The notes under the pieces are model-generated. The model searched no databases. It was not told where the DNA came from and worked only from the letters and a program-made list of their open reading frames with translations. The translations under genes were made by a program, and so were the position numbers. This document shows, piece by piece, positions 1-64,000 of a DNA stretch of 64,000 nt (within the stretch, counting starts at the first letter, position 1; each line of letters starts with the position of its first letter). The stretch is from Halorubrum aquaticum (GTDB lineage: Archaea > Halobacteriota > Halobacteria > Halobacteriales > Haloferacaceae): positions 1 through 64,000 of the forward strand of contig NZ_FOPZ01000011.1 of the NCBI RefSeq assembly GCF_900113615.1, written 5' to 3'.

Positions 1-232
1 GCGGTGGCGCGCCTGCGAGCGCCCGGAGGGCGCGAGGAGCCCGCGAGGGACGCCGCGACCGAAGGGAGCGGCGAGGCTGGGGAGGCGTGAGGTGCGGGGC
101 TGTGCGGGGCGGGGTGGGACACAAAGGGGCAGTCGCCGGCGGCTCCGCCGCCGGCTGCCAGAGGCGCGGAGCGCCTCGCTGCCGCGAGGCCCCCGAGTCC
201 TCGCGACTGGGGCTTTGGGAATGGTCACCGCG
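1..232 (+). repeat. Dispersed modular repeat, copy A (left end cut by window)
   Basis: This GC-rich stretch shares several blocks, in the same order, with 14330-14682. The blocks are a gcggtggcgcgcct start, a gcgaggagcccgcgagg block, a gaggctggggaggcgtgag block, an aaaggggcagtcgc block, and an end with ctggggctttgg followed by tcaccgcg. Between the blocks the two copies differ in length and sequence and carry GC hairpins such as ccggcggc/gccgccgg. No reading frame in it looks like a protein. It may be a non-autonomous mobile element or a structured non-coding locus; the sequence does not decide which. Copy A may continue left of the window. Confidence 0.7.
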
Positions 233-375
233 CCAGCAACTACTTCTTTCTTCTCATCTCGATCTCTCACGAAACACCCGTCCTATAAGCGCTCGAGATA
301 TGACGGCTGTTTCAGACGAAGACTCATCAGGGAATCAGCCTTTCTACGGGATCGGAACGTCTCGAACCCCGGAGG

Positions 376-915
376 TCACCGTGAGAGCGGCATCGAGAGC
401 CGGTAGGCCGCCCAGAGTTGGGCGACGGTCACGACCGCGAACGTCGCGAGCGCGCCGCTCGTCCAGAGCAGCGGATCGACCGCGCCGACCACCGGCGCGC
501 CGAGTTGGGCCGCGAGCACGACACAGAGCGTCACGACGCCGAGCAGCTGGTACAGTTCCGTCCACGTGAACCCGTAGCCGGCAACGACGGTCATGTACCG
601 CTCCACGTCGCGTGCGCCCCGGCACGCGCGCACCTCCTTGCGCGTTCGGTCGTACTCGACGACGCCGAGGTCGTGGAGTCGCGGCAGGTGCGTCTGGTGG
701 AGGGAGGCGTACACGCTCTCGCGCACGCAACGCGGGGCGGGCCACTCGCCCGTCTCGTCGGCGGCGATCGCCTCCGAGAGCTCCCTGACCGAGACGGCCC
801 CGCCGCGCGTCCGGAGCTCTCGGAGGGCGTTCTTTCGGCGGCTGTTCGAGAGCACGTCGTGGATGACGGTCTCCGGGAGCGAGTCGGATCGGATCCGTAG
901 GGAAATGGGAAACAC
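376..915 (-). CDS. Membrane-anchored HTH-type regulator (DUF7344-like)
   Basis: The N-terminal half reads as a haloarchaeal winged-helix domain of the DUF7344 type: a SLPETVIHDVLSNSRRKNAL start, a central HLPRLHDLGVVEYD segment, then EVRACRGAR. Two hydrophobic helices follow near the C-terminus, so it is probably a membrane-tethered regulator. I prefer the GTG at 915: a TATA-like acatacatat lies at about 947-956 on this strand, which places transcription start close to it. A TTG at 987 would add 24 residues without family character. It is divergent from the SipW/TasA-like gene at 1303, which makes it the first candidate regulator of that cluster. Family assignment is from recognised sequence style; the link to the cluster is inferred from position only. 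Confidence 0.72.
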   Translation of the reverse strand: MFPISLRIRSDSLPETVIHDVLSNSRRKNALRELRTRGGAVSVRELSEAIAADETGEWPAPRCVRESVYASLHQTHLPRLHDLGVVEYDRTRKEVRACRGARDVERYMTVVAGYGFTWTELYQLLGVVTLCVVLAAQLGAPVVGAVDPLLWTSGALATFAVVTVAQLWAAYRLSMPLSR

Positions 916-1164
916 CTCGTCTGAGAAGGTGAAGGACGACTGGGGGGATATGTATGTGCCGCGTACTGGTGTGTCACATGCTACCAACCGAATACTGCCG
1001 ATCCGCCCCGATCCGCGGTAGGTAGTCCCACGAGATACGGTAGGAGGTGACAGTGGGGGCGGTAGGGGACGCGGACGGAGCCGGTAGGCACCTCGATGCG
1101 TCCGGTATGACCCTCGATCCGTTCGTTCCGACTGCTCCTCTAAAACCGCTGAATCGGCCGATTT

Positions 1165-1216
1165 CGGTCGAACGAACGGTTATATCGGTCGATGGTCGGG
1201 TTCGGCCGGTCGATGG
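1165..1216 (+). promoter_or_regulatory. TATA box with three CGGTCGA boxes at 21-base period
   Basis: CGGTCGA occurs at 1165-1171, 1186-1192 and 1207-1213, each exactly 21 bases (two helical turns) after the last. A TATA-like ttatat at 1180-1185 lies between the first and second copy and is suitably placed for transcription toward the gene at 1303. Same-face, phased boxes around a TATA box are what a dimeric or cooperative regulator site would look like. The regulator is not known; the divergent HTH gene at 376-915 is the nearest candidate. The rest of the 387-base spacer (916-1302) shows no convincing gene. Confidence 0.5.
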
Positions 1217-1251
1217 CGGCGTTCGGATCCGACGTGTCGAGTCGTAACTAT

Positions 1252-1293
1252 CCCCCCTTCCGCTAAGGGAGGGGTACTGGCCGAAGACGCCAG
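1252..1293 (+). promoter_or_regulatory. Leader hairpins before first SipW-type gene
   Basis: Two hairpins sit in the leader. A C-rich arm at 1252-1259 pairs with aaggg-a-ggg at 1265-1273 (one bulged A), so the purine-rich gggagggg, the best Shine-Dalgarno-like stretch, is in the stem. A second hairpin, ctggc/gccag with a seven-base loop, is at 1277-1293, nine bases before the ATG. Folding was judged by eye. Confidence 0.4.
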
Positions 1294-1302
1294 GGATACT
1301 CA

Positions 1303-2676
1303 ATGGACGACAACAACAACTTCGGACTCTCGCGGCGCAAGATGCTCGGCGGCCTCGGCATGATCGGCGTGGCCTCCGCGGGTGCGGGACTCGGGACGAC
1401 TGCCTACTTCAGCGACGAGGAGAGCTTCGAGGACAACACCCTCACCGCGGGTTCGCTCGACCTCTTCGTCCACGTGGACTACTCCGAGGACCAGGGCAGT
1501 TACGGCAGCTATCAGACCCCGGATGGAACGTACATCGACGGCAACGTCGTTGGCGGTAGCGAGGGTGAAACCCTCCAGATCGAAGTCGAGGACCTGAAGC
1601 CCGGCGACTCCGGCGAGGGCGAGTTCTGTTTCTCCATCGTCGACAACCCCGCGTACCTGTGGATGTGCGGGGAACTGACCTCCAACGACGAGAACACCGT
1701 CACGGAGCCGGAGGCGGACTCCGAGGACGAGAACAATTCACAGACGACCGACGATCTCGATGGCGACGGCGAGCTCGCCGACGCGATGGAGGTGACGGTG
1801 TCGTACTGTACCCGCGACGAGGAGGGCGAGTCGGATGTCGGCGACGACATCGTCTCGGGTTCGCTCCGTGAGGTCATGGCCGCGCTTCAGGCGGGTGTCC
1901 CGCTGAACAGCGACGGGGATTCGGATGCTCCGGTAGCGAACCGCCCCGCGTTCGATGGCGTCGACGCAGCGTTCGACGAGGAGGACGTACCCCAGATCGA
2001 CGAGCAGTGCGTCTGCTTCACGTGGGAGGTTCCGGGCGAGGAGGTCGGCAACGAGATCCAGTCCGACTCCGTCACCTTCGACTTCGAGTTCTACGCGGAA
2101 CAGGCCCGCCACAACGACGGGACGACCAACCCGTGTGCGGACGAGTCCTACGAGGCCGACTACGTCAACCCCGAGGGCATCGCTCAGCCGATCCCCGACG
2201 GTGTCGCGCGAGTGGACGTCACCTACGGCGACGATCAGGTCGTCTACGGTATCACGTTCGACGAACCCGCCGGCAGCCAGTACAGCCTCGCCGACCCGAA
2301 CTTCGCGAGCGCGAACTTCTCGATGCCATTCGATGGCGACGACGACGGCGCCTACGACTACCAGGTCGCATGGAACGCACTGGGCAGCGACGAGTTCCGC
2401 TACTCCGCGGTCGAGAGTGGCCCGAACTGGGAGAAGGACACCTCCACCGGCTGGTCCGCGGTCCCGGCAGCGATCACTGCGGTTAAGTTCGGAAACCAGG
2501 CGGTCATCGCCGTTCCGCGTGCTGATCTCGCCGCCGGCGGGAACAGCTACGTCTTCGGATTCGGTGCGAGTGCCGGCGGAGAACAGCCATCTGTCGGGAT
2601 CCCGGTGGGTGGCCCGTACTCCAGCACGGCCAACTTCACCAGCAGCGAGAACGGCCAGAGTGCGACGCTCCAGTAG
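1303..2676 (+). CDS. SipW-dependent TasA/camelysin-like secreted protein with extra C-terminal domain
   Basis: The 457-residue protein begins with a Tat-type motif (LSRRKML, residues 9-15), a short hydrophobic stretch and TTAYFSDEESFEDNTLTAG, the signature after which SipW-type peptidases cut TasA/camelysin proteins. A beta-sandwich core follows, with LKPGDSGEGEF, DNPAYLWM, SGSLREVM, a CxCFTWEVP strand and the QSDSVTFDFEFYAEQ strand shared with the next paralogues. Unlike them it reads EQARHND, not EQCRHND, so one conserved cysteine is lost. About 180 residues beyond the shared core, rich in Asp, Gly and aromatic residues, look like a second beta domain. A surface fibre or matrix subunit is the likely role, inferred from bacterial TasA and archaeal bundling pili. 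Confidence 0.82.
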   Translation: MDDNNNFGLSRRKMLGGLGMIGVASAGAGLGTTAYFSDEESFEDNTLTAGSLDLFVHVDYSEDQGSYGSYQTPDGTYIDGNVVGGSEGETLQIEVEDLKPGDSGEGEFCFSIVDNPAYLWMCGELTSNDENTVTEPEADSEDENNSQTTDDLDGDGELADAMEVTVSYCTRDEEGESDVGDDIVSGSLREVMAALQAGVPLNSDGDSDAPVANRPAFDGVDAAFDEEDVPQIDEQCVCFTWEVPGEEVGNEIQSDSVTFDFEFYAEQARHNDGTTNPCADESYEADYVNPEGIAQPIPDGVARVDVTYGDDQVVYGITFDEPAGSQYSLADPNFASANFSMPFDGDDDGAYDYQVAWNALGSDEFRYSAVESGPNWEKDTSTGWSAVPAAITAVKFGNQAVIAVPRADLAAGGNSYVFGFGASAGGEQPSVGIPVGGPYSSTANFTSSENGQSATLQ

Positions 2677-2690
2677 TCTCGCGTAACTCT

Positions 2691-2784
2691 CCTCGGTGAT
2701 CGGATCACCGAGGATCTCCGATCTACCTCCCACGCGGGCGCATACGACGGTTCGACTCCGTCGGTGGGATTTCCCCAATGGGGA
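2691..2784 (+). promoter_or_regulatory. Intergenic RNA-like element 1 (hairpin A, T-arm mimic, hairpin B)
   Basis: Three structures fill the spacer. Hairpin A at 2691-2713 is a perfect 10-base stem (cctcggtgat/atcaccgagg) with a three-base loop. A junction-like unit at 2728-2769 is closed by tcccac/gtggga and contains gacgg-ttcgact-ccgtc at 2746-2762, a five-base stem with a seven-base T-loop as in tRNA. Hairpin B at 2772-2784 is tcccc-aat-gggga, ending nine bases before the next ATG, so its 3' arm could be the ribosome-binding purines. Related units are at 5528-5626 and 7265-7336, with compensating base changes in the T-arm. Function unknown; folding was done by eye. Confidence 0.55.
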
Positions 2785-2793
2785 TGACACATC

Positions 2794-3729
2794 ATGGAAA
2801 ACGACAGAATCGGACTCTCGCGGCGCAAGGTGCTGGTCGGGCTCGGAGCGATGGGCGTCGCCTCCGCGGGTGCGGGACTCGGAACCACGGCGTACTTCAG
2901 CGACGAGGAGAGCTTCGAGAACAACACGATCACGGCCGGGCAGTTCGAGCTCGAGGTCACGCAGTCGACCCACGTCGTCGACCAGGACGGGATCGGACCG
3001 GACGAACAGACGTTCGACTCGATGCTGGCCGAGGCGCAGGAGGAGGACCAGACGATCGAGGTCGTCGACGGCTTCCTCGACATCACGGACGCGAAGCCCG
3101 GCGACTCCTACAAGTACTGCTGGGACGTCTGTGTGAAACACAACCCCGGCTACGTCCAGATCACGCTCGACGGCGACGAGTCGACGGGCAACGACAACGG
3201 CGTGGACCACGTCGACGCCTCCGGGCTGCTCAGCGAGTACATGCTCGCGGTCGTCACGATCGACGACCAGCAGGCGGGCGACGACGAGGACATCGTCTTC
3301 CAGGGCACCCTCGGCGAACTCATCGACGAGTGGGACGAGGGTGGACTGATCCACGCGTACGCCGGCGTCGAAAACGACGAGCCGGTCGTCGAGTACTGTC
3401 ACCTCCCCTGCGAGTCCGACGTAGAGGGCGCGGAGCTAGCGGAGGACTCCGTCGAGGTCTGCGTCTACCTCTACTTACCCTCGCACGGGGACATCGGCGA
3501 GGAGGTCGCCGTCGACGGAACCACCTTCGACATCACGGAACAGATGTCTCCCGGCAACCTCGTTCAGGGCGCTTCTTTCAGCGGCGACGTCCACTTCGCG
3601 GCCGAGCAGTGCCGCCACAACGACGACCCGTTCGCGGAGGAAGCGGAGAGCGACGACCCGGCCAACGAGAGCGACGTCTCCGGCGATGACGGCGGCAACG
3701 CGACCGCCCTCGACGGCGGCGAGAACTGA
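2794..3729 (+). CDS. SipW-dependent TasA/camelysin-like secreted protein
   Basis: A 311-residue paralogue of the protein at 1303. Residues 8-14 form the Tat-like LSRRKVL motif, followed by GTTAYFSDEESFENNTITAG, the SipW-type processing region. The sandwich core keeps AKPGDSYKYCWDVC, HNPGYVQI, FQGTLGEL and the last strand, here TFDITEQMSPG.. with AAEQCRHND. Cysteines at the central strands and in EQCRHND suggest disulphides outside the cell. The last 30 residues are an acidic tail (EEAESDDPANESD). It is the shortest cluster member with a full signal and may be the plain fibre subunit; that role is inferred. It starts nine bases after hairpin B of the leader. Confidence 0.82.
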   Translation: MENDRIGLSRRKVLVGLGAMGVASAGAGLGTTAYFSDEESFENNTITAGQFELEVTQSTHVVDQDGIGPDEQTFDSMLAEAQEEDQTIEVVDGFLDITDAKPGDSYKYCWDVCVKHNPGYVQITLDGDESTGNDNGVDHVDASGLLSEYMLAVVTIDDQQAGDDEDIVFQGTLGELIDEWDEGGLIHAYAGVENDEPVVEYCHLPCESDVEGAELAEDSVEVCVYLYLPSHGDIGEEVAVDGTTFDITEQMSPGNLVQGASFSGDVHFAAEQCRHNDDPFAEEAESDDPANESDVSGDDGGNATALDGGEN

Positions 3730-3747
3730 ACGAAGACCTGACCGACG

Positions 3748-3760
3748 GGGGAATCTCCCC
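3748..3760 (+). promoter_or_regulatory. Short leader hairpin before vWA/TasA-like gene
   Basis: In the 48-base spacer, gggga-atc-tcccc forms a perfect five-base stem with a three-base loop, 17 bases before the ATG at 3778. It has the same size as hairpin B of the neighbouring spacers but the purine arm is on the 5' side. The T-arm unit is absent here. Confidence 0.4.
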
Positions 3761-3777
3761 TACCATATCACACACAC

Positions 3778-5514
3778 ATGACGGACAAGAAAACTACAGG
3801 ACTCTCCCGCCGCACGCTGCTCGGCGGTCTCGGAGCCATCGGCGTCGCGAGCGCCGGTGCGGGCCTCGGCACCACCGCGTTCTTCAGCGACGAGGAGGGT
3901 TTCACCGACAACACGATAGAGGCCGGAGCGGTCGAGCTCCGGATGGACTGGCAACAGAGTTACTACATGGGGCTGGAGGGGCAAGACCCCGAAGACCACA
4001 CGACGTGGGAGCCGGTCAACGCCTACCCCGACCTGGACGGCGACGACCGCCAGGACCCGATCTACACGCGATTCCAGCTCGAGGAGGACCCGACGCTGGT
4101 CGGACTTCCGGCCAATGCCGACGAGGACGCGATCGAGGAGGCCTACCGCGGCCAGTTCGCGAGCTTCGAGGACACCGACGGGAGCGGGAACCACGAGTTC
4201 GTGGGTCCCGTCATCGACTTGGACGACGTCAAGCCCGGCGACCGCGGCGAGATCACGATCAGCAAACACGTCTTCGACAACCCGGCGTACCTCTGGCTCA
4301 ACGCGAGCGGCTTCGAACACACCGTCGGCGAAATGAACGACCCCAAACGCGAGGCGCTCGTCGAGCGGTACGCCGAGGAACTCGGCGAGGAGTTCACCGA
4401 CGACGACCTGATCGCGCTGGCGGAGGCGGAGGCACAGCTCGCGAAGGAGATCGAGACCACGCTCTGGTACGACGACGACTGTGACAACTTCTTCGACGAG
4501 GGGAGCGACGTCTGTATCCAGTTCGTCGTCGACAACACAGACTCGATGGGAAGTTCGGCACCCATGGGATCGACCACCGATTACAAGGACAAGCTCCTGA
4601 TCGAGGCGCTCGAAACGTACGTCGACCGACTCGACACCGGAAACGGAGCCGAAAGCAGCGACGGTGACACTGCCCCGTTCAGCGTCGGACTCACCAACTG
4701 GACGACGACCGCGGATACCGTCCTCCTGCCGACGAGCGACGTGAACGACGTCATCGGTACCGACGGTGGAAGTTACAACGACTCCACGGGCCTCCAGACG
4801 ATCGACTACCAGGACGAGATCCTGGGTGGCACCGACCTGCCGAACGCGATCCAGGCGGGAGCCGATGTGCTCGGTGAGTGCCCCGAGGACGATGAACGGG
4901 TAATGGTCCTGATCACGAACGGGATCAACGTCGATACGAGCCAGTTCCTCGCCGCGGCCAGCGACAATCTCCGATCGGAGGGCGGGGAGGTCGACAGATA
5001 CCTGATCGTCGGGTTCGGGACGCCACCGAACTCCGTCGACGTTCTCGAGGAGATCAGCACGCTTCCCGGGAACCACCGGTTCATGCTCGTGCTCGACACC
5101 GACATCGATGCGGCCATCAACGGCCCGACCGACCCGAACACGAACCCGAGCACGAGCGTCGCCGAGGAGATCGGCTTCACCGCGGGCGGCGAACAGCCGA
5201 TCTTCGAGGGATCGCTGTACGACCTCCTCACGGAGAGCCCCAACGTCACCTCGGACGGGTTCCTCGACGAGTACGTGGTCGACGGCATCGCGGGCGGCTA
5301 CCCGCTCGACTCGGACCGCAACCGCGAGGGTCGGCAGTGTTACCCCAACTCCGACACGCGCTGTATCGCGCTCGAATGGCACCTCCCCTACGAGGTCGGC
5401 AACGAGATCCAGGGCGACTCCGTCGTCTTCGATCTGGACTTCTACGCCGAGCAGTGCCGCCACAACGACGGCACGTACAACCCGTTCGCCGACGAGACGG
5501 CCGGTCCCGCGTAG
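3778..5514 (+). CDS. SipW-dependent TasA-like protein with nested vWA domain (degenerate MIDAS)
   Basis: The 578-residue protein has LSRRTLL (residues 9-15), then GTTAFFSDEEGFTDNTIEAG, and the sandwich strands VKPGDRGEITI and DNPAYLWLNAS. A von Willebrand A domain is inserted at about residues 243-445, between ETTLWYDDDCDN and FEGSLYDLL; afterwards the core resumes with RCIALEWHLP and FDLDFYAEQCRHND. The metal site is partly altered: DNTDS at 252-256 fits DxTxS, GGTDLPNA supplies a Thr, but the usual Asp of the third motif is Asn (LITNG, Asn381). Metal binding may thus be weak. Such a layout suggests an adhesive or capping subunit of a surface fibre; that is inference. The spacer after its stop carries element 2. 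Confidence 0.82.
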   Translation: MTDKKTTGLSRRTLLGGLGAIGVASAGAGLGTTAFFSDEEGFTDNTIEAGAVELRMDWQQSYYMGLEGQDPEDHTTWEPVNAYPDLDGDDRQDPIYTRFQLEEDPTLVGLPANADEDAIEEAYRGQFASFEDTDGSGNHEFVGPVIDLDDVKPGDRGEITISKHVFDNPAYLWLNASGFEHTVGEMNDPKREALVERYAEELGEEFTDDDLIALAEAEAQLAKEIETTLWYDDDCDNFFDEGSDVCIQFVVDNTDSMGSSAPMGSTTDYKDKLLIEALETYVDRLDTGNGAESSDGDTAPFSVGLTNWTTTADTVLLPTSDVNDVIGTDGGSYNDSTGLQTIDYQDEILGGTDLPNAIQAGADVLGECPEDDERVMVLITNGINVDTSQFLAAASDNLRSEGGEVDRYLIVGFGTPPNSVDVLEEISTLPGNHRFMLVLDTDIDAAINGPTDPNTNPSTSVAEEIGFTAGGEQPIFEGSLYDLLTESPNVTSDGFLDEYVVDGIAGGYPLDSDRNREGRQCYPNSDTRCIALEWHLPYEVGNEIQGDSVVFDLDFYAEQCRHNDGTYNPFADETAGPA

Positions 5515-5527
5515 TCTCGCCGAATGA

Positions 5528-5626
5528 GACCTGCGGGCAGGTCGGCTGCTCGCCTCCCACTCGAAGCCCCGTAGGGCGGTCGAGACGGCGGTTCGAATCC
5601 GCCGGTGGGCGTTCCCCTTCGGGGGA
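5528..5626 (+). promoter_or_regulatory. Intergenic RNA-like element 2 (hairpin A, T-arm mimic, hairpin B)
   Basis: Hairpin A at 5528-5543 is gacctg/caggtc with a cggg loop. The junction unit at 5556-5609 is closed by cccac/gtggg. Inside it are a tcga/tcga-closed arm with a gccc/gggc hairpin (5561-5583) and ggcgg-ttcgaat-ccgcc at 5587-5603, a T-arm with the exact tRNA T-loop TTCGAAT. Hairpin B at 5613-5626 is a five-base stem capped by a C(TTCG)G tetraloop and ends six bases before the ATG. The T-arm stem differs from element 1 by a compensated pair (A-T there, G-C here). Function unknown. Confidence 0.55.
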
Positions 5627-5632
5627 CCAATC

Positions 5633-7228
5633 ATGACAGACGAAGGAATCGGACTCTCGCGGCGCAAGATGCTCGCCGGCCTCGGGGCCGTGGGCGTCGC
5701 GTCCGCGGGAGCTGGACTCGGAACGACCGCCTACTTCAGCGACGACGAGTCGTTCGAAGGCAACACGCTCACCGCCGGTGAGTTGGATCTGAAGATGGAC
5801 TACCGGATGACCTACCGGGGTGGCCCCGGACGGCTCGCGGAGCTCCAGGAGAACTACCCGAACGCCACGTTCGTCGACGAGGACATGGAGCCGACCGACG
5901 ACGACACCGGCGTGTACCTCCTCGATCAGGTCCCCAACCGATCGGAGTACCCCGGAGCCGAGGACTGGGTCATCGGCGCGAACGGCGTCTATGACCCCGA
6001 GACGGGCGAAGGTGAGGGGTTCCAACGCGACGAGCTGATCGACGCGGGTGACCTCGAGGACGCACTCATCCGTATCGGGGACGTGAAACCCGGCGACTAC
6101 GGCGAGGTCACCTTCAGCACACACCTGTACGACAATCCCGGTTACATGTGGATGGGCGGGATGCTCACGGACGAGAACCAGAACGGCTACACCGAACCCG
6201 AAATCGAGGCGCTCGAGGAGATGGGGGATCCCACGGACGACCCCGACGGTGACGGGCAGCTCGCCGACTCGATCCGGGCGAAGATCTGGTACGACGACAA
6301 CTGCGACAACGTCCACCAGGGAGAGCGCGACGAGGAGAGCGAGGGCGTCGACGTGATGCTCTCGATCGACAACTCCGGCTCCATGGGAGGCGGTCCCGGG
6401 AGCAAGATGGAACAGGCGAAGGCGGCGGCGCTGGACTTCGTCGAGAACCTCGGCCCCAACGACCGAGTCGGCCTCGTGACGTTCGAATCGACCGGGCAGC
6501 TCCGACAGGGCCTCACGAGTACCCACTCGAACGTCGAAACGTATCTCCAGCCCGAGCCCGCCGGGATCTCCGATGCCGGACGCACCATGATGGACGCCGG
6601 TATCGATCTGGCGGCCGACGAGCTCAACGACAACGGTCGAAGTGGCGTCGACGAGGTCATCATTCTGCTCGGCGACGGCGAGCCGAACGAGTCGGATCGT
6701 GCCGGTTCCGACCACGTCCAGAACGCGAAGGACGCGGCAACGGACGCGAAAAACGACGGAATCACCGTGTTCACGATCGGGTTGGGTGTCAGTAACGGAA
6801 GCACCGCCCAGAACACGCTCATAGACATGGCGAGTTCGAGCAACGGAACCACACTCTACTACGACTCGCCGACCGGCACGGATCTCGACGACATCTACTC
6901 GCAGATCTCCTCGGTCATCCTCACCGGCGAGGAGGTCATCGCCGAAGGCACGCTACGCGAGGTCATGGGCGCGCTTGAAGAGGGAATCGAACTGGACGCG
7001 AACGTCCAGACGGAGGACCGGGTCTGTTTCACCAACTCCGTGACCCGGTGTTTCGGCTTCGAGTGGGAGCTTCCCACCACCGTCGGAAACGAGGTCCAGA
7101 CCGACTCCGTCGAGTTCGCGATCGGCTTCGCCGCGGAACAGTGCCGCCACAACGACGGCGAAACGAACCCGTACGCGATCGACGCCGGCGGGAACACGAC
7201 GGATGGCGGGAACGTGACACAAGCGTAG
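5633..7228 (+). CDS. SipW-dependent TasA-like protein with nested vWA domain (intact MIDAS)
   Basis: This 531-residue protein shows the Tat-like LSRRKML at residues 8-14, GTTAYFSDDESFEGNTLTAG, and the core strands VKPGDYGEVTF and DNPGYMWM. A vWA domain at about residues 238-430 is inserted at the same place as in the paralogue at 3778, after KIWYDDNCDN. Its metal site is complete by eye: DNSGS (246-250), a Thr in GRTMMDAG, and an Asp in LLGDGE (348). The core then continues with GTLREVMGALEEG, RCFGFEWELP and GFAAEQCRHND. vWA domains with this site bind protein ligands through a divalent metal, so ligand or surface adhesion is plausible. The two vWA paralogues may be partners or alternates. 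Confidence 0.84.
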   Translation: MTDEGIGLSRRKMLAGLGAVGVASAGAGLGTTAYFSDDESFEGNTLTAGELDLKMDYRMTYRGGPGRLAELQENYPNATFVDEDMEPTDDDTGVYLLDQVPNRSEYPGAEDWVIGANGVYDPETGEGEGFQRDELIDAGDLEDALIRIGDVKPGDYGEVTFSTHLYDNPGYMWMGGMLTDENQNGYTEPEIEALEEMGDPTDDPDGDGQLADSIRAKIWYDDNCDNVHQGERDEESEGVDVMLSIDNSGSMGGGPGSKMEQAKAAALDFVENLGPNDRVGLVTFESTGQLRQGLTSTHSNVETYLQPEPAGISDAGRTMMDAGIDLAADELNDNGRSGVDEVIILLGDGEPNESDRAGSDHVQNAKDAATDAKNDGITVFTIGLGVSNGSTAQNTLIDMASSSNGTTLYYDSPTGTDLDDIYSQISSVILTGEEVIAEGTLREVMGALEEGIELDANVQTEDRVCFTNSVTRCFGFEWELPTTVGNEVQTDSVEFAIGFAAEQCRHNDGETNPYAIDAGGNTTDGGNVTQA

Positions 7229-7264
7229 TCGTTCGCTCACGGGCCCCCGGACCCGGTTCCCCCA

Positions 7265-7336
7265 CCCACTCGAATTCCTCGTTTGGAACGGTCGAGACGG
7301 CGGTTCGATCCCGCCGGTGGGATTCCCGATTCGGGA
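7265..7336 (+). promoter_or_regulatory. Intergenic RNA-like element 3 (T-arm mimic, hairpin B)
   Basis: The unit is closed by cccac (7265-7269) and gtggg (7317-7321). It contains a tcga/tcga-closed arm with ttcc/ggaa (7270-7295) and ggcgg-ttcgatc-ccgcc at 7299-7315, again a five-base stem with a seven-base T-loop. Hairpin B at 7324-7336 is tcccg-att-cggga. Unlike elements 1 and 2, the next start codon is about 195 bases away, so here a direct effect on translation is unlikely and a 3'-end or processing role is more natural. The remaining bases up to 7530 show no gene. Confidence 0.5.
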
Positions 7337-7530
7337 CGCGAAAACACGCGATCGAGAACGGGACTCGAGGGCCAGATCCGCACGACAGGCACACCCTGTC
7401 GGTCGTTCAACCGGTCAATCAACGCGGTTCGGAGTCCGAACCGTTCGGGTAGGAGGCCCATACATACGTACCGAGGTGACGTGAGACACACCGACGATCC
7501 GGCCGTTCGGAGCCGACGACGAGGACACGA

Positions 7531-8325
7531 ATGACGAAACCAGACACACACCTAACGCGGCGGCAGGCCCTCGCGGGCATCGGAGCCGTCGGCTTCGCGA
7601 CCGCCGGAATGGCCGGAGGGCGGTCGACGGGCAGCTGGGACCGATACACGAGCTACACCTACGCGCAGTCGGACGTCCCGACGCAGCTCTTGGTCGGCTG
7701 GCGCAGCAGATACAACGGTCAGCTCGTGGGCGAGAGCCCGACCGACGAAGTCGCGGAGGTCGACGAGCTCGCCGAGACGGTCCGACTCATCGACCAGGAG
7801 AACGTCCTGCCGATGGACACGGGCTCGACGAGCGTCGGTCTCCGGATCGACGATCCGGGCGAGAACGTCCCGGACGGCGTCCGGGTGTGGATGAAGATCG
7901 ACCCGGAGATCGGCTCCGACGCCGCGAGCCAGGCGCTCGCGGAGCGGATCGATGTCTCGGTTCGCTACGACACGGGATTCCTCGGCGTCGGCGGCTGTGC
8001 CGGCGCGGAGAACGTCGACGACCTCCCGAGCTTCGGTGACGGGATCTTCTCGGGCACCCTCGCGGAGCTCGACGCCGACGATCTGACGGAGGGGATCGAG
8101 GTCGATCCCGGGATCCTCGACAACGGCTGTCTGACTACCGAGGAGAGCCGCTGTCTCGCGTTCAACTGGGAGTTCCCGATCGGCGATGGCGGCAACGCCG
8201 GGAAGGGCGGCTCCGTCGACTTCGACGTGAAGTTCTACGCGGTCGACTGTGCGTGGACCGGCAATCCGTTCGCGGAGCCGGTGCCGGATCACGAGGAATC
8301 GGAGGGCTCGGAGGTGTCGGAATGA
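7531..8325 (+). CDS. TasA-like secreted protein lacking the SipW processing motif
   Basis: The 264-residue protein has a Tat-like LTRRQAL (8-14) and a hydrophobic GIGAVGFATAGMAGG, but after it comes RSTGSWDRYTSY instead of the FSDEE region. It still shows the family's sandwich features: SVGLRIDDPGENVPDGV, FSGTLAEL, RCLAFNWEFP and a last strand SVDFDVKFYAVDC. The tail is acidic (EESEGSEVSE). It may therefore be processed by another peptidase or stay anchored, and could act as a base, cap or minor subunit. It is the first gene of the overlapping operon 7531-12172; its stop TGA overlaps the next ATG (ATGA). Confidence 0.75.
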   Translation: MTKPDTHLTRRQALAGIGAVGFATAGMAGGRSTGSWDRYTSYTYAQSDVPTQLLVGWRSRYNGQLVGESPTDEVAEVDELAETVRLIDQENVLPMDTGSTSVGLRIDDPGENVPDGVRVWMKIDPEIGSDAASQALAERIDVSVRYDTGFLGVGGCAGAENVDDLPSFGDGIFSGTLAELDADDLTEGIEVDPGILDNGCLTTEESRCLAFNWEFPIGDGGNAGKGGSVDFDVKFYAVDCAWTGNPFAEPVPDHEESEGSEVSE

Positions 8326-9854
8326 CCGCCGACGGGAGCGGACGGGGGGCCTCCGGACTGGCCGGCCTCAGCCGTCGCCGGCTCCTCGCCGGGCTCGGCG
8401 GGCTCGGCGCGATGGGGGCCGCGAGCGGCGCGGGCACGTTCGCGTACCTCTCGGACGAGGAGGCGTTCCGCCGCAACGAGATCGGTGCGGGGGAGGTCGA
8501 ACTCGAGGTGTCGTGCTCCGGTTCGAGCGTGGACGGCGACTGTGCCGTCTCGAACGGGACCGTGAGCTTCACGCCCGAAGAGCCGATCGACCGCGGCGAC
8601 TGGGGTGACGTGACGTTCGACGTCTCGGTGCGGAGCAACCCCGCACGGCTCTGGTTCGCGACGACCTGTCCGCGGGTTCGGGATCCGCTCGGCGACGCAC
8701 TCGACGTGTCGCTCAAGGTCGGAGACGACTGGGTGTTCCCGTCCGGATCGCTCTCGGATCTCCGCCGCGAGTTCGCGGGCGGACTCCGGGTCGACGACCG
8801 CGACGGCGACCCGTGTCTCGATCCCGGGGCAGACGCCCTCGAGATCGAACTCGTCTGGGAGCTTCCCGAGGACGCGCCCGCCGCGGTGGCGGGAGAGACG
8901 ACCGGGTTCGAGTTCCGGCTCTACACCGAACAGTGCCGGCACGTCTCCGAGGACGAGGCCGAGGCCGGATCGAACCCCTACGCGGGGATCGAGTGTGACG
9001 AGCCGGAACCGGAGTGTGTAGTCTGTGACGGGGAAGACGAGGACGTCTACTCGCTCCTCGAGTTCGAGTACCTCGGGAACGAGACGGCGTATATCACCGC
9101 CGGAACCCAAGGAAAGGGAACGAACGGTGAGATCGCCTTCGAGGGGGACATCGATCCCGGCGAGACGTTCGTCGCCGACGGCGCGAACGTCGGTGGCAAC
9201 TCGGGCGCACTGGGTGCCAACCTGTATCTCGACGATGGGAGCGACGGCCAACTCCAGAACGGAAACGGACGTCCACCCGGAGTGAAGGTCCACACGAGTT
9301 GCTCGGAGGACCTCTACGTCGGCCAGGAGTTCGATATCGACGGCGCCCCACGATATCAAATCGTCGCCGGAGAGATATTCGGAAAGGGACGGATCTGTGG
9401 CGATCCGACCGGAGAAGACGATGGGGACGACCACGACGACTCGGGCGACTGCGAGTGCGGCGGAAACGTCCGCTACCGTGATCTGACGTTCCGCTACGAC
9501 GGCGGATCCGACGCCACGATCCGGGTCACCACCCAGCAGACGGGCGGTGGAAACGAAGTCGTGTTCGAGGAGACGACGATCGCACCCGGAGGAACGTTCA
9601 CCGCCGACGGGAATGACGTCCCTCAAGCGTGGGGCAACGTCGGAACGAGCCTCGGACAGAACACGACGATCGAGATCGTCGACGGCGGCGACGACGGCGC
9701 CACGGAGACCGTCGAGATCCACACCAGCTGTTCGGCGGTCCTCACGATCGGGGACGCGTTCGGCTCGGACGGATCGGGAGGAACGCTCTATGAACTCGTC
9801 GGCGGGACGTTCACCGACGAAAACGCGCTCTGCGGCTCGGAGGACCTACAATGA
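8322..9854 (+). CDS. SipW-dependent TasA-like protein with two tandem C-terminal domains
   Basis: The ATG at 8322 overlaps the previous stop, giving 510 residues. LSRRRLLAG is followed by GTFAYLSDEEAFRRNEIGAG, the SipW-type region. The sandwich core spans to about residue 225 and ends with FEFRLYTEQCRHV. Two related domains of about 125 residues follow, at roughly 236-360 and 376-505. They share a TxxF(V/T)ADG strand, VxxHTSCSxxLxxGxxF, and YxxVxGxxF near the end, each with Cys in TSC and in (I/L)CG. Their pattern resembles a haloarchaeal domain of unknown function (DUF7467-like); that name is from memory. It is probably the largest surface subunit encoded in the operon and is coupled to the peptidase gene by ATGA. 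Confidence 0.8.
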   Translation: MTADGSGRGASGLAGLSRRRLLAGLGGLGAMGAASGAGTFAYLSDEEAFRRNEIGAGEVELEVSCSGSSVDGDCAVSNGTVSFTPEEPIDRGDWGDVTFDVSVRSNPARLWFATTCPRVRDPLGDALDVSLKVGDDWVFPSGSLSDLRREFAGGLRVDDRDGDPCLDPGADALEIELVWELPEDAPAAVAGETTGFEFRLYTEQCRHVSEDEAEAGSNPYAGIECDEPEPECVVCDGEDEDVYSLLEFEYLGNETAYITAGTQGKGTNGEIAFEGDIDPGETFVADGANVGGNSGALGANLYLDDGSDGQLQNGNGRPPGVKVHTSCSEDLYVGQEFDIDGAPRYQIVAGEIFGKGRICGDPTGEDDGDDHDDSGDCECGGNVRYRDLTFRYDGGSDATIRVTTQQTGGGNEVVFEETTIAPGGTFTADGNDVPQAWGNVGTSLGQNTTIEIVDGGDDGATETVEIHTSCSAVLTIGDAFGSDGSGGTLYELVGGTFTDENALCGSEDLQ

Positions 9855-10921
9855 ACTCACCTATCACGCTCAAACGCTTTGCCAACCTGCTCGGGATCGC
9901 CCTGCTGATCGCGGTCGTCGCGCCCTTCGTGGTGTACGCGGTGCCGGCGGTCGTCGGGGCGGAGTACAGCTTCGTCGTGTTGACGGCGAGCATGACGCCC
10001 GCGATCGCCCCCGGTGACGTGGTGGTCGTCGACGAGCGCGACCCGGCGGCCATCGCCGAGGGCGACGTGATCACGTTCGTCCGCGGCGAGAGCGAGGTCC
10101 CGGTGACCCACCGCGTGGTCGGCGTGACGGAGGCGGGCGGAGGGATCGCCTTCGAGACGAAGGGCGACGCCAACGAGGACCCCGATTCGGCGCCGGTTCC
10201 GGCCGCGAACGTCCTCGGCGCGGTGGCGTTCTCGATCCCGTACATCGGGTACGTGATCCAGTTCACCGACTCGCCGACGGGGTTCACTCTCCTCGTGATC
10301 CTCCCGTTCGCGCTACTCGTGTTCTCGGAGGTCTGGAGCCTCTACCGCGCCCGTACCCCGACCGGCGGAGACGCGGCGACGGAAACCGACGATCTCGCGA
10401 ACGATCGCCACGAATCCGCGGATTCCGGATCCGTGGACTCCGAGTCCGTAGGTTCCGAACCCGACGGAGTCGCGATCGAGGCGAACGCGGTCGCAGAGCC
10501 GCCCGCCGAATCGGCCGTCGAACCGTCCGCCGAGTCCGGCTTCGTGGTGACGAACCGGACCGTCGAGGGAGCCGTCGTGGTTCTCCTGGGATTCGTCCCG
10601 TACGCGGCGTACGTCGCCTACACGCTCCAGACGGCCCTCGCCGTCGCGGTCGCGGTCGGCACCGCGACGACGCTGCTGATGGCGGCCGTTCTCCTCCTTA
10701 CGGGCGGCGAGGATGCCGAACCGACCACCGCCGACGGCGACGATGACGCCCCGACTGACCGCGACGGGCGGCCCGCGTCGGACGAGCGGATCGAACCGAA
10801 CGAGCGGCCCGCATCGACCGACCGAGATCCGATGGGGATCTTCGAGGCGCCTGAGGTCGCCCCCGTCATGGACGGCGGAACCGAGCGCACTCACGAGGAG
10901 GCCGATGAGGTGGAGCGATGA
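9851..10921 (+). CDS. sipW: SipW-like signal peptidase I (Ser/His type)
   Basis: This S26-family membrane protease has an N-terminal anchor (residues about 12-36), box B TASMTPAIAPGDVV with Ser47, VPVTHRVVG with His87 where bacterial enzymes have Lys, and ETKGDANEDPD with conserved Asp. The Ser/His pair is typical of archaeal, ER and SipW enzymes. A second membrane helix follows the catalytic domain (about 138-160), then about 80 Glu/Ser/Asp-rich residues, then another hydrophobic region (about 235-285) and an acidic tail, so it is longer than usual for SipW. It lies inside the operon with five genes that carry its expected cleavage motif and is overlapped on both sides by ATGA junctions. Processing and release of those subunits is the likely job. 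Confidence 0.9.
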   Translation: MNSPITLKRFANLLGIALLIAVVAPFVVYAVPAVVGAEYSFVVLTASMTPAIAPGDVVVVDERDPAAIAEGDVITFVRGESEVPVTHRVVGVTEAGGGIAFETKGDANEDPDSAPVPAANVLGAVAFSIPYIGYVIQFTDSPTGFTLLVILPFALLVFSEVWSLYRARTPTGGDAATETDDLANDRHESADSGSVDSESVGSEPDGVAIEANAVAEPPAESAVEPSAESGFVVTNRTVEGAVVVLLGFVPYAAYVAYTLQTALAVAVAVGTATTLLMAAVLLLTGGEDAEPTTADGDDDAPTDRDGRPASDERIEPNERPASTDRDPMGIFEAPEVAPVMDGGTERTHEEADEVER

Positions 10922-11994
10922 CTCGAACCGCGTCGGTGATGCTCGTCGCGGTTCTCGTGCTCGTTGCCGGGTTCGGGAGCGGATTCGGGACGCTCGCGGT
11001 GTTCTCCGACGAGGTCACCGTTCAGGGGAACCTCACGGCCACGGACGACCTGACCTCGTTCGAGACCTCGGCGGATCCGAACGGCACCGAGACGAACGAG
11101 TCGACGACGAACACGTCGGCGTCCAACGGTTCGGCGTCCAACGGTTCCGCGGCGAACGGTTCCAAGGCGAACGAATCGACGACGAAGGAGTCGGAGGGTG
11201 GAGAGCGGAGCCGGAAGTCCGGCGATCCGCCGTTCGGCAACGGAAGCGGTGTCGGTCCGTCCGGCGAGCCCGAAACGAGCGACGGGAACGGTACGGGTCC
11301 GAGCACGGACGCCCTCGGGGAGACGGCCAATGGGAGCCTCGACGACACGCCGGAGAACGACACACCGGAGAACGACACCGGGTCGGGAGAGCCGGACGAC
11401 GAACCGAAGAACGGAACCGATCCGACTCCGACGCCGGAGAAGTCACCGGCCACCGACGCCGAGGAGCCGTCGACCGACGAAGGCGACGAGAACGCATCGA
11501 CGAAAGCGGACACGTCGGGTTCCGCCGAGAACGACGAGAAACCGGTCGATGAAGACGGCGTGGCGGATGGGAACGACGGCGACGAGGACGCGACCGATGG
11601 GGACTCGACCGACGAGGACGACGTCCTCGACGACGAAACCACGGGATCCGACGAAACCGGTTCCGAGGATGCCGAACCGGACACCGAAACGACCGGAGAC
11701 GGCGGTGACGAGCCGTCCGAGGGAACCGCCGAAGACGACGGATCGGACGTCGAAGACGAGGAGGACGACGGATCGGGTGGTGGAGCTGACGGGGATGACA
11801 CGTCCGATGGCGGAGATGACACGTCCGATGGCGGAAACGGCGAGGAGACCGGTGACGTGAGCGACGACGGTGATACGGCTGTCGGGAGTGATGAGGCCGC
11901 CGACGCCACCGTGAGTGACGATACCACAAGTGACGCCACGGACGACGATACCGTGGGTGATGATGCCATCGACGACGGGGACGGTGATGAGTGA
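10918..11994 (+). CDS. Hyperacidic, sequon-rich secreted protein with SipW-type N-terminus
   Basis: The 358-residue protein begins with a Sec-type hydrophobic segment without RR, then FGTLAVFSDEVTVQGNLTA, the same processing region as the sandwich proteins. No sandwich core follows. The rest is low-complexity Asp/Glu/Ser/Thr/Gly. The first part carries many N-glycosylation sequons: seven N-x-S/T sites fall in about 36 residues (NGT, NES, NTS, NGS three times, NES), partly as short tandem repeats. The tail alternates acidic runs with DDTSDGG repeats. There is no membrane anchor at the C-terminus. It resembles a mucin-like or matrix polyanion that could fill the space between fibres; this role is a guess from composition. 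The start overlaps the sipW stop (ATGA). Confidence 0.8.
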   Translation: MTRTASVMLVAVLVLVAGFGSGFGTLAVFSDEVTVQGNLTATDDLTSFETSADPNGTETNESTTNTSASNGSASNGSAANGSKANESTTKESEGGERSRKSGDPPFGNGSGVGPSGEPETSDGNGTGPSTDALGETANGSLDDTPENDTPENDTGSGEPDDEPKNGTDPTPTPEKSPATDAEEPSTDEGDENASTKADTSGSAENDEKPVDEDGVADGNDGDEDATDGDSTDEDDVLDDETTGSDETGSEDAEPDTETTGDGGDEPSEGTAEDDGSDVEDEEDDGSGGGADGDDTSDGGDDTSDGGNGEETGDVSDDGDTAVGSDEAADATVSDDTTSDATDDDTVGDDAIDDGDGDE

Positions 11995-12172
11995 TCGACG
12001 CGAGGGTCGTTGTGTCCCGAAACGTCGGGGCGTGGGACGGCGGAACGGCCATCGCTCCGACTCCCTGCCACCGCTCGCCTCGCGACCGTGGATCACCAAA
12101 CGTCGCGTGCTCCTCGCGTTGTCCGCCGCGTTGCTGGTGCTGTTCGGCTACGGACTGCTTCCTCGAGTCTGA
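11987..12172 (+). CDS. Small basic single-span membrane protein
   Basis: A 61-residue frame whose ATG lies inside the end of the previous gene (ATGAGTGA, an eight-base overlap), which suggests coupled translation. The first 35 residues are rich in Arg and Lys, quite unlike the acidic neighbours; a single hydrophobic helix (VLLALSAALLVLFGYGLL) ends the protein. The basic part would stay in the cytoplasm and the helix would anchor it. It closes the SipW operon and stops eight bases before the convergent mptE stop. I do not recognise a family. Evidence is overlap, length and the helix only, so a chance frame cannot be excluded. Confidence 0.5.
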   Translation: MSDRREGRCVPKRRGVGRRNGHRSDSLPPLASRPWITKRRVLLALSAALLVLFGYGLLPRV

Positions 12173-12179
12173 GGCGTCG

Positions 12180-12884
12180 TCACGTCCCGAGGAGCGCGTC
12201 GAGTTCCCGGCCGATCCGCTCGCGACGGTCGTCGAGGACGGCGAACCGCTCGCCGCGTCGCCGTTCAAGCCAGCCCAGTAGCCGGCCGGCCCACTCGAGT
12301 TTTCGTGCCTTCATCGGACCCACGTCCGGGTCGTCGAAGTTCCAGCCCGGGAAGGTCAACCGTCCGGCTCCGACGTGGTCCGCGAGGAACGCGGCGCGGT
12401 CGCCGTCGGTGAATCCGCCGACGTTGCGGACCGGGCCGACGGGAGCCGCCTGGGTGGTCGTCAGGGTGTGATCGGGGTCGAACCGCGGGAGCCACTCGCG
12501 GACGGCCGGGACGTTGTCGCCGTGGGCGTGCGCCGCGACCGGCACGCCGCGACCGGTCAACTCGACCGCGGTCTCGGGGTTCTTGTCGAGATCGGTCACC
12601 AGACAATCGACGGCGACGCCCGCCTCGGAGAGGACGTCCGCCGCCGTCGACGCGGCGACGACCACGTCGGCCTCGCGGGCGATCCGGACCTCCGAGTCCT
12701 CGTGGAGACACGGCGCACCCCCCGCCACGGCGACGGTTCGTTCCTCCCAGTCGTCGAACCGTGACAGGTCGAACGGCGTCGACAGCTCGGCGGCGACGTC
12801 GCGGGCTCGCTCGTCGTCGTCGCGGTCGAACCCGAGGTCGGCCAGTATCGCCTCGTACGTCGGTTCGAACGTCTCGAAGTTCAC
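12180..12884 (-). CDS. mptE: 6-hydroxymethyl-7,8-dihydropterin pyrophosphokinase MptE-like
   Basis: The 234-residue protein matches the archaeal MptE/DUF115-type pterin kinase that pyrophosphorylates 6-hydroxymethyl-dihydropterin for folate-like cofactors. Visible landmarks are AVAGGAPCL, ADVVVAASTAADVL, CLVTDLDKNPET (substrate/metal region), VAAHAHGDN, TTTQAAP and VGGFTDGDRAAFLADHVGA. The start is GTG at 12884; gggggtgatc ends two bases before it and matches the anti-Shine-Dalgarno well. folP lies upstream on the same strand, after a 180-base spacer without a visible gene, so both steps toward dihydropteroate sit together. A TATA-like aaagttta near 13045-13055 could give it its own promoter with a long leader. 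Confidence 0.88.
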   Translation of the reverse strand: MNFETFEPTYEAILADLGFDRDDDERARDVAAELSTPFDLSRFDDWEERTVAVAGGAPCLHEDSEVRIAREADVVVAASTAADVLSEAGVAVDCLVTDLDKNPETAVELTGRGVPVAAHAHGDNVPAVREWLPRFDPDHTLTTTQAAPVGPVRNVGGFTDGDRAAFLADHVGAGRLTFPGWNFDDPDVGPMKARKLEWAGRLLGWLERRRGERFAVLDDRRERIGRELDALLGT

Positions 12885-13064
12885 GGGATCACCCCCACAC
12901 CGCGTCGAGCAACCCGGCAGTCGGTCCGGTCCGTCGAACGGTGCCGTCGCTCACGGTGATGAATATGGTGTGGGCCGGAGTGGCACAGAGTACCCCTACC
13001 CGCGTGCCCCTCCGGCGTCCGGTTGAAGCGTTGTCCACACGGCGGCATAAACTTTCTCTTACTT

Positions 13065-14246
13065 CTAGGTGTCGTCGATCGTCCGGAGTGCGGCATCGAG
13101 CGCGTCGGAAACGCCCGAAACGGCCGAGACGACCGACGAGAGGCCGTCGGCGGTGCCGACGAGAACTCCACGCGTCCGGTCCCCGTGGGTCCCGTCCCGA
13201 CCCCCGTCGTCGCCGTCGGCGCTCCGCCCGACCGCGAAGGCGGCGTCCCCCTCGTCGGTGGCCGCCCGGAGCGCGGCGACGGCCTCCGTCGACAGCCCCG
13301 ACAGCTCGTAGGTGCGGACGACCGTTTCCTCGGCGATCTCGCGGGCGGCATCGAGGCGGTCGAGGTGACGCTCGGCCTCGCGGACCGTGGTCACGTCCAG
13401 CTCCTCGACGTCGATCTCGTCGTCGTGGCGGACGCGCTTCCGGGAGAACGCCTCGCCGATGAGGGCCGCGTCCCGGGTCTCGGCCACGTCGTGGGTGCGG
13501 ATCACGTGTGCGCCGCGCTCGACTGCCATGGAAGTGGCCGCGAGCGACACCGGGAGGGCGGCCTCGGTGCTCCGACCCGCGAGGTCGCGGAGGAAGTTCT
13601 TCCGGTTGATGGAGACGAGAAGCGGCCGGCCGTATCCCCGGAACTCCCGCAGCCGGCGGAACGTCTCGCGGTCGTCCGCGAGCGTCTTCGCCTCCGACCA
13701 GCCGCCGAAGGCGGGGTCGAGGATCGTCTTCTCCGTGAAGCCGTTCCGCGAGAGCGCGTCGTATATCTCGTCGACCTCCTCGATCGCGCCCGGTCGCTCG
13801 AGGTCCGGCGGCGAGGCCATCTTCGAGACGGCGGCGTCGTGTTCGGCGCACACCCGCGGCATCTCCGGGTCGGCGAACCCGCAGACGTCGTTGACCATGT
13901 CGAACCCGCGCGAGAGGGCCGCGTCGGCGACCTCGTGGTAGCGCGTCTCGATCGACCAGACGGCGTCACCGGAGGTCGACTCGAGCGTCTCGATCGCGGT
14001 TTCGAGCCGCTCCAGCTCGTCCTCGGCCGTGAGCACGTCGAGGTCCTTGTTGGCCGATTCGAGTCCCACGTCGACGACGTCCGCGCCCTCCCCGATCAGT
14101 TCCTCGTCGACGTACTCCGCCGCCTCGCCCGGGTCGTCGTACACGCTCGGGTCGTACGGCGACTCCGCGGAGACGTTCAACACGCCCATGATCCGGGGTG
14201 GGTGGTCGTCGCCGATCCCGAGGCCCGCGGCGTCCACGTTTCGCAT
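13065..14246 (-). CDS. folP: Dihydropteroate synthase
   Basis: The product has DHPS motifs in order: IMGVLNVSAESPYDP, EGADVVDVGLES, VWSIETRYHEVADAALSRGFDMVNDVCGF, ILDPAFGGWSEAK, PLLVSINRKNFL and HVIRTHDVAETRDA. It condenses dihydropterin pyrophosphate with p-aminobenzoate or a related aryl amine. At 393 residues it is about 100 longer than bacterial DHPS; the extra part is a C-terminal tail with predicted helices and a Gly/Asp-rich linker. The ATG at 14246 is about 26 bases below a ctttaaga TATA-like box, so I use it and not the longer upstream frame, which runs through the repeat at 14330-14682. mptE follows on the same strand. Confidence 0.9.
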   Translation of the reverse strand: MRNVDAAGLGIGDDHPPRIMGVLNVSAESPYDPSVYDDPGEAAEYVDEELIGEGADVVDVGLESANKDLDVLTAEDELERLETAIETLESTSGDAVWSIETRYHEVADAALSRGFDMVNDVCGFADPEMPRVCAEHDAAVSKMASPPDLERPGAIEEVDEIYDALSRNGFTEKTILDPAFGGWSEAKTLADDRETFRRLREFRGYGRPLLVSINRKNFLRDLAGRSTEAALPVSLAATSMAVERGAHVIRTHDVAETRDAALIGEAFSRKRVRHDDEIDVEELDVTTVREAERHLDRLDAAREIAEETVVRTYELSGLSTEAVAALRAATDEGDAAFAVGRSADGDDGGRDGTHGDRTRGVLVGTADGLSSVVSAVSGVSDALDAALRTIDDT

Positions 14247-14329
14247 ACCCGATCGAGGGTCGCGACTCTTAAAGCGGGCCCGGAACCGGCGGGCGAGGAG
14301 ACGGACGATCCACCGCAACGATCCGTCGT

Positions 14330-14682
14330 GCGGTGGCGCGCCTCCGAGCGCCCGAACGGGCGCGAGGAGCCCGCGAGGTCGCCGGCGGCGGAGCCGCCGG
14401 CTGCCAGAGAATCTTCGATTCTCGCTGGACGCGGTGAGCGCTCGGAAAGCGCGAACCGCGAGGCTGGGGAGGCGTGAGGTGCGGGGCTGTGCGGTCGGGT
14501 GGGACTCAAAGGGGCAGTCGCGAGGGCGAAGCACGGCGACGTAAGCAGCGTGGCGCTCCGCGCCACGGGCAGCCGGCGGCAACGCCGCCGGCGACACTGG
14601 AAGGAACGAGTGAAACGAGCGACTGAAGCGCGCAGCGAGCCGCGCGAGTCCTCGCGGCTGGGGCTTTGGACGTGTTCACCGC
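14330..14682 (+). repeat. Dispersed modular repeat, copy B
   Basis: Second copy of the repeat at 1-232, in the same orientation. Shared blocks: gcggtggcgcgcct, gcgcgaggagcccgcgagg, gcgaggctggggaggcgtgag with gtgcggggctgtgcgg, gtgggac-caaaggggcagtcgc, and gcgagtcctcgcg-ctggggctttgg. The variable segments are longer here and include GC hairpins such as ccggcggc/gccgccgg, gaatc/gattc and gtggcgc/gcgccac. It lies between folP and the SHOCT gene and fills most of the 562-base gap. No clear terminal inverted repeat, target duplication or protein is seen. Confidence 0.7.
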
Positions 14683-14808
14683 GGTCACGGTTCCCGTGTC
14701 GTACAGCCGAGCGGTAGAGGTCGTGAACGAGGATACAGCGACAGAAACGGGATCGTCCTTCTGGTACCGACGGCACCGTTTTGTACGGCTCCAGCGAAAC
14801 GCGACGGT

Positions 14809-15255
14809 ATGACCGACTCGTCCCCGCTCGATCGCGCGAAGGAGAACGCAACCGAGATCGCCTCGACCGTGGTCACGGGCGTCTGGTTGGCCGCCCTTTT
14901 CCTCGATCTCGAGTGGTGGCTCCCGCTCATGCTGTTCGGCTACGTCGTGGTCGTGCCGGTCGTCTCGATGCTCTTCGGGGAGGAGGAAGGCGAGGCTGAC
15001 GGATCGCCGGAGACCGACGCCGAAACCGCACGCGAGGACACGGGGGCTCGAGGGACCGACGAGGACGGCGTTACCGAGGGCAACGCGGACGCGATCGACC
15101 GGCTCAGAACCCGATACGCCGAGGGCGACCTGACGGACGAGCAGTTCGAACGCAAACTCGACAGGCTGCTGGAGACCGAGACGCCCGAGGACGCGGAGGA
15201 GTGGCGGGAACGCGAACGGGAGCGGGACCGGCCCCTCGAACGCGACCGGTCCTGA
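14809..15255 (+). CDS. SHOCT-domain membrane protein
   Basis: The 148-residue protein has two adjoining membrane segments (about residues 15-55: [23 protein letters not shown] then [10 protein letters not shown]), a long acidic linker and a C-terminal SHOCT motif: [34 protein letters not shown] segments are short oligomerisation helices found at the ends of many prokaryotic proteins. A highly charged tail closes the protein. No enzymatic domain is visible. It stands alone between the dispersed repeat and the next gene on the same strand. Confidence 0.82.
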
Positions 15256-15359
15256 CCGTTCCACGCCTCCTCTCCCCCGGTCTACCTCGGATCCGTCGAG
15301 TACCGGCACCGCAGGCCCGGAAGGACGCGCTTTTATCCGCGCCGCGACAAGCCCCGCGC

Positions 15360-15953
15360 ATGGCGAAAGTGAGCATCGGCCTCCGCGGCTGGCGGTTCGA
15401 CGAGGAGGAGATCATCTCCGAGGACGGCGAGTTGCGTCCCCTCGACGAGATCCCCGAGGAGCCCAGAGAGCGGCTCGTCAGGCTCGTGGGGATCCACGAG
15501 GAGCCGTGTGACGTCTGTTATCTCGAGTACGGCGACGCCGAGGTTCACCGCTGTAAGCAGGCGGAGATCGTGTACGGCGAGCCGGGCGGCGAGGTCCTGC
15601 TCTGTCCGGAACACGAACCCGACCTGATCTACTGGTTCCGCGAGGCCGGCGGCAGCGAATACAAGGGACAACGTGAGTTCGGCGACCGCTTCCACGAGTG
15701 GGTCGCCGCCGGCAACGAGGCCCCCGACGGATACGCCTCCGTCGAGCACGTCGAGGAGGACCCCGACGGACTTCCCGAGCTCCCCGACCAGAACGAGATC
15801 CAGAAGCGCCTCGAGGAGAACTTCGAGGGCGACCGCATCGACATCCGCGCGCTTGCCGGCGAGAAGTCCGACGACGAGGACGACCGCCTCAGCGAGGAGG
15901 AGCTGGCCGACTCCGACGTCGACCTCTCGACGGAGTACCCATCGAACCGATGA
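15360..15953 (+). CDS. Conserved haloarchaeal protein of unknown function
   Basis: A 197-residue acidic soluble protein. Four cysteines and two histidines ([21 protein letters not shown], then [14 protein letters not shown]) look like a zinc-binding knuckle in the N-terminal half. The C-terminal half is a charged region ending in [12 protein letters not shown]. The start at 15360 is placed by [17 protein letters not shown], which reads as a natural N-terminus; upstream codons in frame are low-complexity. The stop overlaps the ATG of the methyltransferase gene (ATGA), so the two are probably co-translated and may both act on RNA. The family name is not known to me. Confidence 0.78.
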
Positions 15954-16780
15954 GCGAGGGAGACGCGGGAGACGCGGAGCGCGCCGACGAGGCGATCGAG
16001 AACTCGTCGACGCGCCGAAAGCCGGTCGTGGTCGTCGTGGAGCCGGAGACGCCGGGTAACGTCGGCACCATCGCGCGGGCGATGAAGAACTTCGGGCTCT
16101 CCGATCTCAAGTTGGTCGACCCGCCGGAACTCGACGAGGACGGCGAGGCGTACGGCTTCGCCGGGCACGCCCGCGAGGACGTGCTCCCGAACGCCGACGA
16201 GGTGACCTTCGAGGAGGTCGTCGAGAACTACCACACCGTCGGCACCACCGCGATCACCGGCGAGGACGACCGGAGCCACGAGCGGTGGCCCTTCAAGACG
16301 CCCGTCGAGCTTCGGGAGTCGCTCGCGACGGTCGACGCGCCGACCGCGATCGTCTTCGGCCGTGAGGGCCGCGGGCTCAACAACGACGAGCTCTCGCGGC
16401 TCGACGAGGTGTGTTCGATCCCCGCCGCCGACGACTACCCCGTCCTCAACCTCGGGCAGGCGGCGACGGTGCTCTTATACGAGCTCCGGGACCTCACCGT
16501 CGAGGAGACGCAGCTCCCCGACACCGCGGTCACCCGCGCGCCGGAGGCCGACGTGGAGCGGCTCCACGACCTCTTCGGCGACTTCCTCGAGGCGACCGGC
16601 CAGCGCGAACACCGCCGCGAGAAGAACGCGCTGTTGTTGCGCCGGCTGCTCGGCCGCGCGCACCCGACCGAGCGGGAGGTCCACTCGCTTCTCGGCACCG
16701 TGCGGAAGGCGACGACGAAGCTGGAACACGCCGACTACCTCGCCGCCAAACACGACGAGCCGGCCTACCCCCGCGAATGA
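15950..16780 (+). CDS. SPOUT-family RNA methyltransferase, TrmJ-like
   Basis: The 276-residue protein shows the trefoil-knot SPOUT methyltransferase motifs: [18 protein letters not shown] (motif 1), [17 protein letters not shown] (motif 2) and [25 protein letters not shown] (motif 3). These fit the TrmJ/TrmH branch that 2'-O-methylates tRNA nucleotides with S-adenosylmethionine. A C-terminal helical part of about 80 residues ([30 protein letters not shown]) is typical of TrmJ. The N-terminal 20 residues are an acidic extension. It overlaps its upstream and downstream genes by ATGA junctions. Confidence 0.88.
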
Positions 16781-17475
16781 CCGGCATGAACGGGGGCGTC
16801 CTCGACGAGGACCTGATCGCCGGCATGCGCGACGTGACGCCCCTCATGCTCGGGATCGTCCCGTTCGCGCTCGTCGCCGGGATCGCCGCCGTCGACGCGG
16901 GGCTCACGTTGGCGGAGGCGGTCGGGCTATCGGTGATCGTGTTCGCGGGCGCGTCCCAGCTCGCCGCGATCGACCTCCTCGGGTCGAACGCGCCGCTCGC
17001 GGTCGTGATCGGCACCGCGGCCGTGATCAACCTCCGGATGGTGATGTACTCCGCGTCGATCGCGCCGTACTTCGCCGACTACGCTCGCCGGACGCGCGCC
17101 GCGCTCGCGTACCTGCTCACCGACCAGGCGTACGCGCTCTCGGTCGCGGAGTACCAACGGAACGACGACCGCAGCCGGTGGCGCTACTACCTCGGCGCGG
17201 CGGCGTCGCTGTGGGTGGTCTGGCAGATCGGGACGGTCGTCGGCGTCGTCGTCGGAGCCGGCGTCCCCGACGCGTGGGGGCTCACCTTCGCGGTCCCGCT
17301 CGTCTTCCTCGCGCTGTTGGTCCCCGCGATGAAGGACCGCCCGACGACGATCGCGGGGATCGTCGGGGGGACGGTCGCGGTCGTCGCCGCCGGACTCCCG
17401 CTCAACCTCGGGCTCCTCGTCGGGGCCGTCTCGGGGATCGTCGTCGGCCTGCTGACGGAGGCGATGGGACGATGA
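16777..17475 (+). CDS. azlC: AzlC-family branched-chain amino acid exporter subunit
   Basis: A 232-residue polytopic protein with the AzlC signature: GIVPFALVAGIAAVDAGL, VFAGASQLAAIDLLG, NLRMVMYSASIAP and LLTDQAYALS. About seven hydrophobic helices can be followed. AzlC pairs with the small AzlD subunit to export branched-chain amino acids. The start ATG overlaps the methyltransferase stop, and its own stop overlaps the AzlD start, so the three form one coupled transcript. Nothing unusual is seen. Confidence 0.9.
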   Translation: MTGMNGGVLDEDLIAGMRDVTPLMLGIVPFALVAGIAAVDAGLTLAEAVGLSVIVFAGASQLAAIDLLGSNAPLAVVIGTAAVINLRMVMYSASIAPYFADYARRTRAALAYLLTDQAYALSVAEYQRNDDRSRWRYYLGAAASLWVVWQIGTVVGVVVGAGVPDAWGLTFAVPLVFLALLVPAMKDRPTTIAGIVGGTVAVVAAGLPLNLGLLVGAVSGIVVGLLTEAMGR

Positions 17476-17825
17476 CGGGACTCCCGGGGTTCGTTGGATC
17501 GCCGCGCGTCTGGATCGCGATCGTCGTCATCGGGATCGCCACGTACTCGTTCCGGCTCTCCTTCATCCACCTCTTCGGGCGGATCGACGAGGTCCCGGAA
17601 CGGATCGGTAGGCCCCTGAAATACGTGCCGCCGGCGGTGCTCGCGGCGCTCGTGTTCCCGGACCTGGTGACGATCCGGCCCGGCGTCGTCGCGACGCTCG
17701 CGGACGAGCGACTGATCGCCGGCGTCGCCGCCGGCGCGGTCGCCTGGCGCACCGAGAACGTGTTCGCGACGATCACCGTCGGGATGGTCGTCCTCTGGCT
17801 GTTCCGGTTCGTCGTCTTCGCGTGA
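17472..17825 (+). CDS. azlD: AzlD-family transport subunit
   Basis: The 117-residue protein has the AzlD form: four hydrophobic segments with ATYSFRLSFIHLFGRI near the N-terminus, LKYVPPAVLAALVFP, ERLIAGVAAGAVAWRTENVFATITVGM and LWLFRFVVF. It is the small partner of AzlC directly upstream, with an ATGA overlap. Both subunits are needed for export in known systems. The gene ends 34 bases before the stop of a convergent gene. Confidence 0.9.
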   Translation: MTGLPGFVGSPRVWIAIVVIGIATYSFRLSFIHLFGRIDEVPERIGRPLKYVPPAVLAALVFPDLVTIRPGVVATLADERLIAGVAAGAVAWRTENVFATITVGMVVLWLFRFVVFA

Positions 17826-17858
17826 TTCGTCCCGTTTCGTTTCGTTTCCGCTTCCGTT

Positions 17859-18230
17859 TCACTCCGAGACACGGTCCGGATACCGTCGGACGAGCAGGAG
17901 GACGGCGACGCCGCAGACGACCGCGAACCCGAGCGTACCCCTCGTACTCACGAACCCGCGAGCCGGTGGGACCGAATACGACACCGCGGCCGCGGCGAGC
18001 ACCGCGTAGCCGACCGCCGAGCCGCCGAGGAGGACGGGACGGAGGGCGGGTCGACTCCAGAGGCGGACCCACGTCGCGATCCCCGCGACCGCGCCGGCGA
18101 CGATCCCGATCGGCAGCCCGACGAGCGCGGAGAAGGCGATCCGGGCGGAGAGCAACTCCGTGAGAAGCGCGGCGACGACGAGGAACGTCGTCAGCGCGAT
18201 CCCTAACGTCGCGACGAATCGACCGGTCAT
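17859..18230 (-). CDS. Small four-helix membrane protein
   Basis: A 123-residue protein made almost entirely of four hydrophobic helices (about residues 5-25, 34-55, 66-86, 97-114) and a short charged end, RRYPDRVSE. I do not recognise a family; comparable small membrane proteins are common in haloarchaea. The ATG at 18230 follows a TATA-like tatatac on this strand. The next gene, also a membrane protein, is upstream on the same strand by 50 bases, so both may be one transcript. Confidence 0.72.
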   Translation of the reverse strand: MTGRFVATLGIALTTFLVVAALLTELLSARIAFSALVGLPIGIVAGAVAGIATWVRLWSRPALRPVLLGGSAVGYAVLAAAAVSYSVPPARGFVSTRGTLGFAVVCGVAVLLLVRRYPDRVSE

Positions 18231-18280
18231 ACCGTCGGGTTCGCCGTGATCGTATATAAAGAGATCCGCCGGAGGGACGA

Positions 18281-18589
18281 CTACCGCTCGCGCTCCGTGA
18301 GCCGGTTCGAACGCGTCGCCCCCGACTCGTCGCGGTCGGCGGTTTCACCCGACTCGCGTTCCTTCGCGTCGGCGATCCGCTGGGCGGCGTCGGCGACGGA
18401 ATCGAGGACGGCGAACGTCCGATACCAGAGGTACGCGCCGACCGACAGGGATCCGGCGACGAGGACGCCGAGGAGCAGTTCGGCGACGATCAAGACCCCG
18501 TACACGAGCGCGAGGAGGCTCACGGCGGCGAGAACGGCCCCGATTCGCGTTCGGAGGGCCTCGCGAGGGGAGAGCGGGTCGTGGACCAT
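18281..18589 (-). CDS. Small two-helix membrane protein with charged tail
   Basis: The 102-residue protein has two adjacent hydrophobic helices (about residues 15-56), then an amphipathic stretch FAVLDSVADAAQRIADAKE and a charged Ser/Glu/Arg tail. The fold suggests a membrane anchor with a cytoplasmic coiled segment. I do not recognise the family. Its ATG at 18589 has a ttaaaaac TATA-like box about 30 bases upstream on this strand. Confidence 0.7.
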   Translation of the reverse strand: MVHDPLSPREALRTRIGAVLAAVSLLALVYGVLIVAELLLGVLVAGSLSVGAYLWYRTFAVLDSVADAAQRIADAKERESGETADRDESGATRSNRLTERER

Positions 18590-18658
18590 ACCGGCGGCTA
18601 CCGCGGCCGGTCACTTAAAAACTGAAGGTGGGATGGCCCGGTCGATCGGGCGGAGCGT

Positions 18659-20584
18659 TCAGTCGTCGGCGGGCGCCGCCGAATCGCCGGCGGAGACGCC
18701 GGTTCCGGGGCCGATGTCGATCCCGAGCTCGTCGAGCTTCTCGTCGGGGACGACGCCGTCGACCCAGCCGCGGTGCTCGTAGTACTCCTCCTTCATGAGG
18801 TCGAGCTCCGCGAGCTCGCCCTCGCTCGCGCCCTGTCCGGGGATCGCGTCGGGGTGACCCTCCACGAACCGGCCGGGGAGGCTGTCGTCCTCGCCGTCGA
18901 AGCCCGCGAGGTTGTTGAAGTAGCGCTCGAGGTTGTAGATCCGCTCGCCGGCCTCGAACAGCTCGTCCTCGGTGACCTCGCGGCCGGTCATGCCGCTGTA
19001 CTGGAGGACGTACTCCTCGATCCCCTCCGCGAACGCGTTGAACTTACAGATGTCGAAGGAGTCGGAGATCGCGTGGAGGTCCTGGAAGGTGGCGGTGAGT
19101 TCGCCCTTCCCCTCCCACTCGTAGGGATCGACCTTCTCGGGGATCCCGAGGATCTCCGCCGCGGGCGTGTACCCGCGAAGGTGACACGCGCCGCGGTTCG
19201 AGGTGGCGAAGGCGATCGCCATCCCCTTCATACAGCGCGGGTCGTACGCCGCGATGCTCTGGCCCTTGACCGAGAGCTTGTTGTCGTGTGCGTCCTTGCG
19301 CTCGCCGACCCGGTCGGGACCCTCCGCGAGGAGGTCGCCCAGTTCGGTCGAGCGGTTGCCGATCTCGTCGATGAGGTCGATCATCCGATCGGAGTCGCCC
19401 CAGTCGATGCCGACGTCGAGTTTGCCCTCCTCGGTCATCTCCATCGCCATCGCCATCGTGTTGCCGACCTCGATGGTGTCGACGCCAACGTCGTTACAGC
19501 GCTCGATCATCAGGGCGACCTCGTCGCGGTCGGTGTGCCCGGAGTTGGGGCCGAGCGCCCACGCGGACTCGTACTCGTAGGACTCCGTACGGACGTTCAT
19601 GTCCTGGCCCTTGTGGTGGAGTTGTACCTCGACCTCCTTCTTACAGGCGACCGGACAGGAGTGACACGTCGGCTCGTCGACGAGGATGTTCTCGCGGACG
19701 TTCTCGCCGGAGACGCGCTCGGCGTCGACGTCGATCCCCTCGGTCCCGTTGTACGCCTCCGTGGAGGTGTACTTCGCGTTCTTCGTCGGCAGCCCGTCCA
19801 TCTCCTCGGTCGCGTTCATCAGGACGTTCGTGCCGTACATCGAGAGCCCTCCCTCGTTGGGCGCGGTGACGTCCGACTCCCGGATGACCTCCATCGCCTG
19901 CTGGTACCCCTCCTTGAACGTCTCGGGGTCCGCCGGCTTCGGCATGTCGGTGCCGCTCTTGACGACGACCGCCTTCACCTTCTTCGAGCCCATCACCGCG
20001 CCGGTGCCGCCGCGGCCCGAGGCGCGGTCGTCCTCGTTCATCACGCAGGCGTACCGGACGCCGTTCTCGCCGCCCTGTCCGATCGCCATCACGGAGAGGT
20101 TCTTGCCGACCGACCCCTCGACCTCCTCGCCGAGCTCGTCGATGGTGTCGTGGACGCCCTTGCCCCAGACGTGGGAGGCGTCGCGGACCTCCACGTCGCC
20201 GTCCTCGACGACGAGGTAGACTGGGTCGTCGCTCGCGCCGTCGAGCAGGATGCCGTCGAGCCCGGCCCACTTGAGCCGCGCGCCCGACCAGCCGCCGTGG
20301 TGTGAGTCGGTGACGGTCCCCGTGAGCGGGGACTTCGTCACTAAGGCGATCCGCCCGCTCATCACGGTCTGCGTGCCCGTGAGCGGCCCGGTCATGAACG
20401 CCAGCCGGTTGTCCGGCCCCATCGGGTCGACGTCGGGGCCGGCGTCGAAGACGTACTTGACGCCCAGCCCGCGCGCGCCGATGTACTTCTCGGCGTCCTC
20501 GTCGTCGATCCCGCGGTACTCGACCGCTCCCTCGCCGAGATCGACCTGTGCAACTCGGTCCCTGTAGCCACCCATTTCAGTCAT
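18659..20584 (-). CDS. aor: Tungsten-dependent aldehyde:ferredoxin oxidoreductase family protein
   Basis: The protein follows the AOR family throughout. N-terminal RVAQVDLGEG and YIGARGLGVKYVF, pterin-binding RIALVTKSPLTG and DSHHGGWSGARLKWAG, GRGGTGAVMGSKKVKAV, a 4Fe-4S motif CHSCPVACKK with a fourth Cys in FDICKFN, and RGACHLRGYTP are all present. It oxidises aldehydes to acids and reduces ferredoxin. Three starts are close: 20599, 20584 and 20575. A TATA-like tctataat at about 20598-20605 would put the transcript start near 20575, and MTEMGGYRDRV (20584) reads as a usual haloarchaeal start, so 20599 is unlikely. The acidic tail (SAGDSAAPADD) is ordinary for this class. Confidence 0.92.
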   Translation of the reverse strand: MTEMGGYRDRVAQVDLGEGAVEYRGIDDEDAEKYIGARGLGVKYVFDAGPDVDPMGPDNRLAFMTGPLTGTQTVMSGRIALVTKSPLTGTVTDSHHGGWSGARLKWAGLDGILLDGASDDPVYLVVEDGDVEVRDASHVWGKGVHDTIDELGEEVEGSVGKNLSVMAIGQGGENGVRYACVMNEDDRASGRGGTGAVMGSKKVKAVVVKSGTDMPKPADPETFKEGYQQAMEVIRESDVTAPNEGGLSMYGTNVLMNATEEMDGLPTKNAKYTSTEAYNGTEGIDVDAERVSGENVRENILVDEPTCHSCPVACKKEVEVQLHHKGQDMNVRTESYEYESAWALGPNSGHTDRDEVALMIERCNDVGVDTIEVGNTMAMAMEMTEEGKLDVGIDWGDSDRMIDLIDEIGNRSTELGDLLAEGPDRVGERKDAHDNKLSVKGQSIAAYDPRCMKGMAIAFATSNRGACHLRGYTPAAEILGIPEKVDPYEWEGKGELTATFQDLHAISDSFDICKFNAFAEGIEEYVLQYSGMTGREVTEDELFEAGERIYNLERYFNNLAGFDGEDDSLPGRFVEGHPDAIPGQGASEGELAELDLMKEEYYEHRGWVDGVVPDEKLDELGIDIGPGTGVSAGDSAAPADD

Positions 20585-20890
20585 GTAATGCTCGTTCATT
20601 ATAGACGGCCCACAGAGTGTTAGGTCTTCACGTCTGTTGGAAACTGATATCGGTTACATCGGTCCCGGCGATTCGGCCCGCTCCGACGGAAGGAACGGAC
20701 GCGTCGACACGAACCCATCTCCCGTTTCGGACCGGAGACGCTCCGGGAACGTTCCCGACGCACGGACGTTCACACGGGTGGTTTCGCGACGATCTCACGG
20801 GGGCCACGACGGGCGTAGCCGCGCTCCGGCCGGGCCGAGCCGGTCACGGACCCCGCGAAGACCTATCCGACCCCCGGCCGAAGGGGGGCC

Positions 20891-21361
20891 GTGAGCGACT
20901 CGAATCGCGACGGATCCTCCGGCACGCACCGGGAGCCGTCACGCGGGACTCCCCGGGAGCGCTGGCGCCCGGCGATCGCCTTCGCCGCGGTCGTGCTCGT
21001 CGCGTCCGTCGTCCCGGTTCCGGGAGGGGGGACCGGCGGTGGAGTCGGGGTCGGCGACGGCGTCCTCGAGGCCGTCTCCGCGGTCGTCTCGCCGACGGAC
21101 CCGTTCCACCTCGTCGGCTACGCGGTGCTCGCCGCCCTGTCGGCGCGCGGGACGGGCCGCGGCGTCCGGGGGTCGGTCGTCGCCGCGGCGGTCGCGGTCG
21201 CCTTCGGGTTCGGCGTGGAGGTCGTCCAGACGACGATCCCCTGGCGGACGTTCGCGTGGCGGGACTCGCTCGTCAACGCGATCGGCGCGACGACCGGCGT
21301 CGTCGCGGGATGGCTCCGTCACCGTGAGACGGATGTCCGTCACCGTGGGGAGGATATTTGA
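20891..21361 (+). CDS. VanZ-family membrane protein
   Basis: The 156-residue protein has a charged N-terminus and about four helices with the VanZ pattern: PTDPFHLVGYAVLAALSA, AVAFGFGVEVVQTTIP, and RDSLVNAIGATTGVVAGWL. The gene starts with GTG at 20891, directly after ggggggcc. The roughly 300 bases between the AOR start and this gene contain short overlapping frames but nothing I can support. VanZ proteins are widespread; a precise role cannot be given. Confidence 0.82.
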   Translation: MSDSNRDGSSGTHREPSRGTPRERWRPAIAFAAVVLVASVVPVPGGGTGGGVGVGDGVLEAVSAVVSPTDPFHLVGYAVLAALSARGTGRGVRGSVVAAAVAVAFGFGVEVVQTTIPWRTFAWRDSLVNAIGATTGVVAGWLRHRETDVRHRGEDI

Positions 21362-21385
21362 CCCGCGCCGACGAGACGCCGAGAC

Positions 21386-21844
21386 ATGGTCCCCTCCGAG
21401 CTGACCGTCGTCTCCGCGTTCGCCGCCGTCGTGTTGTTCGCCTGGTCGCCGCTTCTGGCGGTCGAACGGCTCCGCGCGCTGTTCACGTGGCCGACCCGAA
21501 CCCTCCTCGCGAACTACCTCGTCGTCGGTGCGGTCGTGGCCGTGGTTCAGGTCCTGTCGTACTTCGGCGTGGTCCTCCTCGTCGCCGGGACGGGTTCGGT
21601 CACGGGCGGTGAGGCGGCCGGGATCGTCGCCGGCGTCGTCGTCGCGAACCTCCTCGTTCCGGGCGCGGCCGCGGTCGCCTGCCTGCGGCTCCTCCCCGCT
21701 CGCGGCGTCTGGTCGCCCGACTCACGATCCGGACTCGACGGACGGATCGCGCTCGCGGTCGGCGTGGGCTGGTACGCCGTCGTCGCGTCGGCGACCTTCC
21801 TCGCGTTCGCGCTCGGGATCATGTTCGCCAACCTGCCGACGTGA
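21386..21844 (+). CDS. Hypothetical four- or five-helix membrane protein
   Basis: A 152-residue very hydrophobic protein with helices at about 5-22, 42-68, 72-100 and 120-148 and few charged residues. The start MVPSELTVVSAFAAVVLF is inferred from the spacing after the VanZ gene (25 bases) and a ggagg-poor leader. No family recognised. Same strand as VanZ; co-transcription is possible. Confidence 0.7.
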   Translation: MVPSELTVVSAFAAVVLFAWSPLLAVERLRALFTWPTRTLLANYLVVGAVVAVVQVLSYFGVVLLVAGTGSVTGGEAAGIVAGVVVANLLVPGAAAVACLRLLPARGVWSPDSRSGLDGRIALAVGVGWYAVVASATFLAFALGIMFANLPT

Positions 21845-21937
21845 TACCGCGCGGCGTCACGGCCGCGAGCGACGAGCGCCCTCGACGGTCCTCGCCGTGA
21901 CGACACGGCTTTACGCGCTCGGCCGCTCTCCCCGACA

Positions 21938-23032
21938 ATGAGTCAACCGAGCCCCGAGGCGTACGAGCAGGGGCGCGGCATGGACGCGCACAACGCGGTC
22001 ATGCGCGACATCCGCGCGGAGCGGTCCGAGACGTACGACCCGACGGAGCCGACGCGGGTCTGGATCGACGAGGACAACACCCCCGACGGGGTGGTGAACT
22101 CGCTCACGATCATCCTGAACACCGGCGGCTGCCGCTGGGCCCGCGCCGGCGGCTGTACCATGTGCGGGTACGTCGCCGAGTCCGTCGAGGGCGGCAGCGT
22201 GAGCCACGAGGACCTCACGACCCAGATCGAGGCGTGTCTCGACCACGAGCGCGAGAACGCCGACGAACCCGCCGAACTGATCAAGATCTACACCTCCGGC
22301 TCCTTCCTCGACGAGCGCGAGGTCCCCGCCGAGACCCGGCGGGCGATCGCCGAGACGTTCGCCGACCGCGAGCGGATCGTCGTCGAGTCGCTGCCGGACT
22401 TCGTCGACCGCGAGAAGGTCGGCGACTTCGCCGAACACGGGATCGCGACGGACGTGGCCGTCGGGCTGGAGACCGCGACCGACCGGGTCCGGCGCGACTG
22501 CGTGAACAAGTACTTCGACTTCGCCGACTTCGAGGACGCCTGCGCGGAGGCGGCCGCCGCGGACGACGCCTTCGAGGCCGACGTGGGCGTGAAGGCGTAC
22601 CTCCTCCTGAAGCCGCCCTTCCTCGCGGAGCCCGAGGCCGCCGCGGACATGGTCGACTCGATCCGCCGCTGTGCCGCCGTCGAGGGCTGTCACACCGTCT
22701 CGATGAACCCGACCAACGTCCAGCGGTACACCATGGTCGACGAACTGTTCTTCGAGGGAGGCTACCGCCCGCCGTGGCTCTGGACGGTCGCGCACGTCCT
22801 CGAGGAGACCGCCGACGCCGACGCCATCGTCGTCTCCGACCCGGTCGGACACGGCTCGGACCGGGGCGCACACAACTGTGGCGAGTGCGACGACCGGGTC
22901 CAGACCGCGATCAAGGACTTCGACAAGCGGCAGGACCCGAGCGTCTTCGAGCAGGTCTCCTGTGCGTGTGAGGACACGTGGGAGGTCGTCATGGCGGAGG
23001 AGACGAGCTACAACATGCCGCTGGCCCGCTAG
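21938..23032 (+). CDS. raSEA: Archaeosine biosynthesis radical SAM protein RaSEA
   Basis: The 364-residue protein carries a radical SAM-type cluster motif in GGCRWARAGGCTMCGY, followed by YTSGSFLDEREVP, VESLPDFVDREK, VAVGLETATDRVRR, VKAYLLLKPPFL and a C-terminal Cys-rich HNCGECDDRV plus CACEDTW, all fitting RaSEA. RaSEA works with ArcS to turn lysine-modified preQ0 at position 15 of archaeal tRNA into archaeosine. The start at 21938 is clear (MSQPSPEAYEQGRG). The gene converges with the MFS gene and their ends overlap by four bases. Confidence 0.9.
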   Translation: MSQPSPEAYEQGRGMDAHNAVMRDIRAERSETYDPTEPTRVWIDEDNTPDGVVNSLTIILNTGGCRWARAGGCTMCGYVAESVEGGSVSHEDLTTQIEACLDHERENADEPAELIKIYTSGSFLDEREVPAETRRAIAETFADRERIVVESLPDFVDREKVGDFAEHGIATDVAVGLETATDRVRRDCVNKYFDFADFEDACAEAAAADDAFEADVGVKAYLLLKPPFLAEPEAAADMVDSIRRCAAVEGCHTVSMNPTNVQRYTMVDELFFEGGYRPPWLWTVAHVLEETADADAIVVSDPVGHGSDRGAHNCGECDDRVQTAIKDFDKRQDPSVFEQVSCACEDTWEVVMAEETSYNMPLAR

Positions 23033-24357
23033 ACCCGGTTCTCGTCCCGGCGGCTCTCCTCGTCCCGACGGCCTGCCTCGTCCTCCCGGCGGACCCGCCG
23101 CCGAAGCCGGAGAACCCCCGCCGCGCCGACGAGCACCAGCCCGCCGGCGACGCCGAACCCCAACTCGTAGCTCGTCGCGGCGAGTGCTCCGCCGATCACG
23201 CTGCCCCCGGCCCCGGCGAGCGCGCTGAGCGCGGCGTACACGCCGAGGGCCTCGCCGCGGATCGAGGTCGGCGAGAGCCGGGTCACGAGCGTCCCCGCGG
23301 TGACGGCGATCACCGCCCACGTGAACCCGATGACCCCGAACACGACGCCCGCGGCGACGAGCCCGAGTACGGACGCACCGAGGACCGCGCCGACGACGGC
23401 GACGAGCGGGAACGCGACGCCCCGAACGGCGAGCCCCGCGACCTGGAGCGACATCGGGTCGCGTCGCCCCGAGAGCTCCCCCGCTCGCTCGAAGAGGACC
23501 GCCGAGGCGACGCTGCTGACGAGGTACAGCGCGAACACGCCCTCCGACCCGACCCCCACGTCCGTGAGGTACGCCGGGAGCGGGGCGAAGAAGGCGGAGA
23601 AGCCGGTGAAAAACAGCGTCACCGCGACGAAGTAGAGCGCGAGCGTCGGCGTGAACCGCTCCGCGCTCCGTTCGGGATGGAGCCGCCGGTAGTCGGCCCG
23701 CCCCACGGCGAAGGGGAACGTCGCCGCCCGGACGCTGAACCGGTTCGCCCGGCGAAGGGCGCGCCGGAGCCGGCGGGGCGACACCTCGGCGGACTCGGCG
23801 TCCGCCGGGAGCCACCGGACCGAGGCGACGAGCCCGGCCGCGGCGAGGACCGCGAGCGCGGAGAGGAAGCTCCGGATCCCGCTCGCGTCGCCGAGGCGAA
23901 CCGCGATCCCGATCCACACCGTCCCGAGCAGCAGTCCGAGCGCCCACCCGATCCCCTGGTACTCGTTCAGTTCGCCGATCCGTTCGCTCCAGGCGTCCTC
24001 CGGCGCGCCGGCGACCGCGAGCAGCGTGACGACGGGCGTCGCTGACGCGAACGCGAACCAGACCACGCCGTTGGCGACGATCACGGCCGGGATCGACTCC
24101 AGCGCGGGGAGGACCGCGAGCGTGGCCGCGAGGAGGCCGATCGCGGCGAGGACGAACCACCGACGCCGCCCCGTCCGGTCCGCGAGCCGTCCGAAGACGA
24201 GCGCGCCGGGAACGCCGACCGCCGACGCGACCGCCGCGAGGGTCCCCAGCGTGGCCGGCGAGCCGCCGAGATCGACGACGTACAGCGGCACGACGAGCGA
24301 CGCGCCCCCGAAAGCGATCGACGCGAGCCCCCACGCGTACAGCCACGACTTCGACAT
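23029..24357 (-). CDS. MFS transporter
   Basis: A 442-residue protein with 12 hydrophobic helices and major facilitator features. GRLADRTGRRRWFVL is the loop 2-3 signature, and a second half begins with a similar GVGSEGVFALYLVSSVASAVLFERAG. A charged arginine-rich tail ends the protein. The ATG at 24357 lies about 27 bases below a TATA-like attatg at 24380-24388, so upstream in-frame ATGs are not used. It may be a drug or metabolite exporter, but its substrate cannot be read from the sequence. It is divergent from the DUF2209 gene. Confidence 0.87.
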   Translation of the reverse strand: MSKSWLYAWGLASIAFGGASLVVPLYVVDLGGSPATLGTLAAVASAVGVPGALVFGRLADRTGRRRWFVLAAIGLLAATLAVLPALESIPAVIVANGVVWFAFASATPVVTLLAVAGAPEDAWSERIGELNEYQGIGWALGLLLGTVWIGIAVRLGDASGIRSFLSALAVLAAAGLVASVRWLPADAESAEVSPRRLRRALRRANRFSVRAATFPFAVGRADYRRLHPERSAERFTPTLALYFVAVTLFFTGFSAFFAPLPAYLTDVGVGSEGVFALYLVSSVASAVLFERAGELSGRRDPMSLQVAGLAVRGVAFPLVAVVGAVLGASVLGLVAAGVVFGVIGFTWAVIAVTAGTLVTRLSPTSIRGEALGVYAALSALAGAGGSVIGGALAATSYELGFGVAGGLVLVGAAGVLRLRRRVRREDEAGRRDEESRRDENRV

Positions 24358-24429
24358 ACGGTCCACGACGCGGTCGAGGGCACATAATACGGGCGGGAAA
24401 TTCAAGCCGAGGGGGGACCTACTGGGAGC

Positions 24430-24856
24430 ATGGTTCGAGCGCGGGCGGGCGGAGTCGCCACGACCGAGGTGGACGGCTCCCGTCCCTGAGGTCGTCGGCG
24501 TCGACATCAGCGGCCGCCACGAGGAGGAGGGCGAGTACCTGATGGTCGCGGCCGCGGTCCACGCCAGCGTCGACTCCAGCCGGATCCGGTCGGTCGAGGG
24601 CATCGGGTTCGCGAGCGTGCGGGAGGGGCCGACCCTCGAGGCGACGGTCGACCTCGTCGTCGAGGCGGTGGGGAACCTCCCGGAGCCGCCGGGGTGTCCG
24701 ATCGTCTCGGAGCACGGCGAGTTCTACGAGGAGCCCGCCGACCGGATCGGGTTGAGCTTCCAGCCCGAGTTTAAATACGTCGAGAGCATAGGCGAACGCG
24801 AAACAGTGCAGGCCGCACATCACGCCGCGTACGCCGCTCGGAGGCTGCTCCTGTGA
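24430..24856 (+). CDS. DUF2209-like protein, start codon out of frame
   Basis: The recognisable part starts at about 24490 with VVGVDISGRHEEEGEYLMVA and ends with QAAHHAAYAARRLLL, fitting the archaeal DUF2209 family, probably an RNase H-like fold by its first strand. No ATG, GTG or TTG lies in this frame between 24362 and that point. The ATG at 24430, well placed below a TATA-like region, is in another frame and stops at 24489. The first in-frame ATG (24542) would remove the conserved N-terminus. So either a one-base indel lies between 24430 and 24490 or a rare start is used. The stop overlaps the hflX GTG. Confidence 0.65.
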
Positions 24857-26244
24857 CGGGGAGTGCCGACCGGGGGGCCTCGACGGGCCGACCGGAGCGA
24901 GGAGCCGAAGGCGGGGATCGGAGAGCCGGCGGCGAGGGAACCGGCGATCGCCGGGCGGTCGTCGCCAAGCGCGTCGACGCCGGCGACGCCGACCTGACCG
25001 AGATCACCCGGCTCGCGGAGGCCGCGGGCTACGAGGTCGTCGGCGGGCTCACCCAGACCCGAACCGAGGACGCCGCGTTCATGTTCGGGGAGGGGAAGGT
25101 CGCGGAGCTTCGTGACCTCGTCCGCGAACGCGACGCCGGCTGCGTCGTGATAGACAACGACGTCGGGCCGTACCAGACGTTCAACATCGGCGGGAAGCTC
25201 CCGGAGGGGGTCGAGGTGATCGACCGGTTCACGCTCATCCTCGAGATCTTCGGCCAGCGCGCGAACACGCGGAAGGCCCAGCTCCAGGTCGAACTCGCCG
25301 AGCTGCGGTACGAGCTGCCGCGCGCGGAGGCGAAAGCCAGCCTGGCGAAACGCGACGAACGCCCCGGATTCATGGGGCTCGGCGAGTACGACGAGAGCGT
25401 CGAGCGCGACATCAAACGCCAGATCTCCGAGATCCGCGACGAGCTGGAGTCGATCGCGGAGAAGGAGCAGGCCCGCCGCGAGCAGCGCCGCGACTCCGGG
25501 TTCGACCTCGTCGCGCTCGCGGGCTACACCAACGCGGGCAAGTCGACGCTGATGCGGCAGCTGGCCGCCGAGCTCGACGTCGACGAGAACGAGGACCGCC
25601 ACCCGGACCTCGCACGGACCGCCGAGTCCGAGGACATGCTGTTCACCACGCTCGGCACGACGACCCGCCGGGCGGAGATGGAGAAGCGGGACGTTCTGCT
25701 CACGGACACGGTCGGGTTCATCGCGGATCTCCCCCACTGGCTCGTCGAGTCGTTCGAGTCGACGCTGGACTCGGTGTACCGCGCGGACCTCGTGTTGCTC
25801 GTGGTGGACGCGAGCGAGCCGGTCCCGGAGATGCGCGAGAAGCTCGTGACGAGCCACGACACCCTGTACGAGCGCAACGAGGCCCCCATCGTCACCGTCT
25901 TCAACAAGGTCGACCGGCTCGACCCCGGCGAGCTCGCGGACAAACGCGCCGCGCTCTCGGGGCTCGCGCCGGACCCGGTCGCCGTCTCGGCGCGGACGGG
26001 GGCGGGCGTCGCGGAGCTCCGCGACCGGGTGGAGGACGAGCTTCCGGAGTGGGAGCGCGAGCGACTGATGTTGCCCGTCTCCGATGACGCGATGAGCCTC
26101 GTCTCGTGGATCCACGACCACGCGCACGTCGACGAGGAGACGTACGCGGAGGACCAGGTCACGCTCGCCTTCGAGGCCAAGCCGTCGATCGTCTCCCGAG
26201 CGCGCTCGAAGGCGGCGGAGCTGGTCCCCGCGAGCTCGACGTAG
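24853..26244 (+). CDS. hflX: HflX-family GTPase
   Basis: The 463-residue protein has the HflX N-terminal domain (GLTQTRTEDAAFMFGEGKV and QRANTRKAQLQVELAEL, a coiled segment before the G domain) and G motifs: GYTNAGKST (G1), the TLGTTTRR switch (G2), DTVGF (G3), FNKVD (G4) and VSARTG (G5). HflX binds ribosomes and splits stalled or vacant subunits. The N-terminal 35 residues are a Gly/Arg-rich extension. The start is GTG at 24853, sharing GTGA with the DUF2209 stop, which indicates translational coupling. Confidence 0.92.
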   Translation: MTGSADRGASTGRPERGAEGGDRRAGGEGTGDRRAVVAKRVDAGDADLTEITRLAEAAGYEVVGGLTQTRTEDAAFMFGEGKVAELRDLVRERDAGCVVIDNDVGPYQTFNIGGKLPEGVEVIDRFTLILEIFGQRANTRKAQLQVELAELRYELPRAEAKASLAKRDERPGFMGLGEYDESVERDIKRQISEIRDELESIAEKEQARREQRRDSGFDLVALAGYTNAGKSTLMRQLAAELDVDENEDRHPDLARTAESEDMLFTTLGTTTRRAEMEKRDVLLTDTVGFIADLPHWLVESFESTLDSVYRADLVLLVVDASEPVPEMREKLVTSHDTLYERNEAPIVTVFNKVDRLDPGELADKRAALSGLAPDPVAVSARTGAGVAELRDRVEDELPEWERERLMLPVSDDAMSLVSWIHDHAHVDEETYAEDQVTLAFEAKPSIVSRARSKAAELVPASST

Positions 26245-26322
26245 TCGGCCCGTTCCCTTCGGCTGTCGGCAGCCCGCCGGCGTCTCGACCGTTTAATACG
26301 TCGGGCGGCGTTCGGGGAGATA

Positions 26323-27300
26323 ATGGGAAACGCGGACCTGCGCGACCTCGCGTCGATACGTGAGGTCGCCTTCGAGGAACTGGAGGGGAGCGTCGTCGCC
26401 GTCGACGCGCACAACTGGCTGTATCGCTACCTCACGACGACGGTGAAGTGGACGGGGGACGACGCCTACACGACCGCCGACGGCACCGAGGTCGCGAACC
26501 TGATCGGGGTCGTCCAGGGGCTCCCGAAGTTCTTCGAACACGACCTGATCCCGGTGATGGTGTTCGACGGGGAGATGACCGAGATGAAGGCCGACGAGGT
26601 GGCGGAACGCCGGGAGAAACGCGAACGCGCGGAGAAGCGGCAGGCCGCCGCCGCGGAGCGCGGCGACGCCGTCGAGGCCGCCCGGCTCTCGGCGCGGACC
26701 CAGCGGCTCACCGACACGATCCAGGAGACGACCCGGGAACTGTTCGCGCTCCTCGACGTGCCGGTCGTCGAGGCTCCGGCCGAGGGGGAAGCCCAGTGCG
26801 CCCACATGGCCGCAACGGGGAGCGTCGACCACGCCGGCAGCGAGGACTACGACACCCTACTGTTCGGCGCGCCGACGACGCTCCGACAGCTGACGAGCAA
26901 GGGGAACCCGGAGCTGATGGACCTGGAGGCGACGCTCGAGGACCTCGGACTCGACCGCGAGGGGCTCGTCGACGTCGCCATGCTGTGTGGCACCGACTTC
27001 AACGAGGGGATCCGCGGCGTGGGTCCGAAGACGGCGGTGTCGGCGGTGCGCGAACACGGCGACCTGTGGGGCGTTCTCGCGTCGCGCGACGCGTCGATCC
27101 CGAACGCGGAGGCGGTCCGCGAGTTCTTCCTCGACCCGCCGGTCTCGGACGCCGACTTCGACGCGACGATCGAGCCGGACGTCGAGGCCGCCCGGGCCTA
27201 CGTGGTCGACGAGTGGGGCGTCGACGCCGACGAGGTCGCCCGCGGCTTCGAGCGCATCCGCGAGTCGCAGGTCCAGACGGGACTGGACCGCTGGACGTGA
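26323..27300 (+). CDS. fen: Flap endonuclease FEN1
   Basis: A 325-residue structure-specific nuclease. The N-terminal [13 protein letters not shown], the [11 protein letters not shown] metal region, [14 protein letters not shown] (catalytic acidic pair), [12 protein letters not shown] and [18 protein letters not shown] (helix-hairpin-helix) are in FEN1 order. The last eight residues, QTGLDRWT, form a PIP box for PCNA binding. It removes 5' flaps in Okazaki fragment maturation and repair. A ttaatacg TATA-like box 26 bases upstream and an ATG at 26323 suggest a leaderless transcript. Confidence 0.93.
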
Positions 27301-27405
27301 GTCCGGCCGGAACCGGATCGACGCCCGTGACATTCGTTCACTCGTGTCAGTCACTCGTCTGACGCCGCGGTAGGTTTACGGTGATTCCTCGCCAACGTGA
27401 GTGGT

Positions 27406-28302
27406 ATGAAGGTCCTGGTAGCCGGCGGCACCGGTTTCATCGGGTCGTACCTCTGTCGCGCGCTCGCCGAGGACGGCCACGAGGTGACCGCGATGTCGCG
27501 GTCGCCGGCGGAGACCCCCGATGGGGTCGACTCCGCCGTCGGCGACGTCACGGCGTACGACTCCGTCGCGTCCGCGGTCGAGGGCCACGACGCGGTGGTG
27601 AACCTGGTCGCGCTCTCGCCGCTCTTCGAGCCGAAGGGCGGCAACGTCATGCACGACCGGATCCACCGCGCCGGGACGGAGAACCTCGTCCGGGCGGCCG
27701 AGGAGGCCGGCGCCGATCGGTTCCTTCAGATGAGCGCGCTCGGGGCCGACCCCGACGGCGACACGGCCTACATCCGCTCGAAGGGAGAGGCGGAGGAGAT
27801 CGTTCGGGAGAGCGACCTCGACTGGACGGTGTTCCGCCCCTCGGTCGTCTTCGGCGAGGGCGGCGAGTTCGTCTCGTTCACGAAGCGACTCAAGGGCATG
27901 TTCGCGCCGGGCGTGCCCCTGTACCCGCTTCCCGGCGGCGGGAAGACGCGGTTCCAGCCGATCCACGTCGAGGACCTCGTCCCGATGCTCGTCTCCGCCT
28001 TGGGGTCGGACGAGCACGTCGGGACGGTCTACGAGGTGGGCGGCCCCGAGACGCTGACGCTCCGGGAGGTGACGAACCTCGTCTACGAGGCCGAGCGCAA
28101 GGGCGTGCGGATCGTCCCGCTGCCGATGCCGCTGGCGCGGATCGGGCTGGCGGTGTTGGGGGCCGTTCCGGGGTTCCCGATGGGCGGAGACCAGTATCGG
28201 TCGTTGAAGTTCGACAACACGACCGCCGACAACGACGTGGGCGCGTTCGGGGTCGACGAGTCGGAGATGACCACGCTCGCGGCGTATCTGGGGGTCGAAT
28301 GA
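27406..28302 (+). CDS. NAD(P)-binding epimerase-like protein (complex I NDUFA9 type)
   Basis: The 298-residue protein begins with KVLVAGGTGFIGSYL, a Rossmann NAD(P) motif, and continues as an atypical/extended SDR: VNLVALSP, FLQMSALGADPDGDTAYIRSKGEAEEIV (Tyr/Lys pair in YxxxK-like YIRSK), FRPSVVFG and HVEDLVPML. This fits the NDUFA9-like family of sugar-epimerase relatives. I chose the ATG at 27406; a GTG nine bases earlier is possible. Its substrate is unknown; related proteins in haloarchaea are annotated as epimerases or complex I assembly factors. Confidence 0.87.
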   Translation: MKVLVAGGTGFIGSYLCRALAEDGHEVTAMSRSPAETPDGVDSAVGDVTAYDSVASAVEGHDAVVNLVALSPLFEPKGGNVMHDRIHRAGTENLVRAAEEAGADRFLQMSALGADPDGDTAYIRSKGEAEEIVRESDLDWTVFRPSVVFGEGGEFVSFTKRLKGMFAPGVPLYPLPGGGKTRFQPIHVEDLVPMLVSALGSDEHVGTVYEVGGPETLTLREVTNLVYEAERKGVRIVPLPMPLARIGLAVLGAVPGFPMGGDQYRSLKFDNTTADNDVGAFGVDESEMTTLAAYLGVE

Positions 28303-28480
28303 CCGTCGACCGAGCACGGAGCGTCGCCGCCGGTACGGGGCCGATCTCGCGGAGATCGCCCGACTCGACTGGGGCGACCGCCGGGTCGACGTGCGTGTGG
28401 ATCTCAGGACTGGTAACGCCATCAGAAGCCTTATGGTCCAGATCCCACTCTGGTCGTTTCAAAGGCGGAGGGAGTTCAAT

Positions 28481-29659
28481 ATGAAACTGGCAATGATCGG
28501 ATTCGGACAGGCGGGTGGGAAAGTCGTCGACAAGTTCCTGGAGTACGACAAACGGACCGGTTCGGAGATCGTGCGCGCCGCCGCGGCGGTGAACACGGCC
28601 AAGGCCGACCTCATGGGGCTCGAACACGTCCCCGAGAGCCAGCGCGTGCTCATCGGGCAGTCCCGGGTGAAGGGACACGGCGTCGGCGCGGACAACGAGC
28701 TCGGCGCGGAGATCGCCGAGGAGGACATCGACGAGGTACAGGGAGCGATCGACTCGATCCCGGTCCACGAGGTGGACGCGTTCCTCGTCGTGGCTGGACT
28801 CGGCGGCGGCACCGGCTCCGGGGGCGCGCCGGTGTTGGCCAAACACCTCAAGCGGATCTACACCGAACCCGTCTACGGGCTCGGCGTGCTTCCCGGCAGC
28901 GATGAGGGGGGCATCTACACCCTGAACGCGGCGCGGTCGTTCCAGACGTTCGTCCGCGAGGTGGACAACCTGATGGTGTTCGACAACGACGCCTGGCGGA
29001 AGACGGGCGAGTCCGTCCAGGGCGGCTACGAGGAGATCAACGAGGAGATCGTCCGGCGCTTCGGGATCCTCTTCGGCGCGGGAGAGATCCAGCAGGGCCA
29101 GGAGATCGCGGAGAGCGTCGTCGACTCCTCGGAGATCATCAACACGCTCTCGGGCGGCGGCGTCTCCACGGTCGGCTACGCCGAGGAGGAGGTCGAGGAG
29201 CGCAGTTCGGGCGGTCTCCTCTCGCGGCTCCGCAACGACGACGGCGGGGACGAGCTCGACAGCGCACACACCACCAACCGGATCACGAGCCTCGTCCGCA
29301 AGGCGGCGCTCGGCCGGCTCACGCTCCCCTGTGAGATCGAGGGCGCGGAACGGGCGCTCCTCGTGCTCGCGGGGCCGCCGGAGTACCTCAACCGGAAGGG
29401 CATCGAGCGCGGCCGCAAGTGGCTCGAAGAGCAGACCGGCTCGATGGAGGTCCGCGGCGGCGACTACCCGTACCGCGGCGCGGGCTTCGTCGCCACCGTG
29501 ATCCTGCTCGCGGGCGTCACGAACGTCCCCCGGATCAAGGAGCTCCAGGAGGTCGCCATCGAGGCACAGGACAACCTCGACGAGATCCGCGAGGAGAGCG
29601 ACGAGAACCTCGACAACCTCGTCAGCGACGACAGCGACGAGCTCGAGTCGCTGTTCTAG
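28481..29659 (+). CDS. cetZ: CetZ-type tubulin/FtsZ superfamily cytoskeletal GTPase
   Basis: The 392-residue protein has the tubulin-fold nucleotide region MIGFGQAGGKVVDKF, the GTP-binding AGLGGGTGSGGAPV and LPGSDEGGIYTLNA. Its long C-terminal tail, EESDENLDNLVSDDSDELESLF, is CetZ-like. CetZ controls cell shape and motility in haloarchaea. ggcggaggg lies 10-19 bases before the ATG. A ccaga/tctgg hairpin at 28438-28453 is in the leader. cofC follows 11 bases downstream, a pairing known in haloarchaeal genomes. Confidence 0.92.
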   Translation: MKLAMIGFGQAGGKVVDKFLEYDKRTGSEIVRAAAAVNTAKADLMGLEHVPESQRVLIGQSRVKGHGVGADNELGAEIAEEDIDEVQGAIDSIPVHEVDAFLVVAGLGGGTGSGGAPVLAKHLKRIYTEPVYGLGVLPGSDEGGIYTLNAARSFQTFVREVDNLMVFDNDAWRKTGESVQGGYEEINEEIVRRFGILFGAGEIQQGQEIAESVVDSSEIINTLSGGGVSTVGYAEEEVEERSSGGLLSRLRNDDGGDELDSAHTTNRITSLVRKAALGRLTLPCEIEGAERALLVLAGPPEYLNRKGIERGRKWLEEQTGSMEVRGGDYPYRGAGFVATVILLAGVTNVPRIKELQEVAIEAQDNLDEIREESDENLDNLVSDDSDELESLF

Positions 29660-29670
29660 GCGGCCGCCGA

Positions 29671-30327
29671 ATGGAGGTCCTCGTCCCGTTCTCCGCCGAT
29701 CGTCCGAAATCGCGGCTCGCGGACGCGCTCTCTCCCTCCGAGCGCGCCGCGTTCGCCCGGACGATGCTCGCCGACGTGTTGGCGGCGATCGGCGACGCCG
29801 GCGGCAGTCCTCGAATTCTCGCGACCGACGGGTTCGATCCGACCGACGAGCCGACGGTCCCCCTCGATCCGCCGGTCACCGTCGACGACCGACCCCTCAC
29901 AGACGCGGTCAACGCCGTCCTCGAGGAACGTCGACCGGGCGGCGAGGGCGACCCGCTCGCGGTCGTGATGGCCGACCTCGCGCTCGCGACCCCGGCGGCG
30001 CTCCGGGAGCTGTTCGCGGCCGGCCGCGAGGCCGACGTCGCGATCGCGCCCGGCCGCGGCGGCGGCACGAACGCCCTCGTCGTCTCGCATCCGCGGTTCC
30101 ACGTCGACTACCACGGCGCGTCGTACCTCGACCACCGACGGATCGCTGCGGACGTCGGGGCGGGGTTCGCCGCGGTCGACTCCCATCGCCTCGGTACCGA
30201 CATCGACGAGACCGACGACCTCGCCGAGGTGCTGATCCACGGCGAGGGACAAGCGGCGACGTGGCTCCGGGAGGCCGGATTCGCGCTCGACGCGTCGGAG
30301 GGGCGGGTCGCGGTCGTTCGGGAGTGA
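29671..30327 (+). CDS. cofC: 2-phospho-L-lactate guanylyltransferase CofC
   Basis: The 218-residue nucleotidyltransferase begins with VLVPFSADRPKSRLADALSPSERAAFA and has VMADLALATPAALREL, VAIAPGRGGGTNALVV and HPRFHVDYHGASY, all CofC motifs. It makes lactyl-2-diphospho-5'-guanosine or a phosphoenolpyruvate analogue for coenzyme F420. It begins 11 bases after cetZ and probably shares its transcript. cofG, for the F420 chromophore, is about 1 kb away on the same strand, with one membrane protein gene in between. Confidence 0.9.
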   Translation: MEVLVPFSADRPKSRLADALSPSERAAFARTMLADVLAAIGDAGGSPRILATDGFDPTDEPTVPLDPPVTVDDRPLTDAVNAVLEERRPGGEGDPLAVVMADLALATPAALRELFAAGREADVAIAPGRGGGTNALVVSHPRFHVDYHGASYLDHRRIAADVGAGFAAVDSHRLGTDIDETDDLAEVLIHGEGQAATWLREAGFALDASEGRVAVVRE

Positions 30328-30442
30328 GCGGACCGGCCCCACCGAAGCCGACCTCGAACCCGGAGGACGGGCTTACCGTGCGTCTCCGCCGTTCACCGCC
30401 GATACTGACAAGTGAGTGAGGTCCCTGTCGTACGCTAGAAGC

Positions 30443-31180
30443 ATGCCGACGGAGGTCGAGGAGACGCTGTCGAACGGGCTCGGCGTCGCTTCGGACGACG
30501 GCTCCGTGCTCGTCACGCACCTGTTTCTCGCCGTCGGAATCGTGTTCTTTCGCTGGGACCTCCGCGAGGTCGTACTGATCTACCTGATCGACGTCGCCGT
30601 CACCTTCGTCCTGTTCGGAACCGTGGCGCTGTTCGCGGCACGGCCGGTCGACGACGGCGAAGCCGAAAAGTGGCGAGAGGAGCCGACCCCGCTCGAGGTA
30701 GCTCCGTTCCTCCCGCCGCTTTACAAGCGAAACGTCGGGCTGGTCGCGAGCGAACTGTTCAGGGGCGGGTTCTTCTTCTGTTTCTTCGCCGCGATGGCGC
30801 TCTCGCTCTTCGAGTGGACGCTCTCGTCGCTGCTCTCGACGTCGGTCGGCGTCGCGATACTCGCCGTCTGCGGCTCTCAGCTGATGCGCGTCTGGCGTCA
30901 GTTCCTCGCCGACGGGTCGTACCGGGACCGGTCGCCGGGGGACGCGATCGAGGTCGCCCTCCGTCCGATCGGCCGACTGGTCGTCATCGCGTTGTACGTG
31001 ATCGCACCGATCACCGCCGCGCTCGGGTTCACGCTGATCCTCCTGCTCGACGTCGAGTCGACCGCGGCCCTCCCGTACGGGGACACGATCGTGCTGCTGG
31101 CGTACGTCGTCCCCGTCGGAGCCGCGAGCGTGTGGCTGCGGAACGACCGGTTCGAAATCGGGCTCCAGTACGGGAACTGA
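30443..31180 (+). CDS. DUF6498-like multi-helix membrane protein
   Basis: A 245-residue protein with about six helices. A typical core is VGIVFFRWDLREVVLIYLIDVAVTF, then FRGGFFFCFFAAMALSLF, and the last third carries VIALYVIAPITAALGFTLILLL. The pattern is that of DUF6498 from memory. I use the ATG at 30443; a GTG at 30416 would add nine residues. It sits between cofC and cofG without a known link to F420. Function unknown. Confidence 0.75.
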   Translation: MPTEVEETLSNGLGVASDDGSVLVTHLFLAVGIVFFRWDLREVVLIYLIDVAVTFVLFGTVALFAARPVDDGEAEKWREEPTPLEVAPFLPPLYKRNVGLVASELFRGGFFFCFFAAMALSLFEWTLSSLLSTSVGVAILAVCGSQLMRVWRQFLADGSYRDRSPGDAIEVALRPIGRLVVIALYVIAPITAALGFTLILLLDVESTAALPYGDTIVLLAYVVPVGAASVWLRNDRFEIGLQYGN

Positions 31181-31221
31181 ACCGCACGATCGCCGCCGGC
31201 GAACCCCGACGGTGCCGACGA

Positions 31222-31275
31222 AGCTTGACATCCCCCCGCTCGCTGAAGCGCGAGGCTCTCGCCTCGTGTTTTCCG
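31222..31275 (+). repeat. Possible IS200/IS605-type end remnant
   Basis: The sequence cttgacatccccccgctcgc followed by a cgaggc-tctc-gcctcg hairpin resembles the gacatcc-plus-hairpin ends that flank haloarchaeal IS200/IS605 (TnpA/TnpB) elements. No transposase lies nearby, so this would be a solo end or a chance likeness. The two halves of the hairpin match perfectly over six bases. Confidence 0.35.
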
Positions 31276-31369
31276 TAAGCGTCCGACCGCGCCGACCGCC
31301 CGTTACGTAACCGGATCCGGTATCTTCGGGGGATCCGCAACCGCGATCCTTTTTGAACGCCGACCGCGA

Positions 31370-32551
31370 GTGACGGTCGTGTTCGCCGGGACCGAGGAGT
31401 ACGACGTCGACGTGGCGGTCGAGGAGGGCGCGGTCGAGCGACTGCTCTCGGTCACGCCCGCCGACGTCGACCCCGCCGACCGGCTCACGTTCGCCCGGAA
31501 CGTCTTCGTCCCGCTGACGACCGCCTGCCGGTACACCTGTACGTACTGTACCTACTACGACGTGCCGGGCGAGGCGTCGCTGCTCTCGCCCGAGGAGGTC
31601 CGGGAGCGGTGTCGGGTCGGCGCGGACGCGGGATGTACGGAGGCGCTCTTCACCTTCGGCGACGAGCCGGACGACCGCTACACGCGGATCCACGAGCGGC
31701 TCGACGAGTGGGGGTTCGACTCGATCCGCGACTACCTGTATCGAGCCTGCGAGATCGCGCTGGAGGAAGGGCTGCTCCCGCACTCGAATCCGGGCGACCT
31801 CACCGAGGAGACGTTCCGCGACCTCCGCGAGGTGAACGCCTCGATGGGCGTGATGCTGGAGACGACCGCGGACGTCGACGCCCACAGCGGGGGACGCCGG
31901 AAGACGCCCGGCCAGCGGCTCAACACGATCCGGGCGGCGGGCCGGCAGGGCGTCCCGTTCACGACCGGGATCCTCGTGGGGATCGGCGAGGACTGGCGGG
32001 ACCGCGCGGAGAGCCTGCTCGCGATCCGCGAACTCCACGAGCGGCACGGCCACGTCCAGGAGGTCATCGTCCAGAACGTCGTCCCGAACGAGCGCTCGGA
32101 CTTCGCGAAGCCGGACCTCGAGACGATGCGGCGTGTCGTCGCGATGGCGCGGGCCGCGCTGCCGCCGGAGGTGTCGGTTCAAGTGCCGCCCAACCTCTCG
32201 CCGGCGGCCGACCTCGTCGACTGTGGGATCGACGACCTCGGCGGCGTCTCGCCCGTGACCGACGACTACGTCAATCCCCGGTACGCGTGGCCCGACCTCG
32301 ACGGCCTCCGAGCGGTCGCCGACGCGGGCGGGATCCCGCTGTGCGAACGCCTCCCGACCTACGCCCGCTACCTCCCCGCGGACCTCCGACCGCCCGACGT
32401 GGAGCCGGCTCCCTCCCCGACGAGCCGCGACGCGTGGATCCCGCCCGCCGTCCACGACCGGACCCGCGAGGACGACGCCCACGGTCGGCGGCTCAGGGCG
32501 GTCGCCCACGGCGACGGGCCGCTCGACGCTCGCCCGGCGGGCGGCGACTGA
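31370..32551 (+). CDS. cofG: 7,8-didemethyl-8-hydroxy-5-deazariboflavin synthase subunit CofG
   Basis: The 393-residue radical SAM enzyme has NVFVPLTTACRYTCTYCTYY with the CxxxCxxC cluster site, EALFTFGDEPDD, LPHSNPGDLTEE, MGVMLETTAD, TGILVGIGEDWRDRAESLLAI and NLSPAADLVDCGIDDLGGVSP. With CofH it makes the deazaflavin chromophore F0 of coenzyme F420. The GTG at 31370 is the first usable start; another GTG nine bases downstream is an option. The C-terminal 60 residues are a Pro/Arg/Asp-rich haloarchaeal tail. Confidence 0.92.
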   Translation: MTVVFAGTEEYDVDVAVEEGAVERLLSVTPADVDPADRLTFARNVFVPLTTACRYTCTYCTYYDVPGEASLLSPEEVRERCRVGADAGCTEALFTFGDEPDDRYTRIHERLDEWGFDSIRDYLYRACEIALEEGLLPHSNPGDLTEETFRDLREVNASMGVMLETTADVDAHSGGRRKTPGQRLNTIRAAGRQGVPFTTGILVGIGEDWRDRAESLLAIRELHERHGHVQEVIVQNVVPNERSDFAKPDLETMRRVVAMARAALPPEVSVQVPPNLSPAADLVDCGIDDLGGVSPVTDDYVNPRYAWPDLDGLRAVADAGGIPLCERLPTYARYLPADLRPPDVEPAPSPTSRDAWIPPAVHDRTREDDAHGRRLRAVAHGDGPLDARPAGGD

Positions 32552-32567
32552 GATCGGCCGCTCGTGT

Positions 32568-32617
32568 CGATCGACCGCGGTAACGAGCGCACCGATCGAC
32601 CGCGGTAACGAACGCGC
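32568..32617 (+). repeat. 25-base tandem duplication before mscS-like gene
   Basis: The unit cgatcgaccgcggtaacgag plus five more bases is present at 32568-32592 and, with two changes, at 32593-32617; a broken third start follows (cgaccgccg). It lies in the 130-base spacer before the mechanosensitive channel gene, upstream of a strong TATA-like tttaaata at 32653-32660. Confidence 0.55.
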
Positions 32618-32681
32618 CGACCGCCGATAAACAACTGCGCTGCCAGTAGCTTCTTTAAATACCCATCCGAATGGGCCGACG

Positions 32682-33542
32682 ATGGTACCACTTCAGTTCG
32701 GGTTGTCGGGGATCGCGGCGACGATCGCGGTGTTCCTGTTCACCGTGTTCAAGTTCGTCGCCGGTTTCGTCGGCGTGTTGTTGCTCGGGAAGCTCGTCTT
32801 CGTGCCCGGCGTGGAGCGGGCGATCGCGTCCCGAGGGCTGGACGAGGCGGTGAAGAGCCTGGGCTCGAGCGTCGCGAACGCGGTCGTCTGGGTCGCGGCG
32901 ATCGCGATCGGGTTCACGCTCGCGGGATACGGCGCGTTCCTCTCGGCGTTCGCCGTCTTCGGCGGCGCGATCGCGCTCGCCGTCGGCTTCGCCGCACAGG
33001 ACTTACTGGGGAACTTCGTCGCCGGGATCTTCATCCTGAAGGACAAGCCGTTCGAGGTCGGCGACTGGATCGAGTGGAACGGCAACGCGGGCCGCGTCGA
33101 GGACATCGACCTGCGCGTCTCGCGGGTCCGGACCTTTGACAACGAGCGGATCACGGTGCCGAACGGCGATCTCGCGAACAACGCGGTGACGAACCCCGTG
33201 GCCTACGAGACGCTCCGACAGAAGTTCGTCTTCGGCATCGGCTACGACGACGACATCGCGCAGGCGACCGACGTCATCGTCGAGAAGGCGGAGGCACACG
33301 AGGGGATCCTCGAGGACCCCGCACCGTCGGTTCGCGTGGTCGAACTCGGCGACTCCGCCGTGGGACTCCAGTCGCGCTGGTGGATCGACGAGCCCGACCG
33401 CGGCGACTTCGTCCGGGTGCGCTCGGAGTACGTGACCGCGGTGAAGGAGGCCTTCGACGAGGCCGGCATCGACATGCCGTACGTCCACCGGCAGCTCACC
33501 GGCAGCGTCGAGGTCATCGAGGACGTCGCCGACGACGAGTAG
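32682..33542 (+). CDS. mscS: MscS-family mechanosensitive ion channel
   Basis: The 286-residue protein has three N-terminal helices, with a pore-lining GGAIALAVGFAAQDLLGNFVAG segment, and the MscS beta domain FILKDKPFEVGDWIEWNGNAGRVEDIDLRVSRVRTFDNERITVPNG. A cytosolic C-terminal domain follows. It opens under membrane tension at osmotic downshift. TATA-like tttaaata lies about 25 bases before the ATG at 32682, so the transcript is probably leaderless. An alternate ATG at 32671 is in another frame. Confidence 0.92.
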   Translation: MVPLQFGLSGIAATIAVFLFTVFKFVAGFVGVLLLGKLVFVPGVERAIASRGLDEAVKSLGSSVANAVVWVAAIAIGFTLAGYGAFLSAFAVFGGAIALAVGFAAQDLLGNFVAGIFILKDKPFEVGDWIEWNGNAGRVEDIDLRVSRVRTFDNERITVPNGDLANNAVTNPVAYETLRQKFVFGIGYDDDIAQATDVIVEKAEAHEGILEDPAPSVRVVELGDSAVGLQSRWWIDEPDRGDFVRVRSEYVTAVKEAFDEAGIDMPYVHRQLTGSVEVIEDVADDE

Positions 33543-33653
33543 CGGCGGACGGTCCACCGTCGACCGCCTTCGGCCGGGATCACACGGGGCGATCCCCGGA
33601 CTTCGGGCGTAGAAGTACGACCGTTTTTAACCGATCATCGATAGGTACTACCC

Positions 33654-34289
33654 ATGAATATCGGCTCGTGGCGGACGTATCTCGTGACGGGAGCGGACCA
33701 CTCCGCGGGACGGGAGACGCCGGCGGTCGTGGCCGACGCGCTGGCCGGCGGGGTCGACGTCGTCCAGCTCCGCGAGAAGGGGACCGACGCGCGGACCCGG
33801 TATCGCCTCGGTCTTCGCCTTCGGGAACTGACCGCGGAGGCGGGCGTCCCGCTCGTGGTCAACGACCGCGTCGACCTCGCGGCGGCGGTCGACGCCGACG
33901 GCGTCCACCTCGGACGGTCGGACCTCCCGATCGAGGTCGCTCGCGAGCAGCTCGGCTCCGACGCGGTCGTCGGCGCGTCGGCGTCGACGGTCGCGGAGGC
34001 GAGGGCGGCGGTCGACGCCGGCGCGGACTACCTCGGCGTCGGGGCCGTGTACGGGACCGACTCGAAGGACGTCTCGGGCGACCGGGACGGGATCGGTCCC
34101 GAACGCGTCGCCGCGGTCGCCGACGCGGTCGACGTTCCCGTGATCGGCATCGGCGGGATCGACGCGGAAAACGCCGCTCGCGTCGTCGAGGCGGGCGCGA
34201 CCGGCGTGGCGGTCGTCTCCGCGATCACGGCCGCCGAGGACCCGCGGGCGGCGACCGAGGCGCTTCGTGAAGCGGTCGCTCCCGAGTAA
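33654..34289 (+). CDS. thiE: Thiamine-phosphate synthase
   Basis: The 211-residue TIM-barrel enzyme has YLVTGADHSAGR, VDVVQLREKGTDARTRYRLG, LVVNDRVDLAAAVDADGVHLG, DYLGVGAVYGTDSKDVSG and VIGIGGIDAENAARVVEAGA. It joins hydroxymethylpyrimidine diphosphate and thiazole phosphate to give thiamine phosphate. A TATA-like tttttaa at 33624-33630 is 26 bases before the ATG, so the transcript is probably leaderless. No TPP aptamer is seen; tenA is about 7 kb away. Confidence 0.92.
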   Translation: MNIGSWRTYLVTGADHSAGRETPAVVADALAGGVDVVQLREKGTDARTRYRLGLRLRELTAEAGVPLVVNDRVDLAAAVDADGVHLGRSDLPIEVAREQLGSDAVVGASASTVAEARAAVDAGADYLGVGAVYGTDSKDVSGDRDGIGPERVAAVADAVDVPVIGIGGIDAENAARVVEAGATGVAVVSAITAAEDPRAATEALREAVAPE

Positions 34290-34548
34290 GCCTAAGCCGA
34301 CGCCGAACGGTGAGTCCGGCGGCGGGCCCTCGGTCCTCGGGAACCGGGAGACTGGAAGGGGGAGTGGCGAACGGGCGGTGCGTGTCGGTCGGGAGGCGTG
34401 TCAGTCGGGAGGCGCGTCGGTCGTGGGACCGTGTCCCTCCTCCCGAAACCGCGCGGGACCACACCGCACACCCGCGTTCCCCCGCGCGGCGATCGAGCGC
34501 GTCACGTGACGGGGTGTGCCGGCATCCGATAAGAGGTGACGCCCGGAC

Positions 34549-35256
34549 CTACCGCGTCGCCTGCTTCCACTGGCGGAGTCCGACGCGCTCGCCGTCGACC
34601 TCCTCGGCGGGCGCGTCGGTGGCGGCCCAGACGAAGAGCGGCGCGACGCTGTCGGGGTCGCGGGCGCGCTCCTTCCCGGTGAGGTCGGTGGCGACGAGTC
34701 CGGGGTCGACGACGCCGACCGTCGCGTCGAGGTCGGCGGCGAAGCCGCGGGCGACCGCCTCGGCGGCGGCCTTCGAGACCGCGTACGCGCCCATCCCCGA
34801 CTTGGATTCGTGGGCGACGGATCCCGAAGGGACGAGGACGCGCGCGTCGGCGGCGAGGTGTGGGATCGCCTCGCGTATCGTGGCGAACACGCCGCGCGCG
34901 TTCGTTCGCATGGTGTCGTCGAAGTCGCGGTAGCCGACCTCGTCGGTCGGCGTGTCGCCGGGTCCGCCGTGGAAGACCGCCGCGTTGGCGAGGACGACAT
35001 CGACGGGGCCGGCCTCGCGGGCGACGCGCTCGAAGAACCGCTCGAGGTCGAACTCGTCGCGGACGTCGACGCGCGCGCCCCAGGCGGTTCCGGACTCGTC
35101 GTCCGTCGTCCCTTCGTTCAAGTCCGTGACCGTCCGGTCGACGGCGGCCCCGTCGCGGCCGGAGACGGCGACGAACGCGCCGGCGTCGACGAACGCCCTC
35201 GCCACCGACCGCCCGATCCCGCTCGTTGCGCCGGTGATCGCGACCGTCCGTTCCAT
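34549..35256 (-). CDS. SDR-family oxidoreductase
   Basis: The 235-residue protein has TGATSGIGRSVARAF (cofactor loop), NAAVFHGG, SGSVAHES with the catalytic Ser, and YAVSKAAAEAVARGFA with the Tyr and Lys of YxxxK. It is a classical short-chain dehydrogenase/reductase; the substrate is unknown. It is divergent from crtD, and the 88-base spacer carries TATA-like tatttata boxes. A role near carotenoids is possible by position only. Confidence 0.87.
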   Translation of the reverse strand: MERTVAITGATSGIGRSVARAFVDAGAFVAVSGRDGAAVDRTVTDLNEGTTDDESGTAWGARVDVRDEFDLERFFERVAREAGPVDVVLANAAVFHGGPGDTPTDEVGYRDFDDTMRTNARGVFATIREAIPHLAADARVLVPSGSVAHESKSGMGAYAVSKAAAEAVARGFAADLDATVGVVDPGLVATDLTGKERARDPDSVAPLFVWAATDAPAEEVDGERVGLRQWKQATR

Positions 35257-35344
35257 CGGGGATCCGTACGGACGGCGGCGACTTAGTGATACCCACTACG
35301 GCCGTCGTGGTGGTATTTATACGGTTCCCGTCCGAGGATCGGAT

Positions 35345-36844
35345 ATGGACGCGGCCCCCGACACCGAAGCCGTGGCCGACGAGTCCGTCGTCGTGATCGG
35401 CGGCGGGTTCGGCGGCCTCTCGACGGCCTGTTACCTCGCCGACGCCGGCGCGGACGTCACCCTCCTCGAGAAGAACGAACAGCTCGGCGGGCGCGCGAGC
35501 CGCCTCGAGGCCGACGGGTTCCGCTTCGACATGGGCCCCTCGTGGTACCTCATGCCCGACGTGTTCGAGCGCTTCTTCGGCCACTTCGACCGCTCGCCGG
35601 AGGAGTACTACACGCTGACCCACCTCGACCCGCACTATCGCGTGTTCTGGAAGGACGGCGACCGGGTCGACGTGCTCCCCGACATGGAGCACAACCGGGA
35701 GCTGTTCGAGGCGTACGAGCCCGGCGCGGGCGAGGCGCTCGACGCCTATCTCGAGGAGGCCGAACGCACCTACGAGATCGGGATGGAACACTTCGTCTAC
35801 GAGGACCGCCCTCGCCTCCGCGACTACGTCGACCGCGACGTGATGCGGTACTCGTGGGGCCTCTCGCTGCTCGGGAAGATGCAGGGACACGTCGAGGGCT
35901 ACTTCGATCACCCGAAACTCCAGCAGCTGATGCAGTACACGCTGGTCTTCCTGGGCGGGTCGCCGACGAACACGCCCGCGCTGTACAACCTGATGAGCCA
36001 CGTCGATTTCAACATGGGCGTGTACTACCCCGACGGGGGACTCGGCGCGGTCGTCGACGGCATCGTCGAACTCGCCGAGGAGCTCGGCGTCGAGTTCGTC
36101 ACCGACGCGGAGGTCACGGGGATCGAGGGGCGCTACGGCGCGTTCGCGGTCGACACCGTCGGCGGCGACCGCTACCTCGCCGACGTCGTCGTCTCGAACG
36201 CCGACTACGCCCACACCGAACGGGAGCTGTTGCCCGAGCGGAAGCGCCAGTACACCGAGGAGTACTGGGAGTCGCGGACGTTCGCGCCCTCGGCGTTCCT
36301 GTTGTACCTCGGGGTCGAGGGCGACGTTCCGGAGCTCGCCCACCACACCCTCGTGTTGCCGACGCGGTGGGACGAGCACTTCGCGCAGATCTTCGACGAC
36401 CCCGCATGGCCCGACGACCCGGCCTATTACCTCTGTGTGCCCTCGGAGACCGACGAGACGGTCGCCCCGGAGGGCCACAGCAACCTCTTCGCGCTCGTCC
36501 CCATCGCGCCCGGGCTGGAGGACACCCCGGAGCTCCGCGAGGAGTACCGCGACCTCGTGCTCGACGACATCGCGGAGAACACCGGAACGGAGCTGCGCGA
36601 CCGGATCGTCTTCGAGGAGACGTTCTGCGTCGCGGACTTCGCGGACCGCTACAACAGCTACGACGGGAGCGCGCTCGGGCTCGCGCACACTCTCCGGCAA
36701 ACGTCGCTGTTCCGCCCGCCGCACCGCTCGACCGCGGTCAAGGGGCTCTACTTCACCGGCGCGACCACGACGCCCGGCATCGGCGTCCCGATGTGTCTCA
36801 TAAGCGGGGGACTGACCGCCGAACGGATCGCGGACACGATCTGA
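35345..36844 (+). CDS. crtD: Carotenoid 3,4-desaturase (phytoene desaturase family)
   Basis: The 499-residue flavoprotein begins with the FAD motif VVVIGGGFGGLSTACYLAD and has GGRASRLEADGFRFDMGPSW, VYYPDGGLGAVVDGI, VVSNADYAHTERELL and the C-terminal GLYFTGATTTPGIGVPMCLISG. These fit CrtI/CrtD. The order crtD-lyeJ-cruF is the known bacterioruberin set, in which CrtD desaturates after C5 elongation; hence crtD, not crtI. A tatttata box about 30 bases before the ATG supports the start. lyeJ follows after five bases. Confidence 0.9.
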   Translation: MDAAPDTEAVADESVVVIGGGFGGLSTACYLADAGADVTLLEKNEQLGGRASRLEADGFRFDMGPSWYLMPDVFERFFGHFDRSPEEYYTLTHLDPHYRVFWKDGDRVDVLPDMEHNRELFEAYEPGAGEALDAYLEEAERTYEIGMEHFVYEDRPRLRDYVDRDVMRYSWGLSLLGKMQGHVEGYFDHPKLQQLMQYTLVFLGGSPTNTPALYNLMSHVDFNMGVYYPDGGLGAVVDGIVELAEELGVEFVTDAEVTGIEGRYGAFAVDTVGGDRYLADVVVSNADYAHTERELLPERKRQYTEEYWESRTFAPSAFLLYLGVEGDVPELAHHTLVLPTRWDEHFAQIFDDPAWPDDPAYYLCVPSETDETVAPEGHSNLFALVPIAPGLEDTPELREEYRDLVLDDIAENTGTELRDRIVFEETFCVADFADRYNSYDGSALGLAHTLRQTSLFRPPHRSTAVKGLYFTGATTTPGIGVPMCLISGGLTAERIADTI

Positions 36845-36849
36845 GAGCC

Positions 36850-37776
36850 GTGACCGGTTCCGACGCCGCGGGCGATCGTGACGGGGACGACGCCGACCGC
36901 GCCGGCGACGGGGCGGCCGCCGACCTCGCCGACCATCTCCGCTACCTGCTCGTGCTCTCGCGGCCGCGTTTCTGGCTCTACCTCGCCGGCCCCGTCGCCG
37001 TCGGCGTCGCGTACGGGATCGACGGGGTGGACGGGCTGTTCACGCCGACGACGCTCGCGCTCGCCGGCTACTTCCTCGTGCCGGCCAACGTCTTCCTCTA
37101 CGGCGTCAACGACGTCTTCGACGCCGACGTCGACGCGCACAACCCGAAGAAGGGCGACCGGGAGGCGCGGTGGCGGGGGAACCGGCTCGCGCTCCTCGCG
37201 GTGGTCGTCGCGGCCGCGCTCGGGGTCGGGACGTTCGCCGTCACCCCGCCGGTCGCGTGGCCGTTCCTCGCCGGGTTCTTCGTCCTCGCCGCGGGCTACA
37301 GCGTGCCGCCGGTCCGGTTCAAGACGACCCCGTTCGCGGACTCGGTCTCGAACGGGCTCTACGTCCTCCCGGGAGCCGCCGCGTACGCGACGGTCGCGGG
37401 GACGGCTCCGCCGACGTTCGCGCTCGCGGGCGCGTGGCTGTGGACGATGGGGATGCACACGTTCTCCGCGATCCCGGACGTCGAACCCGATCGGGAAGCC
37501 GGGATCCGGACGACGGCGACGCTTCTCGGCGAGTCGCGGACGTACGCGTACTGTCTCGCCTGTTGGGTCGCCGCCGCGGTCGCGTTCGCCGCGGTCGACG
37601 TTCGACTCGGCGCGCTCCTCGGCGTCTATCCCGTCTTCGTGACGTGGGTCGCGGTCTCGGGCGTCGCCGTCGACCGCGCCTACTGGTGGTTCCCCGCGCT
37701 CAACACGGTCGTCGGGGCGTTATTTACCATGGGCGGGCTCTGGAGGATCTACCCAGTCTGGGAGGCGCTCGGATGA
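36850..37776 (+). CDS. lyeJ: Lycopene elongase/hydratase (UbiA family)
   Basis: A UbiA-family prenyltransferase of 308 residues with about eight helices. The Asp-rich motifs NDVFDADVDAHN (first) and SAIPDVEPDREAGIRT (second) bind prenyl diphosphate through magnesium. It adds C5 units to lycopene on the way to bacterioruberin. The GTG at 36850 starts a 30-residue acidic lead before the first helix; an ATG-like start is absent nearby. The last bases overlap cruF (ATGA). The gene is the middle one of the carotenoid set. Confidence 0.9.
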   Translation: MTGSDAAGDRDGDDADRAGDGAAADLADHLRYLLVLSRPRFWLYLAGPVAVGVAYGIDGVDGLFTPTTLALAGYFLVPANVFLYGVNDVFDADVDAHNPKKGDREARWRGNRLALLAVVVAAALGVGTFAVTPPVAWPFLAGFFVLAAGYSVPPVRFKTTPFADSVSNGLYVLPGAAAYATVAGTAPPTFALAGAWLWTMGMHTFSAIPDVEPDREAGIRTTATLLGESRTYAYCLACWVAAAVAFAAVDVRLGALLGVYPVFVTWVAVSGVAVDRAYWWFPALNTVVGALFTMGGLWRIYPVWEALG

Positions 37777-38690
37777 GCGGCGACGGCTCGGGAGTGAGCG
37801 ACGACGGTTCGTCGACGACGGCCGCGGACTCGGAGACGGCCACGGGCTCCGGGACGGACGCGTTCCGCGACCGGCTCCCGGACACTCGCGACGGTCTCGA
37901 GGCGTTTCTCGACGGGGTCGTCCGCGAGAACCGCTTCACGATCGCCGTGCTCTTCCCGGCCGTCGGCGCGGTCACGCTCGTCGGGAGCGCGGAGGGGTGG
38001 ATCCCCGAGCCGTTCGCCTTCAACCCCTGGTTCGTGCTGTTCGGCGTCTGCGTGATGCGCTCGCCGCTCGTGGTCGGGGTCCTCCCGCTCTTCGACCGAC
38101 GAGCGGCCGGCTGGCTCGGCGTCCTCGTCGCGTACACCTACGCCATCGAGAGCGTCGGGGTCCGGACCGGCTGGCCGTACGGCGGCTTCGAGTACGCGAT
38201 CGACCTCGGCCCGATGGTCGGCGGGGTGCCGCTCGCGCTCCCGGTCTTCTTCATCCCGCTCGTGGTCAACGCCTACCTGCTCTGTCTGTTGCTCCTCGGT
38301 GGCCGCGGGTCGAACGGCTGGATCCGGCTGTTCGCCGTGAGCGCGGCCGTCGTCGCGATGGACGTGGTGTTGGACCCCGGCGCGGTCGCCGTCGGGTTCT
38401 GGACGTTCGGCGGCGGCGCGTTCTACGGGGTCCCCCTCTCGAACTACGCGGGGTGGGTGTTGTCGGCGGTCGTCGCGGTGGTCACGCTGGACCGCGGGTT
38501 CGAGACGGACGCGGTCCGCGAGCGGCTGGCGGACTGTGAGTTCATGCTCGACGACATGGTGAGTTTCGTGATCCTCTGGGGCGGGATCAACGTCTGGTTC
38601 GGCAACTTCCTCCCCGCGCTCGTCGCGCTCGCGTTCGGCCTCGGACTCCTCGCGACGGACCGGTTCGACGCCGGCCTGTTGAGGCCGTGA
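37773..38690 (+). CDS. cruF: Bisanhydrobacterioruberin hydratase CruF
   Basis: The 305-residue membrane protein has about seven helices. CruF-like segments include YAIESVGVRTGWPYGGFEY, VVNAYLLCLLLL, AMDVVLDPGAVAVGFWTFGG and FYGVPLSNYAGWVLSA, with conserved Asp and Glu between helices. It hydrates the ends of bisanhydrobacterioruberin to bacterioruberin. The first 55 residues are a Ser/Asp-rich haloarchaeal extension. The ATG overlaps the lyeJ stop, completing the coupled operon. Confidence 0.9.
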   Translation: MSGDGSGVSDDGSSTTAADSETATGSGTDAFRDRLPDTRDGLEAFLDGVVRENRFTIAVLFPAVGAVTLVGSAEGWIPEPFAFNPWFVLFGVCVMRSPLVVGVLPLFDRRAAGWLGVLVAYTYAIESVGVRTGWPYGGFEYAIDLGPMVGGVPLALPVFFIPLVVNAYLLCLLLLGGRGSNGWIRLFAVSAAVVAMDVVLDPGAVAVGFWTFGGGAFYGVPLSNYAGWVLSAVVAVVTLDRGFETDAVRERLADCEFMLDDMVSFVILWGGINVWFGNFLPALVALAFGLGLLATDRFDAGLLRP

Positions 38691-38788
38691 TGCCGGGGCG
38701 GCCGAGTGGGCCGGGGCGGCGGCACCGGGAGAACCGACCACGGATCCGACTCGAAACCCCTTATATGCGGGCCGCCCGTCCCTTCGAT

Positions 38789-38842
38789 ATGGAGACGAGC
38801 GTCGTCGACGAGACGGGTCGCGAACGGGGGATCGATGAGTAG
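38789..38842 (+). CDS. 17-codon upstream reading frame overlapping dacZ-like start
   Basis: An ATG at 38789 opens a 17-residue frame (METSVVDETGREREGID-like composition: Met, Glu, Thr, Ser, Val, then charged residues) that ends with TAG at 38840-38842. That stop lies inside ATGAGTAG, the start of the next gene. TATA-like ttatat at 38761-38766 is 23-28 bases upstream, which is the leaderless distance for this ATG, not for the gene's own. Translation of the small frame could therefore deliver ribosomes to the next start. No conservation could be tested. Confidence 0.4.
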   Translation: METSVVDETGRERGIDE

Positions 38843-39392
38843 CCTCGCGATCGAGTACGGCTCCCACGAGCGCGTTCGGGAACTGATCGACCGGCTGCGG
38901 TTCTGTGCGGAACACGTGAGCGTCGACTTCGACGGCTGGGAGGAGCCCCACGTGAAGGGACCGGGGCTGTACTTCGCGGTCGTCGCCGACCGCGAGTACG
39001 GGTCGTACGTGGACCCGATGGGCGACAACCGGTGGCCGCGGGACGACTGTCCCTCGGTCTTCGAGGAGAACGCGTTCGTCGAGTCGACGGAGTCGGTGGC
39101 TCTCGAGGGGGACGGCGGGATCGTCGTCGCCGTCGACGGCGAGATCGAGTCACAGATGGTTCGGTTCCGGGACCTCGGGACCGGGAGCGGCGAGGACGAC
39201 CTCGCCGACGACGTCGCCTACGAGCCGTGGATGGGGTCACGCCACATGAGCGCGATCGAGACGTCGGTCAGGCCCGAGGTCGTCGCCACGGTCACCCTGA
39301 GCGAGGAGACCGGTCGCGTGAGCGTCTTCCGGGACGGCGAGGCGGAGTCGACGACCAGGTCGGAGATCGGCGGTCCCTGGCGCGCGGAGTAG
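38835..39392 (+). CDS. dacZ: Diadenylate cyclase DacZ-like (DAC/DisA_N domain)
   Basis: The 185-residue protein has the DAC-domain order: GLYFAVVAD, AFVESTESVALEGDGGIVVAVDGEI in the place of the DGA motif, GSRHMSAIETS in the place of the RHR motif, and VVATVTLSEETGRVSVFRDG. This is the set seen in CdaA/DisA cyclases that make c-di-AMP from two ATP. Both active-site motifs are altered (DGG, RHM); I think this occurs in haloarchaea but cannot confirm. A short upstream frame overlaps its start. c-di-AMP is linked to osmotic balance in haloarchaea. A downstream stress-protein gene is on the same strand. Confidence 0.72.
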   Translation: MSSLAIEYGSHERVRELIDRLRFCAEHVSVDFDGWEEPHVKGPGLYFAVVADREYGSYVDPMGDNRWPRDDCPSVFEENAFVESTESVALEGDGGIVVAVDGEIESQMVRFRDLGTGSGEDDLADDVAYEPWMGSRHMSAIETSVRPEVVATVTLSEETGRVSVFRDGEAESTTRSEIGGPWRAE

Positions 39393-39460
39393 ACGCCCGC
39401 GACCCCACCGAACGAGGATCCGACCCCATTCTTATGCCCGCCCCGCGCCAACCGCCGCGT

Positions 39461-39886
39461 ATGTACGACGACGTCCTGATCCCGACCGACGGCAGCGAGG
39501 GGGTCGACCGAGCGCTCGATCACGCGATCCCGCTGGCGAGCGACCACGACGCGACCGTCCACGCCCTGTACGTCGTGGACCGCCGGGTGGCGAACGCGAG
39601 TTCGGGCGACCTCCACGACGAGGTCATCGCCGACCTCGAATCGCAGGGGGAGGCGGCCGTCGCGGCCGTCGCGGACCGGGTCGAGGCGGCCGGACTCGAC
39701 GTCGAGACCCACGTGCGCCACGGGACGCCCGACACCGAGATCGTCGGGTACGCGGAGGACACCGGGATCGACGTGATCGTGATGAGTCCGGAGGGGAAGT
39801 CTCCCCGCGAGCGGATCCGGTCGCTGGGAAGCGTCTCCGACCGCGTCACCGACGACGCGACGGTGCCCGTGTTCCTGATCAAATAG
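39461..39886 (+). CDS. Universal stress protein (UspA family)
   Basis: The 141-residue protein has the USP pattern: MYDDVLIPTDGSEGVDRALDHA, ATVHALYVVD, VRHGTPDTEIVGYAEDTGIDVIVMSPEG and a C-terminal SVSDRVTDDATVPVFLIK. The ATP-binding GxxGx9GS(V/T) motif is present in altered form (MSPEGKSPRERIRSLGSVSD). An upstream cttatgcccg TATA-like box is about 30 bases before the ATG. The trigger or partner is unknown. Confidence 0.9.
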   Translation: MYDDVLIPTDGSEGVDRALDHAIPLASDHDATVHALYVVDRRVANASSGDLHDEVIADLESQGEAAVAAVADRVEAAGLDVETHVRHGTPDTEIVGYAEDTGIDVIVMSPEGKSPRERIRSLGSVSDRVTDDATVPVFLIK

Positions 39887-39935
39887 GCCGCGTTCACTCC
39901 TCAACGTATTTGTCCGTGGCGACGCACGGTTCGGC

Positions 39936-40724
39936 ATGAAACTCACCGTCCTCGGCAGCGGAAGCGCGATGCCGGTCCCCGACCGCGTCCAGTCGGGGTA
40001 CCTCCTCGAGGACCGCGACGGCGAGACCGACCGGTCGTTGCTGGTCGATTGCGGCAGCGGCGTGCTCCAGCGCCTCGCCGACACCGATCCCGGCTACGAG
40101 GGGGTCTCGACCGTCCTGTTGACGCACCACCACCTCGACCACGTCGCCGCGCTGCTCCCGCTCGTGAAGGCGCGGTGGCTGGCGGGCGAGGAGCACCTCG
40201 AGGTCGTCGGCCCGACCGGGACCAAGGCGCTCGTCGACGGCCTGCTCGGCGTTCACGACTACCTCGACGGGCGGATCGACCTCGCGCTCCGGGAGATACC
40301 GGCGGGCCGGGCGTTCACCGCGGGCGGGTTCGACGTCGTCGGCCACGAGACGCGCCACTCGATGTCGGGCCTCGCGTACCGGTTCTCGCCGCCGAGCCGG
40401 AGCGCCGGTCCCGCGGACGGGCCCCTCACCCTCTCGGGCGACTCCGAGGCGTTCGCGGGGCTCGCACGGTTCGCGGACGGCAGCGACGTCCTCGTCCACG
40501 ACTGCTCGTTCCCCGACGGGACCGACGTCTCGAACCACCCGACGCCGACGTCGCTCGGGGAGTCGCTCTCCGAGGTCGACGTCGGGACGCTGCTGCTCTC
40601 ACACCTCTATCCGCACACCGGCGGGCGCGAGGGGGAGATGGAAGCGAGCGTCCGGGAGGCGGGCTTCGACGGCGACGTGCGGGTCGCCTCCGACGGACTC
40701 GAAGTTCGGATCCTCCCGGAGTAG
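39936..40724 (+). CDS. MBL-fold metallohydrolase, RNase Z-like
   Basis: The 262-residue protein begins with KLTVLGSGSAMPVPDRVQSG and has THHHLDHVAALLPL (metal motif), HETRHSMSG, LSGDSEAF, LVHDCSFPDG and LLLSHLYPHTG, giving the His and Asp ligands of two zinc ions. It fits the RNase Z/arylsulfatase-like branch. RNase Z cleaves tRNA 3' ends, but without the flexible arm being clear, a small-molecule hydrolase cannot be excluded. The gene starts 49 bases after the stress-protein gene. Confidence 0.85.
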   Translation: MKLTVLGSGSAMPVPDRVQSGYLLEDRDGETDRSLLVDCGSGVLQRLADTDPGYEGVSTVLLTHHHLDHVAALLPLVKARWLAGEEHLEVVGPTGTKALVDGLLGVHDYLDGRIDLALREIPAGRAFTAGGFDVVGHETRHSMSGLAYRFSPPSRSAGPADGPLTLSGDSEAFAGLARFADGSDVLVHDCSFPDGTDVSNHPTPTSLGESLSEVDVGTLLLSHLYPHTGGREGEMEASVREAGFDGDVRVASDGLEVRILPE

Positions 40725-40820
40725 CAGTCCCACCGCGGCATCCGGGCCTCGAGTTCCGGACGATCGGCATGAGTGGACTTCGGGAACGTCCCCCGTGGAG
40801 ACCTGCGATGTCGATTAGAT

Positions 40821-40850
40821 ATTACCACATAATACCACAGACTTATCATA
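40821..40850 (+). promoter_or_regulatory. TACCACA direct repeat and TATA box before tenA
   Basis: TACCACA occurs at 40823-40829 and 40833-40839, exactly one helical turn apart, in an AT-rich pocket of an otherwise GC-rich region. A TATA-like cttatca follows at about 40842-40848, 23-29 bases before the ATG at 40871. The position just upstream of TATA suits an activator site or a BRE-overlapping repressor site. No TPP aptamer is present. Confidence 0.45.
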
Positions 40851-40870
40851 CCTCGTCCGAATGTGATTCC

Positions 40871-41569
40871 ATGGCCTTCAGCGACACCCTTCTGGACGCG
40901 GGGTCGGAGATCTGGGCGGCACAGTTCGAGCACCCGTTCGTGTGCGAACTCGCGACGGGTGACCTCCCCGACGCCGCGTTCCGACGGTGGCTCGAGCAGG
41001 ATCACCGCTATCTCTTCGATTACGCCAGGGCGTACGCGGTCGCCGGCGCGAAGGCGCGTGAGGAGGCCGCGATGGCGACGCTGCTCGGCGGGGCGGATGC
41101 CGTGTTGAACGAGGAGCTCGACCTCCATCGGTCGTTCGCGGCCGAGTACGGAGTGACCGAGAGCGACCTCCGAGGGACGGCGAAAACTCCGACCTGCGAG
41201 GCGTACACGAGCTTCCTCGTGCGAACCGCCCACGACCGACCGGTTCCCGTCGCTGTCGCCGCGCTGTTCCCGTGTATGAAGGGGTACCTCGACGTGGCCG
41301 ATCACATGGCCGAGCTCTCCGGTGGAGACCACCGGTACACTCCGTTCATCGAGACGTACACGAGCGGGTCGTTCCGCGCCGAGACCGCCTCGATGCGCGA
41401 CCTCCTCGACGGGTTCGCCGAGTCGTATCCCGGCCACCGCGACGCGATGCGCGAGGTCTTCCTCACGAGCGCCGAGTTCGAGTTGGCGTTCTGGGAGATG
41501 GCGTACGACGGTGAAACGTGGGCGACCCGCGGGTCGGTCGATCCCGTCGACGCTCGTGGTCGAGCGTAA
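40871..41569 (+). CDS. tenA: TenA-family aminopyrimidine aminohydrolase/thiaminase II
   Basis: The 232-residue all-helical protein has EHPFVCELATGDLPDAAFRRWLEQDHRYLFDYARAYAVAGAKA, CEAYTSFLV, ALFPCMKGYLDVAD with the catalytic Cys, and FELAFWEMAYDG with the conserved Glu. TenA salvages degraded thiamine by hydrolysing aminopyrimidines. The ATG at 40871 fits the TATA position; the earlier ATG at 40861 is followed at once by TGA. Only thiE of the pathway is also in the window. Confidence 0.9.
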   Translation: MAFSDTLLDAGSEIWAAQFEHPFVCELATGDLPDAAFRRWLEQDHRYLFDYARAYAVAGAKAREEAAMATLLGGADAVLNEELDLHRSFAAEYGVTESDLRGTAKTPTCEAYTSFLVRTAHDRPVPVAVAALFPCMKGYLDVADHMAELSGGDHRYTPFIETYTSGSFRAETASMRDLLDGFAESYPGHRDAMREVFLTSAEFELAFWEMAYDGETWATRGSVDPVDARGRA

Positions 41570-41636
41570 CGGTTGGAAGTTACATAGGAGCCCGATCGAC
41601 CCGGATGTTTAAACGTTCGTGCGGGTATCTGGTGGT

Positions 41637-42641
41637 ATGGCCGAGCCGCTCGCGGACGATTTCGGACGGGAGGTGACGGGGGTTCGGGTCTCGCTCACCG
41701 ACCGGTGTAACTTCGACTGTATCTACTGTCACAACGAGGGACTCGGCGACACGCGCGGGCCGATGGAGCCGAGCCCCGACGAGATGGGCACCGACGACGT
41801 GGTCCGGTTTCTGGAGGTCGTGGAGGGGTACGGCGTCGGGAAGGTGAAGTTCACCGGCGGCGAGCCAATGCTCCGCCAGGACCTCGAGGAGATCATCGAG
41901 CGCACCCCCGACTCGATGGAGGTCTCGATGACCACCAACGGGACGTTCCTCCCGGGTCGCGCCGAGGACCTGAAGGCGGCGGGACTCGACCGCGTCAACG
42001 TCTCTCAGGACGCGCTCGACCCCGACGACTTCGCCGAGGTGACCAAGTCGGGCGCGTACGAGCAGGTGCTCGAGGGTGTCAGAGCCGCCGTCGATGCCGG
42101 GCTCGACCCGGTGAAGCTCAACATGGTGGTGTTCACCCACACCGCGGGCTACGTCGAGGAGATGGTCGAGCACGTCGCGGAGAACGAGGGGCTCCAGCTC
42201 CAGCTCATCGAGTACATGCCGGAGCTGACCGGGAAACCGGAGTGGAACGTCGACATCGGTCGGGTCCACGACTGGCTCGCCGACATCGCCGATCGGGTCG
42301 AGCATCGCGAGATGCACGACCGCAAGCGGTACTTCGTCGGCGAGGACGCGGACGGCGAGGGCGGCGGGATGGTCGAGATCGTCGACCCCGTGGAAAACGA
42401 GGAGTTCTGTGCCAACTGCGGCCGCGTCCGCGTCACCCACGAGGGGTACCTGAAGGGGTGTCTCAACCGCAACGACGACCTCCGGTCGATGGGCGAGATG
42501 ACCCGCGAGGAGATCGCCGAGACGTTCGAGGCGGTCGTCGAGAACCGGGTCCCCTACTACGGCGAGTACCTGATCGAGAACGACGAGGGCGAGTACGAGT
42601 TCAACGAGAAGTACCTCGGGACGCCGTCGACGGCCGACTGA
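41637..42641 (+). CDS. moaA: GTP 3',8-cyclase MoaA
   Basis: The 334-residue radical SAM enzyme has [18 protein letters not shown] (first 4Fe-4S site), [41 protein letters not shown] and the C-terminal cluster [20 protein letters not shown]. It makes cyclic pyranopterin precursor for molybdopterin; the tungsten AOR at 18659 needs the same pterin. The last residues GTPSTAD are close to but not the usual terminal Gly-Gly. The ATG at 41637 follows a tttaaac TATA-like box about 27 bases upstream. Confidence 0.93.
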
Positions 42642-42666
42642 GCGCGTCCCCGCAACGGTCGACCCG

Positions 42667-43371
42667 CTACACCGACGACGTGATCCCGCCGTCGACGCGG
42701 AGGTTCTGCCCGGTGACGTAACTCGACTCCTCCGAGAGGAGGTACGCGACCGCGTCGGCGATCTCCTCGGTCCGTGCGGCCCGTCCCATCGGGATCTCCG
42801 CTCTCGTCTCCTCGTCGACGTCGTAGCTGTCGACGAAGCCGGGCAGGACGCTGTTCATCCGGATCCCCGCCGCCGCGTATCGGTCGGCGTAGAGCTTGGT
42901 GTAGCTCCCGAGACCGGCCCGGAGCACCGACGAAACTGGGAAGTCGGGTGAGGGTTCGAACGCCGAGAACGTCGAGACGTTCACGATCGCCCCGCGTTCC
43001 TGCTCCTCCATGATCGGCGTGACGAGCCGGGCCATCCGGACCGTGTTCAACAACACCAGGTCCATCCCCTCGTACCACTCCTCGTCGGAGATCTCGAGGA
43101 GGTCGCCCGAGGGCGGGTGCCCGGTGTTGTTCACCACGGCGTCGATGCGACCGTATCGCTCGTGGGTCGTCTCGACGAGCGCTCGGAGGTCGTCGGGCTC
43201 GGTGACCGAACCCTCGTAGCCGTCCCCGCCGAGGTCGTTCGCGACGTCGACGGCGCTCCCGGAGGGAGACAACAGCACCGGGAGGTACCCGTCGTCGTTC
43301 AATCGCCGCGCACAGGCCTCCCCGATGCCGCTTCCCGCCGCCGTCACGATCGCGACCTGGTTGTCGTCCAT
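42667..43371 (-). CDS. SDR-family protein with altered active site
   Basis: The 234-residue protein has the cofactor motif VTAAGSGIGEACARRL and VVNNTGHPP, with VNVSTFSAF at the catalytic Ser position. The helix that carries YxxxK in classical SDRs reads SSVLRAGLGSYTKLYAD, which has Ser and Arg where Tyr and Lys belong. Such Arg-type SDRs are known among bacterial FabG-like proteins, and may act as isomerases or binding proteins. It ends with VTGQNLRVDGGITSSV, the usual SDR end. The start is ATG at 43371. It is convergent with moaA and divergent from the lipoprotein gene. Confidence 0.85.
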   Translation of the reverse strand: MDDNQVAIVTAAGSGIGEACARRLNDDGYLPVLLSPSGSAVDVANDLGGDGYEGSVTEPDDLRALVETTHERYGRIDAVVNNTGHPPSGDLLEISDEEWYEGMDLVLLNTVRMARLVTPIMEEQERGAIVNVSTFSAFEPSPDFPVSSVLRAGLGSYTKLYADRYAAAGIRMNSVLPGFVDSYDVDEETRAEIPMGRAARTEEIADAVAYLLSEESSYVTGQNLRVDGGITSSV

Positions 43372-43494
43372 ACGGCCGATGCCGCGGGTGCGACAATAAT
43401 ACCACCGGCGTGTTCGGACCGACCGGCACACACAGAGTCAAAGCGCCGTTTGAGTCATACCAACGTCTTTACTCGATCGAGACTTCCCTCACGT

Positions 43495-44532
43495 ATGACG
43501 GAGCGGTCGACGACGAGACGGCGGTTGTTGGGTGCCGGTTGTGCGACCGCGGCCGTCGCGGCCGCGGGCTGTCTGGACCGGTTCGGTTCCGCCGGGAGCG
43601 GAGGCGGGGAAACCGGCGGGTCCGGCGAGCGGTCCCTGCGACTCACCCTGTCCCGTCGGGACGGTTCGCTCCGGGACCGGTACGTGATCGACATCGCCGA
43701 CGCCCGCTCGCCGGACGCCGAGGAGGCCTTCCGGACCACGCTCGAGGGCTCGGCGTACACGACGCAGTACCGAACGCCGTTCCGTTCCACTCCCGACGAT
43801 CCCGCGTACGTGAGGGAGGACGGGACCTACTACCGACTCGGGTCGGTCGTCGTCGACGAGGCGGCCGAGACACGCCCCGTCCTCCGGCTTCGGGACGGAA
43901 CGCGAACCGACGATGCTGACGGATCGGCCGACGGCGACTCGACCACTGACGCGATCGTCGCCGAGGAACTTCCCGAAAGCGACCAACGAGCCGTCGAGAT
44001 CGCGCACATGGCCGCTCGCGCCCGCGACGACGAGGGCGGCGTCCCGTGGGGGTTGGTTCAACGCGGCGGCTACGTCTATCGGTCCGAGAGGGCCGTCGAA
44101 ACGAGCCGGATCCTGTCGGAGGACGGTCCCGACCGCGTCGTCTACCGCGAGATCGAGTACGCCGTCGAGGTCGCCGAAGAGCGGTTTTACGAGCCGATCC
44201 ATCGCGCGACCGTCGAGCCCGTCGCGACGAGTCTCGAGCGAATGGAGGCGATCCTCCGGGCAAAATTCGTCGACGCACGGGTCAACCGTGACGCGCTCTC
44301 CACGGACGAGTCGGAGGTCCTCCGGTCGGCTCGCGGGGACGGCTACGACGGGACGCATCCGTACTCCGAGGCGTACCGGAACGTGTTGACGGCGCTTCAC
44401 GAGCGCGCCTACCTCGACGGCGACGTCGAGAATGACGCCTTCAACGACCCCGAACACGGAACGGGGACGATCCTGTACGGCGACGAGTACTACGAGTACC
44501 GGCTGCGGTTCACGTCCTCGTCCGGGGGATAG
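43495..44532 (+). CDS. Tat lipoprotein of unknown function
   Basis: The 345-residue protein starts with TRRRLLGAGCATAAVAAAGC, a Tat signal with a lipobox (AAGC), so it is exported folded and lipid-anchored. The mature part is a Gly/Ser linker and then mixed alpha/beta segments with RLGSVVVDEAAETRPVLRL, VEIAHMAAR, REIEYAVEVAEERFYEP and a C-terminal GTGTILYGDEYYEYRLRF. I do not recognise the family. The ATG at 43495 is well placed below a tactcg region. The gene ends before the tRNA-Arg zone. Confidence 0.8.
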   Translation: MTERSTTRRRLLGAGCATAAVAAAGCLDRFGSAGSGGGETGGSGERSLRLTLSRRDGSLRDRYVIDIADARSPDAEEAFRTTLEGSAYTTQYRTPFRSTPDDPAYVREDGTYYRLGSVVVDEAAETRPVLRLRDGTRTDDADGSADGDSTTDAIVAEELPESDQRAVEIAHMAARARDDEGGVPWGLVQRGGYVYRSERAVETSRILSEDGPDRVVYREIEYAVEVAEERFYEPIHRATVEPVATSLERMEAILRAKFVDARVNRDALSTDESEVLRSARGDGYDGTHPYSEAYRNVLTALHERAYLDGDVENDAFNDPEHGTGTILYGDEYYEYRLRFTSSSGG

Positions 44533-44550
44533 AACGAACCCCCACGTGCT

Positions 44551-44622
44551 CGAGACGAACGAGGTGAGGAACGGGCACGGTGGGATTCTCACTCGATGGC
44601 GAGACTCACTCCGTTCGTCTCG
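44551..44622 (+). repeat. Inverted repeat enclosing a partial tRNA-Arg duplicate
   Basis: cgagacgaacgaggtga (44551-44567) is nearly the reverse complement of tcactccgttcgtctcg (44606-44622; two mismatches). Between them lies gcacggtgggattc (44575-44588), identical to 44674-44687 at the 3' end of the tRNA-Arg gene, 99 bases away. Partial tRNA 3' ends next to a tRNA gene often mark a past integration; no integrase is present. The segment up to 44670 also holds a second ttcgaatcc fragment on the + strand. Confidence 0.5.
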
Positions 44623-44670
44623 CGTAGTTCGAATCCCTGTGCCGTCACTGCTCGCGTTGCTCGCAGATGA

Positions 44671-44745
44671 CGAGCACGGTGGGATTCGAACCCACGACCA
44701 TCGGATTAGAAGTCCGACGCTCTATCCTAGCTGAGCTACGTGCCC
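44671..44745 (-). tRNA. tRNA-Arg (anticodon TCT)
   Basis: On the minus strand the acceptor arm GGGCACG pairs with CGTGCTC, a D-arm AGCTCAGCTAGGATAGAGC follows, the anticodon stem TCGGA/TCCGA encloses loop CTTCTAA with anticodon TCT, and the T-arm is GTGGG-TTCGAAT-CCCAC. The discriminator is G and CCA is not encoded. It reads AGA (and AGG by wobble), rare codons in this GC-rich genome. No intron is present. A partial copy of the 3' end lies about 99 bases away. Confidence 0.95.
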
Positions 44746-44856
44746 TCGCCCCGACTATCCGTACGGGCAGGTAAAAACCGTCGTGGTTCGGGTCGCCGCG
44801 CCGGTGCCGAGCCCGCAACAGCAAGCCTAAGTCCGCGACGCCGGTAGCTCACGGTA

Positions 44857-45465
44857 ATGAACGTCATCGGTACCGTCGGCCTCCCCGGCAGCGGCAAGGG
44901 CGAGGCGGCGAACGTCGCCGAGGCGGCCGGCGTCCCGGTCGTCGTCATGGGCGACGTGATCCGCGAGGAGTGTCGCGCTCGTGGCTTGGACCCGGCCGAA
45001 CACCACGGGCGAATCGCCGGAGTACTCCGCGAGGAGGAGGGCGACGACGCCATCGCCGCCCGAACGATCCCGCGGATCCGCGAGGCGGCCGAAGAGGGCG
45101 AGACGGACACGGTCCTCGTCGACGGCCTCCGCTCGACCGTCGAGTTGGAGCGCTTCCGCGAGGCCTTCGGCGACGGCTTCACGCTCGTGGCGATCCACGC
45201 CCCCTTCGAACTCCGCGCCGAGCGGCTCGGCGAGCGCGGCCGCGACGACTCCGACTCCGACCTCGAGGCGCTCCGCGAGCGCGACGAGCGCGAGATCGCC
45301 CTCGGGCTGGGCGAGACCCTCGATCACGCCGACGTCGAGATCGACAACACCGGGACGCTCGAGGCGTTCCGCGAGCGGGTCCGGAAGGTACTCGCCGTCG
45401 GCGGGGACGCCGCTGCGCCGGCCGCTCCGGACGCCGACCCCGAGTCTGACGGAGGTCGTCCGTGA
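44857..45465 (+). CDS. UPF0200 AAA/dephospho-CoA-kinase-like ATPase
   Basis: The 202-residue protein has a P-loop TVGLPGSGKGEAANVAEAAG, VVVMGDVIREECRARGLDP, TVLVDGLRSTVELERFREAFG and an Arg-rich lid, HAPFELRAERLGERGRDD. This is the archaeal UPF0200 family, related to dephospho-CoA and nucleotide kinases. Its substrate is unknown. The stop overlaps the GTG of the UPF0201 gene, a pairing that I recall as conserved in archaea, so they probably work together. The tail is Ala/Pro/Asp-rich. Confidence 0.9.
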   Translation: MNVIGTVGLPGSGKGEAANVAEAAGVPVVVMGDVIREECRARGLDPAEHHGRIAGVLREEEGDDAIAARTIPRIREAAEEGETDTVLVDGLRSTVELERFREAFGDGFTLVAIHAPFELRAERLGERGRDDSDSDLEALRERDEREIALGLGETLDHADVEIDNTGTLEAFRERVRKVLAVGGDAAAPAAPDADPESDGGRP

Positions 45466-45914
45466 TCTACAGCGTCGACGTCCGGATCGTCGCACCGGTC
45501 AACGACACCGAGGTGACGGACCGCGTCGCCGACGCGGTCCGGAACGTGTTCCCCGACGCCGAGCCGGCCCACGAGGACGGTCGGCTGGTCGCGGAGACGC
45601 ACACCCTCGACGCCTTCTCCGACGTGCTCCACGAACAGGAGATCCTCGACACCGCCCGCCGCGTGTTCCTGCGCAACTCGACGGACGAGGGGTTCGACTT
45701 CGCGCTCAAGAAGCAGGCGGCCTTCGAGGGGGTCGTCAACTTCGCCGTCGGCGACCCCGACGAACTCGGCGACATCGAGGTCGAGGTTCGGGTGCGCGAG
45801 CCGGACGTCGAGTCGTTCATCGACTACGTCGCGCCCGAGACCGACGAGGGCCGACCGGTCGACCCGGTTCGGGAGTACGGCGACCGGTTCGACCCCGAGG
45901 ACGAGGCGTACTGA
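45462..45914 (+). CDS. UPF0201 RNA-binding-like protein
   Basis: The 150-residue protein reads VDVRIVAPVNDTEVTDRVADAVRNVFPDA, LRNSTDEGFDFALKKQAAFEGVVNF and DIEVEVRVREPDVESFIDYVAP, which is the archaeal UPF0201 family, thought to resemble ribosomal-protein-L5-like RNA-binding folds. It starts with GTG at 45462, overlapping the previous stop. The product is acidic and small. The partner is the upstream UPF0200 ATPase; function unknown. Confidence 0.87.
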   Translation: MIYSVDVRIVAPVNDTEVTDRVADAVRNVFPDAEPAHEDGRLVAETHTLDAFSDVLHEQEILDTARRVFLRNSTDEGFDFALKKQAAFEGVVNFAVGDPDELGDIEVEVRVREPDVESFIDYVAPETDEGRPVDPVREYGDRFDPEDEAY

Positions 45915-45953
45915 CCCACGGCCGAGGCCACGGCTTCCCGTTCTCGATTCCCG

Positions 45954-46535
45954 CTACCCGTCCGCGAGGAGCGACGCGGCCGCGCCGCCGCCCGCACCGA
46001 AGACGGCGGGATAGACGATCCCCGCCAGTAGGCCGGCCGTCGGGAGGATCGGCGTGATGGCTCCGTCACCGATCGAGTAGCCGAAGACCAGGACTCCCAC
46101 GAGCGCGAGCGGGAGGTAGCCGGCGACGACGAACCCGCCCGCCCGAACGCCCTCGATCGGTTCGGTGACGCCCGCGATCCGCCCGACGAGGACGCCGGCG
46201 ACGAGCAGGAGGACGGGGGGGACGAGGTACATCGCCGCGAGCGAACCGGCGTCCGACTCGGCGATGAAGTTCACCACCCGGACCCCGCCGAGCGGGGTCG
46301 GTACCTCCGTGGCGACGACGTGCGCGTTGTAGAACACCCACCCCACAGCCTTCCACGGCGGGATCGGATCGCCGCCGATCAGGTCGGCGACGAAGTTGAT
46401 CCCGCGAAGCGACTCGCCGACCCGTCCGCGCTGGGTCACGAACACGATCAGGTAGCCGAGGACGTACGCCGCGACGCCGCCGAGCGCGCCGACGGCGAGG
46501 TCACGCGTCGTGTCCGAACGGTCAGTGGTCGACAT
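45954..46535 (-). CDS. Multi-helix membrane protein of unknown function
   Basis: A 193-residue protein with about five helices and few charges: LAVGALGGVAAYVLGYLIVFV, AVGWVFYNAHVVATEVP, YLVPPVLLLVAGVLVGRIAG, FVVAGYLPLALVGVLVFGYSIG and LPTAGLLAGIVYPAVFGAGGGAAASLL. The family is not recognised; similar proteins are common in haloarchaea. The start MSTTDRSDTTRD at 46535 reads as a natural N-terminus. Confidence 0.75.
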   Translation of the reverse strand: MSTTDRSDTTRDLAVGALGGVAAYVLGYLIVFVTQRGRVGESLRGINFVADLIGGDPIPPWKAVGWVFYNAHVVATEVPTPLGGVRVVNFIAESDAGSLAAMYLVPPVLLLVAGVLVGRIAGVTEPIEGVRAGGFVVAGYLPLALVGVLVFGYSIGDGAITPILPTAGLLAGIVYPAVFGAGGGAAASLLADG

Positions 46536-46632
46536 GTCCGCCGGTCGTCGCGGACGTGGTAAGTGCTTGGTGGGTCGGCGGCGGCGTCCCGCCTATCTCC
46601 CGATCGACCGGTTCCACGTCACGACCGGGACC

Positions 46633-47448
46633 TCAGTCGTCGCCGGCTGCGGCAGCCTTGCCCGGGTCGACGACGGTCCCGTCGAACTCGTCGACGCCGA
46701 CCCGGTCACACAGGTCGTACAGCGGGCAGGCCTCCGGGCCGTCCAGACACGCGGGCTTGCGCGCCGAGCAGTACTCCCGGCCGAACTGGATCATCGCGGT
46801 GTGACCGAAGCCGCACTTCTCCGGCGGCACCTCGGCCTCGATCGCCTCGCGGACCGCCTCGTGGTCGGCGTCGGGCGGAGCCAGCCCCATCCGCCGGGCG
46901 ATCCGGTGGACGTGGGTGTCGACGGGGAAGACGCCGCCGCGGCCGCCGGCGAAGAGCAGGACGCAGTCGGCCGTCTTCGGACCGACTCCGTCGACGGACA
47001 ACAGGGTCTCGCGGACCTCGCTCGGGTCCCCCTCGGCGACGTACCGGTCGAACGCCTCCGTCGAATCGAACTCCTCGACGGCCCACGCGGCCGCCTCCCC
47101 GATGACCTTCGACTTCCGGTTGTAGAGTCCGGCGGAGGCGATCGTCTCGGCGAGCTCGTCGCGGTCGGCGTCCGCGAGCGTCTCGGCCAGCCGGTCGGCG
47201 GGGCCGTACCGCTCCATCAACGACTCGTGTGCGGGCTGGCTCGCCTTGTCGGAGGTGTTCTGTGAGAGGATCGTTCTGACGAGACACTCGAAACCGTCGC
47301 GACCGCCGTACGCCTTCTGCCAGTACAGCTCGCCGAGTTCGTCGACGACCGCCTCGGCGCGGGAGTCGCCGTCGCCGGGCGCGAACTCGTCGGTCTCGCC
47401 GCCGCCGTCCGGACCGCCACTGATGTTCTCCGCCGGCTCGTCGGGCAT
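46633..47448 (-). CDS. nth: Endonuclease III
   Basis: The 271-residue DNA glycosylase/AP lyase has VRTILSQNTSDK, LLSVDGVGPKTADCVLLFA (helix-hairpin-helix with the catalytic Lys), VDTHVHRIARRMGL (catalytic Asp) and a C-terminal 4Fe-4S segment CSARKPACLDGPEACPLYDLC. The cysteine spacing is C-x6-C-x6-C-x5-C; the bacterial form is C-x6-C-x2-C-x5-C, so four residues are inserted. It removes oxidised pyrimidines. The N-terminal 45 residues are an acidic Gly-rich extension. The ATG at 47448 begins MPDEPAEN. Confidence 0.9.
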   Translation of the reverse strand: MPDEPAENISGGPDGGGETDEFAPGDGDSRAEAVVDELGELYWQKAYGGRDGFECLVRTILSQNTSDKASQPAHESLMERYGPADRLAETLADADRDELAETIASAGLYNRKSKVIGEAAAWAVEEFDSTEAFDRYVAEGDPSEVRETLLSVDGVGPKTADCVLLFAGGRGGVFPVDTHVHRIARRMGLAPPDADHEAVREAIEAEVPPEKCGFGHTAMIQFGREYCSARKPACLDGPEACPLYDLCDRVGVDEFDGTVVDPGKAAAAGDD

Positions 47449-47562
47449 GGCCGTCCGTTGGGCGTGATCGGTCAAAAGGGTCGTGTCCGTGACGGCCGTC
47501 GCCGAACCGGCACGGGAACCCCCCTCCGGCAGGTTGAAACCGATCGGCTCGTAACGGGAACC

Positions 47563-47937
47563 ATGAGCGTCGAACAGGCCCCCATCGAGGAGCTCGGACG
47601 CGAACTCGGCGAGCGGCTCGCCGCGACGCCGGAGTACGAGCGCTTCGAGGAGGCACGCGAGGCGGTCCAGCACGACCAGGACGTCCAGGAACGGATCGAC
47701 GAGTTCGAGCGGATCCGCGCCGAGTTCATGCAGGCGCGCCAGACCGGCGACGCGACCCAATCCGACCTCCATCGCGTCCAGAACGCCCAGGAGGAGCTTC
47801 ACTCCATGCCCGCGATGAGCGAATTCCTCGACGCACAGGACGACCTCTCCGACCGGCTCGAGGCGGTCAACGAGGCGATATCGGAGCCGCTCGCCGTCGA
47901 CTTCGGCGGCGAGGCCGGCGGCTGCTGTCACGACTAG
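47563..47937 (+). CDS. YlbF/YmcA-family protein with C-terminal Cys pair
   Basis: The 124-residue, mostly helical protein fits the YlbF family (LGERLAATPEYERFEEAREAV, HDQDVQERIDEFERIRAEF, LHRVQNAQEELHSMP). It ends in GGEAGGCCHD. In Bacillus, YlbF acts with YmcA and YaaT in a complex with 4Fe-4S clusters that affects RNA maturation and biofilm decisions. A cluster ligand role for CC is an inference. The start is ATG at 47563. Divergent from nth. Confidence 0.83.
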   Translation: MSVEQAPIEELGRELGERLAATPEYERFEEAREAVQHDQDVQERIDEFERIRAEFMQARQTGDATQSDLHRVQNAQEELHSMPAMSEFLDAQDDLSDRLEAVNEAISEPLAVDFGGEAGGCCHD

Positions 47938-47998
47938 CCCGGGAGTTCGATCCCCTCCCGACCGTTCCTTTATTCCGGATGACGACCCACCCCGTCGC

Positions 47999-48712
47999 GT
48001 GATAGCCGTCGCCGGCGGAAAGGGTGGAAGCGGAAAGACGACCACGGCCCTGGGGCTCGCGCGGGCGTTCTCCCGACGCGGCGCACCGGTCGTCGCCGCG
48101 GACGCGGACTGGGACCTCCCGAACCTCGTGGAGCTGGCCGACGAGACCGGGGAGCCGGTCGCGACGCCGGCGACGCCCCGCGAAGCGATCCCCGAAGCGA
48201 CCGGATCGAGAGCCCGATCGACGGTCCTGCGAGTCGCCCGCGGGGAGCGGACGGTCCCCGTCGACCGCTCCGCACCGGTCGTGCTCGACGCGCCGAAGCG
48301 GCCGAGAGAACACGACGCGGCGACCGTCTTCAGCGACCTCGACGACGTCGTCGCCGAGGACACGCCGCTCCTCCTCGACTGTCCGGCGGGCGCCTCACCG
48401 GACGTGGCGGCCCCGCTGCGCGCGGCCGACCGCTGCGTGTTGGTGACGCCGCTCCACCGTCCCGCGCTTCGCGACGCGGTCAAGACCGCAACGATAGCTC
48501 GACGGCTCGGCTGTCCCCCGCTCGGCGTCGTCGTCACGCGCTCGCGGTCGGTTCCGGACGCCGTTTCGGAGCTGTTCGGCTGTCCGGTGCTCGGCCGGGT
48601 CCCGCCGAGTTCGCCGGTGCCGCTCGCGGACGCGGCGGTCGAGGCGGCGTACGACGGGGCGGCGACGGCGCTCGTCGAGGCGTACGGCGCCGATCGGTGG
48701 CGCATCGCATGA
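47999..48712 (+). CDS. MinD/ParA-like P-loop ATPase
   Basis: The 237-residue protein has a deviant Walker A, AVAGGKGGSGKTTTALGLA, VVAADADWDLPNL, LLLDCPAGASPDV, VLVTPLHRPALRDAVKT and VVVTRSRSV. The lysines of KGGSGKTT are the deviant MinD type. Unlike most MinD, its switch II aspartate region reads DCPAG, which is usual. The GTG start at 47999 sits near the window's gene-to-gene boundary after ylbF. The last ATGA overlap would start a longer form of the next gene. Confidence 0.87.
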   Translation: MIAVAGGKGGSGKTTTALGLARAFSRRGAPVVAADADWDLPNLVELADETGEPVATPATPREAIPEATGSRARSTVLRVARGERTVPVDRSAPVVLDAPKRPREHDAATVFSDLDDVVAEDTPLLLDCPAGASPDVAAPLRAADRCVLVTPLHRPALRDAVKTATIARRLGCPPLGVVVTRSRSVPDAVSELFGCPVLGRVPPSSPVPLADAAVEAAYDGAATALVEAYGADRWRIA

Positions 48713-48795
48713 AGCGGCGACGGGGTGGAGGGTCGGGTCGCCGTCGCGTCACCGCCATCGACAGAGCCAAACGTCCACGCGAGTCAGTTGCGCGC

Positions 48796-49422
48796 ATGGA
48801 GCGGCTGCCGACCGGGATCCCGGTTCTGGACAGGGAGCTCGACGGCGGGCTCCCCGCCGGGAGCGTGGTGGCGTTGAAAGCCGACCCGGCCAGCCAGTCC
48901 GAACTCTTCTTGAACACCTTCGCGGGCGTCCGGGAAACGCTGTATCTCACGACCGTTCGGTCGGTCGAGGCGGTCGAAAGCGGGCTCTCCGCGTCGGCCG
49001 TCGAGACCGGCGACCCGGTCGTCGAGACCGTCGACGGCGAGGACCCGATCGAGGACGCGCGCGAACGGCTCCCGTCGATCCCGGACGACGGAACGGTGAT
49101 CGTCGACCCCACGGAACCCCTCGAGGACGCGGATCCGCTCCGATACCGGTCCCTGCTGACGGACCTGGTCGCTCGGACGGACGAGACGGACGCGACGGCG
49201 ATACTCCACGCGCTCAAGACCGGCGACGAGCGGTCCCGAAACCGACTCGTCACCGAGCAGGTCGCGGACGTCGTCTTCGACCTCCGAACCGTGGTCACGG
49301 GGACCGCGATCGAGAACCGCCTCGCGGTGCCGAAGTTCCGCGGCGGGGCGGCCCTCGAGGAGCCGGTCAAGCTCAAACTCACCGACACCGTCTCCGTCGA
49401 CACCAGTCGAGACATCGCGTGA
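48796..49422 (+). CDS. RecA-fold (KaiC/RadA-like) protein with lost P-loop
   Basis: The 208-residue protein begins MERLPTGIPVLDRELDGGLPAGSVV, the usual entry of RecA/KaiC-type domains, then VVALKADPASQSELFLNTFAG in place of the Walker A GPPGSGKT; the Gly, Lys and Thr are absent. A Walker B-like TVIVDPTEPL follows, then LLTDLVARTDETDATAILHALK. It probably does not hydrolyse ATP in the standard way. I use ATG 48796; an ATG at 48709 overlapping the previous stop would add 29 basic residues. In haloarchaea related proteins are annotated DUF7125 (from memory). Confidence 0.78.
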   Translation: MERLPTGIPVLDRELDGGLPAGSVVALKADPASQSELFLNTFAGVRETLYLTTVRSVEAVESGLSASAVETGDPVVETVDGEDPIEDARERLPSIPDDGTVIVDPTEPLEDADPLRYRSLLTDLVARTDETDATAILHALKTGDERSRNRLVTEQVADVVFDLRTVVTGTAIENRLAVPKFRGGAALEEPVKLKLTDTVSVDTSRDIA

Positions 49423-49461
49423 CGGGCGTCGCCGGTCGCCGATTCGCGACGGCCGAACCGC

Positions 49462-49719
49462 TCAGATCGTCCCGGCCGCGAGCACGACGACCCCGACGAC
49501 GACCGCGAGGGTCGCCCAGTTCCGCGGCGCGTCGATCGACCCGTACGGTCCTCCCTTGCGCGTGAAGAGGTACGCGAGGTAAACGGCGAGCGGCGCGAGC
49601 GACGGCAGCGTCCCGACCGAGACGCCCGGGACGACGCTCGAGAGGACGGCGACGGCGACGGTCGAAATGCCCGCACTGGCCGCGACGAGGACGTCCTCGC
49701 GTGCGCGTTCGATTTCCAT
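49462..49719 (-). CDS. Small two-helix membrane protein
   Basis: An 85-residue protein with MEIERAREDVLVAAS at the start, a hydrophobic region about 14-48, a basic TRKGG loop and a second helix [13 protein letters not shown] at the end. I chose ATG 49719 since the longer frame upstream is low-complexity. The family is not recognised. It converges with the RecA-like gene 40 bases away. Confidence 0.72.
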   Translation of the reverse strand: MEIERAREDVLVAASAGISTVAVAVLSSVVPGVSVGTLPSLAPLAVYLAYLFTRKGGPYGSIDAPRNWATLAVVVGVVVLAAGTI

Positions 49720-49822
49720 ACGCGGGCCTGGACGCGGACGTACCCAAAAGGATCGGTTCGGCAGAAACGCTCGAGATCCTGTGGACGGCCCGACGATCCG
49801 GGTCGTCGGCGACGACGGGCGG

Positions 49823-50782
49823 TTACTCCTCGTCGAGCTCGTCGTCCAGCTCGTCCGCGATCTCGTCGGCGTCGACGTCGATGTCTTCGAGGGCCTCCTC
49901 GATGTCGCCGGCACCGGCACCGCCCATGCCGCCCATCATGCCGCCGAGGCCGCCCATGCCGCCGCCCTCGATGACCTCCTCGACGACGACGCGGTCGAGG
50001 TCGAGTCGGCCCATGAGGTCCTGGGCGATCTGCTGTTTCTGGAACATCCACTGCTGGTTCATCTGCATCGACTGGGTGGCCGTGACGTAGAGGACGTCCT
50101 TCTCGACCTCCTCGGTCTCGACGACTTCCTCGCCGTCGTCGTCCTCGGTGACGGTCTCCTCCTCCTCGGTCACGGTCTCGATCCGGACCTCGGGGGCGTC
50201 CTGGAGGTACATTCCCAGCATGCCGGACGCCTTCTCCTCGCGGTCCTCGATGGCCTCGAGCACCTCGTACTCGTACTCGAGGTCCTCGCCGGCCAGCGGG
50301 TGGTTGAAGTCGACGCGGGCGCGGCCGCCGATGATCGTCTCGAGGTGGCCCTGCCGGTTGTCGATCTGGACCTGCGCGCCGGGGTAGCGGCTGTCCTCGG
50401 GGATCTTGTCGGCCTTGACCGTCTCGACCTCGTCGGGGTCGTACTCGCCGAAGGCGTCCTCGGCGGGGACGTCGACCGTACCTTTATCGCCGACCGACTT
50501 CCCGATCAGCTCCTCCTCGACGGACGGGAAGACGTGGCCGGCACCGAGCGCGACGATCCGGGGCTCGAACTCGTACTCCTCGGTGTCGATCTCGGCCTCC
50601 TCGGCGACCTCCTCGTCGGTCGTGTCGATCACGTCGCCGTCGTCGGCCGTCCGGATGGTGTAGGCGAGTCGAACGAAGTCGCCGTCGGCGAGTCCGGCGT
50701 CCTCGGTCTCCGGTTCGGCGTCCGATTCGGCGTCGGCCTCTTCGGCGCTCTCGGCCGCGTCCGCCTGCTCCTGATCGCTCAT
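49823..50782 (-). CDS. slyD: FKBP-type peptidyl-prolyl isomerase, SlyD-like
   Basis: The 319-residue protein has an acidic lead, then FKBP strands VRLAYTIRTADDGDVIDTT, IVALGAGHVFPSVEEELIGKSVGDKGTVDVPAEDAFGEYDPD, and DNRQGHLETIIGGRARVDFNHPLAGEDLEYEYEV, which contains the insert-in-flap segment of SlyD. It is a prolyl isomerase with chaperone activity. After the core a haloarchaeal extension of about 140 residues adds a beta region and a GGGMGGLGGMMGGMGGAGAG linker, ending in an acidic helix. The Gly/Met-rich part is unusual. Gene ends with acidic DDELDEE. Confidence 0.9.
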   Translation of the reverse strand: MSDQEQADAAESAEEADAESDAEPETEDAGLADGDFVRLAYTIRTADDGDVIDTTDEEVAEEAEIDTEEYEFEPRIVALGAGHVFPSVEEELIGKSVGDKGTVDVPAEDAFGEYDPDEVETVKADKIPEDSRYPGAQVQIDNRQGHLETIIGGRARVDFNHPLAGEDLEYEYEVLEAIEDREEKASGMLGMYLQDAPEVRIETVTEEEETVTEDDDGEEVVETEEVEKDVLYVTATQSMQMNQQWMFQKQQIAQDLMGRLDLDRVVVEEVIEGGGMGGLGGMMGGMGGAGAGDIEEALEDIDVDADEIADELDDELDEE

Positions 50783-50872
50783 AGCGGAACATCACCCGTT
50801 ACACTCTTAAGGCGCACGGTTCGGGCCGGAACGTCCCGTCGCCCTTTTGACCGCCGCCGCCGACGCGGACGT

Positions 50873-51448
50873 ATGTACGAGGTCGAGATCAAGGTCCCGG
50901 CGGACCTCGAGGCCGTCCGGGATCGGCTCCGCGAGGCCGACGCCGAACCCGCCGAGACCCGTCGACAGCGCGACGTCTACTACGACGCGCCCCACCGCGA
51001 GTTCGCCGAGACCGACGAGGCACTCCGGGTCCGACGGGAGACCGTGCTCCGCGGGGAGGAAACGGACCACGGAGCGTCAACCGATGCGGAGTCGGTCCGG
51101 CTCACCTACAAGGGTCCGCTCCTGGACGACGACTCGAAGACCCGCGCGGAACACGAGACGGGCGTGGACGACGGCGAGGCGATCTCGAGGATCCTCGACG
51201 GCCTCGGGTTCGAGCCGGCCGCGACCGTCGAGAAGCGACGCGAGTACTGGCGGCTGAACGGGTTCACCGTCGCGCTCGACGCCGTCGACCGCGTCGGCGA
51301 GTTCGTGGAGATCGAGCGGGAGGTCGAAGCCGAGGACGCCATCGGTCCGACCCGGGAGGCCGCGGTCGAGACGCTGGCGACGATCGGGCTCCGCGCGGGA
51401 GACCAGGTCCGCACGTCGTACCTCGGGTTGTTGCTCGCGGACGACTAG
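50873..51448 (+). CDS. cyaB: CYTH-domain protein (class IV adenylate cyclase / triphosphatase family)
   Basis: The 191-residue protein starts with YEVEIKVPADLEAVRDRL, giving the ExExK motif, then QRDVYYDAPHREFAETDEALRVRRE, VRLTYKGPLLDDDSK and VEKRREYW, WRLNGFTVALDAVDRVGEFVEIE: the beta-tunnel charges of CYTH enzymes. It may be a thiamine triphosphatase, inorganic triphosphatase or cyclase; cyaB-like is the usual archaeal name. The last four bases overlap the stop of the convergent MaoC gene. Confidence 0.87.
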   Translation: MYEVEIKVPADLEAVRDRLREADAEPAETRRQRDVYYDAPHREFAETDEALRVRRETVLRGEETDHGASTDAESVRLTYKGPLLDDDSKTRAEHETGVDDGEAISRILDGLGFEPAATVEKRREYWRLNGFTVALDAVDRVGEFVEIEREVEAEDAIGPTREAAVETLATIGLRAGDQVRTSYLGLLLADD

Positions 51449-52002
51449 GGTCCGGACCCGCCGTCCCCGGCGTCTTCCCCTTCGGGCCGCTTCAGCGAGA
51501 GGGCGGTCCGCTCGAACGAGCAGACGAGGACGTCGTCGTCGCTCCCGTCGTCACCTCTCTCCCCGTAGCTCTCGTCGTCGGCTTCGGGCTCACCGTCGGC
51601 GTCCCCGTCTCCGACTTTGAAGGCCTCGACGCGCATGGTGACGATCCCGCGTTCGCCGTCGCTCGTCTCGCGTTTCTCGGTCACCGTCGACTGCGCCCGG
51701 ATCGTGTCGCCGTGAAAGACGGGGTTCGGGTGTTCGACGTCGTCGTACGAGAGGTTGGCGACGATCGTCCCGTCGGTCGTCTCGGGGATCGAGATTCCGA
51801 CCGCGAGCGACATGGTGTAGAGCCCGTTGACGAGCCGTTCTCCGAACCGCGTGTCGGCCGCGAACGCCGCGTCGAGGTGGAGCGGCTGCCCGTTCATCGT
51901 CATGTCACAGAAGCGCTGGTTGTCGGCCTCGCTCACCGTCCGTCGTCGTCGGTGTTCGATCGTCTCGCCGACCTCGAACTCCTCGTAGTAGCGTCCCGTC
52001 AT
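51445..52002 (-). CDS. MaoC-family (R)-hydratase-like protein
   Basis: The 185-residue hot-dog protein has YYEEFEVGETIEHRRRRTVSEADNQRFCDMTMNGQPLHLDAAFA, with the hydratase Asp/His motif in D..N..PLHLD, ERLVNGLYTMSLAVG and VFHGDTIRAQSTV. It would hydrate an enoyl-CoA-type substrate. It is divergent from a CitE-type lyase, the pairing seen for mesaconyl-CoA or methylmalyl-CoA reactions in haloarchaea, but a single-domain form leaves this open. A 60-residue acidic linker and SFERTALSLKRP end follow. Confidence 0.87.
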   Translation of the reverse strand: MTGRYYEEFEVGETIEHRRRRTVSEADNQRFCDMTMNGQPLHLDAAFAADTRFGERLVNGLYTMSLAVGISIPETTDGTIVANLSYDDVEHPNPVFHGDTIRAQSTVTEKRETSDGERGIVTMRVEAFKVGDGDADGEPEADDESYGERGDDGSDDDVLVCSFERTALSLKRPEGEDAGDGGSGP

Positions 52003-52144
52003 GCCGGACCCCTCCACGGGCGTCCACATATCGCTGTCGACCGCGACGACCGCGACGATCACGCCGGCCGCGACGACCGCGACGACCGACCTTCGTCCGA
52101 CGGCCCGCGACCGATTTATGACCCGGCCCCGAGGAGCCGTGAAC

Positions 52145-53026
52145 ATGCCTCGACGGAGCCTCCTGTTCTCGCCGGGCGACCGCCCGGAACTGATGCGAAA
52201 GGGCGCCGAAACGAACGCGGACGTGCTGTGTTTCGACCTGGAGGACGCGGTCGTGCCGGCCCGAACGGACCGAGCCCGCGAGGCGGTGCGGTCGGTCCTC
52301 TCCGATCCCGCCTTCGATCCCGACGCGGAGGTGTGCGTGCGCCTGACCGCGAACGAGCCCGAGGCGGATCTCGACGCGCTCGTCGACGACGGGTCCGAAA
52401 CGGAGGGTGACCTCCGGCTCGACGCCGTCATGCTCCCGAAGGTCGAGGCGGCCGCCTCGGTCGATCGAGCCGACGAGCTCCTGGCCGACCGCGGACTCGA
52501 TCCGGTCGTGTTCGCGGTCGTCGAGACCGCCGGGGGCGTCCTCGCCGCCCGGGAGATCGCGGACGCGACGGCGACGACGGCGCTCGTTTTCGGCGCGGAG
52601 GACCTCGCCGCCGACCTCGGCGCGACCCGGACCGCGGAGGGGACCGAGGTGCTCTACGCCCGCGAGCACGTCGTCCTCGCGGCCAGCGCGGCGGGCGTCG
52701 ACGCGATCGACACCCTTCACACCGACTTCACCGACGAGGCGGGCCTCCGCGAGGAGGCCGAGCTCGCGGCCACGTTCGGCTACGACGGCAAACTGGCGAT
52801 CCACCCGAGTCAGGTCGACCCGATCAACGAGACGTTCACGCCGGGAGCGGACGAGGTCGAGTGGGCCGAGCGGGTGCTCGACGCCCGGGACGCCGCGGAG
52901 CGGGAGGGCCGGGGCGTCTTCGCGGTCGACGGCGAGATGATCGACGCGCCGCTCGTTGCGCAGGCGGAGCGCGTGCTCGAGCGCGCCGAGACAGCCGGAC
53001 TCCGTGACGACGACGGCGAACGCTGA
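52145..53026 (+). CDS. HpcH/HpaI-CitE-type CoA lyase (malyl/methylmalyl-CoA lyase-like)
   Basis: The 293-residue TIM-barrel protein has RSLLFSPGDRPELMRKGAETNADVLCFDLEDAVVP, VMLPKVEAAASV, VFAVVETAGGVLAAREIA, VFGAEDLAADLGATR and GYDGKLAIHPSQVDPINETFTP, the CitE pattern with metal-binding Glu and Asp. It cleaves or forms malyl-CoA, methylmalyl-CoA or citramalyl-CoA. Glutamate dehydrogenase is next, and MaoC is divergent; a methylaspartate-cycle relation is possible but the mutase and ammonia lyase are not in the window. The ATG at 52145 follows a GTG that is less likely. Confidence 0.88.
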   Translation: MPRRSLLFSPGDRPELMRKGAETNADVLCFDLEDAVVPARTDRAREAVRSVLSDPAFDPDAEVCVRLTANEPEADLDALVDDGSETEGDLRLDAVMLPKVEAAASVDRADELLADRGLDPVVFAVVETAGGVLAAREIADATATTALVFGAEDLAADLGATRTAEGTEVLYAREHVVLAASAAGVDAIDTLHTDFTDEAGLREEAELAATFGYDGKLAIHPSQVDPINETFTPGADEVEWAERVLDARDAAEREGRGVFAVDGEMIDAPLVAQAERVLERAETAGLRDDDGER

Positions 53027-53092
53027 CCCGTTCTCTGACGCGATTTCGACCGCGGTCGTCACCGTTAACTCACGGGCTGGGGACGTTCCCGT

Positions 53093-54346
53093 ATGAGCGA
53101 CGAGGCGAACCCCTACGAGAGCCTGAAAGAGCAGATCGACGACGCGGCGGCGTACCTCGACGCCGAAGACGGGGTTCTCACCCGACTGAAGAACCCGGAA
53201 CGGGTGTTGGAGACGAACCTGACGTTCGAGCGCGACGACGGCTCGCTGGAGACCGTTCGCGCGTATCGCTCGCAGTTCAACGGGGACCGCGGCCCCTACA
53301 AGGGCGGCATTCGATACCATCCCGGCGTCACCCGCGACGAGGTGAAGGCGCTCTCCGGCTGGATGGTGTACAAGTGCGCCGTCGTGGACGTTCCGTACGG
53401 CGGGGGGAAGGGCGGGATCGCCATCGACCCGGCCGACTACTCGACCGACGAGCTGGAGCGGATCACCCGGAGCTTCGCGACCGAGCTCCGGCCGCTCATC
53501 GGGGAGGACCGGGACGTTCCGGCGCCCGACGTGAACACCGGCCAGCGGGAGATGAACTGGATCAAGGACACCTATGAGACGCTCGAGAACACGACCGCTC
53601 CCGGCGTGATCACGGGCAAGGCGCTCGATTCGGGCGGGAGCGAGGGTCGCGTCGAGGCCACCGGTCGGTCGACGATGCTCGCGGCCCGAGAGACCTTCGG
53701 CTGGCTCGATCGCGACATCGAGAACGCGACCGTCGCCGTCCAGGGGTACGGCAACGCCGGATCGGTCGCGGCCGCCCTCATCGAGGACCTCGGCGCGGAC
53801 GTCGTCGCCGTCTCGGACTCGAGCGGCGGGATCCACGACCCCGAGGGACTCGACTCCCGCGACGTCAAGGAGCACAAGACCGAGACGGGAGCGGTCTCGG
53901 GATACGGCGACGCCGAGTCGATCACGAACGAGGAGCTGTTGACGCTCGATGTCGACCTCCTCGTACCCGCCGCCCTCGAGAACGCGGTCGACGCCGACCT
54001 CGCGGCGGACCTCGAGGCGGACGTGGTCGTCGAGGCGGCGAACGGCCCGCTGACGCCGGGGGCGGACGACGTGCTCACGGAGCGCGGTGTCTGGGTGGTC
54101 CCCGACGTGTTCGCGAACGCGGGCGGGGTCACCGTGTCGTACTTCGAGTGGGTCCAGAACCGCCAGCGGTTCCACTGGACCGAATCGCGCGTCAACGAGG
54201 AGCTCGAGCGCATCATCACCGAGGCGTTCGACGGGATCGTCGAGGCCTACGAGGACGAGGACCTCCCGAACCTCAGGACCGCCGCGTACGTCGTCGCGCT
54301 TCGCCGGGTCGTGAACGCCTACGAACAGGGCGGCAACTGGCCCTGA
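53093..54346 (+). CDS. gdh: NAD(P)-dependent glutamate dehydrogenase
   Basis: The 417-residue enzyme has the hexameric GDH motifs: [22 protein letters not shown] with the catalytic Lys, [16 protein letters not shown] (substrate Lys), [30 protein letters not shown] (Rossmann), [11 protein letters not shown] and [10 protein letters not shown]. It links 2-oxoglutarate and glutamate. The cofactor cannot be fixed from the fingerprint alone. It follows the CitE-type gene by 66 bases; a shared transcript is possible. No anomaly is seen. Confidence 0.93.
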
Positions 54347-54386
54347 CCGGACGGAGTCGCGTCTCGACCCGCCCCCTCTCCGAGCC

Positions 54387-54854
54387 TCACACGTCGAAGA
54401 GCCGTTCGGCGTCCTCGCGTTGTCTCCGGTAGATCCCCCGTCCCTTGAGCCGCGGGACCGGGTGCGTGTGGAGCGTCCCGCTCTCGAGGTCGTACACCAG
54501 CGGGAACACGTTCGTCCGGCGCTCGGCGACGGTGTAGGAGGTGGCAGCCGAGACGAGGTCGTCGTCGGCGGAGTCGACCACGAACGCGACGTACCCGATC
54601 GGCGTGGCCGAACTCGTTCCGTCGCTCAGGTCGGCGAGGAACTCCCGAAACCGATCCGCGGCGGCGGCGACGCCGGGGGCGTCGGCGTCGGTCGCGTCCA
54701 CGAGCGTGGCGAAAACGGAGACGTGTCCGACCGTCGGGTCCTCCTCGCGTGTACTCCAGACCCGATCGAACCCGTCGATCCCCCCGTCGACGACGTCGAA
54801 TCCGTGTTTTCGTCGGTTCGCAACGACCCCCTCGCGGTACCGGTCGAAGTCCAT
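54387..54854 (-). CDS. Conserved hypothetical protein
   Basis: A 155-residue soluble protein starting MDFDRYREGVVANRRKHGFDVVDGG, with a core HVSVFATLVDATD, PIGYVAFVVDSADD and RTNVFPLVYDLESGTLHTHPVPRLKGRG. No membrane helix or cofactor motif is seen. The alternation of strands suggests an alpha/beta fold. I chose ATG 54854; an in-frame upstream start is improbable as the leader is noncoding-like. Family not known. Confidence 0.72.
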   Translation of the reverse strand: MDFDRYREGVVANRRKHGFDVVDGGIDGFDRVWSTREEDPTVGHVSVFATLVDATDADAPGVAAAADRFREFLADLSDGTSSATPIGYVAFVVDSADDDLVSAATSYTVAERRTNVFPLVYDLESGTLHTHPVPRLKGRGIYRRQREDAERLFDV

Positions 54855-54957
54855 GTCACCGACGAAGGAGCCACGTGGTAAAAAATGACACACCTGCGGG
54901 CGACGAACGGCCACCGGTCGTTCTCCGGTTCGGCCGATCCGATCGGCGGACGGACGT

Positions 54958-55674
54958 CTAGACGAGCGTCGCGTCCGTCACCTCGAGGTGGCCGCGGTCG
55001 CCCTCCCAGACCGTCTCGTACGAGAGGTCGATCCGGCGGTCCATGTGGGGGCCGTCGACCACGTACGTCTCGAACTCCCCGCCCTCGCCGAGCGGGTGGA
55101 CGCCGTACTCCGCCCGGAGGTCGAGAAGCTCGTCGAGGGCGTCGGCGTCGTAGCGCCGCCCGAGCCACGACTCGTCGAGCCCGTACGCGGCCACCTGAAC
55201 GATCCGGATCTCTAAGCCCGCCTCGAACATCGCCTCCGCGAGGGCCACGGGGTCCTCGCCCCAAAGCGGCGCGAAGAGGTCGATCCCGAGCCGGTCGCAC
55301 ATCGCCCGGATCCGGCTCGTCTGGAACTCGCTCTCGACGGCCCCGGCGGTGACGCCGGCCAGATCGGTCCCGTCCGTCGCGGCCAACTCCCGGAGCGCGG
55401 CCTCCATCGGCTCCAACTCGGCGTCACCCTGGGCGGCCGCGTCGTCGACGTCGTCGGCCCCGAAGTCGTCCGGCTCGACCTCGATCAGGTCGATCCCGAC
55501 GCTCTCGGCGGCGAGTTCGGCCAGACGCGTCGCCGGCGTGTGATACATGTAGGAGTCGCCGGCGGGGTGAACGGTGAGGAGTCGAGAGACGTTCAGCCCC
55601 TCCTGAATCGCTCGGTACAGCGCCCACGAGGAGTCCTTTCCGCCCGAGAAGAGACTCACCCAGTCGTCCGTCAT
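54958..55674 (-). CDS. dph6: Diphthine-ammonia ligase Dph6
   Basis: The 238-residue protein begins WVSLFSGGKDSSWALYRA, the PP-loop of N-type ATP pyrophosphatases, and continues VEPDDFGADD, VTAGAVESEFQTSRIRAMCDRLGIDLFAPLWGEDP, QVAAYGLDESWLGRRYD and HPLGEGGEFETYVVDGP, all Dph6 signatures. It amidates diphthine on elongation factor 2. The ATG at 55674 is 26 bases below a ttttaag TATA-like box, so a leaderless start is likely. Confidence 0.92.
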   Translation of the reverse strand: MTDDWVSLFSGGKDSSWALYRAIQEGLNVSRLLTVHPAGDSYMYHTPATRLAELAAESVGIDLIEVEPDDFGADDVDDAAAQGDAELEPMEAALRELAATDGTDLAGVTAGAVESEFQTSRIRAMCDRLGIDLFAPLWGEDPVALAEAMFEAGLEIRIVQVAAYGLDESWLGRRYDADALDELLDLRAEYGVHPLGEGGEFETYVVDGPHMDRRIDLSYETVWEGDRGHLEVTDATLV

Positions 55675-55807
55675 ACCGTCGATAGGGCGGTCGATGCTTA
55701 AAACGTCGAGGAAAGGCGGACGCACTCGGTGGAAAGAATACGGTCCGTTCGTCCGGCGTTCGAACGAAAAACGCGCCGCCGTGTCGTCTCGCTCGCGTCG
55801 TTCCCGT

Positions 55808-56377
55808 TTAATCGGAGATGAACTCGTTGTCGCGCCAGTTCACGCCGCCGTCGCCGTCGCCGGCACCCTGCGGGCTCTCGACCACCTCGATGCTCGCCGG
55901 GCGCGACTCGCCCTCGACGATCCGGGTCGCCTCGAGGTCGCCGTCGGCCTCCGTGATGGCCGTGAGCGTCCCCTTCTCGGCGCGGGTGGCGAGCTCGCGA
56001 AGCACGAGGAACATGGGGTACTGGAGCGCGGTGTTCTGGAGGACGGTCTCGCGGTCGCCCTTGAAACACGCGAACTCGACGAGTTCGGAGGGGATCTCCT
56101 CCTCCTCGTCGTCCATCCACTGCGGGCCGCCCGCTCGCGGGGGCTCCTCCTCGTACACCCGGGTCTCCGTGACCGACGCCTTCAGCTGGGCGGTCGGCGT
56201 GTACTTGCTGATGCTCTCGTCGTCGGACAGGGCCTTGATGATGAGTGTGTTGTTTCGACGCGTGATGTCGATGTCGTCGATCTCCGCGGGGAGTTCGGGG
56301 TCTTCGTCGAAGTACGCCTCTACGTCTTCGAGTGGCAGTTCGAGCGTCGAATGGAGTCGGAACACGCGGCCTGTCAT
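55808..56377 (-). CDS. Conserved haloarchaeal protein (DUF7110-like)
   Basis: The 189-residue acidic soluble protein has MTGRVFRLHSTLELPLEDVEAYFDEDPELPAEIDDIDITRRNNTLIIKA in its first part, LQNTALQYPMFLVLRELATRA in the middle and an acidic GDGDGGVNWRDNEFISD end. The name DUF7110 is from memory. An 86-base leader separates the ATG at 56377 from a TATA-like ttatat at 56463-56468, with a palindrome directly behind it, so the gene is probably regulated. Function unknown. Confidence 0.75.
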   Translation of the reverse strand: MTGRVFRLHSTLELPLEDVEAYFDEDPELPAEIDDIDITRRNNTLIIKALSDDESISKYTPTAQLKASVTETRVYEEEPPRAGGPQWMDDEEEEIPSELVEFACFKGDRETVLQNTALQYPMFLVLRELATRAEKGTLTAITEADGDLEATRIVEGESRPASIEVVESPQGAGDGDGGVNWRDNEFISD

Positions 56378-56438
56378 TGTTTACTGGGGTGGGTGTGGGT
56401 CGGACCGGTCGTCGCGACGCGGGCGGTAAACGACTGCA

Positions 56439-56468
56439 CCTACCCCACCTAGGTGACGTAGGCTTATA
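56439..56468 (-). promoter_or_regulatory. TATA box with adjoining interrupted palindrome
   Basis: On the minus strand a TATA-like box (56463-56468) is followed at once by a 24-base dyad: outer arms CCTAC/GTAGG (56439-56443 and 56458-56462) and an inner perfect CACCTAGGTG (56446-56455). A protein bound here would block transcription factors or polymerase at the start of the gene at 55808-56377. Factor unknown. Confidence 0.5.
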
Positions 56469-56527
56469 TGGGCTACTCTTCGGAGAAGCCGTGGAGAATG
56501 AGGGGGCGGTCGGTTCCGGACGCGCGG

Positions 56528-56872
56528 CTACTCGACGCCGAGCTCGGCGGCCAGCTCGCCGCGCTCATCGAGCTCCGCAAGCACGTCGCTGCCGCCGACG
56601 AACTCCCCGTCGACGAACGTCTGGGGGATCGTCTCCCAGCCGCTGTGGTCGGCGAGCGCCTCGCGGTAGGCCGGGAGCGCGGGCAGCACGTCGACCGTCT
56701 CGAACTCCTCGACGTGCCCGCCGATCAGCTCGATGGCTCGCTGTGAGTAGCCGCACTGCGGCATCAGGCGGTTCCCCTTCATGAACAGAACCACGTCGTT
56801 TTCGGCGATCGCCTCGTCGACCCGCTCGCGCACCGCGTCCGGGTCCATGTCGCTTTCGGGCTGGAACGTCAT
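56528..56872 (-). CDS. Monothiol glutaredoxin-like protein
   Basis: The 114-residue protein has VVLFMKGNRLMPQCGYSQRAIELIGG, with CGYS in the place of the usual CGFS of Fe-S carrying glutaredoxins, and ETIPQTFVDGEFVGGSDVLAELDERGEL, the glutathione-site TVP/GG pattern with Ile-Pro. Haloarchaea use gamma-glutamylcysteine, so the thiol partner would differ. A role in Fe-S transfer is inferred. Start ATG at 56872. Confidence 0.87.
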   Translation of the reverse strand: MTFQPESDMDPDAVRERVDEAIAENDVVLFMKGNRLMPQCGYSQRAIELIGGHVEEFETVDVLPALPAYREALADHSGWETIPQTFVDGEFVGGSDVLAELDERGELAAELGVE

Positions 56873-56915
56873 GGGCCCCGATAGGCGACGACGAGTCAAA
56901 GGGGTTCCGGCCGAC

Positions 56916-57548
56916 TCACTCGCGGTCGACGCTGACGACGTCGACGAGCGAGTAGACGGGGATGCCGTCGATGTCGTCGTAGCCGACCTTGTCGACGAGC
57001 ACGACGCACGCGACCGGCTCGCCGCCGTGCTCGCGGATCGCGTCGATGGACTCGCGCATCGTGGTCCCCGAGGTGATGATGTCGTCGACGACGTAGCAGT
57101 CGCGGTCGCGGATCGCGGCGAAGTTCCGGGAGAAGCCGCCGCCGTGGTCGGCGATGTCGCCCTCCTCCCACTGGTGTTTCGCCGGGGCGTACGTCCCGAG
57201 GTCCGTGTCGAGCTCGCGGGCGACCGCGGTCGCGAGCGGCGCGCCCGCCTTCTCGATGCCGACCGTGAGGTCGACCGACTCGCCCTCCTTCGCGAGGAGG
57301 TCCGCCATCGCCTTCGCGGCGTAGGTGAGCCGCGTGGAGTCGCGGCCGAGCGCCGACCAGTCTACGTGGATGTCGGCGGTCGTGTCGCCGTCGGGCTCCG
57401 TCGCGCTCGCGTCGTTGCCGCCGGCGCGCTCGACGAGCCAGCTCGCCGTCTCGCGGGAGACGTTCAGCTCGTCGGCGATCTCGCCCTTCGAGAGGCCGCG
57501 TTCGGCGAGCTCGGCCGCGCTGTCGATCAGGTCGTCAACGTTCTTCAT
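56916..57548 (-). CDS. gfcR: Transcriptional regulator GfcR (PRTase-fold)
   Basis: The 210-residue protein has an N-terminal HTH (LSKGEIADELNVSRETASWLVE) and a type I PRTase domain with VGIEKAGAPLATAVA and the PRPP motif CYVVDDIITSGTTMRESI. This is GfcR, known as activator of semiphosphorylative Entner-Doudoroff genes in Haloferax. It overlaps the stop end of glucose dehydrogenase by 14 bases, so the regulator is produced with an enzyme of its own pathway. Confidence 0.92.
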   Translation of the reverse strand: MKNVDDLIDSAAELAERGLSKGEIADELNVSRETASWLVERAGGNDASATEPDGDTTADIHVDWSALGRDSTRLTYAAKAMADLLAKEGESVDLTVGIEKAGAPLATAVARELDTDLGTYAPAKHQWEEGDIADHGGGFSRNFAAIRDRDCYVVDDIITSGTTMRESIDAIREHGGEPVACVVLVDKVGYDDIDGIPVYSLVDVVSVDRE

Positions 57549-58605
57549 ACGCGGCGAATTCGACCGCCGTTTTAATAGTCGTGTCGTCATCCACGAAGGC
57601 GGCCTCGAACTCCGAGAGCGGGTAGACGCCGGTGACCAGATCGGCGAAGAACGCCTCCGAGAGCCCCGAGAGCGACTCGACGGCCGACTCGAAGTGTTCG
57701 TACCCGGAGTTGACGCTGCCGACCAGCGCCTTGTTGTGTAAGACGAGCTCCCGGTGGAGCCGTCCTCCCTCGATCTCGAACTCCCAGTCGCCGGGCACGC
57801 CGAGCAGCGCCGCGACGCCGTTGGGCGCGAGCGCCTCGATGCTCTCGAAGGCGTGGGGAGCGTAGCCGGTCGCCTCGTAGACGAAGTCCACCGGCTCGTG
57901 TGCGTCCGGGATCGCGGGGACGGGCGTGTCGTTCGAGTTCACGTAGGTCGCGCCGAGCGACTCGATGACGTCGATCGTCGGATCGGGTCGCTCGCGCCGA
58001 CCGAGACAGTAGACACGCTCGAGGTCGGCGTCGAGCATCGCGACGGTGAGCAGCCCAAGCGACCCGTTCCCCAACACGAGCGCCGAGTCGGGCTCCCAGT
58101 GGAACGCCGACCGGCTCGCGAAGGCGTGTTCGACCGCCTTCTCCGTGATCGAGGCGGGCTCGACGAGGAACCCCCACTCGGCGAGTTCGGGCGGGATCTC
58201 GACGAGGAACTCCGCGGGACTCGTGAAGTACTCGGCCATGAAGCCGTGTGCGCCAACGATCCCCCGCTCGTGGTACTCGCCGTCGGGAGCCATGTCCGGC
58301 TCGCCGCGGGCGAAGTACTCGTTCGCGCCATTGGGCGGCCGGCGGACCGTCGGGACGACCACGTCGCCGACCTCGAAGGGCGTGTCGTTCGGGTCCTCGA
58401 CGACGCCGACCGCCTCGTGTCCGAGGACCATGTGGTCCTCGCCGTCCGGTCGGCCGCCGTGGCCCCCCGCGATGACCTCGTGGTCGGTCCCGTCGACGCC
58501 GACCCGGAGCGTGCGGACCAGCGCCTCGCCCGCCTCCGGCTCCGGACGCGGTTTCTCGATCACGACCGGCTCGGTTCCGTCCTCGTACACGGCGATCGCC
58601 TTCAT
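57535..58605 (-). CDS. gdh: Glucose 1-dehydrogenase
   Basis: The 356-residue zinc-type MDR enzyme has VGVDGTDHEVIAGGHG, DHMVLGHEAVGVVEDP with the zinc Glu, VPTVRRPP, EPASITEKAVEHA and a Rossmann VLGNGSLGLLTVAMLDAD. It oxidises glucose to gluconolactone, the first step of the haloarchaeal Entner-Doudoroff path. The ATG at 58605 follows a TATA-like box with an AAAAGA-TT-TCTTTT palindrome at 58631-58644 that may be the GfcR site. gfcR follows with a 14-base overlap. Confidence 0.93.
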   Translation of the reverse strand: MKAIAVYEDGTEPVVIEKPRPEPEAGEALVRTLRVGVDGTDHEVIAGGHGGRPDGEDHMVLGHEAVGVVEDPNDTPFEVGDVVVPTVRRPPNGANEYFARGEPDMAPDGEYHERGIVGAHGFMAEYFTSPAEFLVEIPPELAEWGFLVEPASITEKAVEHAFASRSAFHWEPDSALVLGNGSLGLLTVAMLDADLERVYCLGRRERPDPTIDVIESLGATYVNSNDTPVPAIPDAHEPVDFVYEATGYAPHAFESIEALAPNGVAALLGVPGDWEFEIEGGRLHRELVLHNKALVGSVNSGYEHFESAVESLSGLSEAFFADLVTGVYPLSEFEAAFVDDDTTIKTAVEFAAYEER

Positions 58606-58630
58606 ACTGGAGTCGAGAGCCCCAGTCACC

Positions 58631-58644
58631 AAAAGATTTCTTTT
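58631..58644 (-). promoter_or_regulatory. 14-base palindrome overlapping the gdh TATA box
   Basis: AAAAGA-TT-TCTTTT is a perfect dyad about 26-39 bases upstream of the gdh start and includes part of a gataaaag TATA-like box. Its place suits GfcR or another sugar regulator; the known GfcR motif was not at hand to compare. Confidence 0.4.
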
Positions 58645-58733
58645 ATCGCGAGTAAACCTGATCGGCGCCGGTCGCCCCGGTCGGTCGTCCCCGGGGCGGC
58701 GACTTTTTGATTCGCCCGCCCCCACTCGAAGCC

Positions 58734-59507
58734 GTGTGTACGCTCACGCTCGCCTGGCGAGCCTTCCCGGACGTACCGGTCGCGCTGGCCGCCAACCGTG
58801 ACGAGTCGCTCGAACGCGCCTCCGAGCCGCCGACCGTCCGCGGAGCGGAGCGGCGGTTCCTCGCGCCGCGCGACGCCGAGGCCGGCGGGACCTGGATCGG
58901 CGTGAACGACGCCGGCGTCGTCGTCGCCGTCACGAACCGGTGGCTCGAGCGTGATCGAAAAGGGGAGCGCTCACGCGGCCTGCTCGTCGAGGACTGTCTC
59001 CGGGAGCCGTCCGCCGAGGCGGCCGTGCGCGCGGTCGAGCGGGAGGTCGCCGACCGCGACTACGACGGGTTCAACCTCGTGCTCGCCGGCGACGCGGCGG
59101 CCTTCATGCTCTCGTACGACGGGTCGCTGGCCGTCACTCGCCTCGACCCGGGCGTCCACGTCGTCGGCAACGTCGGCGGCGTGGTCAACGGCGAGGCCCG
59201 GTTCGCGATACCCGACCGACGCGCGGAGTTCGGCGGGGAACGCGCGGAGAGCGCCCGCCGGATCGCGGGCGCGCTCGTCCCGGAGCCGGGAGGATCCGGC
59301 GAGGCGTGGCTCGACCGCGCGAGCGAGGTCCTCGCCGACCACGCGTACGGCGCGTGTCTCCACGGCGACGGCTACGGGACGCGTTCGTTCACCCGGATCC
59401 GGACCGGGTCGGTCCCGGCGGTGGCGTTCGCGGACGGTCCCCCTTGCGAGACGCCGGTGGAGTCGATCGGAGTTCCGGCGGACTTCCGGACGGAAAGCCA
59501 GTTTTAA
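58734..59507 (+). CDS. NRDE-family protein (Ntn-type)
   Basis: The 257-residue protein starts with GTG then MCTLTLAWRAFPDVPVALAANRDESLERAS, the Cys2-first N-terminus and NRDE motif that name the family. TWIGVNDAGVVVAVTNR, SRGLLVEDCL, FNLVLAGDAAAFMLSYDG and HGDGYGTRSFTRI follow. After Met removal Cys2 could be an Ntn hydrolase nucleophile. A tttttga TATA-like box 24-31 bases upstream makes GTG 58734 the leaderless start. Function unknown. Confidence 0.88.
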   Translation: MCTLTLAWRAFPDVPVALAANRDESLERASEPPTVRGAERRFLAPRDAEAGGTWIGVNDAGVVVAVTNRWLERDRKGERSRGLLVEDCLREPSAEAAVRAVEREVADRDYDGFNLVLAGDAAAFMLSYDGSLAVTRLDPGVHVVGNVGGVVNGEARFAIPDRRAEFGGERAESARRIAGALVPEPGGSGEAWLDRASEVLADHAYGACLHGDGYGTRSFTRIRTGSVPAVAFADGPPCETPVESIGVPADFRTESQF

Positions 59508-59532
59508 GCGACTCGCCGGCGCCTGTGTGGGT

Positions 59533-59886
59533 ATGAGCGTGTCCGAACTCGAGTCCGAGCTGTCGGCGGACGAGCGCGCCGGCCTCGAGCTCATCCGCGA
59601 GACCGGCGGGATCCACCAGAGCGACTTCTGGAAGGAGCTCGACGTCTCCTCGCGAAAGGGAAGCCGCATCGCGGAGGCCTTGGAGGAGTCGGGGCTCATC
59701 CAGCGCGAGAACACGGTGTACGACGGTCACAACACCTACTACCTCGAGCCGGCCCCGCGGGACCTCGACTTCTCGCTTCTGATGGCCGGCGACATGCTCT
59801 CGCCGTTCATCGGCGAGGAGGAGATCGATCCGCAGTCCGACGCGTTCTCGCAGTGGCTGATGAACCTCGCGTACGAGGAGTACTGA
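59533..59886 (+). CDS. Winged-helix transcriptional regulator
   Basis: The 117-residue protein has LSADERAGLELIRETGGIHQSDFWKELDVSSRKGSRIAEALEESGLIQRENTVYDGHNTYYLEP, a MarR/Lrp-type winged helix with the beta wing at DGHNTYY. A C-terminal part MLSPFIGEEEIDPQSDAFSQWLMNLAYEEY may be a dimerisation helix. Target unknown. It starts 25 bases after the NRDE gene and may share its transcript. Confidence 0.85.
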   Translation: MSVSELESELSADERAGLELIRETGGIHQSDFWKELDVSSRKGSRIAEALEESGLIQRENTVYDGHNTYYLEPAPRDLDFSLLMAGDMLSPFIGEEEIDPQSDAFSQWLMNLAYEEY

Positions 59887-59934
59887 ACCGGTCGTCCCGT
59901 TTCTCCCGACCGTTCCGTTCTCTTCTCCCCCGCC

Positions 59935-60810
59935 TCACGCCCGTCGGTCGTCGACGACGGCCCGCGCGACGCGTACCGCGTTCGCGAGCCCGGTCTCGAG
60001 TCCCGCCTCGGTGAGCGACGTCTCGAACGACTCGCGCGAGGACTCGCCCGGCTCCGGCCGGTCGTGGTTCGAGATCCCCCGAACGCTGAGGTATCGGTCC
60101 GCGAGCCCGAACCGCCGGAGCGCGGCGGCCGTCCCGGCGTCCTCCATCTCGGTCGCGCGGTACGGTCCCCGGTCGAGCGCCTCGAGGAGCCACGACACGT
60201 GGTCTGCGACCGTCCGTCCGTGCCACAGCTCGTCCGCACAGACGTTGGTTCCGACGGTCACGGCCGGTTCCGGCGCCTCCTCGACGCTCGCGAGATCGAC
60301 GCCGGCCGCCGACTCGACCGCGTCCGAGACGAGGTCGGGCTCGAGGTCGACGACGCCCCGGCCCTCCGTGTAGGGGTCGGGCGCGATCGGCACGTCCTCG
60401 GCGTCCGCGTCGTCTCCGGCATCCGCGTCGGCTCCGGCAGGTCCGTCGTCGGGATCGAACCGGCACTTGTCGTCCCAGTCGACGATCTCGTCGGCGATCA
60501 CCACGGACCCGATCGGGAGGTCGGGCGGCGCTCCCGCGATCCCGACCGAGAGGACGAGCGCGTCGGAGAGATCGACGGCGTCGTCGGCACAGAGCGCGGC
60601 GGTCGTCGTCGCGGCCGCGGTCTTGCCGATCCCCGTGGGGACGACGCCGAGCCCGGCCCCGTCGCGACGCAGCGGGGCGGCGACTCCCGGGACGTCGGTC
60701 CGCTCCGTCAGGTCGTAGGCGTCACGCCACGGGCCGACCTCGCCCGCCGACGGCAGCGGATCGAGGTCCTCGAACGCCGGCAACACGAGCGCGTCCAACT
60801 CCACCGGCAT
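59935..60810 (-). CDS. Nucleoside phosphorylase-superfamily protein (NUP-like)
   Basis: The 291-residue protein has VVPTGIGKTAAATTTAAL, VLSVGIAGAPPDLPIGSVVIADEIVDWDDKC, TVGTNVCADELWH, RATEMEDAGTAAALRRFG and VRGISNHDRPEPGE. The EMED and SNHDRP motifs place it in the purine nucleoside phosphorylase fold, nearest to NUP or MTA/SAH nucleosidase-like proteins. A Asp/Ala-rich insert (AGADADAGDDADAED) is typical for haloarchaea. The substrate is unproven. Gene starts ten bases after the end of the MrpD-like gene. Confidence 0.85.
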   Translation of the reverse strand: MPVELDALVLPAFEDLDPLPSAGEVGPWRDAYDLTERTDVPGVAAPLRRDGAGLGVVPTGIGKTAAATTTAALCADDAVDLSDALVLSVGIAGAPPDLPIGSVVIADEIVDWDDKCRFDPDDGPAGADADAGDDADAEDVPIAPDPYTEGRGVVDLEPDLVSDAVESAAGVDLASVEEAPEPAVTVGTNVCADELWHGRTVADHVSWLLEALDRGPYRATEMEDAGTAAALRRFGLADRYLSVRGISNHDRPEPGESSRESFETSLTEAGLETGLANAVRVARAVVDDRRA

Positions 60811-60819
60811 CCGGGGCGA

Positions 60820-62598
60820 TCACCCCAACAGCAGCGCGAAGAGGGCCACGGCCGCCGTGAGCGTCAGGAACAGCACGCTCCGGCCGATCCCCGCCCGGAT
60901 CTCGGCGTCGACGCCGGCGTTCGCGAGCAGCTGCCGCGGGTTCATCGCGACCCACTTCGCGCCCCCGACGACTCGCATCGTCGCGCGGTCGACGGCGGCC
61001 CACGACTCGGTGACGCCCCACACCGACCACCGGCCGGCGTAGAAGGCGGCCGGGAACAACACCGCGTCGACGTCGCGCATGTGGTGGGCGAGCCAGCCCA
61101 GCGGCCGCTTCAGCGCGAAGAAGCCGACGAAGCCCGCGACCAGCAGCGCGGCGCTCTCCGTCAGGTGGCTCGTGCTGTAGGGGTGGAAGTAGACCTCCTC
61201 GCCGCGGATGACCTCGGTAAAGGGCATCAACTCGATCAGCTGGCCGTAGAAGACGCCGAGGAAGACACACGCGCCCGCGGCCAACGCCATTCCCGCCGTC
61301 TGGAAGGGCGTGGCGTCGTCGGGCGAGATCGACGCGGACCCGTGGAAGAACACGTAGTAGCCGAGCTTGATGAACGACATGAACGTCCCGACGCCGCCGA
61401 GGACGAGCAGCCACCAGAGCAGCCCGCTGTCCAACAGCAACACGTACTCGTGGATCTCGTGGGCGGAGTCGAGCACCATCCCCTTCGAGATGAAGCCGTT
61501 GAATCCGGGGACGGCGGTGATGGAGGCCGCGCCGACGACGTACACGAGGAACGTGACGGGCATCACCCGCCAGAGCCCGCCCATCTCCCGGATGTCCTCG
61601 AGACCGGTCCGGTAGATCACCACGCCGACCGCCATGAACAGCAGGCTCTTGTACAGCACGTTGTTGAACAGGTGCGCGAAGCCGCCGACCACGGCGAACT
61701 CGCCGACGGCGGTCGCGAGCCCGAGTCCCGCGAGCATGTACCCGACCTGCGCCTGGATGTGATACGACAGCAGCCGGCGCGGGTCGTACTGTAACAGCGC
61801 GAAGAAGGCCCCGTAGACGGCCATGAAGCCGCCGAGGTACGCGAGCCACATGCCGCCCTCGGGGAACGCCCGGTACATCACGTACACCGCGGTCTTGGTC
61901 GTGAACACCGAGAGGAACACCGACGCCGCGACGTGCGGGCGCGGGTAGGTGTCGGGCAGCCAGGAGTGGAGGAAGACGAACCCACAGTTGATCCCGATCC
62001 CGATCGCGGCCAGAACGGTCGCGGCCGGGTGGATCCCGGTCGTCGCGGAGAACAGGAACGACCCGGCGTTCGCGAAGTGGACGACGACCGCCGCGAGGAG
62101 TATCGTCCCGCCCGTGCCGTGGAAGAGCGCGTAGCGGTAGCCGGCCCGCACCGCCGCGCCGCCGTACTGCCAGACGAGAAGCGTCGAGGTGACCGCCATC
62201 AGCTCCCAGAAGAAGATCAGGGTGAGCCAGTCGCCGGCGTAGATCGTCCCGACCGTGGTGGCGACGTAGATCAGCGCGAGCGACGTGACCCACTTCGGCG
62301 CGTCCGACCCGTACGCGTAGAGGACGGCCGCCGTCGCGAGGAACCCGACGACGACGCCCATCAGCAGCGAGAACGGGTCCACGTTGAAGAAGACCACGTC
62401 GAAGCCGAGGAACCGCGTCGCGAGGTGCGCGCCCGTCCCGCCGTCGCCGAGCAGGACCGCCTGCGCGAAGACGAACGCGGTCGCCAGCGCGGCGAGGCCG
62501 TGGCCGACCGCGCGCGGGAGCGCGAGCACGAGAAGCGACGCGACGGCGACGACGAGGTACGGCGGGACCGCGGTCAACGCGGCCGTCGGGACGGTCAT
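60820..62598 (-). CDS. mrpD: MrpD/NuoN-type cation:proton antiporter subunit
   Basis: The 592-residue protein has about 14 helices with conserved features: DPFSLLMGVVVGF, DWLTLIFFWELMAVTS, GINCGFVFLHSWLPDTYPRPHVAASVFLSVFTTKTAVY, LLQYDPRRLLSYHIQAQVGYML, GGFAHLFNNVLYKSLLFM and PGFNGFISKGM. These are the Proton_antipo_M motifs with conserved Glu and Lys. It fits a Na+/H+ antiporter Mrp subunit D or relative. It overlaps the next upstream subunit by four bases (ATGA). Several D paralogues in series are usual in haloarchaea. Confidence 0.9.
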   Translation of the reverse strand: MTVPTAALTAVPPYLVVAVASLLVLALPRAVGHGLAALATAFVFAQAVLLGDGGTGAHLATRFLGFDVVFFNVDPFSLLMGVVVGFLATAAVLYAYGSDAPKWVTSLALIYVATTVGTIYAGDWLTLIFFWELMAVTSTLLVWQYGGAAVRAGYRYALFHGTGGTILLAAVVVHFANAGSFLFSATTGIHPAATVLAAIGIGINCGFVFLHSWLPDTYPRPHVAASVFLSVFTTKTAVYVMYRAFPEGGMWLAYLGGFMAVYGAFFALLQYDPRRLLSYHIQAQVGYMLAGLGLATAVGEFAVVGGFAHLFNNVLYKSLLFMAVGVVIYRTGLEDIREMGGLWRVMPVTFLVYVVGAASITAVPGFNGFISKGMVLDSAHEIHEYVLLLDSGLLWWLLVLGGVGTFMSFIKLGYYVFFHGSASISPDDATPFQTAGMALAAGACVFLGVFYGQLIELMPFTEVIRGEEVYFHPYSTSHLTESAALLVAGFVGFFALKRPLGWLAHHMRDVDAVLFPAAFYAGRWSVWGVTESWAAVDRATMRVVGGAKWVAMNPRQLLANAGVDAEIRAGIGRSVLFLTLTAAVALFALLLG

Positions 62599-64000
62599 GG
62601 ACGAGCCACCTCCTCGGGGAGCCGCGTGTCGACGATGAGCTCGATCAGCTCCAGGAAGCCCATCTCGTAGGGGATCACGCCGAGCAACACGGCGAGGCTC
62701 ATCGCCGTGAGGATCGGCGCGAGGGTGAACCACGTGGACTCGCGGCCCCGGAGGGCGGCGAGCCCGCGCAGATGCTCCCAGCCGCCCGGCGGCGGGCCGC
62801 CGTGGTGGGCGTCGTCGTGGTCGGCGTGACGGGCATCGTGGTCCGAAACGGTTCCGTCGTCGTCGATGTCGCCCTCGCCGTCATCGTCGCTCTCGACGTC
62901 CGACGATCCGGTCGAGCCCGCCCCGCCGCGACCCACGCCGAACGGTACGTCGGCGTCGGAGGGGCTCGCGTCGACCGCGTAGTCCCCGGTGTCGACGCGC
63001 TCTGCCGGCTCGGAGAAGTCCCGATCGCTCGTGTCGAAGTCCGGCCGAACGACGCCCTCCTCGTCGGTCGGGAGGTCGTCCGTCTCCGCGTCGGGGATGT
63101 CGGAGTCCTCCGGGATCTCCGGGTCGGTGTCCTCGGCGTCCGCGCCGTCGGCGTCGGCATCGGATCCGACCTCCGCGCTCTCGACGACGTCCTCGACGTC
63201 GGGCTCATCGTCGTCGGATTCGTCGACTTCATCGTCACCTGTGCGGCCCCCATCGGTCGCCGCGTCGTCACCTGCGCGGCCCCCGTCGGTCGCCGCCAGC
63301 GTCGACCGCCGCTCCCCGCCCATCGGGAAGTCGACGAGCGGCTTCGCGTCGTGGTCGTCCTCCGCCTCGAAGAAGGCGGTGTAGATCACCGGCCAGAAGT
63401 ACGCGACGTTGAGCACGCCCGAGAGCAACAGCGCGCCGACGAGGTAGTAGGCGACCGGCGTCAACTCGGCGCCCATCCGGATCCCGCCGATCAGCATGTA
63501 GTACTTGCTCACGAACCCAGCCAGTAACGGTATCCCCGCCATGCCGAGCGAGGCGACCGTGAACGCCCCCATCGTCAGCGGCATCCGCTTGCCGATCCCC
63601 GCCATCTCGGAGATGTAGTCGGTGTGCGTCGAGACGTGGAGGTTCCCGGCACAGAAGAACAGGGTGAGCTTCATGAACGCGTGCGCCGGGATGTGGAGGA
63701 GTGCGCCCACGAGCCCGTACCAGCCGAAGAGGCCGAGCCCGAGGACGATGTAGCTGAGCTGGCTCACCGTCGAGTAGGCGAGCCGCTGTTTCAGGTGGTC
63801 CTTCCGGAGGGCGATGAGCGAGGCCGCCGTCAGCGTGATCGCGCCGATCGTCGAGAGGACGAGCCCCGCCGAGAAGCCGAACGGCAACGAGAGGTCGAAG
63901 ACGAGCTCCGGGCCGAACACGTCGAGGACGACCCGCGAGACGCCGAACGCGCCGGACTTGACGACCGCGACCGCGTGGAGCAGCCCGGAGACGGGCGTCG
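62595..64000 (-). CDS. MrpD-like antiporter subunit with large acidic insert (N-terminus outside window)
   Basis: Only the C-terminal part is present. Reading from the edge, TPVSGLLHAVAVVKSGAFGV is the helix 7-8 region of the proton-antiporter family, followed by LRKDHLKQRLAYSTVSQLSYIVLGL, HAFMKLTLFFCAGNLH and AGIPLLAGFVSKYYM. Between the helix ending YTAFFEAEDDHDAKP and the last helices (WFTLAPILTAMSLAVLLG) lie about 170 mostly Asp/Glu/Gly/Ser residues with a His-rich end (HDARHADHDDAHHGG). MrpD has only a short loop there. The protein is part of the same operon as 60820-62598. Complete length cannot be given. Confidence 0.9.
   Translation of the reverse strand, partial: TPVSGLLHAVAVVKSGAFGVSRVVLDVFGPELVFDLSLPFGFSAGLVLSTIGAITLTAASLIALRKDHLKQRLAYSTVSQLSYIVLGLGLFGWYGLVGALLHIPAHAFMKLTLFFCAGNLHVSTHTDYISEMAGIGKRMPLTMGAFTVASLGMAGIPLLAGFVSKYYMLIGGIRMGAELTPVAYYLVGALLLSGVLNVAYFWPVIYTAFFEAEDDHDAKPLVDFPMGGERRSTLAATDGGRAGDDAATDGGRTGDDEVDESDDDEPDVEDVVESAEVGSDADADGADAEDTDPEIPEDSDIPDAETDDLPTDEEGVVRPDFDTSDRDFSEPAERVDTGDYAVDASPSDADVPFGVGRGGAGSTGSSDVESDDDGEGDIDDDGTVSDHDARHADHDDAHHGGPPPGGWEHLRGLAALRGRESTWFTLAPILTAMSLAVLLGVIPYEMGFLELIELIVDTRLPEEVARP

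Follow-up and report, generated by a model that had tools for sequence, protein, structure and literature searches.

A candidate two-tier, helically phased operator between a DUF7344 regulator gene and a SipW/TasA-like surface operon in Halorubrum aquaticum

In Bacillus, the tasA-sipW operon encodes cargo with SipW-type signal peptides together with a signal peptidase, has a biofilm or surface role and is under SinR control. In haloarchaea, the GvpE UAS of gas-vesicle promoters lies next to the BRE and has two parts of 8 nt each, and the neighbouring regulator presumably binds it as a dimer (PMC4390858). The sptA promoter of Natrinema carries dyads over the BRE and WW elements, and distal direct repeats at -174 to -134 act as an enhancer (PMC6085418). 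Further, in Sulfolobus the transmembrane regulators ArnR and ArnR1, which have an N-terminal HTH, control a surface filament operon, as described in PMC13286277.

In the 64,000 nucleotides of Halorubrum aquaticum DNA analysed here (the window), the intergenic region 916-1302 separates a divergent DUF7344 gene from a SipW-cargo operon. A sequence-only reading had placed a phased triplet of CGGTCGA boxes between a regulator-like gene and a large operon, and this setting holds. As in Bacillus, SipW-type cargo and an apparent biofilm or surface function go together, here with a putative signal peptidase within the operon; however, SinR is not a DUF7344 protein and its sites differ, and the likeness is at most a convergence of roles. 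We consider it fairly probable that 916-1302 is a two-tier, helically phased cooperative operator of the SipW/TasA-like surface operon, with the divergent DUF7344 regulator as its binder.

The regulator gene (376-915, minus strand) encodes a predicted winged HTH followed by two C-terminal membrane helices. Its product matches Pfam PF24035 (DUF7344) above the cut-off (E 9.9e-26, 90.4 bits against 27.8), and its GTG start at 915 agrees with the point where homology begins. The AF2 model (mean pLDDT 76) places the winged HTH at residues 15-97 and TM-like helices at 118-138 and 148-174, and these two long helices are predicted to be membrane spans. A comparison with the PDB gave no convincing match by sequence and weak winged-helix matches by fold, none of them at E <= 0.001. 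The order of an N-terminal HTH and C-terminal membrane helices recalls the arrangement of ArnR and ArnR1, but their cargo is the archaellum, and a comparable site array is not seen in the accessible text of PMC13286277. A TATA-like element at 947-956 (minus strand; GATATGTATG on the plus strand) would belong to the regulator's own promoter, and a ATATGTATG/ATAGGTATG-type string occurs at the equal position in nearly all relatives compared.

The first cargo gene (1303-2676, plus strand) encodes a TasA/camelysin-type signal peptide (TIGR04088, E 8e-7; Pfam M73, E 1.5e-5). Later cargo genes on the same strand begin at 2794, 3778, 5633, 7531 and 8253 and span 2794-9854, that at 7531 being assigned by appearance only. 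TIGR04088 scored above its cut-off of 19 in five of the six (29.0, 32.6, 21.3, 30.3 and 21.4 bits). The product of 5633-7228 has a VWA domain (Pfam, E 2.7e-19), which suggests an adhesive surface protein. The putative SipW-like signal peptidase of the operon (9851-10921, plus strand) matches Pfam S26 (E 1e-4), its 22.8 bits being marginally below the cut-off of 22.9.

A look-alike of a tRNA T-arm also accompanies the cargo genes, in which CGRCGG-TTCGACT-CCGYCG is followed by GTGGG and a CCCC-GGGG hairpin. It is found in the window within 2705-2793, 5556-5632 and 7255-7345, and at other loci including L084, L104, L115, L122, L134, L158 and L185-L191. The copies at 2749 and 5590 stop right before a cargo start codon, and that at 7302 lies about 200 bp 5' of the reading frame at 7531. 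Across 31 copies from several genera, the six stem pairs are kept almost throughout, pair 3 switches between G-C, A-T and G-T, and the loop is of TTCGANT type. An upstream CCCAC-like partner accompanies 19 of the 31 (5.4 expected). Rfam and ARAGORN gave no match to these look-alikes, which may be tRNA-like elements that act in processing or translation.

Within the intergenic region, CGGTCGA occurs on the plus strand at 1165, 1186 and 1207 with an exact 21-base period, as first reported. The caution that the word could arise by chance was justified, for it is common in the window (102 copies against 87 expected). The triplet nevertheless exceeds chance. In pattern searches of the 3.18-Mb genome, 21-bp pairs of CGGTCGA were counted at 18 sites and a chain of three only here. 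Seven-mers that recur in triplets with a constant period between 10 and 60 numbered 11 in the window and 0-3 in Markov controls, and two of these 11 families, CGGTCGA at 21 and four copies of CGGTAGG at 22, lie in this same intergenic region. Longer units of 21 bp (CGGTCGAACGAACGGTTATAT, CGGTCGATGGTCGGGTTCGGC and CGGTCGATGGCGGCGTTCGGA) contain the boxes as their left halves; the second and third of these units are identical at 17 of 21 letters, a likeness that could in part reflect a recent tandem duplication.

The exact word CGGTCGA did not hold up as a conserved element. Of the eight closest promoters, five retain it at box 1, four at box 2 and one at box 3, and all three copies occur together in this genome only. 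The TATA-like string GGTTATAT (1178-1185) does lie between the first two boxes, as had been noted, but is not conserved among relatives. As a fixed centre of the region it was rejected: orthologues show GTTATAT, GTTAGTT or GTTTCAG at this place, and clade C has nothing TATA-like. The conserved TATA box with BRE of a canonical haloarchaeal promoter is therefore missing from this set, the string being variable in orthologues and absent in clade C.

The CGGTCGA boxes prove to be left halves of imperfect dyads of the form TCGAACG-N3-CGTTCGA, and by comparison the conserved unit is the core of this dyad, CGA-N7-GTT, rather than CGGTCGA. On the plus strand, dyad 1 (TCGAACGAACGGTTATA, 1168-1184; 3/14 mismatches) overlaps part of the box at 1165 and part of the TATA-like string and occupies a slot about -75 to a conserved downstream string, the anchor described below. 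Dyad 2 (TCGATGGTCGGGTTCGG, 1189-1205) lies at -53/-54 and dyad 3 (TCGATGGCGGCGTTCGG, 1210-1226), the best conserved of the three, at -32. The window's own dyads are weak, with 3-4 mismatches in 14. At the slots -32, -53/54 and -75, the core was found 31 times in 11 clade-A promoters and 33 times in 26 clade-C promoters, whereas the same core with an N5, N6 or N9 spacer gave 0-1 cases in these clades. Dyads with <=3 mismatches numbered 87 against 9.7 expected. The triple core occurs once in the organism's own genome (1169-1223), and across 170 genomes it was recovered in clade A and C promoters, in tandem repeats of coding type as judged from their sequence, and in a few chance matches. Perfect single dyads were rejected as a genome-wide regulon marker: the own genome has nine, of which one lies within a cargo gene, and they are uninformative.

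Repeated BRE-TATA-like core elements for general factors, namely alternative TFB/TBP pairs, could also give such 21-bp units, with the regulator acting elsewhere. The succession of CGAA and GTTA does resemble a BRE and a weak TATA, unit 1 contains GGTTATAT, and the last unit is at the expected core-promoter position. However, the triple is found once in the genome and therefore does not represent a general promoter class, dyad symmetry is unexpected for BRE and TATA elements, and L037, which comes from another family, has three dyads exactly 32 bp (three turns) apart, including a perfect one. We regard this explanation as unlikely, if still worth considering. The region also differs from a GvpE-type UAS: in place of two 8-nt elements with a 4-nt spacer and a leucine-zipper-like activator, there is a dyad with N3 and a predicted winged helix.

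A second tier, absent from the sequence-only reading, lies 56-150 bp upstream of the triplet. It consists of five direct boxes on the plus strand at 1016-1022, 1038-1044, 1060-1066, 1082-1088 (all CGGTAGG) and 1103-1109 (CGGTATG), with steps of 22, 22, 22 and 21. This array, the stronger of the two tiers, is kept in several genera and in two clades of the regulator. Over 21 array loci, the box-to-box distance was 22 in 45, 21 in 35 and 23 in 2 of 82 cases, and among close relatives the box columns are 94% identical and the spacer columns 53%. CGGTAGG-N15-CGGTAGG has the array as its single place in the own genome; in relatives it marks orthologues only, except for one match beside an Orc1/Cdc6-like gene (G025). 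In addition, when 170 genomes of the family were searched for CGGTA three times at 21/22 bp, more arrays were recovered between DUF7344 and SipW genes, with unrelated spacers. A general repeat class was rejected as the source of the array, the other triple CGGTA matches being mostly near-exact tandem repeats with no DUF7344 or SipW match. Many clades that retain the lower tier lack the CGGTA tier. Exactly one array unit is lost in L014 and L086, and the losses in L014, L086 and L087 are of whole units.

Two other repeats were observed in the course of these searches. In L110 (G104), five ACATA repeats with TACCGG/TACTGG lie at exactly 22 bp, 20-130 upstream of the regulator, and amount to a GGTA-type array reversed, to which a half-step of about 11 bp is added. 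In L045, degenerate tandem CGGTAGGGTGTGGGTG repeats (1441-1580) beside an Orc1/Cdc6-like gene have no relation to the operator and probably mark a replication origin.

With its dyads across core elements and its distal direct repeats, the region resembles the haloarchaeal sptA promoter; however, the sequences are unrelated, and a cross-species 21/22-bp lattice is not described there (PMC6085418). Similarly, the GvpE UAS belongs to a haloarchaeal divergent control region with a site bound by the neighbouring regulator, as we infer here, but it is one 20-nt element per promoter where the present lattice has 3-8 units, and GvpE resembles a leucine-zipper protein, in contrast to the predicted winged helix with membrane helices (PMC4390858).

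The period itself was compared across 131 regulator loci picked on protein similarity alone. At 93 of these loci, drawn from many genera, the promoter that separates the DUF7344 regulator from a SipW-cargo gene has a conserved anchor before the SipW gene, and 87 of these promoters are non-redundant. In the 110 bp above the anchor of these 87, 4-mer repeats at lag 21 numbered 272 against 57.2 expected (204 against 51.7 once the window's own clade is left out) and at lag 22 numbered 146 against 57.2; the controls are first-order Markov, and z-values overstate independence because the sequences are related. The period is 21 or 22 in clades A, A2, B, C and D, and B2 shows it weakly at 20. Non-coding gaps of the window served as a control and gave 24 against 18.6 expected, without the promoter pattern. 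Coding 3-bp periodicity was rejected as the source of lag 21, as random coding windows add 12, 15, 18, 27 and 30 and the promoters do not. De novo, a 5-mer repeated at least four times at 21/22 bp was found in 21 SipW-adjacent regions (0.0 expected), with almost none at other spacings. Over the region as a whole, the lag spectrum has its peaks at 21, 22, 32, 43 and 44, and the eight window boxes give a resultant of 0.86 at 10.5 bp. The last array box and the anchor are 90/91, 99, 111, 120, 129/130 or 140/141 apart, distances that fit whole turns at 10.5 bp (R 0.82, p 0.01, from six distance classes only).

In clade D (L105, L119, L125, L127 and L130), the 21-bp lattice is built from another word, CCGTAGA-N-CCGCTA; letters drift and spacing stays. 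A second DUF7344-SipW pair in the own genome (L084, C1:142500-160500) has its own 21-bp lattice of ACGTT type, without a CGGTA array.

The earlier proposal of phased boxes on one DNA face is thus strongly supported by the 21/22-bp period kept among relatives in several regulator clades, but not with the exact word CGGTCGA as its unit. Sites at whole helical turns with a conserved period indicate a phased operator, and spacing kept in many relatives even as letters change suggests a genetic switch with cooperative binding. The triplet could instead have arisen, without function, by neutral tandem duplication of 21 bp, which would agree with the 17/21 identity of units 2 and 3 and with L087, which has one unit fewer. 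Yet clades with unrelated letters keep the period, and the CGA-N7-GTT core is conserved between divergent spacers in slots fixed relative to the anchor. Duplication is largely refuted by this comparison and very improbable as the general explanation, and may hold for the exact identity of the CGGTCGA boxes here. Phased tracts that bend DNA or place a nucleoid protein would share the period of two helical turns, but the repeated words are sequence-specific and dyadic rather than A-tracts, and the near-identity of the array boxes adds to this; we give this explanation hardly any weight.

The anchor that defines the slots, CGTAACTA (1243-1250, plus strand), is present as such in 46 of the 93 promoters, the others having ATTAGCTA, ATTGGCTAA, GGTAATAC or similar, and is the probable transcription-start region. 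Beyond it, a six-genome alignment shows a conserved 5' leader (1251-1297, plus strand) with CCCC-GGGG and CTGGC-GCCAG hairpins. Across 1243-1297 and orthologues, the leader GTCGTAACTATCCCCCCTTCCGCTAAGGGAGGGGTACTGGCC..GCCAG is highly conserved, and CCCC/GGGG hairpins recur 3' of the anchor in other clades with differing letters. An Rfam search of the leader gave no match.

In the cooperative operator that we favour, the divergent DUF7344 winged-helix protein, anchored in the membrane through its two helices, would bind the three imperfect dyads (1168-1226, step 21, across the core promoter) as dimers. Dimers two turns apart would share one DNA face and could bind cooperatively, and the upstream array of direct boxes (1016-1109) would nucleate or stabilise the complex. 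Full occupancy would shut the operon, and an envelope signal would relieve it. Full occupancy more likely represses because dyad 3 sits at the BRE/TATA place if the start is near CGTAACTA; the direction of control is a guess, with repression favoured and activation nearly as likely. One protein may not bind both tiers because the words of the tiers differ. Coupling of the membrane anchoring to the state of the envelope is a conjecture.

The DUF7344 regulator is the likeliest binder of the sites. A regulator encoded elsewhere, such as another haloarchaeal winged-helix protein or a GvpE-like activator, could also bind a phased operator of this kind, since the link between DUF7344 and the sites is indirect, and clade A2 carries TGAAACG-like strings, which we take to recall GvpE-type sites. 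However, the lattice accompanies the DUF7344-SipW pair, and no 21/22 signal was seen in a small sample of 11 DUF7344 genes that lack a neighbouring SipW gene. Further, the presence of the CGGTA array tracks the tree of 129 regulators, with 3 changes against 18.1 when labels are shuffled. Binding by a regulator encoded elsewhere is in our view rather unlikely.

Among the papers searched, none names DUF7344, none joins SipW with Halorubrum, and none describes the proposed phased switch between a membrane-anchored regulator and a SipW operon. The best reading is that the operator is new as a system and of a known general kind. Only tentatively, haloarchaeal surface operons may be switched by a membrane-tethered winged-helix protein that forms a registered dimer filament over 150-200 bp, with letters drifting and the two-turn register kept.

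The DUF7344 family is very common among haloarchaea and has no described function. For a DUF7344 protein, the conserved lattice would supply a concrete target sequence, and in many genera it predicts the partner operon. It would also be an archaeal case in which operator spacing evolves more slowly than operator letters.
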